A stretch of DNA of 33,870 bases. It comes from Spirochaetota bacterium. Its GTDB lineage: Bacteria; Spirochaetota; Leptospiria; Turneriellales; Turneriellaceae. Below the pieces are notes generated by a model. It searched no databases, had not been told where the DNA came from, and was given only the letters and a program-made list of their open reading frames with translations. Numbering within the stretch: position 1 is the stretch's first letter; the number at the start of each line of letters is the position of its first letter. Shown piece after piece: positions 1 through 33,870 of this stretch. The position numbers and the translations under genes were made by a program. The DNA lies in the NCBI GenBank assembly GCA_018240245.1, contig JAFEGD010000123.1, positions 1 through 33,870 on the forward strand, in the 5' to 3' direction.

Positions 1-547
1 CGGTCATGTCGCGTTTCGAGCACACGAGTAGACTTTCAATCATATAGAGACCCAAGCGCGTGAAATCGGCAAGGTATACAAGCCTACCCGCGATAAAGAC
101 CATCGAATCGGCAAATTTACGCGCTTCTTTACTGTGCTTGAAAAGCAGGCCGTACATGACCGCAGTGTCGAAATGGCTCAAATGGTTGGACACCAGCGTC
201 ACAGGATATTTACCGAGCAGCGGCAAAATTTCTTCGAGATTTTCTTCGCCCTCGATATGAAATTTTGCGAGCATCGGCGACAAGAACTCGATCATAAAAT
301 CGCGCAGTTTTTCGTCGCGCTGCGAATAGACGCCGACTTCTTCGAGCTTCGACTCGTCTTTGAACGTTTCCATCACGCGCGGTATCGGCGTATCGACAGA
401 GAGCTTTAAGTATTTGATGAGAATTTCTTTCGCTTTATCTTCTTTAAGACCCGCGTTCATGAACATGTGGATGTTCTTAAAAAACTCGCGCTGCCACGGC
501 GCATACGTGCCGCCGTCGAGCGTCGGTTCTTTACTTTCTTTGGACAT
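1..547 (-). CDS. PlsB/PlsC-type glycerolipid acyltransferase, partial (runs off the window)
   Basis: An open frame of 182 codons runs on the minus strand from ATG at 547 to the window edge with no stop, so only the N-terminal part is present. Residues 121-127 read NHLSHFD, which gives the HX4D catalytic motif (H122, D127) of the PlsB/PlsC acyltransferase superfamily. It is preceded by the usual hydrophobic strand (VTLVS) and followed by FIAGR-like sequence around residues 151-155. These enzymes move an acyl group to glycerol-3-phosphate or lysophosphatidate at the inner face of the cytoplasmic membrane. The roughly 115 residues before the motif are longer than in a minimal PlsC and rich in charged residues, which fits the larger GPAT-like members. 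No clear Shine-Dalgarno site lies ahead of the ATG. The gene is divergent from bacterioferritin. The family is fairly certain, the exact substrate is not. Confidence 0.8.
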
Positions 548-662
548 GGACGCAGCGAGACAAAAATGTGACGGCTCAGTCAAGAAAATTTATAGAGTTA
601 GAAATCCCCATTTAAGTTCGCTTTTTTCTGTTCAGCGTACACCGCTACCGAAACATAGCGCC

Positions 663-1139
663 ATGAAAGGCGATAAAAAAGTCATCGAACTGCTCAATGC
701 GCATCTAAAAAACGAACTCACGGCGATTAACCAATATTTCCTCCATGCGAAGATGCTCAAAAACTGGGGAGTCGATAAGCTCGCGGCGCACGAACATAGA
801 GAATCGATCGACGAGATGAAGCACGCCGACGAGATTATCGAACGCATATTGTTTCTCGAAGGTCTACCAAACTTACAAGACTTAGGCCGCCTACGCATCG
901 GCGAAACGGTTCCCGAAATTATCAAGTCTGATTTAGATATGGAAATCGCCGTTTTGCCTTTGTTAAAAGAAGCCGTTCGGCAATGCGAATCGGTTGCCGA
1001 TTTTGTTTCGCGTGCCTTATTCGCAAAAATTTTGGCATCCGAAGAAGAGCATATCGATTTTCTCGAAACACAGTTAGATCTCATAGAAAGTATGGGTTTG
1101 CAGAATTATACCCAATTGCAAACTTCTGCGGCGAGTTAA
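663..1139 (+). CDS. bfr: Bacterioferritin
   Basis: This 158-residue protein has the length of classical bacterioferritin. All ferroxidase-centre ligands sit at the canonical positions: E18, E51, H54, E94, E127 and H130, with Y25 next to the site. M52, the residue that binds haem b between two subunits, is also present. Bacterioferritin forms a cytoplasmic 24-subunit shell that oxidises Fe(II) and stores it as a ferric mineral. I chose ATG 663 because it places every ligand at the textbook number; the open frame continues upstream to 360, but that part overlaps the divergent acyltransferase gene and has no family likeness. The gene appears monocistronic and ends inside a strong hairpin. No bacterioferritin-associated ferredoxin is visible nearby. 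Confidence 0.96.
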
Positions 1140-1178
1140 TTACACGCATCTCTGGCAAAGGCAGAGATGCGTGTAATT
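1138..1178. terminator. Perfect 17-bp hairpin overlapping the bfr stop codon
   Basis: Positions 1138-1154 and 1162-1178 are a perfect 17-bp inverted repeat with a 7-nt loop (GCAAAGG). The left arm begins inside the bfr TAA stop. The right arm is followed by only three Ts, so it is not a textbook U-tract terminator. It probably ends or stabilises the bfr transcript and insulates yidC. Confidence 0.7.
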
Positions 1179-1217
1179 TGATTTACCCCGTGTCTCTGCG
1201 CTAAATTCTAACCTTAT

Positions 1218-2918
1218 ATGTTGTCCATCACCCGGCGCCGGGCGGCAGTGGCCGTCGTGCTCGCCCTTCTTTTTGTAGTGCATGTTCCGCTCACGAGCCA
1301 AGCGAAAGCCGCAGAACCGCTCGCGATGCAAGTGGCTAAACGCGGCGACCCCAGAGTTAAGCATACGATTGAAACACAAAATTTTCGCGTGACATTTTCT
1401 GAGCAAGGCGCGCGCATTCTAGAATTCAAAAACCGCGATACCGCATACCCGCGCCGCGATAATTCAGACATCGTGATGCCCGATGCTGAAATACTGCTCG
1501 CACCCTATATCGGCACCGTTGGCACGGCGACGCAATATGCCGACAGTAATCTCTCGGCGATGGTTTTTGCGGCCTTTAACTTTGCCAAAGAAGAAAACGC
1601 CGATTTCGTTAAAATTACCGCAAGTGCCCCGGTAGTTTTACTCGCCGATAAGAATCGCTATGATGCGACATTTGTAAAAGAATTTGTTTTTCTCAAAAAA
1701 GCCCCCTACTTCAAATTTTCAATCGAGATTCGCAGCACCGCTGCTCTCAAGTTGCAAAACTTGATGCTCTACGCGCTGCCGATTATCGGCCCGAAACCCG
1801 AAAGCCAAGGTAGCTTTCGCGACTACCACCATTATAGCCACGGCGAGAAATTTGAATTGGCGTACAGCGGCGGCGGTGGCGGCGGTTTTAGCTGCGGCGG
1901 ATCGACCACTGCGGAAAAGATTATTAACGGCCCGATTGACTTTTTCGGAAGCTCGTCGCGCTTTTTAATCTTGAATATGCAGCCGCTCTTCGCGGCCCGC
2001 AGCGCCAGCATTATGCCCGAATTACATGCGCCCGAGACAAAGCAGTTATTACGTACGCAGACGATTCATATCAACTTGGGCGACGTCGTCGTCGAAAAAG
2101 ATAAACCCGCACGCTTCGAGTTCATCTCGTATATGGGGCCCAAGCACGAATCGAATCTACACCCCGACGACGACGCGCGGCGCATTATGCCCGATCTCGC
2201 GAAATTCCATAAGAATCTCTATAAATCGTTCGACTTTGGTATTACCGAGCCGATTCGCGACATTATTGTTTCGTCGCTGAATCTTCTTTATAAAGTGATT
2301 CCCAACTACGGAATCGGAATCATCTTAATTGCGCTGCTCCTCAAGCTCGCGTTTTTTCCGCTCAACCAAAAGCAAGCCGAAGCGATGAAACGCATGGGCG
2401 AGTTGCAACCCAAAATCAAAGAAATCAACGAGCGCTACAAAAATAATCCGCAAGAAAAGCAGCGGCGGATTATGGAGATGTATAAGACGCACAAGGTCAA
2501 CCCCGTGAGCGGTTGTTTGCCGATGCTCATACAGTTGCCGGTTTTTATCGCCATGTACTCCGCCTTTTCCGATGCGTACGATCTCTGGAAATCGCCGTTT
2601 ATCCCCGGTTGGATTCCCGATCTCTCGCAGCCCGACCATGTGTTCTCGCTACCGGCAGCTTGGCCTTATGTCGGCGGGTTTGCAATTCATCTTTTGCCGA
2701 TTGTTATGACAGTGTCGCAATACTTTCAGACAAAGCTCACGCCGACCTCGGGCGACGACAACCAGCGTAAGATTATGTTGCTCATGCCATTCATGATGCT
2801 TTTCCTTTTCTACGCAATGCCTTCGGGAGTCGTTCTCTACTGGACAGTACAAAACGCTCTTTCTATCTTTCAGCAAGTCTATACGAACAATAAGAATAAA
2901 AAAGCAGCGGCAGGATAA
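1218..2918 (+). CDS. yidC: Membrane protein insertase YidC
   Basis: This 566-residue Gram-negative-type YidC/Oxa1 insertase places membrane proteins in the inner membrane, alone or with SecYEG. Residues about 9-29 form the N-terminal signal anchor. Residues about 45-340 are the large periplasmic domain, which contains a glycine run (six consecutive G) next to FSCGG. The 60KD_IMP core lies at about 345-560, with membrane segments near 358-380, 427-452, 481-503 and 517-545, and family motifs FPLNQKQ and NPVSGCLPMLIQLPVF. The position of the groove arginine (R366 in E. coli) is occupied by K376 in the stretch ALLLKLAFFPL. The start ATG 1218 has no obvious ribosome binding site but gives a complete signal anchor. 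The gene is followed after 4 nt by jag, the usual partner. The customary rpmH-rnpA-yidD genes are not upstream. Confidence 0.96.
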   Translation: MLSITRRRAAVAVVLALLFVVHVPLTSQAKAAEPLAMQVAKRGDPRVKHTIETQNFRVTFSEQGARILEFKNRDTAYPRRDNSDIVMPDAEILLAPYIGTVGTATQYADSNLSAMVFAAFNFAKEENADFVKITASAPVVLLADKNRYDATFVKEFVFLKKAPYFKFSIEIRSTAALKLQNLMLYALPIIGPKPESQGSFRDYHHYSHGEKFELAYSGGGGGGFSCGGSTTAEKIINGPIDFFGSSSRFLILNMQPLFAARSASIMPELHAPETKQLLRTQTIHINLGDVVVEKDKPARFEFISYMGPKHESNLHPDDDARRIMPDLAKFHKNLYKSFDFGITEPIRDIIVSSLNLLYKVIPNYGIGIILIALLLKLAFFPLNQKQAEAMKRMGELQPKIKEINERYKNNPQEKQRRIMEMYKTHKVNPVSGCLPMLIQLPVFIAMYSAFSDAYDLWKSPFIPGWIPDLSQPDHVFSLPAAWPYVGGFAIHLLPIVMTVSQYFQTKLTPTSGDDNQRKIMLLMPFMMLFLFYAMPSGVVLYWTVQNALSIFQQVYTNNKNKKAAAG

Positions 2919-2922
2919 AACA

Positions 2923-3690
2923 ATGCAAATTCTCGAAGTACAAGCGCTCAGCGAAAAAGAAGCTCTCGACGAGAGCTTAGCAAGTCTCGGCACGACCGAA
3001 GACAACATCGAACTCAGCGTTCTCAAAAAAAGCAGTTCGGGTTTTTTAGGCTTAGGCCAAAAGACACTGGGGATTTATAAAATTAACGCGATTCGCGGCA
3101 AGACACCGCTCGCGGTGATTATCCGTGGCGTCTTGACGACGCTCTTAGGCCACATGGGTTACTCCGTGACCGTCAAAGATTACCGCACGGTCGAAGAAGG
3201 CAAGCTCATGGTCGATTTAGAGAGCGAATTTGCCGGCTACATCATCGGCAAACACGGGCGTACGCTCGAAGCGTTGCAGTTTATGGCAAACCTCATCGTC
3301 GAAAAAATTACCGGCGAACAACCGAAGATTCTGCTCGACATCGAAAATTACCGCGAACGCCGCGCGCAACACCTCATGGAAATCGCGCGCAAGACGGGCG
3401 AATACGTGAGCCGCACCGGTAAGAGCCGTCTCTTAGACCCGCTCAATCCGTACGAACGCCGTTTGGTTCACATGGCGTTGCAAGACAACGAAATCGTCAA
3501 AACCGAATCCGAGGGTAACGGCGTCTACAAGCGCGTGCGCGTCTTTCGGGTTGCAACTCCTGCAGCGGGCGATGCCGCGAACGAAGTCTTAATTACCGAA
3601 GAGAACATCGGCAATATCCGCTTCGACGAGGGCAAAGATCCCGAAGGCGCCGACGATATCGATTTTAACAGCGAAGACAGACACCGCTGA
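2923..3690 (+). CDS. jag: Jag/KhpB RNA-binding protein (Jag_N-KH-R3H)
   Basis: This 255-residue protein shows the three-part Jag architecture. An N-terminal Jag_N domain (about 1-50) has the pattern SGFLGLGQK. A KH domain has the loop GKHGRTLEAL near residues 109-118. An R3H domain has NPYERRLVHMAL near 175-186. The last 40 residues are acidic and probably disordered. KhpB/Jag proteins bind RNA in the cytoplasm and affect cell-wall synthesis and division in Gram-positives; their role in Gram-negatives is less clear. The gene lies between yidC and mnmE, an order shared by many bacteria, and is probably cotranscribed with both. Confidence 0.94.
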   Translation: MQILEVQALSEKEALDESLASLGTTEDNIELSVLKKSSSGFLGLGQKTLGIYKINAIRGKTPLAVIIRGVLTTLLGHMGYSVTVKDYRTVEEGKLMVDLESEFAGYIIGKHGRTLEALQFMANLIVEKITGEQPKILLDIENYRERRAQHLMEIARKTGEYVSRTGKSRLLDPLNPYERRLVHMALQDNEIVKTESEGNGVYKRVRVFRVATPAAGDAANEVLITEENIGNIRFDEGKDPEGADDIDFNSEDRHR

Positions 3691-3702
3691 ACGCGAGGGG
3701 CG

Positions 3703-5145
3703 GTGAATAGGCAAGAATTGCCTAAAGGTCTAACCGCACAGTTTTTGCAACAGCGAGAAGCGATTTGCGCTCCCGCAACCCCGCTTACTTTCGGCAAAGG
3801 CAGTGCGAGTCGCTCGGCGATTGCGATTATTCGTGCGACGGGCAGTCATACTAAAAACGGCACGCCGATTTTTTCTGCCTTAGGCGACACCTTCAAAACT
3901 CAATCGGGCAAAACGGCCGCCGCATTAAAGCCCCGCATCAGCCATTACGGATTACTCGCGGCGGAAAATTACGAAATCGACGATGTTGTCTTTATTCGCT
4001 TCGATGCGCCGGCGTCTTTCACCGGCGAAGATGCGTTCGAAATCCATTGCCACGGTAACCCGCTCATTGTAGAAAATATTCTACAACTGCTCCTACGCTT
4101 GGGTTTTCGTATGGCGACACCCGGCGAGTTCACGCGGCGCGCGTATCTAAACGGCAAGCTCGCGCTCGATGCCGCTCAGGCGATTTCTGAAATTATCGAC
4201 GCACAGAGCGCCGAGGCTCTCAAAGCCGCGCGACGCCTCAAGAGCGGTTCGTTTCGCCACGAACTCTTGCAACTACGCTCCGACCTCATGAACCTGAGTG
4301 CCGACCTCAATGCCGAACTCGATTTTATCGACGAAGACATTGCGTTCGCAACGCTCGACACGAAATTAAAGATCGTGCGTTCTGTGCGCGAACGCGCGCT
4401 GAAGCTCAAGCGCGACGCCGAGCGCTTCGACGCATTGCGCGGCGGTGTGCATATCGCGATTGTCGGGCCTCCGAATGCGGGTAAATCGTCACTCATGAAC
4501 CGGCTGCTCGGCGAAGAGCGCGCGATTGTGAGCGAGATCGCCGGCACAACACGCGACTATCTCGACGCCGAACTTGAACTCGCGGGTTTTAATGTGCGCC
4601 TTTTCGATACGGCGGGTCTCAGAGAAAGCGACGATGCTATCGAAAAAATCGGCATCGAACGCACGCGCACGCTCATGCAGCGCGCGCATATTATTGTAAA
4701 TCTGCACGACGGTGGCGCCAGCAAGGCCGCGCTGCACGCGCACGCTGATTTGCCCGACACCGCAGTCGTCGTCGATGCGATAAACAAAGAAGATTCGCTT
4801 TCACCAGTATGGCGGGCGCTGCGTCAGACCGCATACAATAACCTAATTTTCATCTCTGCCAAAACCGGTACCGGCATCGACAGCCTACTCGAACAGCTAA
4901 GCGGGCTTATCCGCGAGAGGGCTCCGCAAGAGGCCTTGCCGTTGAACGCTTGGCAGCAACAGGTCTTAGGCGAAATCGCGACAGGTCTGGAGAATACTCT
5001 ATTGGCTCTCACAACGCACGAGTTACCCGAAATTATTGCGCATACGGTCGGCACGGCACTCGAGCACATCGCCGAACTTTCGGGCGATATTTCAAATGAC
5101 GATATTCTCGGTCGTATTTTCAGCCGATTTTGTATCGGAAAATAA
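3703..5145 (+). CDS. mnmE: tRNA uridine-5-carboxymethylaminomethyl modification GTPase MnmE
   Basis: This 480-residue protein is MnmE, which with MnmG modifies the wobble uridine (U34) of certain tRNAs. The TrmE N-terminal folate-binding domain spans about 28-145. The G domain shows GPPNAGKSS near residue 255 (G1), TTRD (G2), DTAG near 301 (G3) and NKED near 361 (G4). The protein ends in CIGK, the C-terminal cysteine motif needed for modification. GTG at 3703 is taken as start because a GAGGGG ribosome binding site lies just upstream; it gives about 25 residues more than the usual 454. MnmG is not in the window. The gene closes the yidC-jag-mnmE operon. Confidence 0.96.
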   Translation: MNRQELPKGLTAQFLQQREAICAPATPLTFGKGSASRSAIAIIRATGSHTKNGTPIFSALGDTFKTQSGKTAAALKPRISHYGLLAAENYEIDDVVFIRFDAPASFTGEDAFEIHCHGNPLIVENILQLLLRLGFRMATPGEFTRRAYLNGKLALDAAQAISEIIDAQSAEALKAARRLKSGSFRHELLQLRSDLMNLSADLNAELDFIDEDIAFATLDTKLKIVRSVRERALKLKRDAERFDALRGGVHIAIVGPPNAGKSSLMNRLLGEERAIVSEIAGTTRDYLDAELELAGFNVRLFDTAGLRESDDAIEKIGIERTRTLMQRAHIIVNLHDGGASKAALHAHADLPDTAVVVDAINKEDSLSPVWRALRQTAYNNLIFISAKTGTGIDSLLEQLSGLIRERAPQEALPLNAWQQQVLGEIATGLENTLLALTTHELPEIIAHTVGTALEHIAELSGDISNDDILGRIFSRFCIGK

Positions 5146-5147
5146 TC

Positions 5148-5188
5148 CAACAAAAAACTTAAATCGCGAATCTAATCGTTTTTTGTTG
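5148..5188. terminator. A/T-rich 11-bp inverted repeat after mnmE, overlapping a promoter
   Basis: CAACAAAAAAC (5148-5158) and GTTTTTTGTTG (5178-5188) are perfectly complementary, with a 19-nt loop between. The T run in the right arm could serve termination after mnmE. The right arm also overlaps the -35 region of the next promoter, so an operator role is possible. Confidence 0.45.
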
Positions 5189-5212
5189 ACGGGCGCCCTG
5201 CTCCTTTATATT
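5183..5212 (+). promoter_or_regulatory. Candidate promoter of the accessory operon
   Basis: TTGTTG (5183-5188) or TTGACG (5186-5191) can act as -35 and TATATT (5207-5212) as -10, with spacers of 18 or 15 bp. A ribosome binding site (AGGAG) and ATG 5256 follow about 40 nt downstream. This is motif reading only. Confidence 0.4.
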
Positions 5213-5255
5213 AAACCAATAAGTTAATTAACCTTTTAGATAAATAGGAGTAACT

Positions 5256-5906
5256 ATGAGCAAGGTAAAAGTCGCCGCATTCGGCATCTCTCTCGACGGT
5301 TTTGGCGCAGGAGCAAATCAAAGTTTAGAAAATCCGTTAGGCGTGCGCGGGCCTGAGCTGATGCAATGGGTTTTCCCCACCCAATATTTTCAGCAGATGC
5401 ACGGCGATAGCGCAAAGGGTGGCACGACGGGAATCGATAACGATTATGCGGTGCGCGGTTTTGAGAATATCGGCGCATGGATTTTGGGACGCAATATGTT
5501 TGGGCCTATTCGGGGAAGTTGGCCCAATGACGATTGGAAAGGCTGGTGGGGGGAAAATCCGCCGTACCATGTGCCAATCTTTGTACTCACGCACCATGCT
5601 CGCAAACCGCTTGAAATGGCGGGCAACAACACGTTCTACTTTGTCACCGACGGTATCGAGTCGGCGCTCAAACAAGCCAAGGCCGCTGCGGGCGGTAAAG
5701 ACGTGCGCATCGGCGGCGGAGTGCAGACGGTGCGGCAATATTTACAGAAGGGGCTCGTCGACGAAATTCACTTTGCGCACTCGCCGGTTTACTTAGGCGA
5801 GGGAGAAAATCTCACGGCGGGTCTCAATCTACCAAAAATGGGATTTCAAATCGCGGAAAAAAAACAGGGCGAAGGTGCGCTCCACATTATGCTGAAAAAA
5901 GGCTAG
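5256..5906 (+). CDS. Dihydrofolate-reductase-like (RibD C-terminal domain) family protein
   Basis: This 216-residue protein resembles the small DHFR/RibD-C superfamily members such as YyaP/YwjB. The N-terminal strand VAAFGISLDGFGAG matches their opening, W-ILGRNMFGP is the nucleotide-site region, and GGGVQTVRQYLQKGLVDEIHFAHSP is the characteristic C-terminal block. These proteins probably reduce a small molecule with NADPH, but most have no proven substrate and should not be equated with true FolA. An AGGAG site lies 6 nt ahead of ATG 5256. It is the first gene of the accessory run and is followed after 3 nt by the ArsR-type regulator. Confidence 0.85.
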   Translation: MSKVKVAAFGISLDGFGAGANQSLENPLGVRGPELMQWVFPTQYFQQMHGDSAKGGTTGIDNDYAVRGFENIGAWILGRNMFGPIRGSWPNDDWKGWWGENPPYHVPIFVLTHHARKPLEMAGNNTFYFVTDGIESALKQAKAAAGGKDVRIGGGVQTVRQYLQKGLVDEIHFAHSPVYLGEGENLTAGLNLPKMGFQIAEKKQGEGALHIMLKKG

Positions 5907-5909
5907 TCC

Positions 5910-6323
5910 GTGACGCATTCGACGACCACTACCGATCACTTGAGCCTCACTTTCGCGGCGCTCGCCGACCCGACGCGGCGCGCGATGCTCGCGCGTTTGG
6001 GCAAAGGGACGGCGACCGTCGGCGAGCTTGCGAAACCGTTTTCGCTGAGCGGTCCGGCGATCACTAAGCACTTAAAGGTACTCGAAAAAGCCGGGCTCAT
6101 CACGCGCGAAAAAGAAGCGCAATGGCGCCGCTGCCGCATCGAAGCACAGCGGCTAAGAGAGGCGAACGAATATATCGAAAAATATCGCCAATTCTGGGAA
6201 GCGAGTTTCGATCGATTAGAAGTTTATTTGAAGAAGCTGCAAGCGAGTACCTCGTCTCCTACCCCTCTCTTTCAGGAGAGGGGTGGCGAAGCCGGGGTGA
6301 GGCAAAAAGGAGAAAAAAAATGA
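5910..6323 (+). CDS. ArsR/SdpR-type winged-helix regulator
   Basis: This 137-residue protein begins at GTG 5910 and carries a typical ArsR winged helix at about residues 10-95: the opening LTFAALADPTRRAMLARL, the recognition helix LSGPAITKHLKVLEKAGLI and the wing ITREKEAQWRRCRI. Only one cysteine is present and no CxC metal site is visible, so it is closer to the SdpR-like, non-metal branch that commonly precedes SRPBCC genes. Its stop overlaps the start of the next SRPBCC gene by ATGA, which supports translational coupling. The C-terminal 25 residues are encoded by a repeat-like inverted sequence and look like an appended tail. Confidence 0.9.
   Translation: MTHSTTTTDHLSLTFAALADPTRRAMLARLGKGTATVGELAKPFSLSGPAITKHLKVLEKAGLITREKEAQWRRCRIEAQRLREANEYIEKYRQFWEASFDRLEVYLKKLQASTSSPTPLFQERGGEAGVRQKGEKK
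6256..6302. repeat. Inverted repeat element inside the regulator's 3' end
   Basis: CCCCTCTC (6262-6269) and GAGAGGGG (6276-6283) form a stem, followed by GCCGGGGTGAGG. The wording resembles short dispersed intergenic repeats seen in many bacterial genomes. It is read through in frame and supplies most of the protein's tail. Confidence 0.5.
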
Positions 6324-6736
6324 AAACAACAAAAATTACGGTCAGTGCAACCGTCAATGCACCCATCGCAAAAGTCTGGGGGTTTTGGAACAAACCAGAG
6401 CACATCACAAAATGGAACGCAGCGCACGAGTCATGGCACTGCCCGAGCGCGAAGAACGACCTCAAGGTCGGCGGCAAGCTACAGTCGCGTATGGAGGCGA
6501 AGGACGGTAGCTTTGGCTTCGATTTTGAAGGGACCTACAACGAGGTTGTCGAGCACAAACGCATTGCCTACACGATTGCCGACGGCCGTAAGGTTGAAAC
6601 CGATTTCAGCGTAGTAGACGGTAAAACCAAAATCGCAACGGTATTCGAAGCCGAGGCGCAAAACTCTGTCGAAATGCAACAGGGCGGCTGGCAGGCGATT
6701 CTGGATAATTTCAAAAAATACGCCGAAGCAAACTAA
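6320..6736 (+). CDS. SRPBCC (AHSA1-type) protein
   Basis: This 138-residue protein has the SRPBCC/AHSA1 fold signature: an opening ITVSATVNAPIAKVWGFWNKPEHITKWN, a central GGKLQSRM-EAKDGS-FGFDFEGTYNEV and a C-terminal helix GGWQAILDNFKKY. SRPBCC domains form a deep hydrophobic cavity and bind lipids or small molecules; AHSA1 relatives in bacteria mostly lack an assigned function. ATG 6320 is preferred because it has AAAGGAG 7 nt upstream and overlaps the regulator's TGA. Longer readings of the frame begin inside the regulator. Being coupled to an ArsR-type gene is a recurrent arrangement for this family. Confidence 0.9.
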   Translation: MKTTKITVSATVNAPIAKVWGFWNKPEHITKWNAAHESWHCPSAKNDLKVGGKLQSRMEAKDGSFGFDFEGTYNEVVEHKRIAYTIADGRKVETDFSVVDGKTKIATVFEAEAQNSVEMQQGGWQAILDNFKKYAEAN

Positions 6737-6764
6737 AACGACAATTCAGTAAAAGGAGAAAACC

Positions 6765-7250
6765 ATGAAATTCGAAGTCGATAAAGCGAACAAAACAATC
6801 GATATCAGTAGGGATTTCGAGGCCAGCCAGAGCAATGTCTGGCATGCGTTTACGACAAAAGAAGGACTCGATGCGTGGTGGGCACCGGCGCCATGGAAAT
6901 CGAAAACCACGCAGATGGATTTTGTCGTCGGCGGCAAACGAATCTATGCCATGGTTGGGCCTGCGGGCGAAGAGCATTGGGCGGTTCAGATTTTTACGGC
7001 AATTTCTGCGCAAGATAGTTTTGGCTTCGAAGATGCCTTCTCAGACAAAGACGGCATCGTCAATGCGGCAATGCCGAGCATGCACTGGAGTCTAAATTTT
7101 TCGAGTTCAGGCGCCCAGTGTACGGTCGCCATATTGATCAAGGCTCAATCGCTCGAGGCTTTGGAGCAAATTATCCAAATGGGTTTCAAAGAAGGGTTCA
7201 CGATGACCTTGGATGCGCTCGCGGCGCAGCTCTCGAGTTCAAAAAAATAA
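6765..7250 (+). CDS. SRPBCC (AHSA1-type) protein
   Basis: This 161-residue second SRPBCC protein reads IDISRDFEASQSNVWHAFTTKEGLDAWWAPAP near its start, the AHSA1 helix-strand opening with the WW pair. It ends with MGFKEGFTMTLDALAAQL, the long C-terminal helix that closes the ligand cavity. A ribosome binding site AAGGAG precedes ATG 6765 by 7 nt. It lies 28 nt after the first SRPBCC gene and 9 nt before a VOC gene, so one transcript is likely. The ligand is unknown. Confidence 0.9.
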   Translation: MKFEVDKANKTIDISRDFEASQSNVWHAFTTKEGLDAWWAPAPWKSKTTQMDFVVGGKRIYAMVGPAGEEHWAVQIFTAISAQDSFGFEDAFSDKDGIVNAAMPSMHWSLNFSSSGAQCTVAILIKAQSLEALEQIIQMGFKEGFTMTLDALAAQLSSSKK

Positions 7251-7259
7251 AAGACTAAT

Positions 7260-7829
7260 ATGCCAAAGAGAAAGGACACAACAAAATCTAAAAAAAAGAC
7301 CGAGCGCAATAATATGCACGGAGCGGCGCGCGCACCAAAATCCAAAACTGGAGCAGTGTCCGTACGATACGTCGGTTCAAAAGCGCATTCGATCACTCCC
7401 TTTCTGATGTTCAACGCTAATCCCGAAGAGGCCGCGCAATTTTATGTGAAGGTCTTCAAGAATTCGAAAATCTTAAGTTCGAGCCCAATGCAGGCGGATT
7501 TCATACTGAACGGACAAAGATTTTTCTCGTATAATGGCGGCGATCACCCCAATTTCAAATTTAACTGGGGCGTGTCATTCATGATTAGCGTCGAGACGCA
7601 GAAAGAAGTCGACTACTATTGGAATGCCCTCACCGCCGACGGCGGCAAAGAGAGTATGTGCGGCTGGGTGCAAGATAAATACGGCCTCTCGTGGCAGGTG
7701 ACGCCGAATATATTACTCCAACTTGTTTCGCATAAAGATAAGACAATCGCCGATCGTGCGCAACAGGCGATGCTGAAAATGAAAAAAATCGACATCGCTG
7801 CACTGAGAGCGGCCACGGAGGCAAAATGA
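7260..7829 (+). CDS. VOC family protein (PhnB / 3-demethylubiquinone-methyltransferase-like)
   Basis: This 189-residue protein carries the PhnB-like VOC domain from about residue 43 on: ITPFLMFNANPEEAAQFYVKVFKNSKI, then FSYNGG, VSFMISVETQKEVDYYWNAL and CGWVQDKYGLSWQVTP. VOC domains of this type are homodimeric and may bind a small ligand or metal. The first 40 residues are rich in lysine, arginine and serine and are not part of the fold; an internal ATG at residue 19 (7314) could be an alternative start. The stop overlaps the following ATG (ATGA at 7826). Confidence 0.88.
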   Translation: MPKRKDTTKSKKKTERNNMHGAARAPKSKTGAVSVRYVGSKAHSITPFLMFNANPEEAAQFYVKVFKNSKILSSSPMQADFILNGQRFFSYNGGDHPNFKFNWGVSFMISVETQKEVDYYWNALTADGGKESMCGWVQDKYGLSWQVTPNILLQLVSHKDKTIADRAQQAMLKMKKIDIAALRAATEAK

Positions 7830-7957
7830 ACAATCTCGAATTAAAACTCGAACGTGTCTTATACGCTACGGTAAAGCAGCACGAGGAAATGGGTTTTTAC
7901 GACGGTTGGGGTAAGGCGACAGAGCAGCTCGTCGAATATACAAAAACACTTAGATAG
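7826..7957 (+). pseudogene. Internally deleted SRPBCC mini-gene (43 codons)
   Basis: The ATG at 7826 overlaps the TGA of the VOC gene. The first 15 residues (MNNLELKLERVLYAT) look like the opening strand of an AHSA1-type protein. The last 28, containing EEMGFYDGWGKATEQLVEY, look like its C-terminal helix. About 110 residues that should lie between are absent, and the reading frame is preserved across the junction near 7868-7875. The product cannot form the SRPBCC cavity. I read it as a deletion remnant that is still in frame and translationally coupled. A true small protein is possible but less likely. Confidence 0.7.
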
Positions 7958-7962
7958 CGAAG

Positions 7963-8394
7963 ATGGCAGAAGTAACACTGACTCGCCAGCTCGACGCCCC
8001 TGTCGACAAAGTCTGGAACGCCCTCACGGCTAAAGACGAGTTGAAAAAATGGTATCTCGAGCTCGCCGATTTTCGCGCCGAAGTCGGCTTCCGATTTCAA
8101 TTTTCTGGCGGCGCCTCGCCAGAAAAACAATACATCCACCACTGCGAAATTAAAGAAGTTGTGCCGGGCAAAAAACTCGTCTATAGTTGGCGCTTCGAGG
8201 GTTATACAGGCGACTCGCTCGTCACATTCGAGCTCGTCGCTCAGGGCGAGAAAACGTTGCTCAAATTTTCGCACACCGGCATCGACACCTTTGCGGCCGA
8301 CAATCCCGATTTCGCGACAAAGAATTTTGCCGAGGGTTGGAACCATATCATACTTACGTCGTTACCGAATTATGTCGAGAGGAAATCCGCATGA
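7963..8394 (+). CDS. SRPBCC (AHSA1-type) protein
   Basis: This 143-residue SRPBCC protein begins LTRQLDAPVDKVWNALTAKDELKKWY, continues with FQFSGG-EIKEVVPGKKLVYSWRFEGY and ends with FAEGWNHIILTSLPNYV, matching a complete AHSA1 domain. It starts 5 nt after the stop of the deleted mini-gene and overlaps the next gene by ATGA at 8391. Ligand and role are unknown. The intact length argues that this copy is functional. Confidence 0.9.
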   Translation: MAEVTLTRQLDAPVDKVWNALTAKDELKKWYLELADFRAEVGFRFQFSGGASPEKQYIHHCEIKEVVPGKKLVYSWRFEGYTGDSLVTFELVAQGEKTLLKFSHTGIDTFAADNPDFATKNFAEGWNHIILTSLPNYVERKSA

Positions 8395-9335
8395 CGCCGA
8401 TAAAAGCACTCACCATCACGCGCATCTTCGACGCCCCGCGCCGTCTCATCTTCGACGCCTGGGTCGAGGTCAAACATTTCAAAGAGTGGTGGATGCCGCG
8501 TGGCTTCACGAACCCTGTATGCGAATTTCAGGGGAGCAAAATGCCGGGACGTGCCGAGGTGGGTTCAAAAATACGAATTGTCTCGCACCACCTCGATTTC
8601 GGCAACCTACCGATGGCAGGCACATTCGAAGAAGTAACTCCCATCGAGCGTATCGTTTTTACCAGCGAGGCGTTTCCCGACGCAAACGGCGTCATGCAAC
8701 TGATTAACCGCAATGTTGTTACCTTCAGCGAAGTCGAAGCCGGCAGAACGCAAGTTGTACTCCATGCGACGGTTCTGCAATCTTTACCCGAACACGCCGC
8801 CGCGCTTGCCGGTATGCAGCAGGGTTGGAGTGAAACTCTCGATCGGTTAGGCGAACGTGTCGAAGATACATCCGACCGCGAGATGAATATCAGTCGTCTC
8901 GTCGACGCCCCGCGCGAGCTCGTGTGGAAGGTTTGGACAGAACCCGAACGTATAAAAGAATGGTGGGGGCCAAACGGCTTTACCAGCACGATTCACGCTT
9001 ATAATCTCATGCCGGGCGGCAAATGGCATTTAACCATGCACGGCCCCGATGGCACAGATTTTCCGAACCACATTCGTTTCATCGAGATTATCCCGAACGA
9101 ACGACTCATTTACGACCATGCGGCGATAGACCACGACGCGCCGCAACACGACGCCGATGCGCAATTTCGCTCGTTCGTCTATTTCGCCGACGAAGGCGGC
9201 AAGACGCGCGTCACGATGAGAGGCGTTTTTAGAACCGTCGCATACAAGAATTTGGTCGTCGAAAAATACGGCGCACTCGAAGGGCAACGGCAACATATCG
9301 CGCGTATGGCGGCGTATTTAGCGAAACTGCGATAA
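8391..9335 (+). CDS. Protein with two tandem SRPBCC (AHSA1) domains
   Basis: This 314-residue protein contains two full AHSA1 domains in one chain. Domain 1 (about 1-160) opens ITRIFDAPRRLIFDAWVEVKHFKEWWMPRGF and closes GMQQGWSETLDRL. Domain 2 (about 164-312) opens ISRLVDAPRELVWKVWTEPERIKEWWGPNGF and closes EGQRQHIARMAAYLAKL. Both keep the WW pair and the APR turn. ATG 8391 is used because it overlaps the previous stop and is preceded by GAGAGGA; the frame's longer reading starts inside the upstream gene. The fusion probably arose by loss of a stop between two cassette-like neighbours. Confidence 0.9.
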   Translation: MTPIKALTITRIFDAPRRLIFDAWVEVKHFKEWWMPRGFTNPVCEFQGSKMPGRAEVGSKIRIVSHHLDFGNLPMAGTFEEVTPIERIVFTSEAFPDANGVMQLINRNVVTFSEVEAGRTQVVLHATVLQSLPEHAAALAGMQQGWSETLDRLGERVEDTSDREMNISRLVDAPRELVWKVWTEPERIKEWWGPNGFTSTIHAYNLMPGGKWHLTMHGPDGTDFPNHIRFIEIIPNERLIYDHAAIDHDAPQHDADAQFRSFVYFADEGGKTRVTMRGVFRTVAYKNLVVEKYGALEGQRQHIARMAAYLAKLR

Positions 9336-9337
9336 CC

Positions 9338-9475
9338 ATGATACTGCCAAAAAAAAGAGATCCCCGATTTATTACTATCCGACGCGGTGGCACACTAACT
9401 GACGAAAACCATCATTTGCTCGCACTGTGGGCAGCCGAATGCGCTGAACGCACACGGCCCCGGATGTGGCGATAG
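9338..9475 (+). pseudogene. Truncated putative immunity protein (Imm5-like) N-terminus
   Basis: ATG 9338 opens a 45-codon frame whose residues 8-23 read DPRFITIRRGGTLTDE, followed by HHLLALWAAECAERT. I recognise this as the N-terminal signature of a family annotated as putative immunity protein (Imm5-like domain), which is normally well over 100 residues. The frame stops at 9473 after a nonsense tail. In another frame, 9463-9510 encodes DVAIEQLVAYAKTMR and a stop, which resembles an AHSA1-type C-terminal helix. So the 5' end of one gene appears joined out of frame to the 3' end of another. Confidence 0.6.
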
Positions 9476-9513
9476 AGCAGCTGGTGGCTTATGCGAAAAC
9501 TATGAGGTAGGAT

Positions 9514-9921
9514 TTGAAAACCACAGAGGACACAGAGAGCACAGAGGAAGAGCCTGTAAGAGATCCGCTGACTGAGAAGGTCATTGGATGCGCGATTGAA
9601 GTGCATAAGCGTCTGGGGCCGGGCTTGTTGGAATCTGTGTACGAGCAGGCGATGGTGATAGAGCTTCGCCATCAGAAAATTTCCTGTGAACGCCAAAAAT
9701 TTCTGCCTGCAATCTATCGTGATCAGAATGTCGGTGAATTCAGGATCGATTTGATAGTCGAAAACCAACTCATCATCGAACTGAAGGCCGTTCGCGCCAT
9801 TGAATCGATTTTCACCGCACAGATTCTCACATACATGAAGCTGGGCAATTTCAAGAAGGGATTAATTATCAACTTCAACGTCCCCAAATTAATCGCAGGA
9901 GTAAAACGCTATGTTCTCTAA
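9514..9921 (+). CDS. GxxExxY family protein
   Basis: This 135-residue protein has the hallmark G-x2-E-x2-Y as GLLESVYEQA, preceded by VIGCAIEVHKRLGPG. It also carries the acidic and lysine residues FRIDLIVENQLIIELKAV, which recall PD-(D/E)XK nuclease folds. The family is widespread and its biochemical role is unproven. The start is TTG 9514, with AGGTAGGA upstream. The first residues (KTTEDTESTE) are encoded by the left arm of a 29-bp inverted repeat, and the stop codon lies just before the right arm. It stands apart in style from its neighbours and was probably inserted as a unit. Confidence 0.88.
   Translation: MKTTEDTESTEEEPVRDPLTEKVIGCAIEVHKRLGPGLLESVYEQAMVIELRHQKISCERQKFLPAIYRDQNVGEFRIDLIVENQLIIELKAVRAIESIFTAQILTYMKLGNFKKGLIINFNVPKLIAGVKRYVL
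9519..9547. repeat. Left arm of a perfect 29-bp inverted repeat around the GxxExxY gene
   Basis: The arm starts AACCACAGAGGACAC and is built from CACAGAG units. Its exact reverse complement lies at 9924-9952. It encodes the Thr/Glu-rich N-terminus of the GxxExxY protein. Confidence 0.9.
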
Positions 9922-9923
9922 TA

Positions 9924-9952
9924 CCTCTGTGCTCTCTGTGTCCTCTGTGGTT
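9924..9952. repeat. Right arm of the 29-bp inverted repeat
   Basis: This is the exact reverse complement of 9519-9547, starting 2 nt after the GxxExxY stop codon. The two arms enclose the gene almost exactly, as expected of a small mobile unit. Confidence 0.9.
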
Positions 9953-10004
9953 ACCTGCTCTTTTCAACTTTAATCAATTCTTATAGAAAATAAGGAGAAC
10001 AAAC

Positions 10005-10412
10005 ATGAACAACCAAACACCCACCAAAGCCGCCTTCTGGGGCGGCTGGACAATCAGCGGTCTCGCGATCGCTTTTCTCACCTTCGACGGCACGCTGAAA
10101 TTCTTTCTGCACAAGATGCCGCCCGAGGCGATGGCCGATGCAGCAAAGCTTGCGTACCCGATGGCGATCATGCCGTACCTCGGCGCGACGCTGCTCGTCT
10201 GCGTCTTACTCTATGCGATTCCACGTACGGCGATTCTGGGGGCGATTCTGCTAACGGGATATTTAGGCGGAGCGGTGTCGGCGCATGTGCGCATTCTAAA
10301 CCCGTGGCGAAGCCACATTCTTTTCCCGGTCTACTTCGGCGTATTGATTTGGCTGGGGTTGTATCTACGTATGCCTGCGCTGCGCGCATTTATTCCAATG
10401 AGGAAAATATGA
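10005..10412 (+). CDS. DoxX-like four-helix membrane protein
   Basis: This 135-residue protein is mostly hydrophobic, with four predicted membrane helices at about 10-28, 48-70, 75-92 and 105-122. The opening WTISGLAIAFLTFDGTLKF and the block YPMAIMPYLGATLLVCVLLYAIPRTAILGAILLTGYLGGA match the DoxX-like family (DoxX_2). These small inner-membrane proteins have no settled function and often sit beside SRPBCC, VOC and ArsR-type genes. AAGGAG lies 7 nt before ATG 10005. The stop overlaps the next gene by ATGA. Confidence 0.88.
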   Translation: MNNQTPTKAAFWGGWTISGLAIAFLTFDGTLKFFLHKMPPEAMADAAKLAYPMAIMPYLGATLLVCVLLYAIPRTAILGAILLTGYLGGAVSAHVRILNPWRSHILFPVYFGVLIWLGLYLRMPALRAFIPMRKI

Positions 10413-10690
10413 GACTGAACAGCATTTACCTCAACTTTGCCGGTAATACCGAAGAAGTTTTTCTTTTCTATAAATCGATATTCAAGCGCGAATTCGATTC
10501 ACTCGTGCGCTTTAAAGACATGCCGATGCCGGGCGTCACGCTATCCGAAGCGGACCGCCTGTTCGCGGCACTCTCGGCCGGTGGCGTCGTTGAAATGGCG
10601 ATGGCCGACATGCCATGGGGCGATTACTTTGGCTCGTTCAAAGATAAATTCGGCATCGGCTGGATGATTAGTCTACCGAATAAAAAATAA
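10409..10690 (+). CDS. VOC (PhnB-like) protein with an internal deletion
   Basis: This 93-residue protein has an intact PhnB-like N-terminus (LNFAGNTEEVFLFYKSIFKREF and FKDMPMPGV) and an intact C-terminus (EADRLFAALSAGG, then WGDYFGSFKDKFGIGWM). The middle of the fold, roughly 45 residues that normally lie between these blocks, is missing, and the reading frame is kept across about 10538-10545. Full-length relatives are about 135-150 residues. Without the central strands the VOC barrel cannot close, so the product is probably inactive or dimerises differently. ATG 10409 overlaps the DoxX-like stop. Confidence 0.8.
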   Translation: MRLNSIYLNFAGNTEEVFLFYKSIFKREFDSLVRFKDMPMPGVTLSEADRLFAALSAGGVVEMAMADMPWGDYFGSFKDKFGIGWMISLPNKK

Positions 10691-10702
10691 TCGGAGCACC
10701 CC

Positions 10703-11587
10703 ATGCGATTTAACAAAAATCTGCTTTTGCTGTCGCTCATGGTAGTCGCCATAAGCGGCAATTACTGCAAGCCTGCGAGCGATATTCAACCCACGACCAA
10801 AGGCTTCGCGCCCATCAACGGCATCCAAATGTATTACGAAGTATATGGGGCAAAGGGGGATATCCCCCTGCTCTTGCTGCATGGCGGCGCATCGACGATT
10901 CCATCGACGTTCGGCAAAGCAATACCGCTGTTGGCGAAAACTCATCGCCTGATTGCGTTAGAAGAACAAGCGCATGGCCGCACGAGCGACCGCAATACGC
11001 CGTTGCGATTCGAGACTTCGGCCGACGACGCGGCGGCGCTTTTGAATTATCTCAAGATCGCTAAGGCGGATGTCTTCGGGTTCAGCAACGGCGCGAGTAT
11101 TGCGCTTGAACTCGCAATTCGCCACCCCGCAAAAGTGCGCAAGCTGATATTTGCGTCGTCGCTCACCAAGAAATCGGGCGCGCCGCCGCAGCTATGGAAT
11201 TTCATAGCTCAGGGCGATTTCAACCAAATGCCACAAGCGTTGAAAGACGCCTTTCTCAAAGTCAATCCCAACCCAGCGAAGCTCAAGAATCTCTACGAAA
11301 AGACGCGCGAGCGCATGGTTAATTTCCACGACACCCCGGACGCCGCCGTTAAAGGCATCAAGGCTGAGACCTTGATTCTCACCGGCGACCACGATGTCGC
11401 GACCCTCGAGCATGTGTTAGAACTAACGCGCCTCATTCAGGGTGCGCGACTGATGGTGTTGCCTTACGGACATGGCGACTACATCGGCGAGGTTTCGGCG
11501 ACGCTAAGCGCAATGAAGTCGTGGTCACACGCTACTTCGCCGCGCCGCGGGCGCTCGTATTCGACTGCCACACAAAACCCGAGCTGA
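10703..11587 (+). CDS. Exported alpha/beta hydrolase with a replaced C-terminus
   Basis: The 294-residue product starts with a hydrophobic signal segment (about 6-19) followed by Cys22, a possible but unusual lipobox (GNYC). The hydrolase core is clear: HGG oxyanion region at 60-62, nucleophile S128 in GFSNG, the acid in TGDHD, and the histidine in YGHGDY. It belongs to the general alpha/beta hydrolase fold, and the substrate is unknown. After about residue 266 the family likeness ends. The last 25-30 residues are an out-of-frame reading of the following SRPBCC gene, so the original C-terminus was lost by a deletion near 11490-11510. The catalytic residues survive. Confidence 0.85.
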   Translation: MRFNKNLLLLSLMVVAISGNYCKPASDIQPTTKGFAPINGIQMYYEVYGAKGDIPLLLLHGGASTIPSTFGKAIPLLAKTHRLIALEEQAHGRTSDRNTPLRFETSADDAAALLNYLKIAKADVFGFSNGASIALELAIRHPAKVRKLIFASSLTKKSGAPPQLWNFIAQGDFNQMPQALKDAFLKVNPNPAKLKNLYEKTRERMVNFHDTPDAAVKGIKAETLILTGDHDVATLEHVLELTRLIQGARLMVLPYGHGDYIGEVSATLSAMKSWSHATSPRRGRSYSTATQNPS

Positions 11588-11994
11588 TGCGTCGCTGGCT
11601 CATCGGCCCCGAAGGCATGGTGCTTGAGACCTGCGAGAACGACGTGCGAGTCGGCGGTAAATATCTCTACCTTTATGCCGACGCGAAGGGCAACAAGTCC
11701 GGCGTCTATGGGCATTTTCAAGAAGTGGTTGTGCCTGAGCGATTCGCCAATACCGAGAATTATATCATGGACATAACGACGTTTAATCCGCATGCTCCCG
11801 AAGACCCGAATGCGACGGTCGAATCGCGCACGTTTACCGCCGCAGGTAAAGAGACGCTTTTAACGCACGTGGTTAGATATGCCTCGGCAGAGGTGCGTAA
11901 AATGGCGCTCGAATACGGTGCGATCGACGGCATGGTGGCTTGTTACACAGAACTCGACAAATTATTGTTGATTCAAAACAAGGATAACAAATGA
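11521..11994 (+). CDS. SRPBCC (AHSA1-type) protein, N-terminally truncated
   Basis: The frame encodes VTRYFAAPRALVFDCHTKPELMRRW, then VGGKYLYLY, GVYGHFQEVVVPERF and the C-terminal helix YGAIDGMVACYTELDKLL, a nearly complete AHSA1 domain. Relatives have about 10-20 further residues before VVTR. Here the upstream frame runs back into the hydrolase gene without an ATG. The only start nearby is GTG 11521, inside the hydrolase frame, with no good ribosome binding site. Expression would need internal initiation about 65 nt ahead of the hydrolase stop. It is coupled to the next gene by ATGA at 11991. Confidence 0.78.
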   Translation: MVTRYFAAPRALVFDCHTKPELMRRWLIGPEGMVLETCENDVRVGGKYLYLYADAKGNKSGVYGHFQEVVVPERFANTENYIMDITTFNPHAPEDPNATVESRTFTAAGKETLLTHVVRYASAEVRKMALEYGAIDGMVACYTELDKLLLIQNKDNK

Positions 11995-12527
11995 AAATAG
12001 TCAAGATAATTGCATTGGTGTTATTTCTGATCGTCGGCACCGTTCTCGCGCTCGCCTCGCGGCAACCCGACAGTTTTAGTTATGCACGCTCGACGACGAT
12101 CAAAGCGCATGCCGAAAAAATCTATCCCTATCTCAACGACTTCAAAAAAGGCATGGAATGGGTGACTTATGAAAAACGCGACCCCAACATGAAGCGCAAA
12201 TTTTCGGGCAATGCGACGGGCGTCGGCTCGATTTATGAATTCGACGGTAACAGCGACGTCGGTGCGGGTCGCATGGAAATCGTCGCTGCGGTACCGAACG
12301 AAAAAGTCACACTGAAACTCGCTTTCGTGCGCCCCATGGAAGGCGTCAGCACGGTTGAATACACACTTACCCCGAGCGATGGCGCAACAAAAATGACTTG
12401 GGCGATGTCGGGAAAATCAAACTTTATCGGTAAAATATTTTGCCTGTTTATCAATATGGATAAAATGATAGCCAAAGATTTCGACGAAGGACTCAACACA
12501 TTAAAAAATTTGGCGGAGAAAAAATGA
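11991..12527 (+). CDS. Membrane-anchored SRPBCC / polyketide-cyclase-like protein
   Basis: This 178-residue protein has an N-terminal membrane segment (about 4-23, VKIIALVLFLIVGTVLALA) followed by a polyketide_cyc-type SRPBCC domain. The domain opens STTIKAHAEKIYPYLNDFKKGMEWVTYEKRDP and ends MIAKDFDEGLNTLKNLAEK. This is a different SRPBCC subgroup from the AHSA1 copies upstream. The domain probably sits on the outer face of the inner membrane. Its start overlaps the preceding stop, and its own TGA overlaps the ATG of a VOC mini-gene at 12524. Confidence 0.88.
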   Translation: MKIVKIIALVLFLIVGTVLALASRQPDSFSYARSTTIKAHAEKIYPYLNDFKKGMEWVTYEKRDPNMKRKFSGNATGVGSIYEFDGNSDVGAGRMEIVAAVPNEKVTLKLAFVRPMEGVSTVEYTLTPSDGATKMTWAMSGKSNFIGKIFCLFINMDKMIAKDFDEGLNTLKNLAEKK

Positions 12528-12642
12528 TCGATCGCGCAGACCCCGACGACCATATTATCGAAGCGGTCTGCCACAACCCTGTTTAGCGCTGGGTAAGCGC
12601 ATCTTAAATCATGCGAGCATATTGATTTCGAGATTTTGGTAT
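12515..12642. repeat. Direct repeat copy A
   Basis: About 128 bp are repeated with few differences at 13319-13447. The unit holds a ribosome binding site, a 20-codon VOC mini-gene and a downstream dyad (AAATCA and TGATTT around GCGAGCAT). The two copies enclose the RHH-Doc pair. Confidence 0.85.
12524..12586 (+). pseudogene. VOC mini-gene remnant, copy A (20 codons)
   Basis: The frame reads MIDR joined to ADPDDHIIEAVCHNPV and a TAG stop. The second part is the usual C-terminus of glyoxalase-like VOC proteins (DPDGH-IEAVCH). MID is also a common VOC opening, so this looks like a gene whose middle (over 100 residues) is gone while start and stop remain in frame. GGAG lies 5 nt before the ATG, which overlaps the upstream TGA. 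Confidence 0.65.
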
Positions 12643-12677
12643 ATCGCGCTCCCTGAAAAATAGAGTACATAAAAACA

Positions 12678-12712
12678 TCTTGACAAATCAAGAATAATCA
12701 AGATCATATATT
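12678..12712 (+). promoter_or_regulatory. Promoter/operator of the toxin-antitoxin pair
   Basis: TCTTGA (12678), TCAAGA (12688) and TCAAGA (12698) are three half-sites spaced by exactly 10 bp. The first contains most of a TTGACA -35 (12680-12685). The AT-rich CATATATT just before the start can hold the -10. Helically phased short half-sites suit a ribbon-helix-helix autorepressor. Confidence 0.55.
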
Positions 12713-12925
12713 ATGGCTACAGTAAAATTTGCAACTCTTTTGGAAAAACCGCTAAAAGCAAAACTTTCAGCCTACTCCAAAGAGTCTAACCAATCCATCT
12801 CGGGGATTGTCAACGATGCGCTGGAGCTTTACTTTAAGCAAAAAATGATCCGTTCGAATTTCAAAACGGCGGCAGAACAAGTCATCGCTGAAAATCGGGA
12901 GTTGCTGAATCGATTGGCTAAATAG
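12713..12925 (+). CDS. Ribbon-helix-helix antitoxin
   Basis: This 70-residue protein starts VKFATLLEKPLKAKLSAYSKESNQSISGIVNDALELYF, a ribbon-helix-helix (CopG/Arc-like) DNA-binding domain. The last 25 residues form a charged helix that would wrap the toxin. It is followed after 2 nt by a Doc toxin, so it is read as the antitoxin that neutralises Doc and represses the operon. Doc's classical partner is Phd, which is not of this fold. The start ATG has no clear ribosome binding site and lies directly after the promoter, so a short or absent leader is likely. Base use is more AT-rich than in neighbouring genes. Confidence 0.85.
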   Translation: MATVKFATLLEKPLKAKLSAYSKESNQSISGIVNDALELYFKQKMIRSNFKTAAEQVIAENRELLNRLAK

Positions 12926-12927
12926 TC

Positions 12928-13305
12928 ATGCTACCGATTCAATATGTCACTGTTGAAGAAGTAATTTATCTACACGAACGATTGATCGCCGAATTCGGCG
13001 GTGCCACCGGCGTCAGAGACATGGGGCTTTTAGACAGCGCACTCCATCGTCCGCAGTCGGGTTACTACGAAACTTTGCTCGATCAGGCGGCGGCACTTTT
13101 ACAAAGCTTAGCGCTCAACCACGCTTTCGGCGACGGTAATAAACGGATTGCCCTCTCAGCACCATTTATATTTTTGAGAATGAATGGGGTGACAGTTCGC
13201 TGCACTGCCGCCGAGGGCGAGAATTTTTTAATTCGACAAGTTATCGCAGCAAAAATATCGATTCCAATAATAGCAGATTGGTTGCGGGCACATACAAACA
13301 ATTAA
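12928..13305 (+). CDS. doc: Doc (death-on-curing) family toxin
   Basis: This 125-residue protein carries the Fic/Doc signature HAFGDGNKR at residues 65-73, with H65, D69 and the NKR triplet intact. It opens VTVEEVIYLHERLIAEFGG and GVRDMGLLDSAL, the standard Doc N-terminus. Doc of phage P1 inactivates EF-Tu by phosphorylating it; the same is assumed here from family membership. No inhibitory helix is present in the toxin, so inhibition must come from the antitoxin. The pair is flanked by the two direct repeats. Confidence 0.93.
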   Translation: MLPIQYVTVEEVIYLHERLIAEFGGATGVRDMGLLDSALHRPQSGYYETLLDQAAALLQSLALNHAFGDGNKRIALSAPFIFLRMNGVTVRCTAAEGENFLIRQVIAAKISIPIIADWLRAHTNN

Positions 13306-13318
13306 ATCGGAGATTTAA

Positions 13319-13447
13319 GGAGAAAAAATGATCGATCGCACAGACCCCGACGGCCATAATATCGAAGCGGTCTGCCACGACCCGGTTTAGCGCTGGGACA
13401 GCATACTCTTAAATCATGCGAGCATAATGATTTCGAGAATTTTGTAT
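13319..13447. repeat. Direct repeat copy B
   Basis: This is the second copy of the unit at 12515-12642. Its dyad is perfect: AAATCAT and ATGATTT separated by GCGAGCATA. The copy ends at the start codon of the TfoX_N-YdeI gene. Confidence 0.85.
13328..13390 (+). pseudogene. VOC mini-gene remnant, copy B (20 codons)
   Basis: The frame reads MIDR joined to TDPDGHNIEAVCHDPV and TAG, with AAGGAG 5 nt before the ATG. Compared with copy A it keeps the canonical DPDGH. The same internal deletion is present in both copies, so the deletion came before the duplication. Confidence 0.65.
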
Positions 13448-14393
13448 GGCTTACGACATAAAATTGGCTGATCGAGTGCGCGCTGAGTTGGCTACTCGAA
13501 CGCACCTTCAGGTCGAAGAGAAAAAAATGTTCCGCGGGCTCACCTTTATGGTCAACGGCAAAATGTGCGTCAGCGTCGGCGGTGAAAATTTGATGTGCCG
13601 ATTCGACCCGTCGCGCCAAAGCGAAGTCGAGAAAAAATTAGGTTTTCAGACGATGCGCATGAAGGGACGCATCTACAAGGGCTTTTGCTATGTCGCGCCC
13701 GAAGGATTCAAAACAGCCACGAATTTTCGCTACTGGATAGAACTTTGTCTTGCGTTTAATGTTCAAGCGAAGGCATCGACAAAACTCGCCAACGCAGAGA
13801 AAATTTATTTTGCCGACCGCACGGCACTCCGCACTTGGTTTGTCAAAAACCACACAAAGCTTGAAGCTTTTTGGCTTGTTTACGATAAGACTAAAGACGG
13901 CAAGCGCAGCCTCACCACCGACGACATCGTCGAAGAAAGTCTCTGCTTCGGCTTCATCGACGGCCAGTTACGCAAGGTTTCGGCAACGCAAGCGAGCATT
14001 TATGTCAGCCGCCGCAAGCCGAAAAGCGAATGGTCGAAGCGCAACAAAGACAAAGTTGCTGAATTGACGCACAAGAAACTTATGCACGCTGCTGGACTCG
14101 ACGCCGTCAAACGCGCGCAAGAAAACGGTTCGTGGTCGAAAATCGACGGTTCGGAAAATCATGTGATGCCTGAAGACTTTGCCAAAATCCTCGGTAAAAA
14201 AACGGCTTGGCGTAAACATTTCGAAAGTCTTGCCCCATCTACGCGCAAAATGTTTTTGCACCGTTTGCAATCCGCCAAAACACCGGCGACGCGCGCAAAA
14301 CGGTTAGAGTTTTTGACGCAACTTTTAGAGGTAAAAATGCAACCGTCGGAACTACGCCTTGCGTTCACGAAAGGTGTTATACCGCAGCGATAA
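13446..14393 (+). CDS. TfoX_N domain - YdeI family fusion protein
   Basis: The 315-residue chain joins two families. Residues 1-105 are a TfoX N-terminal-like domain (VEEKKMFRGLTFMVNGKMCVSV, then MKGRIYKGFCYV). Residues about 118-310 are a YdeI-type domain: FADRTALRTWFVKNH, DDIVEESLCFGFIDGQ and YVSRRKPKSEWSKRN, with the long KLMHAAGLDAVKRA helix. Both are usually separate proteins of unclear function in soil and water bacteria, and both tend to neighbour SRPBCC and VOC genes. The start ATG sits at the end of direct repeat B and has no clear ribosome binding site. The gene converges on the minus-strand oxidoreductase, with only 8 nt between. Confidence 0.85.
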   Translation: MAYDIKLADRVRAELATRTHLQVEEKKMFRGLTFMVNGKMCVSVGGENLMCRFDPSRQSEVEKKLGFQTMRMKGRIYKGFCYVAPEGFKTATNFRYWIELCLAFNVQAKASTKLANAEKIYFADRTALRTWFVKNHTKLEAFWLVYDKTKDGKRSLTTDDIVEESLCFGFIDGQLRKVSATQASIYVSRRKPKSEWSKRNKDKVAELTHKKLMHAAGLDAVKRAQENGSWSKIDGSENHVMPEDFAKILGKKTAWRKHFESLAPSTRKMFLHRLQSAKTPATRAKRLEFLTQLLEVKMQPSELRLAFTKGVIPQR

Positions 14394-14401
14394 ATACACT
14401 C

Positions 14402-15970
14402 TTACAACTGAGCCTCCGTAGCAATGCGTGCCGCATTCGCCATGACTACGAGACCAATCGTAGTACCCGGTAACGAAGGAAACAGGCTGCTATCGACGAC
14501 GTGAACTCGCTGCCAATCTTTCGGATTTCCTAAAAGATTAGTGTCGAGATCTGTTTCTGGATTCGAGCGCATCGGCAGCGTGCCACCGACATGAAAACTA
14601 CCGCCACGAATATTATGCCGCGCTAAGGCGCCGAGCGCATAACAACCGAATTTTTTTCCCAGTTCGCTCAGCACACGCTTCGCTAAACGATGCGCGTGCG
14701 GTGGGCCCGATAAATTTTGGATTGTTGAATACAATGTCCCATTTTCTTTGAGCTGCAAGGTGTACCCGTTCGAATGGTTCGAATGCAAATTGCAGTGCGC
14801 CACGACGAGATGTTCAATCGCTTTCTTTTTTAGCCACGCAAGCAATCCACCATTTATATTTTTTATTTTGAGGATTTCATAAACGAATTCATTGGCGACC
14901 GATAGCTGGGTATGTACCCAATGGTTCGATAAGGCGCGGGCTTTATATTCGAAAAACAATCCCGCTTGCGTGTTTGCATTGGGCCACGTCGGTTTCAGCG
15001 AGCCGAAGCGCAGCATCGGGACGACAAACCCACTCGTCGATAGCATGACGACATCGCGATCGAATATTTTTTTTGACTTGAGGATTATCCGCGTGCTATT
15101 CGTGGCTCCCGCTGCGAGAAACACGCGATCGAAAATATACGTTACGGCTTTCCCGTGCGCGTCGATGGCACGTACGGCAACTTTACCGTTTGTCTCTTCG
15201 AGCGAGTCGACTAAAACTCCGCTTTGGTATTCGACTTTGTTTTGGTGAACAAGATTATCTAATGTGTGCGTGGCTTTATAGATACAACCGTAAACGCAGC
15301 CGCTCATACATTCGCCGCAATATTGGCAACCGAGAACTCCACCCTGAGACGACGCACGGGTTAAGAGGCGCGCCTGCCCAAACACGACTTCCCCTTCTTT
15401 GAATTTATGCGCAGCTTGCGTGAGCGCACGTAAGAGGCGCTCATTGCCGCGCTTCAATGCGATCGCATCGTAATTTTCCGAATATAACGGAAAGTGTTGC
15501 GCTAAGCCATCGTTCACCGTAGAATACGGTAAAGCTTCGAGCACTTGCTTGAAGTACGGCGCGAGTTGCGCATTTTTTACCGGCCAGTCGGCAATATCGC
15601 AGTCGTCGGGCGGCAGTACTGCCGCACCCCAACCCGCGCTCAAGCCGCCTTGCGCATAACTGAACGGCGGACTCGCCGTTTCGAACCGCACTTCGGCGTG
15701 CGGAATCGATTTGCCGTAAAAATAGTCAGAGCCGAACGCGAGTTTTTGCGGTATCGATTGCTGCATGAGCGTCGGATTACTAAAAAGTTTATTTTTTATG
15801 TCGAAATTCCACTCGCTCGGCGACACAGAGGCTAATTCGCCGATGAGCGCCGATTTGTCTTCGCGATCGGTAAGACCGAAATCTATAATCACCGGCTTAA
15901 CGCCGCGACGCATCAAAGCATTTGCCGTTGCCATGGCCGCGATTCCCGACCCGACGATCGCAATTTTCAT
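14402..15970 (-). CDS. GMC-type FAD-dependent oxidoreductase with a cysteine cluster
   Basis: This 522-residue flavoprotein opens with a Rossmann FAD motif (IAIVGSGIAAMATANALMRRG) and ends with the GMC_oxred_C block (HVGGTLPM, then VVDSSLFPSLPGTTIGLVVMANAARIA). The mid-protein segment CQYCGECMSGCVYGCIY holds five cysteines and suggests an iron-sulfur cluster or a structural metal site. Such motifs occur in a subset of bacterial GMC-like oxidoreductases. The substrate is probably an alcohol or sugar hydroxyl, but nothing in the sequence fixes it. It lies 11 nt after the frameshifted aminotransferase and is probably cotranscribed with it. Together they could oxidise and then aminate a sugar, which is inference. 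Confidence 0.82.
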   Translation of the reverse strand: MKIAIVGSGIAAMATANALMRRGVKPVIIDFGLTDREDKSALIGELASVSPSEWNFDIKNKLFSNPTLMQQSIPQKLAFGSDYFYGKSIPHAEVRFETASPPFSYAQGGLSAGWGAAVLPPDDCDIADWPVKNAQLAPYFKQVLEALPYSTVNDGLAQHFPLYSENYDAIALKRGNERLLRALTQAAHKFKEGEVVFGQARLLTRASSQGGVLGCQYCGECMSGCVYGCIYKATHTLDNLVHQNKVEYQSGVLVDSLEETNGKVAVRAIDAHGKAVTYIFDRVFLAAGATNSTRIILKSKKIFDRDVVMLSTSGFVVPMLRFGSLKPTWPNANTQAGLFFEYKARALSNHWVHTQLSVANEFVYEILKIKNINGGLLAWLKKKAIEHLVVAHCNLHSNHSNGYTLQLKENGTLYSTIQNLSGPPHAHRLAKRVLSELGKKFGCYALGALARHNIRGGSFHVGGTLPMRSNPETDLDTNLLGNPKDWQRVHVVDSSLFPSLPGTTIGLVVMANAARIATEAQL

Positions 15971-15981
15971 ATTTTATAACT

Positions 15982-17216
15982 TTAAGGCATTTGCCGCAAT
16001 GCCTGCGTAATATGTTGCAGATCTTTTTCGCGTAAGCCCGGATACGCGGGAATAAAAAATCCATTAGAATGCAGGCGCTCTGCACAGGGAGTTATTCCTC
16101 GATATGGATAGTTCGGTAAATTTGCAATATGGCTGAGGCTCGTGGTTGTCGTATCGATGCTCTGCGAATAAAAATATCGCTGCGTCGCCGACGCATCGTC
16201 AAAATACGCCACGAGTTGCCAGTACACATTTTCGACATTCGAAACTCCTTTGGGAAAATTTATTTTTGTGCTCGCCAATCGCAATTTCATTCGGTTTACA
16301 TTTTTTACGCGCGCTAGATCTGCTTTTTCAACGCAAGGTAGAATTTTCATGCCGATTTCTGCCTGCAGCGACGTGAATCGTGTAAACCACTCTGGGGGGA
16401 GCGCCACAAGCCTCTGCGCATCTCGCCTACCGATGGGTTTCATTGTACTTTCGGGTTTTATTTTTGCCGCTAAACGCAAAAGTGGAAATACTACAAGATG
16501 AAATATCCCGCGTGTTGTGGCGACATTACGGACGAGATCGATAAAAATTTTCTTCAGCAGAGCTTTTCTCCGTGGCAGAGATAGCTGCGCCTGTGCCGTG
16601 CGTAAAAATTTATAGATATTTTCATCGTTCGAAATCAACAAGCCGCCGCCATAGGTGTCTAAGGTTTTAATCGACGAAGAACTATAGATGCCGACATGAC
16701 CAAAGGTTCCGACCTTTTGGCCGGCGTACTTGCCGTTCAGGCACTGCGAAAAATCTTCGATCACAAAGAGGCGATTTTTTTTACAAGCGGTCATTATCTT
16801 GTTTATATCGGGTACCATGCCAAAAAGATAAGTAATCAGAATGGCGCGCGTACGCGACGTCATTGCCATCTTCAATTTTTTTATATCGAAACAGAGGGTA
16901 TCGGGGTCGATGTCGACGAATACGGCTTCAAGCCGCATGCTAAAACGACATCCAACATTGGTTTGATCGTTATCGGCGGCATAATGATTTCATGTCCCTT
17001 GGTGATATTTTTTGCCCGCAAGGCGTAATAAAGTGCCGTCCGCGCAAACGGGAAAGCAACGCAGTATTTTGCACCCATATAAGCGGCGAATTCGTTCTCA
17101 AATTTTTCAATACCATGCTTTTTGTTTAACCGAGCAAATGCCGCGCGCAAAAGATAGAAAATATCTTGCACAGCTGTGTGGTAAATAATCCCTCTGGGGA
17201 TCGCCAATTTACTCAT
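15982..17216 (-). pseudogene. DegT/DnrJ/EryC1-type aminotransferase, frameshifted
   Basis: Two overlapping minus-strand frames together make one DegT-family PLP aminotransferase. The N-terminal part (from ATG 17216 to about 16920) contains FENEFAAYMGAKYCVAFPFARTAL and ends normal sequence at VVLACGLKP. The C-terminal part resumes in another frame with VFVDIDPDTLCFDI and includes EDFSQCLNGKYAGQKVG and the PLP lysine in SSSIKTLDTYGGG. Family members read GLKPVFVDIDP without a break, so one base is missing near 16917-16928. No slippery heptamer is visible. The gene is broken, or the assembly has an error. The open frame reaches back to 17276, but ATG 17216 with GGAAA upstream is preferred. Such enzymes aminate keto-sugars for glycans. 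Confidence 0.8.
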
Positions 17217-17347
17217 GATAAATTTCCAGCGACGAAAAAAAACGTCTCGAAATCTTTTCCGACGATTTGCCCACATCGACCGCCTATTCTCGCCGACAAA
17301 TTAAAAAAGGCTTGCAAATTATTCGATACATGAACTAACATGGTCAG

Positions 17348-18742
17348 ATGCACTCTCCCGACGCTCCCATAGAAAATCTCCCCGAAACGCGCGGCGGCCG
17401 CTGGAAAACAATACTCGCAATCGCGTGGCCGCTCATCGTCGCCAACAGTTTTTGGAACCTGCAAATGACGATCGATCGACTCTTTCTCGCCGACTACTCG
17501 ACCGAAGCGATGGGCGCCGCGATTGCAGTCATGGGCGTCTTTTGGACGCCGATGGCGCTCTTGCAACAGACCGCCGCGTATGTGACAACCTTTGTCGCGC
17601 AATATTTCGGCGCGCGCCGCAACGGCATGATCGGCCCCGCCGTGTGGCAAGCGCTCTATGCCAGCATCATCGGCGGTTTGTTATTTTTAGGATTTATCCC
17701 CCTCGCGAAGCCGCTTTTTGCCGCAATGGGGCATCCCCCCACGACGCAAATTCTCGAAGCCGATTATTTTATCGCCATGTGTTTCTCGGCGCTGCCGACC
17801 GCAATCGTCGCCGCCGCTTCGGGTTATTTTACCGGCCTCGGGCGTACGCAAGTCATTATGCAAATCAACGGCGTCGGCCTCGTCGCGAACGCGGTGCTCG
17901 ACTACGCGATGATTTTGGGCAGATGGGGTTTTCCCAAGATGGGAATCGCGGGCGCAGGGTACGCGACGGCGATTGGTACCGCCATCGCAGCGCTCTACGG
18001 TTTGTGGCTCGTCTTCAGCGACAAGCACCGGCGCGAGTACGGTTTGACACTTGGCTATAAATGGAACAACGATCTCATGAAAAGGTTCATCCGCTTCGGT
18101 ATGCCTGCGGGAATGCAATGGGCGCTCGAAGGGCTTGCGTTCAGCGTCTTTCTGATTTTTATCGGCCGCATGAGCGACGGTAACGCCGCGCTCGCCGCCT
18201 CGTCGATTGTCGTCACGCTCATGATGCTTTCGATTTTGCCGGCGATGGGCGTGGCGCAGGCGACGTCGGTCTTGGTCGGGCAATTCTTGGGCGAGAAAAA
18301 ACCCGCCGCCGCCGAACGCGCGGTGTGGGCGGGTTGGCAAGTGACGTTGCTTTATATGTTCGCAGTCGGATTGTCTTTTGTGCTGTTTCCGGCGTTTTAT
18401 ATGGACTGGTTCATGAACAAAGATAACGCTGCGCTGTGGGCACAGGTAAGCGTCATGGTGCCCGTTCTGTTGCTTTTTATCGCCGCGTTCACGACAACCG
18501 ATAGCGTGAATATGGTATTCTCGTTCTCGCTCAAGGGCGCGGGCGATACCAAATTTGTGACGGCAGTAGCGCTCCTATTACCGTGGCCTCTCATGGTCAT
18601 CCCGACGTTTTTTCTCGTGAAGATCCCCAACGGTCTCTATTGGTCGTGGGGGGCCGCGGCGGTGTTCAGCTTCGTTCAAGCCACCGTTTTCTGGCGCCGC
18701 TTTGTCGGCGGCAAATGGAAGCAGATGAGCGTGATTGGGTAG
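17348..18742 (+). CDS. MATE family multidrug/metabolite exporter
   Basis: This 464-residue membrane protein has 12 predicted helices and the MATE pattern in both halves: WPLIVANSFWNLQMTIDRLFLADY in helix 1-2 and RFGMPAGMQWALEGLAFSVFLIFIGRM in helix 7. MATE transporters export cationic drugs or metabolites using H+ or Na+ gradients. The substrate cannot be read from sequence. The gene is divergent from the broken aminotransferase and ends at a strong hairpin. Confidence 0.92.
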   Translation: MHSPDAPIENLPETRGGRWKTILAIAWPLIVANSFWNLQMTIDRLFLADYSTEAMGAAIAVMGVFWTPMALLQQTAAYVTTFVAQYFGARRNGMIGPAVWQALYASIIGGLLFLGFIPLAKPLFAAMGHPPTTQILEADYFIAMCFSALPTAIVAAASGYFTGLGRTQVIMQINGVGLVANAVLDYAMILGRWGFPKMGIAGAGYATAIGTAIAALYGLWLVFSDKHRREYGLTLGYKWNNDLMKRFIRFGMPAGMQWALEGLAFSVFLIFIGRMSDGNAALAASSIVVTLMMLSILPAMGVAQATSVLVGQFLGEKKPAAAERAVWAGWQVTLLYMFAVGLSFVLFPAFYMDWFMNKDNAALWAQVSVMVPVLLLFIAAFTTTDSVNMVFSFSLKGAGDTKFVTAVALLLPWPLMVIPTFFLVKIPNGLYWSWGAAAVFSFVQATVFWRRFVGGKWKQMSVIG

Positions 18743-18746
18743 GTGA

Positions 18747-18797
18747 CTGGGCGGGAGCTGCGAAGCAAAAAAGTTGCGCACAGCAGTTCCCGCCCAG
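18747..18797. terminator. Strong hairpin after the MATE gene
   Basis: CTGGGCGGGAGCTG pairs with CAGTTCCCGCCCAG (one G-U), with a further inner TGCG/CGCA pairing. It begins 4 nt after the stop codon. No T tract follows. Confidence 0.65.
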
Positions 18798-18854
18798 CTT
18801 AGATTCAAGCGCATTTTACTCTTTACATCGGTACTTTTATCTCGATAAACGCCT

Positions 18855-19076
18855 ATGCTCTCCGAACAGATGCAACAGGTGCTCAAGTCGTATAACGAAG
18901 GCTTAGCGCTCTATAAGAAACGCGAATTCAAAATGGCTGCCGAAATGTTCAAGAAGGCGCTTGCCATCAAGAAAGAAGACGGCCCGTCGCAGGTCTATCT
19001 CGATCGCTGCGTTCATTTTATCGAAGAACCGCCCCCCGCCGATTGGGATGGCGTATACGTAATGAAGACGAAATAG
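18855..19076 (+). CDS. Small TPR protein with a cyclase-type tail
   Basis: This 73-residue protein is one tetratricopeptide repeat (VLKSYNEGLALYKKREFKMAAEMFKKALAI) followed by the tail PPPADWDGVYVMKTK. That tail recurs at the C-terminus of class III adenylate/guanylate cyclases in spirochaetes and related bacteria, where it follows a TPR. Here it stands alone without a cyclase domain. The bactofilin gene starts 1 nt after its stop, so the two are coupled. A possible promoter, TTTACA at 18822 and GATAAA at 18844 (16-bp spacer), would give a very short leader. Confidence 0.8.
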   Translation: MLSEQMQQVLKSYNEGLALYKKREFKMAAEMFKKALAIKKEDGPSQVYLDRCVHFIEEPPPADWDGVYVMKTK

Positions 19077-19077
19077 T

Positions 19078-19431
19078 ATGGCAGGTAAAGAACCCAAGCG
19101 TCGCGCAGACGCAACCACCTTCGCGCACGGCAGTGCATTCAAAGGCATCTTGCAATTCGCTAACGGTCTCAAAATTCTTGGCACCTACGAGGGCGAAATC
19201 AAGGGCGGCGAATATCTCGAGATCGGTGCGCAAGCTAAAATTAACGCGCATATCGATGCGGCGTACGTCGTCGTCTACGGCCACGTCACGGGCAACATCG
19301 TCGCCGCTGAAAAAGTCGAACTCAAACAAGGCGCGACGCTCGTCGGTAATATCCGCACTCCCAAACTTGAAATCGACGACGGCGTAATTTTCGAAGGCCA
19401 ATGCGAGATGCAACAACAGAAGGCGAGCTAA
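19078..19431 (+). CDS. Bactofilin
   Basis: This 117-residue protein has a bactofilin domain (DUF583): short beta-helical repeats such as FKGILQFANGLKILGTYEGEIKG, YVVVYGHVTGNIVAAEKVELKQGATLVGNIRTPKLEIDDGVIFEG. Bactofilins polymerise into filaments without nucleotide, lie under the membrane and help cell shape or stalk and helix formation. In spirochaetes such as Leptospira they affect helical pitch. It follows the TPR gene by 1 nt, and its 3' end overlaps the next gene by 31 nt. Confidence 0.92.
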   Translation: MAGKEPKRRADATTFAHGSAFKGILQFANGLKILGTYEGEIKGGEYLEIGAQAKINAHIDAAYVVVYGHVTGNIVAAEKVELKQGATLVGNIRTPKLEIDDGVIFEGQCEMQQQKAS

Positions 19432-20333
19432 CCGCTAACGGCCTCACCCACCCCGCACTCAAGCTCGGCGACGGCAAGCGCCTCGCGTTGCTCTTGCACG
19501 GCTTTCCCGATTCGCCGCACACATGGGTGCGCCTCATGCCGCGCCTCGCCGCTCAAGGCTATACCTGTATTGCGCCATATCTGCGCGGCTATACGCGCGA
19601 AAATACCCCGCGCGCGCTCGTCGAGAATAAAAATGCGACGGTGCAAATCGCCGATCTCGCCGCCGACGCGGCGGCGCTCGTCGATGCGGCAGGCTTTGAA
19701 AAAGCGCTCCTCATCGGTCACGATTGGGGAGCGATTACCGCGTACGCTGCCGCTGCCCTCGCGCCCGAAAAATTTTCGGGTCTTGTGACGCTAAGTGTGC
19801 CGCACTTAAAGACCCTCATTGCGAACCTTTGGAAAAACCCGCGCCAATTTGCGCAGAGCTGGTATATTTTATTTTTTCAACTGCGTTTCGGTATTCCCGA
19901 AGCGCGGCTTGCGCGCGATAATTTTGCGCTTGTCGACGAGCTTTGGCAAACGTGGTCGCCGAGTCTTGCGGGCGATGCCGCATTGCGGATGCATAACGAA
20001 TCGGCGCTGGCGGCGGTGAAAGAAATTTTTTCCGATGCGCAAATGATGCATAATGCGCTCGCCTATTACCGAGGCCTACTCACTCCCACTGTGACCGAAC
20101 TTACCATCTACAATCGCAGCCGTGCGCTCTCGTTTGCGCCAATTACCCTACCGACGCTCACATTCGCCGGGGCGCGCGACGGCTGCATTATGCCCGAGAT
20201 GTTCGAGGGCATGCACGCTGCGGTACACAACGAATTTACGCTGCGTATTTTACCGCTCGTCGGGCATTTTTTGACGCTCGAAAGCGACGAACGCATTGCC
20301 GAAGAGATTTTACGTTTTCACGCAAATACATAA
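19401..20333 (+). CDS. Epoxide-hydrolase-like alpha/beta hydrolase
   Basis: This 310-residue alpha/beta hydrolase has HGFP at 33-36 (oxyanion hole) and the nucleophile D108 in GHDWGA, the pattern of epoxide hydrolases and haloalkane dehalogenases. The distal histidine is in LVGHFLTLES. Epoxide hydrolases add water to epoxides, but the true substrate is unknown. ATG 19401 lies inside the bactofilin gene with GAAGG 4 nt upstream; no other start precedes the conserved core. It is followed after 30 nt by an SDR gene. Confidence 0.88.
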   Translation: MRDATTEGELTANGLTHPALKLGDGKRLALLLHGFPDSPHTWVRLMPRLAAQGYTCIAPYLRGYTRENTPRALVENKNATVQIADLAADAAALVDAAGFEKALLIGHDWGAITAYAAAALAPEKFSGLVTLSVPHLKTLIANLWKNPRQFAQSWYILFFQLRFGIPEARLARDNFALVDELWQTWSPSLAGDAALRMHNESALAAVKEIFSDAQMMHNALAYYRGLLTPTVTELTIYNRSRALSFAPITLPTLTFAGARDGCIMPEMFEGMHAAVHNEFTLRILPLVGHFLTLESDERIAEEILRFHANT

Positions 20334-20363
20334 AGTGGCGCACGACGCAAAAAACGAGGAAAA

Positions 20364-21167
20364 ATGGCTGAAATAACCGGAAAAGTAGTGATTGTAAGCG
20401 GCGCTGCAGGCGGTATCGGCCAAGAAATTGTGCGCGCTCTGAGTCACGCGGGAGCGATTGTCGTTGCCGCCGACCGCGATGAAAATGCATTGCAAAAACT
20501 GGGGGCTCTGACGCGCGTACAAACGCTTGCAGGCGACGTGCGTAACGCCGCCGATTGGGAAAAAATCTTCGACCACGCCGCAGCGTTAGGCCCGATATAC
20601 GCACTCATTAACGCCGTGGGGGTGTTAAAACCCGGCTACATCGATACGGTTACTACAAAAGATATCGATTTTCATATCGACATTAACGTCAAGGGCGTTA
20701 TACTCGGCTCGTCGATTGCCGCGCGTGAGCTCAAGCGCAACTGCGCAGGCCACATCATTAATATCGCCTCTCTCGCCGGGGTCGCTCCCATACCCGGCAT
20801 CGGGCTTTATAGCGCCTCAAAATTTGCGGTGCGCGGGTTTACGCTCGCGCTCGCCGCCGAACTCAAAGATTCGGGAGTTTTCGTTACCGTCGTTTGCCCC
20901 GATGCGGTCAAGACGCCGATGCTCGATCTGCAAAAAGATTACCCCGAAGCCGCGCTCACTTTTTCGGGCACAGAACCCCTCACCGCCGCCGAAATTGCCA
21001 ACGTAATTATCGCAACGCTCGGTAAAAACGAAGCCGAAATTACGCTGCCTTTTTGGCGCGGCGTTTTTGCCAAAGCCGCAAGCGCTCTCCCTAATCTTGC
21101 GCCGATGATGATTGACAACCTGCGTAAGATTGGGCTTCAGCATCAAGCCGATTATGAGAAAAATTAA
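20364..21167 (+). CDS. Short-chain dehydrogenase/reductase
   Basis: This 267-residue classical SDR has GAAGGIG (13-19) for NAD(P) binding, INAVG in place of the usual NNAG, catalytic S136, and Y149-x3-K153. The C-terminal third (ADYEKN end, LPFWRGVFAKAASALPNLAPMM) resembles SDRs that act on lipids or sterol-like substrates, but no substrate can be named. AACGAGGA precedes ATG 20364. Confidence 0.9.
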   Translation: MAEITGKVVIVSGAAGGIGQEIVRALSHAGAIVVAADRDENALQKLGALTRVQTLAGDVRNAADWEKIFDHAAALGPIYALINAVGVLKPGYIDTVTTKDIDFHIDINVKGVILGSSIAARELKRNCAGHIINIASLAGVAPIPGIGLYSASKFAVRGFTLALAAELKDSGVFVTVVCPDAVKTPMLDLQKDYPEAALTFSGTEPLTAAEIANVIIATLGKNEAEITLPFWRGVFAKAASALPNLAPMMIDNLRKIGLQHQADYEKN

Positions 21168-21183
21168 TGAGGGATTTAGACCG

Positions 21184-21642
21184 ATGACACGATTTGCACA
21201 CGTAATACCGTTTTTGTTCGTTATCTCTTATTGCTCATCGACGCCGAAAAAAGATTTCGCCACACCCGCCGACCAATTTGTCGACGCCTCGGAGCGCGGC
21301 GACGAAGATTTGGTGAAAAATCTCATCGCGCAGGGCGGCAACGTCAATCAACGCAACGGCAACGGCTACACGCCGCTCATGAGCGCCGCCGAGCGCGGGC
21401 GCCTTTCTATCGTCACGCAGCTTATCGCCGCCGGGGCGAACGTCAACCTCGTGAATAAATTTTCGTGGACCGCTCTCATGCTCGCCGCCGTCGGCGGTCA
21501 TACCGACGTTGCACAGGCGCTCATCAACGCGAAAGCCAATGTCCGCTACCGCTCACCCACCGGAGAGACCGCATTACAACTAGCCGAGCGCGATAACAAC
21601 GCCGCTCTCATCTCTATTTTGAAACAAGCGGGCGCGCGTTAA
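21184..21642 (+). CDS. Ankyrin-repeat lipoprotein
   Basis: This 152-residue protein begins with a hydrophobic segment ending FLFVISYC17, a probable lipoprotein signal with a loose, spirochaete-like lipobox. It then has about four ankyrin repeats (DASERGDEDLVKNLIAQGGNVNQ, GYTPLMSAAERGRLSIVTQLIAAGANVN, WTALMLAAVGGHTDVAQALINAKANV, GETALQLAERDNNAALISILKQAG). Ankyrin repeats bind other proteins. ATG 21184 has GAGGGA upstream. The next gene starts 4 nt after its stop, so the two are likely partners in the envelope. Confidence 0.87.
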   Translation: MTRFAHVIPFLFVISYCSSTPKKDFATPADQFVDASERGDEDLVKNLIAQGGNVNQRNGNGYTPLMSAAERGRLSIVTQLIAAGANVNLVNKFSWTALMLAAVGGHTDVAQALINAKANVRYRSPTGETALQLAERDNNAALISILKQAGAR

Positions 21643-21646
21643 ATAC

Positions 21647-23137
21647 TTGAAGCAGTTTACCCTTCTCGTTGTTCTTGCAACACTTGCGAGCCACTGCGCC
21701 CGCGCACGCTTTACAAATTTTCGCGGCGAAGATTTAGATGCGACCCGCACGCGCCTCACGCAAGGCAAAGCGCTTGCGGCAAAACACTGCGCTGCTTGCC
21801 ATCTCGTACCCGAAAGCGAATCGATGACGCAAGATACGGCGGCGTACATGCTCGCGTACATGGGACTTTTTTTGGGCATCGACGCCGCGCGCGGCCTCGA
21901 CGATTTAGAGCGCACGCATTTTCGCCAGCGCTATGAACTCCTAAAGCGCTCGAGAGATATTCCCGCCGCGCCGCAGCTTACCGCCGACGAATGGAAATCG
22001 CTGCGTGCGTACTATTTAGGACTCGCGCGTTATCCTTTTGTTTCGGGTGAAAGTGCGAGCGCAGCGAAAACGACCGCAATCCCCTTTAGCGATCACGGTG
22101 TGACGATGGTGCGCCCCATAAGCGACGGGCGCATCGCGATCGGTGGTGGAGTCACTGCCGTACTGCAATTATTCACGAAAGATCTGGCACCCGCCGCGAA
22201 ATTGCAGCTCGATACTCCGGCGGTGCATCTCGTCGAAACAAACGGCGGATTTTATGTGCTCACACTGGGTTCGCTCTTAGGGGCGCTCAGCGACGAGAAC
22301 CGCGCGGCGCTGTATTTTATCGACGATAGGCTGCACGCGGCAAAGAAAATAATTTCCGAATTACCGCGCTCGGCGCATTTTATCGTCGATGACACGAACG
22401 GCGACCACAAGCCCGATTTCATTGTTGCGGCGTTTGGCGCGGTTAAAGGCGGCGGCCTCTTGCTTTTCGAAAGTTCGCCCACCGGCTACCGCAAGAAAAC
22501 GCTCAGCGAACATAACTCGATCGTGCGCGTGGCAAGACTTGCGACCAAAGGTTTGGCGCACGAATACCTCGCGCTCGCGGGCGGCGCGCGTGAAGCGTTA
22601 CTCAAAATTTCGCTCAAAGACGGCATCGTACGCGAAACGATCCTCGTCGAATACCCGCCGCACTGGGGTTCGGTGTGGCTCGAAATCGCCGATCTCGATA
22701 ACGACGGCGTCGACGAGATTCTGGTTTTGAGCGGCGACAACGCCGATGCTGGCCCTTACAACGCAACCAAGAACGACCAAGGCTTGCGGATTTACCACTT
22801 CACGAACGATCGCTTAGAACAAGTGCATTTCGAGTCGTTGCCCGGCGCGCTTGCGCTCGCGCTCGTGCCCGCAACCGATGGGGTCGATATTGCCGTGAGC
22901 CGTTTTTATGCCTCTCCGGTCGAAAAACAAGATTTGACCTACCTCTCACGCGAAAAAGGGTTACACTTCAAGCGGCGGCATTTTACACTGTCGTCGCGGC
23001 CGACGGTCTTGGCGGCGCTGGGCAACCGTCTTGTCGTGGGCGCTGGCAACGTACCGATTATCGCCAAGAACGAAAACGATTCTACGCCGTTAACACGCAC
23101 TTTTTCGGGGCCAGTTCTTTTTCAAATTTATGAATGA
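21647..23137 (+). CDS. Haem c-binding protein with FG-GAP/VCBS-like repeats
   Basis: The 496-residue product starts at TTG with a signal segment ending LASHC17, a possible lipobox. CAACH at 48-52 is a single haem c site, in a region AAKHCAACHLVPE that resembles cytochrome-like caps. From about 140 the chain forms beta-propeller-like repeats with calcium-binding style loops DDTNGDHKPDFIV and ADLDNDGVDEILVL (FG-GAP/VCBS). It would act in the periplasm or on the outer surface. I do not know its substrate; proteins that pair a haem with a propeller are often called c-type cytochrome-containing FG-GAP proteins. The stop codon lies inside a large hairpin. Confidence 0.8.
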   Translation: MKQFTLLVVLATLASHCARARFTNFRGEDLDATRTRLTQGKALAAKHCAACHLVPESESMTQDTAAYMLAYMGLFLGIDAARGLDDLERTHFRQRYELLKRSRDIPAAPQLTADEWKSLRAYYLGLARYPFVSGESASAAKTTAIPFSDHGVTMVRPISDGRIAIGGGVTAVLQLFTKDLAPAAKLQLDTPAVHLVETNGGFYVLTLGSLLGALSDENRAALYFIDDRLHAAKKIISELPRSAHFIVDDTNGDHKPDFIVAAFGAVKGGGLLLFESSPTGYRKKTLSEHNSIVRVARLATKGLAHEYLALAGGAREALLKISLKDGIVRETILVEYPPHWGSVWLEIADLDNDGVDEILVLSGDNADAGPYNATKNDQGLRIYHFTNDRLEQVHFESLPGALALALVPATDGVDIAVSRFYASPVEKQDLTYLSREKGLHFKRRHFTLSSRPTVLAALGNRLVVGAGNVPIIAKNENDSTPLTRTFSGPVLFQIYE

Positions 23138-23164
23138 TGGGGCTGCGCCCCATCATTCATAAAT
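23126..23164. terminator. Perfect 18-bp hairpin spanning the stop codon
   Basis: Positions 23126-23143 and 23147-23164 are perfectly complementary with a TGC loop, and the TGA stop lies in the left arm. No T tract follows. It would end or protect the upstream transcript. Confidence 0.75.
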
Positions 23165-23172
23165 CATGTTAC

Positions 23173-23201
23173 TTGCCGAAAGTAAAAATTTTGCATACTA
23201 T
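23173..23201 (+). promoter_or_regulatory. Promoter of the sufS operon
   Basis: TTGCCG (23173-23178) and TACTAT (23196-23201) are separated by exactly 17 bp. The expected transcript start is about 23208, just 4 nt before ATG 23212. This supports that start and a nearly leaderless message. Confidence 0.6.
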
Positions 23202-23211
23202 ATCTACAGCC

Positions 23212-24456
23212 ATGGTCGATGCGATTAAATCCGAATTTCCTTTTTTTACTGCGAACCCCAACCTCGTCTATCTCGATTCGGCGGCGACCGCGCTGAAGCC
23301 GCAGCGCGTGATTGACGCGCTCGCGCTCTATAACGCGCATGAATCGGTCAACGTGCATCGCGGCGTCTATCGCCTGTCGCAGCGCGCGACCGACACGGTC
23401 GAAAGCGTGCGCCAAAAAACCGCCGCGTTTCTCTCGACCGAGAAAACCGCGACCGCCGTTTTTACGCGCGGTACAACAGAAGGCATCAATCTGCTCGCGC
23501 ACGTGCTGACGCACCCCAATTCGCGGCTCGCCGATTTTTTTCCAGCGTTTGCTCATATAAGACCGCCGGCGATTCTCATGAGCCAGAGCGAGCACCACGC
23601 GAACATCGTGCCGTGGCAAATCGCCGCACGCGAGCGCGGTTATCAATTGCTCTACATTCCGGTCGATAGCGACGGTAAATTTGCCGTACCCGAAAATTTT
23701 CTCGAAACGATCGCCGCCGCCTACTCGCTGCGCATAATTGCGCTCGGTTTAGAATCCAACGTTACGGGGATTATCCACGATCTCATGCCTTACCGCGAAT
23801 GGGCGGCCAAGCACGGCGCGGTATTTATTGTCGATGCCGCGCAGGCGGTCGTACACGTGCCCGAGCGCGTGCGCGCGCTCAAACCCGATTTTTCGGTCTT
23901 CTCGGCACACAAACTTTTCGGCGCAACCGGCGTCGGCGCGGTTGTCGGAGCGAAAAACGTACTCGACGCCTGCACCGTCTACCAAGGCGGCGGCGGCATG
24001 ATCAATACCGTACACGAAGCTACGTCGACGTATCTCGAAGCGCCGACCAAATTCGAGGCGGGCACACAGGCGATCGGTGAAATCTACGCCTTGGGCAAAG
24101 CGCTCGATTTTGCGTTAGAGCACGCCCAGACTCTGCGCACGCATGAAGGCGATTTGCGCGCCTATGCGGATGCAAAGCTTAGCAAAACCGGTATCCGTAT
24201 TTTCGGGCTTTCGGCGTACGAGCGCTCGCCAATCTATTCGTTCGAGATTCAAGGCGTACACGCACACGACACGGGTACCTTACTCGACGAACAAGATATT
24301 TGCGTGCGTGCTGGGCACCACTGCTGCCAACTTCTCATGCGCGCACTGGGGGTTAGCGCCACCGCGCGCGCTTCGTTCTCTCTTTACAATACCCGCGACG
24401 ATGTTGACAGGCTCACGCAGGGAATCGAATATGTTAAGAAAATTTTTCGCAAGTGA
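23212..24456 (+). CDS. sufS: Cysteine desulfurase, SufS type
   Basis: This 414-residue PLP enzyme removes sulfur from cysteine for Fe-S cluster assembly. It opens with YLDSAATALKPQRVIDAL, keeps the PLP lysine in SAHKLFGATGVG, and has the catalytic cysteine in RAGHHCCQLLMRALGV near the C-terminus, followed by RASFSLYNTRDD, all typical of group II (SufS/CsdA) enzymes. The longer reading from 23134 would begin inside the upstream hairpin and is rejected. The gene overlaps the TonB-like gene by TGATG. No sufBCD or sufU is in the window. ATG 23212 lies directly behind a good promoter. Confidence 0.9.
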   Translation: MVDAIKSEFPFFTANPNLVYLDSAATALKPQRVIDALALYNAHESVNVHRGVYRLSQRATDTVESVRQKTAAFLSTEKTATAVFTRGTTEGINLLAHVLTHPNSRLADFFPAFAHIRPPAILMSQSEHHANIVPWQIAARERGYQLLYIPVDSDGKFAVPENFLETIAAAYSLRIIALGLESNVTGIIHDLMPYREWAAKHGAVFIVDAAQAVVHVPERVRALKPDFSVFSAHKLFGATGVGAVVGAKNVLDACTVYQGGGGMINTVHEATSTYLEAPTKFEAGTQAIGEIYALGKALDFALEHAQTLRTHEGDLRAYADAKLSKTGIRIFGLSAYERSPIYSFEIQGVHAHDTGTLLDEQDICVRAGHHCCQLLMRALGVSATARASFSLYNTRDDVDRLTQGIEYVKKIFRK

Positions 24457-25211
24457 TGCCAGCCAGTTTAGCCCTTAAATCGCCCACCTCGCGCGCGTTC
24501 GCCATTTCGGTGGCGCTGCATTTATTATTATTTTTACTGCTTGTTTTCATCGCTTCACGCTCGTTACCGCCGGTGCTTTCGATAACAGTCGTCGTTGAAA
24601 AAGAAGAAACTCCACAAACGAAAATTATCGAAGAAGAAATCAAAGAGCCTATCCAAAACGATCGCCGTACGAGACCGCACCGGCAATCCACCACAACGGC
24701 GCAGACAAAACGTCGTGGCACGAGCACGCAGAAGAACACTGCCGACGCAGCGCAGGGCGATCCGTGGCGCGATTACGAACGCAACTTGCACCGGCGCGGT
24801 AGTCGCGGTAGCGAACAAGCGGCGGCGCGCAGCGACGGCACCGCCTGGGGGAGCGAAAAATTTACGCGCGGCGACAAACACGGCACGAGCGAAAACGTCG
24901 AGATTCCGCGCGGCAAGACGGGTTCGCGAACACGCTGGCAGAAAGGCGCAGCGCGACGCCTCGTGAGTATGCCCGCAATCGACTACCCCGAGAGCGTACG
25001 TAAAAAATCGGGACAAGGTCAAGTCGAGCTCTTGATCGAAGTCGATGCCGACGGTCGCGTCGAGAGCGTTGAAGTTCTCAAATCGTCGGGCTATACGCGG
25101 CTCGATCTCAACGCGAAGAATGCGTACCGCAGCGCGGTATTCTCGCCGTCGAGTTCGGGCGAAAGCGCAACCGGCGTCGTCGTCGTCACTTTCAAAATGC
25201 GGGATAACTAA
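24456..25211 (+). CDS. TonB-family protein
   Basis: This protein of about 251 residues has one N-terminal membrane helix (about 13-32, FAISVALHLLLFLLLVFIAS), a charged linker of some 130 residues and a TonB C-terminal domain: MPAIDYPESVRKKSGQGQVELLIEVDADGRVESVEVLKSSGY, then VFSP and VVVTFKM. TonB proteins transmit energy from ExbB/ExbD to outer-membrane receptors. The linker has little proline and no ExbBD lies nearby, so a stand-alone TonB-like role is also possible. ATG 24456 overlaps the sufS stop; GTG 24453 is an alternative. It overlaps the ATPase gene by TAATG. Confidence 0.87.
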   Translation: MPASLALKSPTSRAFAISVALHLLLFLLLVFIASRSLPPVLSITVVVEKEETPQTKIIEEEIKEPIQNDRRTRPHRQSTTTAQTKRRGTSTQKNTADAAQGDPWRDYERNLHRRGSRGSEQAAARSDGTAWGSEKFTRGDKHGTSENVEIPRGKTGSRTRWQKGAARRLVSMPAIDYPESVRKKSGQGQVELLIEVDADGRVESVEVLKSSGYTRLDLNAKNAYRSAVFSPSSSGESATGVVVVTFKMRDN

Positions 25212-25972
25212 TGACCGAACATGCAATCGCCATCGACGATCTTTCGCTCGCTATCGGCGGTAAAGATATTTTATGCAACGTCAACGCGCAGATTGCCACG
25301 GGCGAAACGCTGGTGCTCATGGGCAAAAACGGTTCGGGAAAAACCATGCTCCTCAAAACGCTCGTCGGCATCTTCAAACCGCAATCGGGACGCGCAGTAA
25401 TTTTAGGAAAATCTGTACACAGCTTAGCCCACCACGATCTCGATCTGCTCAGGCAAAGCATCGGTTACGTGTTTCAGAAATCGGGACTTTTCGATTCGAT
25501 GCGCGTTTGGCAAAATGTCGTCTTTGCGCTGCGCCGCTTCAGCAATTTGAGCGAAGAAGAGTTGCGCGCGAAGGCGACCGAGTGCCTTAACCGCGCGGGG
25601 CTTAAAGACGTCGAAGATAAGTTTCCTTCAGAGCTATCGGGCGGCATGCAAAAGCGCGCGGGCATCGCGCGCGCGATCGCGATGAACCCCAGAATTTTGC
25701 TTTTCGACGACCCGACCGCAGGGCTCGACCCAGTTTTAACCGACGCAATCGCCGAACTCATCAAAGACATTCAACGTAATCTTGGCTCGACTGCAATCAT
25801 CGTCGCGCACGATTTCAAATTCGCGTATAAGCTCGCCGACAAAATCGGTCTCATGGTCGCCGGGCGCCTGCACGGCATTTTACCGCGCGACGAGTTTCGC
25901 GCGACGAGCGAATCCTATTTCGAACAATTTCGCGAAGCGCGCCTCGCAGGCCCGATTCCGGTTATCGAATGA
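25211..25972 (+). CDS. MlaF-like ABC transporter ATPase
   Basis: This 253-residue ATP-binding subunit has Walker A GKNGSGKT, Q-loop FQKSGLF, signature LSGGMQKRAGIARA, Walker B LLFDDPTAGLDP and H-loop AHD. The signature GGMQKRAG and QKSGLFDSM pattern match the MlaF/Mkl group, which powers phospholipid or mycolate-like lipid transport across the envelope. MlaE permease and MlaD substrate-binding genes are not adjacent. The gene is overlapped on both sides, by the TonB-like gene (TAATG) and guanine deaminase (ATGA). Confidence 0.88.
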   Translation: MTEHAIAIDDLSLAIGGKDILCNVNAQIATGETLVLMGKNGSGKTMLLKTLVGIFKPQSGRAVILGKSVHSLAHHDLDLLRQSIGYVFQKSGLFDSMRVWQNVVFALRRFSNLSEEELRAKATECLNRAGLKDVEDKFPSELSGGMQKRAGIARAIAMNPRILLFDDPTAGLDPVLTDAIAELIKDIQRNLGSTAIIVAHDFKFAYKLADKIGLMVAGRLHGILPRDEFRATSESYFEQFREARLAGPIPVIE

Positions 25973-27282
25973 GCATTTCAAAAATACAGTACGACGGCAT
26001 CGTTGCGGCCGTGGTGAACCCGACCGACGACGCAGGCGCGGAGTTTCTCGAGAAAGCATTTCTACTTTGGGATAAGACAGGAGCCATCGAGTATTTTAGC
26101 GCCGAGCCGCCCGCTTTAGATCGACTCAACGGCAGAAATATGCTCGTGCGCGAACACGCAATCGCGATGCCGGGCCTCATCGATCTGCACACGCATTTGC
26201 CGCAATACGAATTTGCCGCACAGGGTGCCGACGCGCTGTTGCCGTGGCTCGAACGCTACACGTACCCGCAAGAAGCGCGCTTTGCCGACGAGACGGTTGC
26301 GATCGCACAGAGTGAAAACTTTTTTCGCCACGCGCTTGCTGCCGGCACGACCACCGTCGTGGCATACCTCGCGCCGCACGCGCCTGCGGCAAAAATCGCG
26401 TTCGAGTCGGCGGCGGCAAGCGGCCTACGCGCGTACCTCGGCCCCTCGCTCATGGACCGCGCGGTGCCCGAGTCTCTCGTCACTGCAACAAGAACTGCCG
26501 AGGAGTTACTCCAGAGCCTCGCGGCGGCATACCATAAGCGCAATCGATGCGAGTTAGTCGTGACGCCGCGCTTTGCGCTGAGTTGCAGCCCCGAGATGCT
26601 CAAGATGTGCGGGGATTTCAGCCGCAAAAATAATCTATTCTTACAAACGCATATCAGCGAAAACACCGATGAGGTTGCCGCTGCGTTAAAAATGTTTCCG
26701 CAGTCTGAATCCTACGCAGAAATTTACGACAAGCACGGCTGCCTGCATCAAAAAACGCTCTTGGGCCACGGCGTGCATTTAACCCCCGACGAACTTGCGC
26801 TCATACGCGAGCGGCAGAGCGTCGTCGTGCATTGCCCGACTTCGAATGCGTTTTTGGGTAGCGGTATCATGCCGTGGCGCAAGTATCACGAAAACCACAT
26901 GCGCACCGGACTCGGCACCGACGTCGCCGCCGGTACCTCGCTCTCGATGCTCGCCGAAGCGCGCGCGATGACCGAGGTCGCGAAGCTGCGCGCGCACTTC
27001 ATGAAAGAAAATGCGAAAGTGAACGTGACAAGCGCGCTGTGGCAGGCAACGCGCGGCAATGCGCTCGCGTTGGGGCGTAGCGATCTCGGCCGCTTTGCGG
27101 TGGGCAACTGCGCCGACCTCATTGTTCTCGACGATAAACTCGCCGAAACGGTGACGCACGGAGCGCGTAATAACTATGACACTCTGCCTGAGCGCTTGCA
27201 GCGCGTGATCTACCGCACGCACCCGAATATGGTGAGCATGGCGCTCGTCGACGGCGGAGTCGTCTTTGCCCGTGGCGCATAA
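25969..27282 (+). CDS. guaD: Guanine deaminase
   Basis: This 437-residue amidohydrolase has PGLIDLHTHLPQYEFA (the H-x-H metal pair with the PQY specific to guanine deaminases), LQTHISEN, GHGVHL and GLGTDVAAGTSLSML, the last with the metal-ligand Asp. It deaminates guanine to xanthine, using zinc. Length and motifs fit the family well. Chlorohydrolase relatives lack the HLPQYxFA pattern. Its start overlaps the ATPase stop, and its end overlaps the mutY frame by 17 nt. Confidence 0.9.
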   Translation: MSISKIQYDGIVAAVVNPTDDAGAEFLEKAFLLWDKTGAIEYFSAEPPALDRLNGRNMLVREHAIAMPGLIDLHTHLPQYEFAAQGADALLPWLERYTYPQEARFADETVAIAQSENFFRHALAAGTTTVVAYLAPHAPAAKIAFESAAASGLRAYLGPSLMDRAVPESLVTATRTAEELLQSLAAAYHKRNRCELVVTPRFALSCSPEMLKMCGDFSRKNNLFLQTHISENTDEVAAALKMFPQSESYAEIYDKHGCLHQKTLLGHGVHLTPDELALIRERQSVVVHCPTSNAFLGSGIMPWRKYHENHMRTGLGTDVAAGTSLSMLAEARAMTEVAKLRAHFMKENAKVNVTSALWQATRGNALALGRSDLGRFAVGNCADLIVLDDKLAETVTHGARNNYDTLPERLQRVIYRTHPNMVSMALVDGGVVFARGA

Positions 27283-28384
27283 GACGCGCAATTTAAGCGC
27301 TGTCGGTAGTTATGCGCGCGATTTGGCTGCAGTCGCCACAGCGCTCGCCTCATGGTATAAAGAAGAAAGACATCGCTATGCGTTTCGCGTGGGGCGCACG
27401 CCGTACCGCACATGGATTACCGAGATATTTTTGCAGCAAACGCAAATCGCCGCCGCGCAAACTAAATTAGCCGAGTTTCTTGCGCGCTTTCCCGATGTGG
27501 CAAGTCTCGCGCACGGCCCCGAGCGCGACGTGCTCGCTGCGTTTCGCGGCATGGGTTACTATTCGCGCGCGCGCAACATGTTTCGCGCGGCGAAAGTGAT
27601 TCTGCAAAAACACGGCGGAGCAATGCCTGTAACTTATGCGGCGCTCGTCAAAATACCGGGCATCGGCCACTATACCGCAGCGATTATCTCATCGATACAC
27701 AATAACGAAAAAATACTCGCGCTCGACGCGAACCACGCGCGCGTGTTGTCGCGCCTCGCGGCGATCGATGCTGTGCCGGGCAGGACGGCGTTTAAGCGCG
27801 CGGTTGAAGACACAGCAAAAGTCTTTTTTGAAAGCGCGATGCCACCCGGCGATACGAACGAAGCGCTGATGCAATGGGGGCAGACGATTTGCAAGAAAAC
27901 GCCGCGCTGCGCCGAATGCTTTGCACAGACGCACTGCGCCGCCTTTCAAAAAAAATGCGTGTCGACCTACCCGCGCGCCAAAAAGCGCGAGACCTTTATC
28001 GATGTCCAATGGGTGCTCGGTATCGCGCGCAAAGGCGCTACGTACCAAGTCTTTCAGGCCACGCACGATTTTCCTTTTTTACGCGGCGAACTTTTGTTTC
28101 CCGGCTATGTGGATGCCATGCGTCACGGGACGCAGGCTACCGTACCGCAGAGAATCCCCCCCAAAAAAAGACAACAACTCGAAGAAATGGCTGGTACACA
28201 GCCCGTCGCTTTTCGGCATGCAATCACGCGGCACCGCATCAGTGTAAAATTGGTCGCAACCGCCGTGCTGCCCGGCGGGGAATTTTTTAATTTACGCGAA
28301 CTCAGAGAGCGTTGCCATTCGAGTTTTATGCAAAAGGTAATCGCACACCTTGATTCCCTAGAAGACTTGACGAACGCTTCTTAA
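27266..28384 (+). CDS. mutY: A/G-specific adenine glycosylase MutY
   Basis: This 372-residue enzyme removes adenine paired with 8-oxoguanine. It shows TPYRTWITEIFLQQTQI with catalytic E53, the helix-hairpin-helix PGIGHYTAAII, catalytic D154 in LALDANHARV and an Fe-S cysteine set C209, C215, C218, C224. The spacing is C-x5-C-x2-C-x5-C, one residue shorter than the usual x6 in the first gap. The C-terminal domain (about 240-370) is a NUDIX-like, 8-oxoG-sensing part. TTG 27266 has GGAG 6 nt upstream; GTG 27272 is an alternative start. It closes the overlapping operon. Confidence 0.9.
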   Translation: MPVAHKTRNLSAVGSYARDLAAVATALASWYKEERHRYAFRVGRTPYRTWITEIFLQQTQIAAAQTKLAEFLARFPDVASLAHGPERDVLAAFRGMGYYSRARNMFRAAKVILQKHGGAMPVTYAALVKIPGIGHYTAAIISSIHNNEKILALDANHARVLSRLAAIDAVPGRTAFKRAVEDTAKVFFESAMPPGDTNEALMQWGQTICKKTPRCAECFAQTHCAAFQKKCVSTYPRAKKRETFIDVQWVLGIARKGATYQVFQATHDFPFLRGELLFPGYVDAMRHGTQATVPQRIPPKKRQQLEEMAGTQPVAFRHAITRHRISVKLVATAVLPGGEFFNLRELRERCHSSFMQKVIAHLDSLEDLTNAS

Positions 28385-28579
28385 CCTACAGCGTTTCACA
28401 TGCTCGCAATTCTTCGGCGCTTCGCATAGCAAATCGTCTACGATTTGCGGGCTGATTTTGTCAAATTAGCGCGACGCGCGCCGAAAAAAATTGTTCACAA
28501 TAGTTACCCAAGCATGCGCTTTAGCGGCCCAAATCACTAATAACTTTACGCATTATCGTTTCTGTAAAAATTCTCGCCG
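28385..28579. other. Intergenic region between mutY and the STAS gene
   Basis: A short hairpin, GCAAATCG-TCTA-CGATTTGC, lies at 28429-28448, and a GC-rich stretch (GCGCGACGCGCGC) precedes A-rich sequence near 28480. I see no gene and no confident promoter here. Confidence 0.5.
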
Positions 28580-28891
28580 ATGGCAGATAAATTGCAATTT
28601 GACGTTCAATACACGGCGGGTATTATCACCGCAAAAGCCGACGGTGTATTAGGTTTCATGACCGCGCCCGAGCTTAAGAAAAAAATTACCGCATGGATTG
28701 AACCCGGAATCAAAGGCATTGTTCTCGATTTGAAAGAAATTAATCATGTCGATTCGGCGGGTATCGCCGTTGTCTTGCAGGCGATTAAAACTTGCGATGC
28801 TGCCAACGTGCATTTTACTCTGCTCAATGCGCCACCGTCGGTAAAATCTGTACTGCAAAAAAGCGGAATGACGGCAATAATAGGCGAATGA
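28580..28891 (+). CDS. STAS-domain anti-sigma factor antagonist
   Basis: This 103-residue STAS protein has GIVLDLKEINHVDSAGIAVVLQAI, where S59 is the conserved phosphorylatable serine of SpoIIAA/RsbV-type antagonists. Phosphorylation by an anti-sigma kinase would switch its partner binding. No kinase or phosphatase lies nearby, so it may act in a distant pathway. It lies upstream of the complex III genes but is separated by about 150 bp. Confidence 0.9.
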   Translation: MADKLQFDVQYTAGIITAKADGVLGFMTAPELKKKITAWIEPGIKGIVLDLKEINHVDSAGIAVVLQAIKTCDAANVHFTLLNAPPSVKSVLQKSGMTAIIGE

Positions 28892-29042
28892 TGCAAATAT
28901 TTCCTTAACTCAAATCAATCAGTTGGCAAATTTATTGTCCGATTTGTCACGATTTTGTCAAAAAAAAATCGACGTGATATTTCACTCACAAACTGAGACC
29001 GCGTGGGGTTCACTAAAAAATCACCCCCGGGAGTTAACCAAA
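28892..29042. promoter_or_regulatory. Leader region of the alternative complex III operon
   Basis: This AT-rich stretch holds two tandem TTGTCA hexamers (28944 and 28955), 11 bp apart, and a GATATT at 28976. The second TTGTCA to GATATT spacing is 15 bp, so a promoter is plausible but not certain. A GGAG site precedes ATG 29043. Confidence 0.35.
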
Positions 29043-29423
29043 ATGAAAAAAATCATTCTTATTTTAGCATCTGTCGCATTCGTTGCTTGCGGCAAAAAAA
29101 CAGACACAGCCAACGCAAATGCGACAGCCAATAGCGCAGCGCCGGCAGCAGTCAGCGGCGAAGCTATTTACAACGAAAAGGCTTGCGTTACATGTCACGG
29201 TGCACAGGGCCACGGCGACGGTATTGTCGGTGCGGCACTCAAACCGAAACCCCGCAATTTCACCGATGCAAAATGGCAAAATGGAACCGACTTGGCGACG
29301 GTAATCAAGACGATTGAAACAGGTGTTCCAGGTACTGGCATGGCTGCGTACAAAGGTACTCTTACCGACGTCGAAATTAAAGCGGTTGCCGAATACGTCC
29401 GTAAACTCGGCGGCAAAAACTAA
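29043..29423 (+). CDS. Lipoprotein mono-haem cytochrome c
   Basis: This 126-residue protein has a lipoprotein signal ending FVAC16, an Ala/Asn-rich linker and a class I cytochrome c domain. The haem site is CVTCH at 48-52 and the distal methionine probably lies in GTGMAAYKG. It is the first gene of the alternative complex III run, 26 nt before ActA. It may be the electron carrier that accepts from the complex or an ActE-like subunit placed ahead of the others. The usual ActE is encoded after ActD and would lie outside the window, so I cannot decide. The longer TTG reading from 28923 has no family likeness. Confidence 0.9.
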   Translation: MKKIILILASVAFVACGKKTDTANANATANSAAPAAVSGEAIYNEKACVTCHGAQGHGDGIVGAALKPKPRNFTDAKWQNGTDLATVIKTIETGVPGTGMAAYKGTLTDVEIKAVAEYVRKLGGKN

Positions 29424-29449
29424 CAACTTTTAATTAGGAGCTAACCCGG

Positions 29450-30049
29450 ATGGATCCAAAAATCTTTAAGGCTATTAAATACGGTACCCCCGTACTCCTT
29501 GTCGCTTTAGCGGCTTGGATCATCTGGGCTCCTCCAGCGCGTATCGGCTTTGCCCCCGAGCAGCCAATCGCATACCGCCACGACATCCACGCAGGTGTCG
29601 CCGGCCAAAAGACCTTCGACGGCAAAGACCAGTATGGCATCGATTGCCAATACTGCCATACGGGAGTCACCACGAGCAAAAAAGCCGGTGTTCCTAGTAT
29701 GAACACCTGTATGAACTGCCACATTGCAGTCGGCTACGGCAAAGCAGGTGTCGATAAACTGAAAAGCTTCTATGAGAAGAAAAAACCACTCGAATGGGTA
29801 CGCATTCATAATATGCCCGACCACGTGCGTTTTGCGCACGCTCCACACATCAAAAAGCTACTCAAAGACGGTCAACCGACAAAGACCGCCTGCGTTGCCT
29901 GTCATGGCGACATCGCGACGATGAAGACCGTCGAGCAAGTGAAATCGCTCAACATGGGCTTCTGCGTCAATTGCCACCGCGATTACCGCAACGACGCCGA
30001 ATATAAAAACCATGGCGTGAATGTTAACTGCAATACTTGTCACTATTGA
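29450..30049 (+). CDS. actA: Alternative complex III subunit ActA, pentahaem cytochrome c
   Basis: This 199-residue protein has one N-terminal membrane helix (about 12-28) and five CxxCH haem sites: CQYCH 66, CMNCH 87, CVACH 148, CVNCH 172 and CNTCH 194. FAHAPHIK supplies a likely distal histidine. This matches ActA of alternative complex III, the quinol-oxidising complex that replaces cytochrome bc1. It transfers electrons within the periplasmic part of the complex. TTAGGAG precedes ATG 29450. Confidence 0.93.
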   Translation: MDPKIFKAIKYGTPVLLVALAAWIIWAPPARIGFAPEQPIAYRHDIHAGVAGQKTFDGKDQYGIDCQYCHTGVTTSKKAGVPSMNTCMNCHIAVGYGKAGVDKLKSFYEKKKPLEWVRIHNMPDHVRFAHAPHIKKLLKDGQPTKTACVACHGDIATMKTVEQVKSLNMGFCVNCHRDYRNDAEYKNHGVNVNCNTCHY

Positions 30050-30081
30050 TACTTGTGCATAACGAAAAGGATCATACAAAA

Positions 30082-33000
30082 ATGGCGAAAGATATAACCA
30101 CCCCTACCAAATCGGGGAGCGCAACAACAAAGCTCTACCGCTCGTTCGAAGAAGCGAATATAACTCCCAAAGAAGGCGACAAAGAGTTAGCCCTTTGGAA
30201 CGGCAAGAGCGAATTTCCCGCAAACGTCGAAGAAATGATCGAACGTGGCCTCAACGCGAACCTCGACCGTAAAAGTTTTCTTACCTTCATGGGTGCGTCG
30301 CTTTCGATGGCGGCGCTTGCCGCCTGCCGTGAACCGGTCGAAAAAATCGTGCCTTACGTCGATCGCCCGATGGATTACGTACCGGGCGAAGCGCGCTATT
30401 TTGCGAGTACGCATATTTCTGCGCGCGGCATCACTCCTATTCTCGTAAAAACTCGCGAAGGCAAGCCGATCAAAATCGAAGGCCTTAAAGACCATCCGGT
30501 CTTCAAAGGTTCTGCGACCGCCGACGTGTATGCTTCGATTTGGGATCTCTACGACCCCGATCGCGTCAAGCACCCCTTGAAACGCAATGGCGGTAAACTT
30601 GTCGAAACGAAATGGGATGATATTCTCGCCGAAATTTCAGGTCTCTTGAAAAATAATGCGCGGATCTTAGGCCGCGTGACGTTCTCGCCTGCCGAAGAAG
30701 CGGCGCGCGCAAAACTGGGTAAATCGGTTATCTACGACCCAACAGGAACATTGAGCGAGGTTGTCTCTGGCAACCGCGCGAGCTTGGGGTCAAGCGCTGT
30801 GCCGGCGCTGCACTTTGACGCTGCCGACGTTATCTTAGCGATCGAAGCCGACTTCTTAGGAACATACCTTGCTCCTGAGACGTATACGCGCCAATTCGCT
30901 TCGCGCCGCGACCCCGCACAGGGCCCGATGAATCGCCTCGTTGTCGCAGAAACGACGTTGTCGCTCACCGGCAGTAATGCCGACAAGCGCTTTGCGCTTA
31001 CCGCAGGCACGCACACGACATTCGCATTCGGCCTCGCAAACTTGATTCTTCCGGGTTCAGCACTTGCGGGCGACGCAACGGTACGCGCGGTATTACAAGC
31101 GTATACTCCCGCTGTCGTCGAAAAAGTAACGGGCATCAAAGAAAAAGATCTTGTTGCACTCGCTGAAGAACTCAAGGCAGCACGCGGCAAATCGCTCGTT
31201 GTCGGCGGTGGAGTCAGCAGCCGTACGCTCGTCGCCGGCGAATTACAGATTGCCGTCAACTTGCTGAACGCGCTCCTCGGTAACGAAGGCAAAACCATCT
31301 CGACGAAAGGCGCACTCAAGGCAAATGTAGAAATCAGCGATGCAGCCGCTATCGAAGCGCTCATTGCCGACATGAAAGCCGACAAAGTACAGACACTTGT
31401 CATCGATCGCGCAAACCCGATCTTTGAATTGCCGTTAGCGTCGGGTTTTGCCGATGCTCTCAAAAAAGTTAAGAATGTCGTAATGATCGGCGACCACATC
31501 AACGATACGGCGAATGTTGCAACGCACGTGCTACCCGTCAGCCATTATCTCGAATCGTGGTCCGATGCGCTCGCGCACGGCACATACGGCATCGTACAGC
31601 CGATGATTCGCCAGATTCACAATACGCTCCCCGTATTAGAAATCTATGCTCGCCTCGCTGGCAATACAAAATCGGCGTACGACCAAGTCAAGGCAAGCCA
31701 TGCGGCAAACGCAAAAGGCCAAGCGTTCAACAGCACACTCGCGGCCGGGTTTTCAGTCGTCGATGCGCAAGGTGCGGGTGCAGCGCGTACGTTTCGTTCG
31801 GCGGCACTAAAAGATATCAAAGCGCCGGTGGATGCACAGCCGGGTTACCGCCTCACTCTCATCGAAAGCGTCGGTTTAGGCGACGGTGTCGGCGGCAATA
31901 TTTCGTTTCGCCATGAGTTGCCAGACCCTGTAACCAAAATCACCTGGGACAACGTACTCCTCATTAGCCCTGCCGATGCGAAGACGCTGAAAATCGCAAC
32001 GCAAGACTTAATTAAAGTGACTGCGGGCAAAGTTGTGCAAGAGATTCCTGCGTTTGTACAGCCCGGTATCCGCCGCGGCTCAATGGCGCTCGCTATCGGG
32101 TTCGGCCAGAGCTATATCGGCCAAGTCGGCGCGGGTGTCGGTCAAAATGCGTATGCACTGCAAAGCTATGCGGCAGGCCAAAGCGCTGCGTCGGGCCTCA
32201 GTATTACAATTGAGAAAGTCGGCAAATACGGCATGCTCGCCTCGACGCAACGCCATTACGAATTCTCGGTAATCCGTGGGTTAGCGCGCCAGGTTGAAGT
32301 GAAGACGTTTGAAAAAGCGATTCGCGAGAAGAACCCAGACCTCATGCACGAGCATGAAGAACGCCCGTTCGGCGGCAAAGCGAAAGGTCTTTACCCCAAG
32401 CATAAATACGACGAAGGCTATCGCTGGAACCTCAACATCGATTTGAGTAAGTGTACCGGCTGCTCTGCCTGCGTCATGGCGTGTTATTCTGAAAATAACA
32501 TTCCGGCGGTGGGTAAAGCCGAGGTCGATCGCGGCCGCGAAATGAGCTGGCTCAGAATCGACCGTTACTATATCTATGAAAACGAAGCGGCAGAAAAAGC
32601 CGACGCCGATATGGTAAATCCCGATGTCTTCTTTCAACCGGTGATGTGCCAACATTGCGAAAATGCACCTTGCGAAAACGTCTGCCCGGTGGGAGCAACC
32701 GGTCATAGCTCAGAAGGCTTGAACTACATGGCGTATAACCGCTGTATCGGTACCCGTTATTGCTCGAATAACTGCCCGTATAAAGTACGGCGTTTTAACT
32801 GGTTCGAGAATTGGGAGCACAAACTGCGCGATCCGCAACAGTTTGCCTTGAACCCCGATGTCACCGTGCGCTCGCGCGGCGTCATCGAAAAATGCTCGTT
32901 CTGCCAACAGCGCATCGCTGAGAAACGCCAGCTTTCGCATATCGAAGGCCGTGCGATTCGCGATGGCGAGATACAGACCGCATGCCAAGAGGCGTGTACC

Positions 33001-33159
33001 GCAGGTGCAATCACTTTTGGTAATATCAACAGCGCTGAAACGCAAATCGTTAAGGCGAATAGCAATCCGCGTTCGTACGAGATTCTCGCACAACTCAATG
33101 TAAAACCTTCGGTTAAATACATGGTGCGTATTAAAAACCGCCCCGAGGCAAAGGCATAA
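30082..33159 (+). CDS. actB: Alternative complex III subunit ActB (molybdopterin-like plus Fe-S domains)
   Basis: The chain of about 1025 residues fuses an N-terminal domain of molybdopterin oxidoreductase fold (about 85-740, cofactor normally absent in ActB) with a C-terminal ferredoxin domain. The latter has CTGCSACVMAC, CQHCENAPCENVCP, CIGTRYCSNNCP and CSFCQQRI...CQEAC, enough for three [4Fe-4S] clusters and one [3Fe-4S]. The leader is DRKSFLTFMGAS with hydrophobic residues 68-80. R63-K64 replaces the Tat twin arginine, and LAAC82 resembles a lipobox. ATG 30082 is preferred over 30037, which lies in the actA end; AAAAGG lies 11 nt upstream. Confidence 0.93.
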   Translation: MAKDITTPTKSGSATTKLYRSFEEANITPKEGDKELALWNGKSEFPANVEEMIERGLNANLDRKSFLTFMGASLSMAALAACREPVEKIVPYVDRPMDYVPGEARYFASTHISARGITPILVKTREGKPIKIEGLKDHPVFKGSATADVYASIWDLYDPDRVKHPLKRNGGKLVETKWDDILAEISGLLKNNARILGRVTFSPAEEAARAKLGKSVIYDPTGTLSEVVSGNRASLGSSAVPALHFDAADVILAIEADFLGTYLAPETYTRQFASRRDPAQGPMNRLVVAETTLSLTGSNADKRFALTAGTHTTFAFGLANLILPGSALAGDATVRAVLQAYTPAVVEKVTGIKEKDLVALAEELKAARGKSLVVGGGVSSRTLVAGELQIAVNLLNALLGNEGKTISTKGALKANVEISDAAAIEALIADMKADKVQTLVIDRANPIFELPLASGFADALKKVKNVVMIGDHINDTANVATHVLPVSHYLESWSDALAHGTYGIVQPMIRQIHNTLPVLEIYARLAGNTKSAYDQVKASHAANAKGQAFNSTLAAGFSVVDAQGAGAARTFRSAALKDIKAPVDAQPGYRLTLIESVGLGDGVGGNISFRHELPDPVTKITWDNVLLISPADAKTLKIATQDLIKVTAGKVVQEIPAFVQPGIRRGSMALAIGFGQSYIGQVGAGVGQNAYALQSYAAGQSAASGLSITIEKVGKYGMLASTQRHYEFSVIRGLARQVEVKTFEKAIREKNPDLMHEHEERPFGGKAKGLYPKHKYDEGYRWNLNIDLSKCTGCSACVMACYSENNIPAVGKAEVDRGREMSWLRIDRYYIYENEAAEKADADMVNPDVFFQPVMCQHCENAPCENVCPVGATGHSSEGLNYMAYNRCIGTRYCSNNCPYKVRRFNWFENWEHKLRDPQQFALNPDVTVRSRGVIEKCSFCQQRIAEKRQLSHIEGRAIRDGEIQTACQEACTAGAITFGNINSAETQIVKANSNPRSYEILAQLNVKPSVKYMVRIKNRPEAKA

Positions 33160-33166
33160 GGACAAC

Positions 33167-33870
33167 ATGGCAATGGAAAAAAACGTTTACCACATCGGCA
33201 AGCCGTTCGCAGCGCTCGACGACGACGTCATGAGGCCGATCGAGGCTTTTCCCACTAAACTTTGGTGGGGAGCTTTCAGTATTTCGGCAATCGTCGCGGC
33301 AGTGGGTGTTGCAACGATTATCTATTCGTTCATCGTCGGTCTCGGAATTTTTGCTTTGAATAATCCCGTCGGCTGGGGTTTTTACATCGTCACATTCGTG
33401 TTTTGGATCGGTATCGGTCACGCGGGTACGCTAATTTCGGCGATTCTCTTTCTCTTTCGGCAAAAATGGCGTACGTCGATTAACCGTGCCGCCGAGGCAA
33501 TGACCATCTTTGCTGTGATTGTTGCCGCGATTTTTCCGCTGATTCACATCGGGCGCCCTTGGTTCGTCTTTTGGGCGTTTCCATACCCTAACGAACGCGG
33601 CCCGGTTTGGGCTAACTTTCGTTCGCCTCTGCTCTGGGACTTATTCGCCGTTTCGACATACTATTCGGTTTCGCTCATTTTTTGGTACATGGGACTCGTC
33701 CCCGACTTTGCGACGCTACGCGATCGTTTCATGCGCTTTAAGGCGAAGAGCAAAGTCGGTAAGTTTATGCTCGAGGTCAAAGGCATTGCCTATCGGGTAT
33801 TAGCATTGGGCTGGGTGGGCTCCGCCAAAACATGGCACCACTACGAAAAAATGGTCATGATACTTTCTGC
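33167..33870 (+). CDS. actC: Alternative complex III subunit ActC (NrfD-like), partial
   Basis: The frame runs open to the window end (234 codons) with an AAGGA site ahead of ATG 33167. It has an N-terminal cytoplasmic segment and membrane helices near 40-60, 68-98, 112-130 and 160-178. The motifs GHAGTLISAILFLFRQKWRTSINRAAEAMTIFAV, HIGRPWFVFWAFPYP and LGWVGSAKTWHHYEK match ActC, the NrfD/PsrC-like quinol-binding subunit. It follows actB by 7 nt. The remaining act genes lie beyond the window. Confidence 0.93.
   Translation, partial: MAMEKNVYHIGKPFAALDDDVMRPIEAFPTKLWWGAFSISAIVAAVGVATIIYSFIVGLGIFALNNPVGWGFYIVTFVFWIGIGHAGTLISAILFLFRQKWRTSINRAAEAMTIFAVIVAAIFPLIHIGRPWFVFWAFPYPNERGPVWANFRSPLLWDLFAVSTYYSVSLIFWYMGLVPDFATLRDRFMRFKAKSKVGKFMLEVKGIAYRVLALGWVGSAKTWHHYEKMVMILS

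Follow-up and report, generated by a model that had tools for sequence, protein, structure and literature searches.

A putative RHH-Doc toxin-antitoxin operon framed by 128-bp direct repeats in a Spirochaetota genome

Genes and direct repeats at the locus

We analyzed a stretch of 33,870 nucleotides (the window) from the draft genome of a Spirochaetota bacterium (contig JAFEGD010000123.1). In this stretch, direct repeats of 128 bp directly frame a module made of a ribbon-helix-helix (RHH)-like antitoxin gene and a Doc toxin gene, with all features on the forward strand. The left repeat (12515 to 12642) begins in the last codons of an SRPBCC (Polyketide_cyc2) gene (11991 to 12527; PF10604, E = 1e-9). 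The right repeat (13319 to 13447) ends at the start codon of a TfoX_N-OmdA fusion gene (13446 to 14393; PF04993 and PF13376), which follows directly. Across 128 aligned columns, the two copies are identical at 116 positions (90.6%) and differ by 12 mismatches and one 1-nt gap, and their longest identical runs measure 21, 20, and 19 nt. Both contain a GGAGAAAAAATG start, a 20-codon open reading frame, a TAG stop, and an AAATCA..TGATTT dyad. A preliminary description of the sequence had proposed two direct repeats sharing a ribosome binding site, a mini-gene, and a dyad, and our alignment recovered the same coordinates. The repeat may extend upstream into the SRPBCC gene (AACA-ATTAAA..ATTT), although this is no more than suggestive (anchored P = 0.026, local P = 0.17). 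Given that the genome is split into 243 contigs, one could suspect an assembly artefact. However, the 12 differences and the gap between copies make a simple assembler duplication unlikely, and the flanking genes and the toxin-antitoxin (TA) pair all have same-genus homologs; we regard an artefact as very improbable.

When the repeat was searched against its own genome (3.3 Mb, 243 contigs, 93% complete), the second copy was found at E = 1.7e-43 and the next matches were chance-level fragments of 14 to 24 nt. The match at positions 7032 to 7055 of contig C7 lies inside no recognizable VOC gene. This draft genome thus holds two copies only, and we found no copy in 60 relatives ranging from genus to phylum. 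These results rule out a dispersed repeat family and dispose of the concern, raised in the preliminary description, that the repeat might occur at many unrelated loci. A composite transposon was also rejected, as no transposase was recognized among the ORFs examined around the repeats.

Repeats of this kind could also be attC sites, with the TA pair as an integron gene cassette. Their length of 128 bp, their similarity, and their TA cargo do recall superintegron cassettes, and the genome encodes a tyrosine recombinase on contig C101 that is partly similar to an integron integrase. Nevertheless, neither copy contains a GTTRRRY or RYYYAAC core on either strand, the dyad folds no better than shuffled sequences (z = -0.3 to -1.3), and an array is not what two copies in a genome suggest. 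Neither the integrase matches here nor those in any of the 14 control genomes reach the family cut-off. With core motifs absent and folding ordinary, the attC reading is largely refuted, and we give it almost no credence. The recombinase itself (locus L082, 1497 to 2786) has 429 aa and an N-terminal extension, and its gene has a small HTH gene and a murC-like gene as neighbors.

The 20-codon open reading frames lie at positions 12524 to 12586 in the left copy (MIDRADPDDHIIEAVCHNPV) and 13328 to 13390 in the right copy (MIDRTDPDGHNIEAVCHDPV), the latter being nearer to the VOC consensus. Residues 6 to 19 of the mini-gene match the C-terminal residues 117 to 130 (of 131) of the VOC protein 4z04 (E = 8e-4), and in plasmids, tblastn matched the tail regions of genes annotated as VOC. 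The corresponding full-length VOC proteins start with MFDHV.. and end with ..PDGHNIEAVCH.., while the mini-gene consists of start codons and a C-terminal tail and lacks a complete VOC domain. It is therefore best read as a VOC gene that was apparently cut down to its first codons and its tail, with the middle missing. Using a Phyllobacterium VOC protein as query, we found no intact source gene in the same genome; the query did identify one full-length VOC gene on contig C112 of comparison genome G001. Because the deletion point is the same in both copies, either the deletion preceded the duplication or the copies were homogenized. Four of the five codon differences between copies are nonsynonymous (A/T, D/G, I/N, and N/D) and one is synonymous. 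Although the number of differences is small, they give no sign of constraint on the peptide, and a functional mini-protein was rejected on this ground. A second VOC-type (PhnB-like) gene in the window (10415 to 10690) carries an in-frame internal deletion, with 52 codons missing relative to its G001 counterpart (L062, 8038 to 8469). A short GA(A/C)GC(G/C)GAC / GAGGCCGAC repeat marks the ends of that deletion.

The SRPBCC stop codon and the left mini-gene start codon overlap as ATGA, resembling stop-start overlaps elsewhere in the surrounding gene island. SRPBCC homologs in comparison genomes G001 and G002 end at equivalent codons (with a homologous AEK-stop in G001). Since the left repeat starts within the natural 3' end of the SRPBCC gene and the right repeat stops at the start codon of TfoX, the SRPBCC-VOC junction on the left and the VOC-TfoX junction on the right both appear original. 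The ancestral gene order was probably SRPBCC, VOC remnant, and TfoX/OmdA. In G001 and G002, a MATE gene comes directly after the closest SRPBCC homolog; in the window, that gene is found 4.8 kb downstream. The SRPBCC-MATE pair of G001 has an IS200-like Y1 transposase gene (PF01797; L061, 1562 to 1969, contig C252) directly upstream. The TfoX_N and OmdA domains, fused in the window, belong to separate genes on different contigs in G001, and matches to the fusion gene in G002 and G003 cover the OmdA part only. The island as a whole (5256 to 14393) contains RibD-like, ArsR, several AHSA1/COG3832, PhnB, DoxX, and hydrolase genes. In genomes G004, G005, and G006, the region after MnmE has none of the island genes, so the island is variable. 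ArsR-COG3832 appears among the TA-like pairs listed in PMC2701414.

The RHH-Doc operon and its counterpart in the same genus

The interval between the repeats is AT-rich, with a G+C content of 0.433 versus 0.523, which places it in the lowest 1.5% of 676-bp windows. It contains a putative operator, TCTTGA-N14-TCAAGA (12678 to 12703), overlapping a TTGACA promoter element at 12680. This palindrome has one match in the window and none in 100 shuffled sequences. Downstream lie the antitoxin gene (12713 to 12925; 70 aa) and the Doc toxin gene (12928 to 13305; 125 aa). The toxin was assigned by homology to Fic (PF02661, E = 2.8e-13) and DOC_P1 (TIGR01550, E = 3.7e-14), and its intact HAFGDGNKR agrees with the Doc/Fic motif HxFx(D/A)GNK(R). 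Thus, the AT-richer TA pair of the preliminary description is borne out in both composition and toxin identity. The antitoxin reached no family above cut-off in Pfam or NCBIfam. Its AlphaFold model (pLDDT 83) has helices at residues 14 to 25 and 29 to 69, and the best Foldseek matches, all of them weak (E above 1), were mainly RHH proteins (MazE-mt9, CopASO, and CopG). The model hints at an RHH-like fold, and an 87% identical homolog precedes doc in G004. Judging from gene order and homology, the two genes form a putative type II TA system.

We found no relatives of the antitoxin in viral contigs or in a plasmid collection, and wider relatives of Doc were identified at two loci in a collection of genome contigs, one of which is G004 itself. 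This same-genus Spirochaetota MAG encodes the same RHH-Doc pair, with identities of 87% (antitoxin) and 70% (Doc). The operator palindrome is also kept upstream of the G004 homolog, and because the module has its own operator and promoter, conserved in G004, it can be considered self-contained. The two genomes share 76% identity in the core protein YidC, so the TA pairs have diverged about as far as the species. If drift followed duplication, the repeats, which are 9% apart, would be younger than the divergence of the TA pairs. At the DNA level, the pair is absent from the other five same-genus genomes.

The G004 pair occupies a different site, on contig C125, with a recF-like gene on one side and, on the other, a Fic gene accompanied by a short hydrolase-like remnant; an AHSA1 gene that resembles one in the window is close by. 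DNA similarity between the two modules starts at the operator and ceases near the end of doc, and no flanking repeats of the 128-bp kind were found around the G004 pair. Relatives with the TA pair and without repeats were an outcome that the preliminary description had weighed against its own interpretation, and G004 is such a case. Because G004 carries the pair without them, the repeats are not required ends of a mobile unit. The same absence is also what a target duplication predicts. As the G004 module has no repeat and the outer junctions in the window join host genes, the repeat appears to be host target sequence and not part of the module. The Fic-domain gene and the short remnant of G004 (L063, 6580 to 7709) constitute another gene scrap beside this TA family, the remnant being similar to the alpha/beta-hydrolase tail in the window (14 of 27 residues identical). 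On the same contig, beside the AHSA1 gene, an 840-aa protein is encoded by a gene with 144-bp (48-codon) tandem repeats (L063, 8294 to 10816).

Origin of the arrangement

We propose that the RHH-Doc operon was inserted with duplication of approximately 128 bp of its target, a reading to which we assign about an even chance and which is the best supported of those considered. The insertion, its polarity, and its mechanism are all reconstructed from the present arrangement. An autonomous operon with operator and promoter, antitoxin, and toxin would have entered an operon composed of SRPBCC, the internally deleted VOC gene, and TfoX/OmdA, duplicating approximately 128 bp of target in a single event. 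Plausibly, a fragment bearing the TA genes was captured during repair of a staggered break, or through a replication error, with both overhangs being copied; no transposase would be needed for such a route. The operon may then have been kept by its own addictive action, as expected from its family, while the repeats drifted 9% apart and the locus came to behave as a stable chromosomal TA system. Target duplication is favored by repeats that are unique to the locus and made of host-operon sequence, by outer junctions that look undisturbed, by a module that is self-contained and occurs at another site without repeats in G004, by the lack of attC core motifs, and by a published precedent of similar size in restriction-modification (RM) systems. 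Against it, 128 bp is far longer than the target duplications of transposases, and a search of genus relatives for an empty site with one repeat copy found none, the remnant itself being in none of them. The preliminary description had offered either insertion with target duplication or amplification with capture; the first is the better supported, and an empty site that would finally separate the two was not among the genomes examined.

In an alternative order of events, tandem duplication of the VOC remnant came first, and illegitimate recombination subsequently placed the TA pair between the copies or inside them. Such a history fits the coincidence of repeat ends with gene ends and a region that seems prone to rearrangement, as illustrated by the 52-codon deletion in the VOC-type gene at 10415 to 10690. 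Yet it needs two independent events, the second almost exactly at the junction, with just 28 bp and 13 bp on the two sides of the module belonging to neither a repeat nor a gene. We consider it unlikely.

In a third scenario, one homologous crossover within the remnant brought in a circle or fragment from a related strain that bore RHH-Doc and a diverged copy of the VOC remnant. This would account for the direct repeats and, as a difference between donor and host, for their 9% divergence without drift in place, and the TA family is indeed present in another member of the genus. The remnant, however, occurs in no other genome examined, the G004 pair is not linked to it, and the plasmid collection contains no relative of the antitoxin, which leaves this scenario doubtful. 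For the target-duplication insertion that we favor, the same 9% bears on the fate of the module. The preliminary description had suggested that recombination between copies would excise a circle of about 0.8 kb. Efficient RecA-dependent recombination usually requires identical stretches as long as or longer than the runs of at most 21 nt seen here. Because the copies are 9% diverged and share no longer run, ready excision of a circle is unlikely, and the suggestion is not supported as a frequent event.

Comparison with known systems

Chromosomal TA pairs often lack transposases, which makes their route to new sites a matter of interest. If a long duplicated landing site does frame the pair, the kind of movement that has been proposed for RM systems would apply to TA modules as well. 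We found no literature on such long repeats around a type II TA pair in an open-access subset of papers, assessed mostly by title and abstract, which is weak evidence that the pattern is novel for this class. By analogy, minimal RHH-Doc operons might be mobile units that move without a transposase via insertion with long target duplication, the present locus being the scar of one move; we offer this broader idea as speculative. The idea lends itself to a genome-wide test: solitary TA pairs would be examined for long flanking direct repeats made of host sequence, in species whose relatives include an empty site.

Like other chromosomal type II Doc (Fic) systems, the operon has a small gene for a DNA-binding antitoxin immediately before doc, an operator palindrome in its promoter, and an intact Fic motif. 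It differs in that the antitoxin is RHH-like and not Phd, and in its long flanking repeats, which are unusual. The antitoxin also sets it apart from the second doc operon of the same genome (L083, 1696 to 2384, contig C41), where a MazE/AbrB-type antitoxin is found. Like TA cassettes of chromosomal superintegrons, the locus has an entire TA operon, promoter included, lying between similar repeats that are comparable in length. Unlike those cassettes, it has no attC core motifs, no array, and no integron integrase over cut-off.

The closest parallel is with RM systems, whose insertion with long target duplication was reportedly described by Nobusato et al. in 2000. According to PMC3874152 (see also PMC3031569), the target duplications that accompany RM insertion are long and variable, on the order of 100 bp. 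To our knowledge, the mechanism is not established even for RM systems. RM and TA systems are both characterized in PMC2654758 as addictive and apparently mobile. The cargo here is a type II TA pair, and no genome with an empty, single-copy site is known for this locus, in contrast to the RM cases. What the two share is an addictive module without a transposase, flanked by a direct repeat of approximately 100 bp of host target. We therefore view the locus as ordinary TA biology with an instructive scar, of a pattern already known for RM systems.
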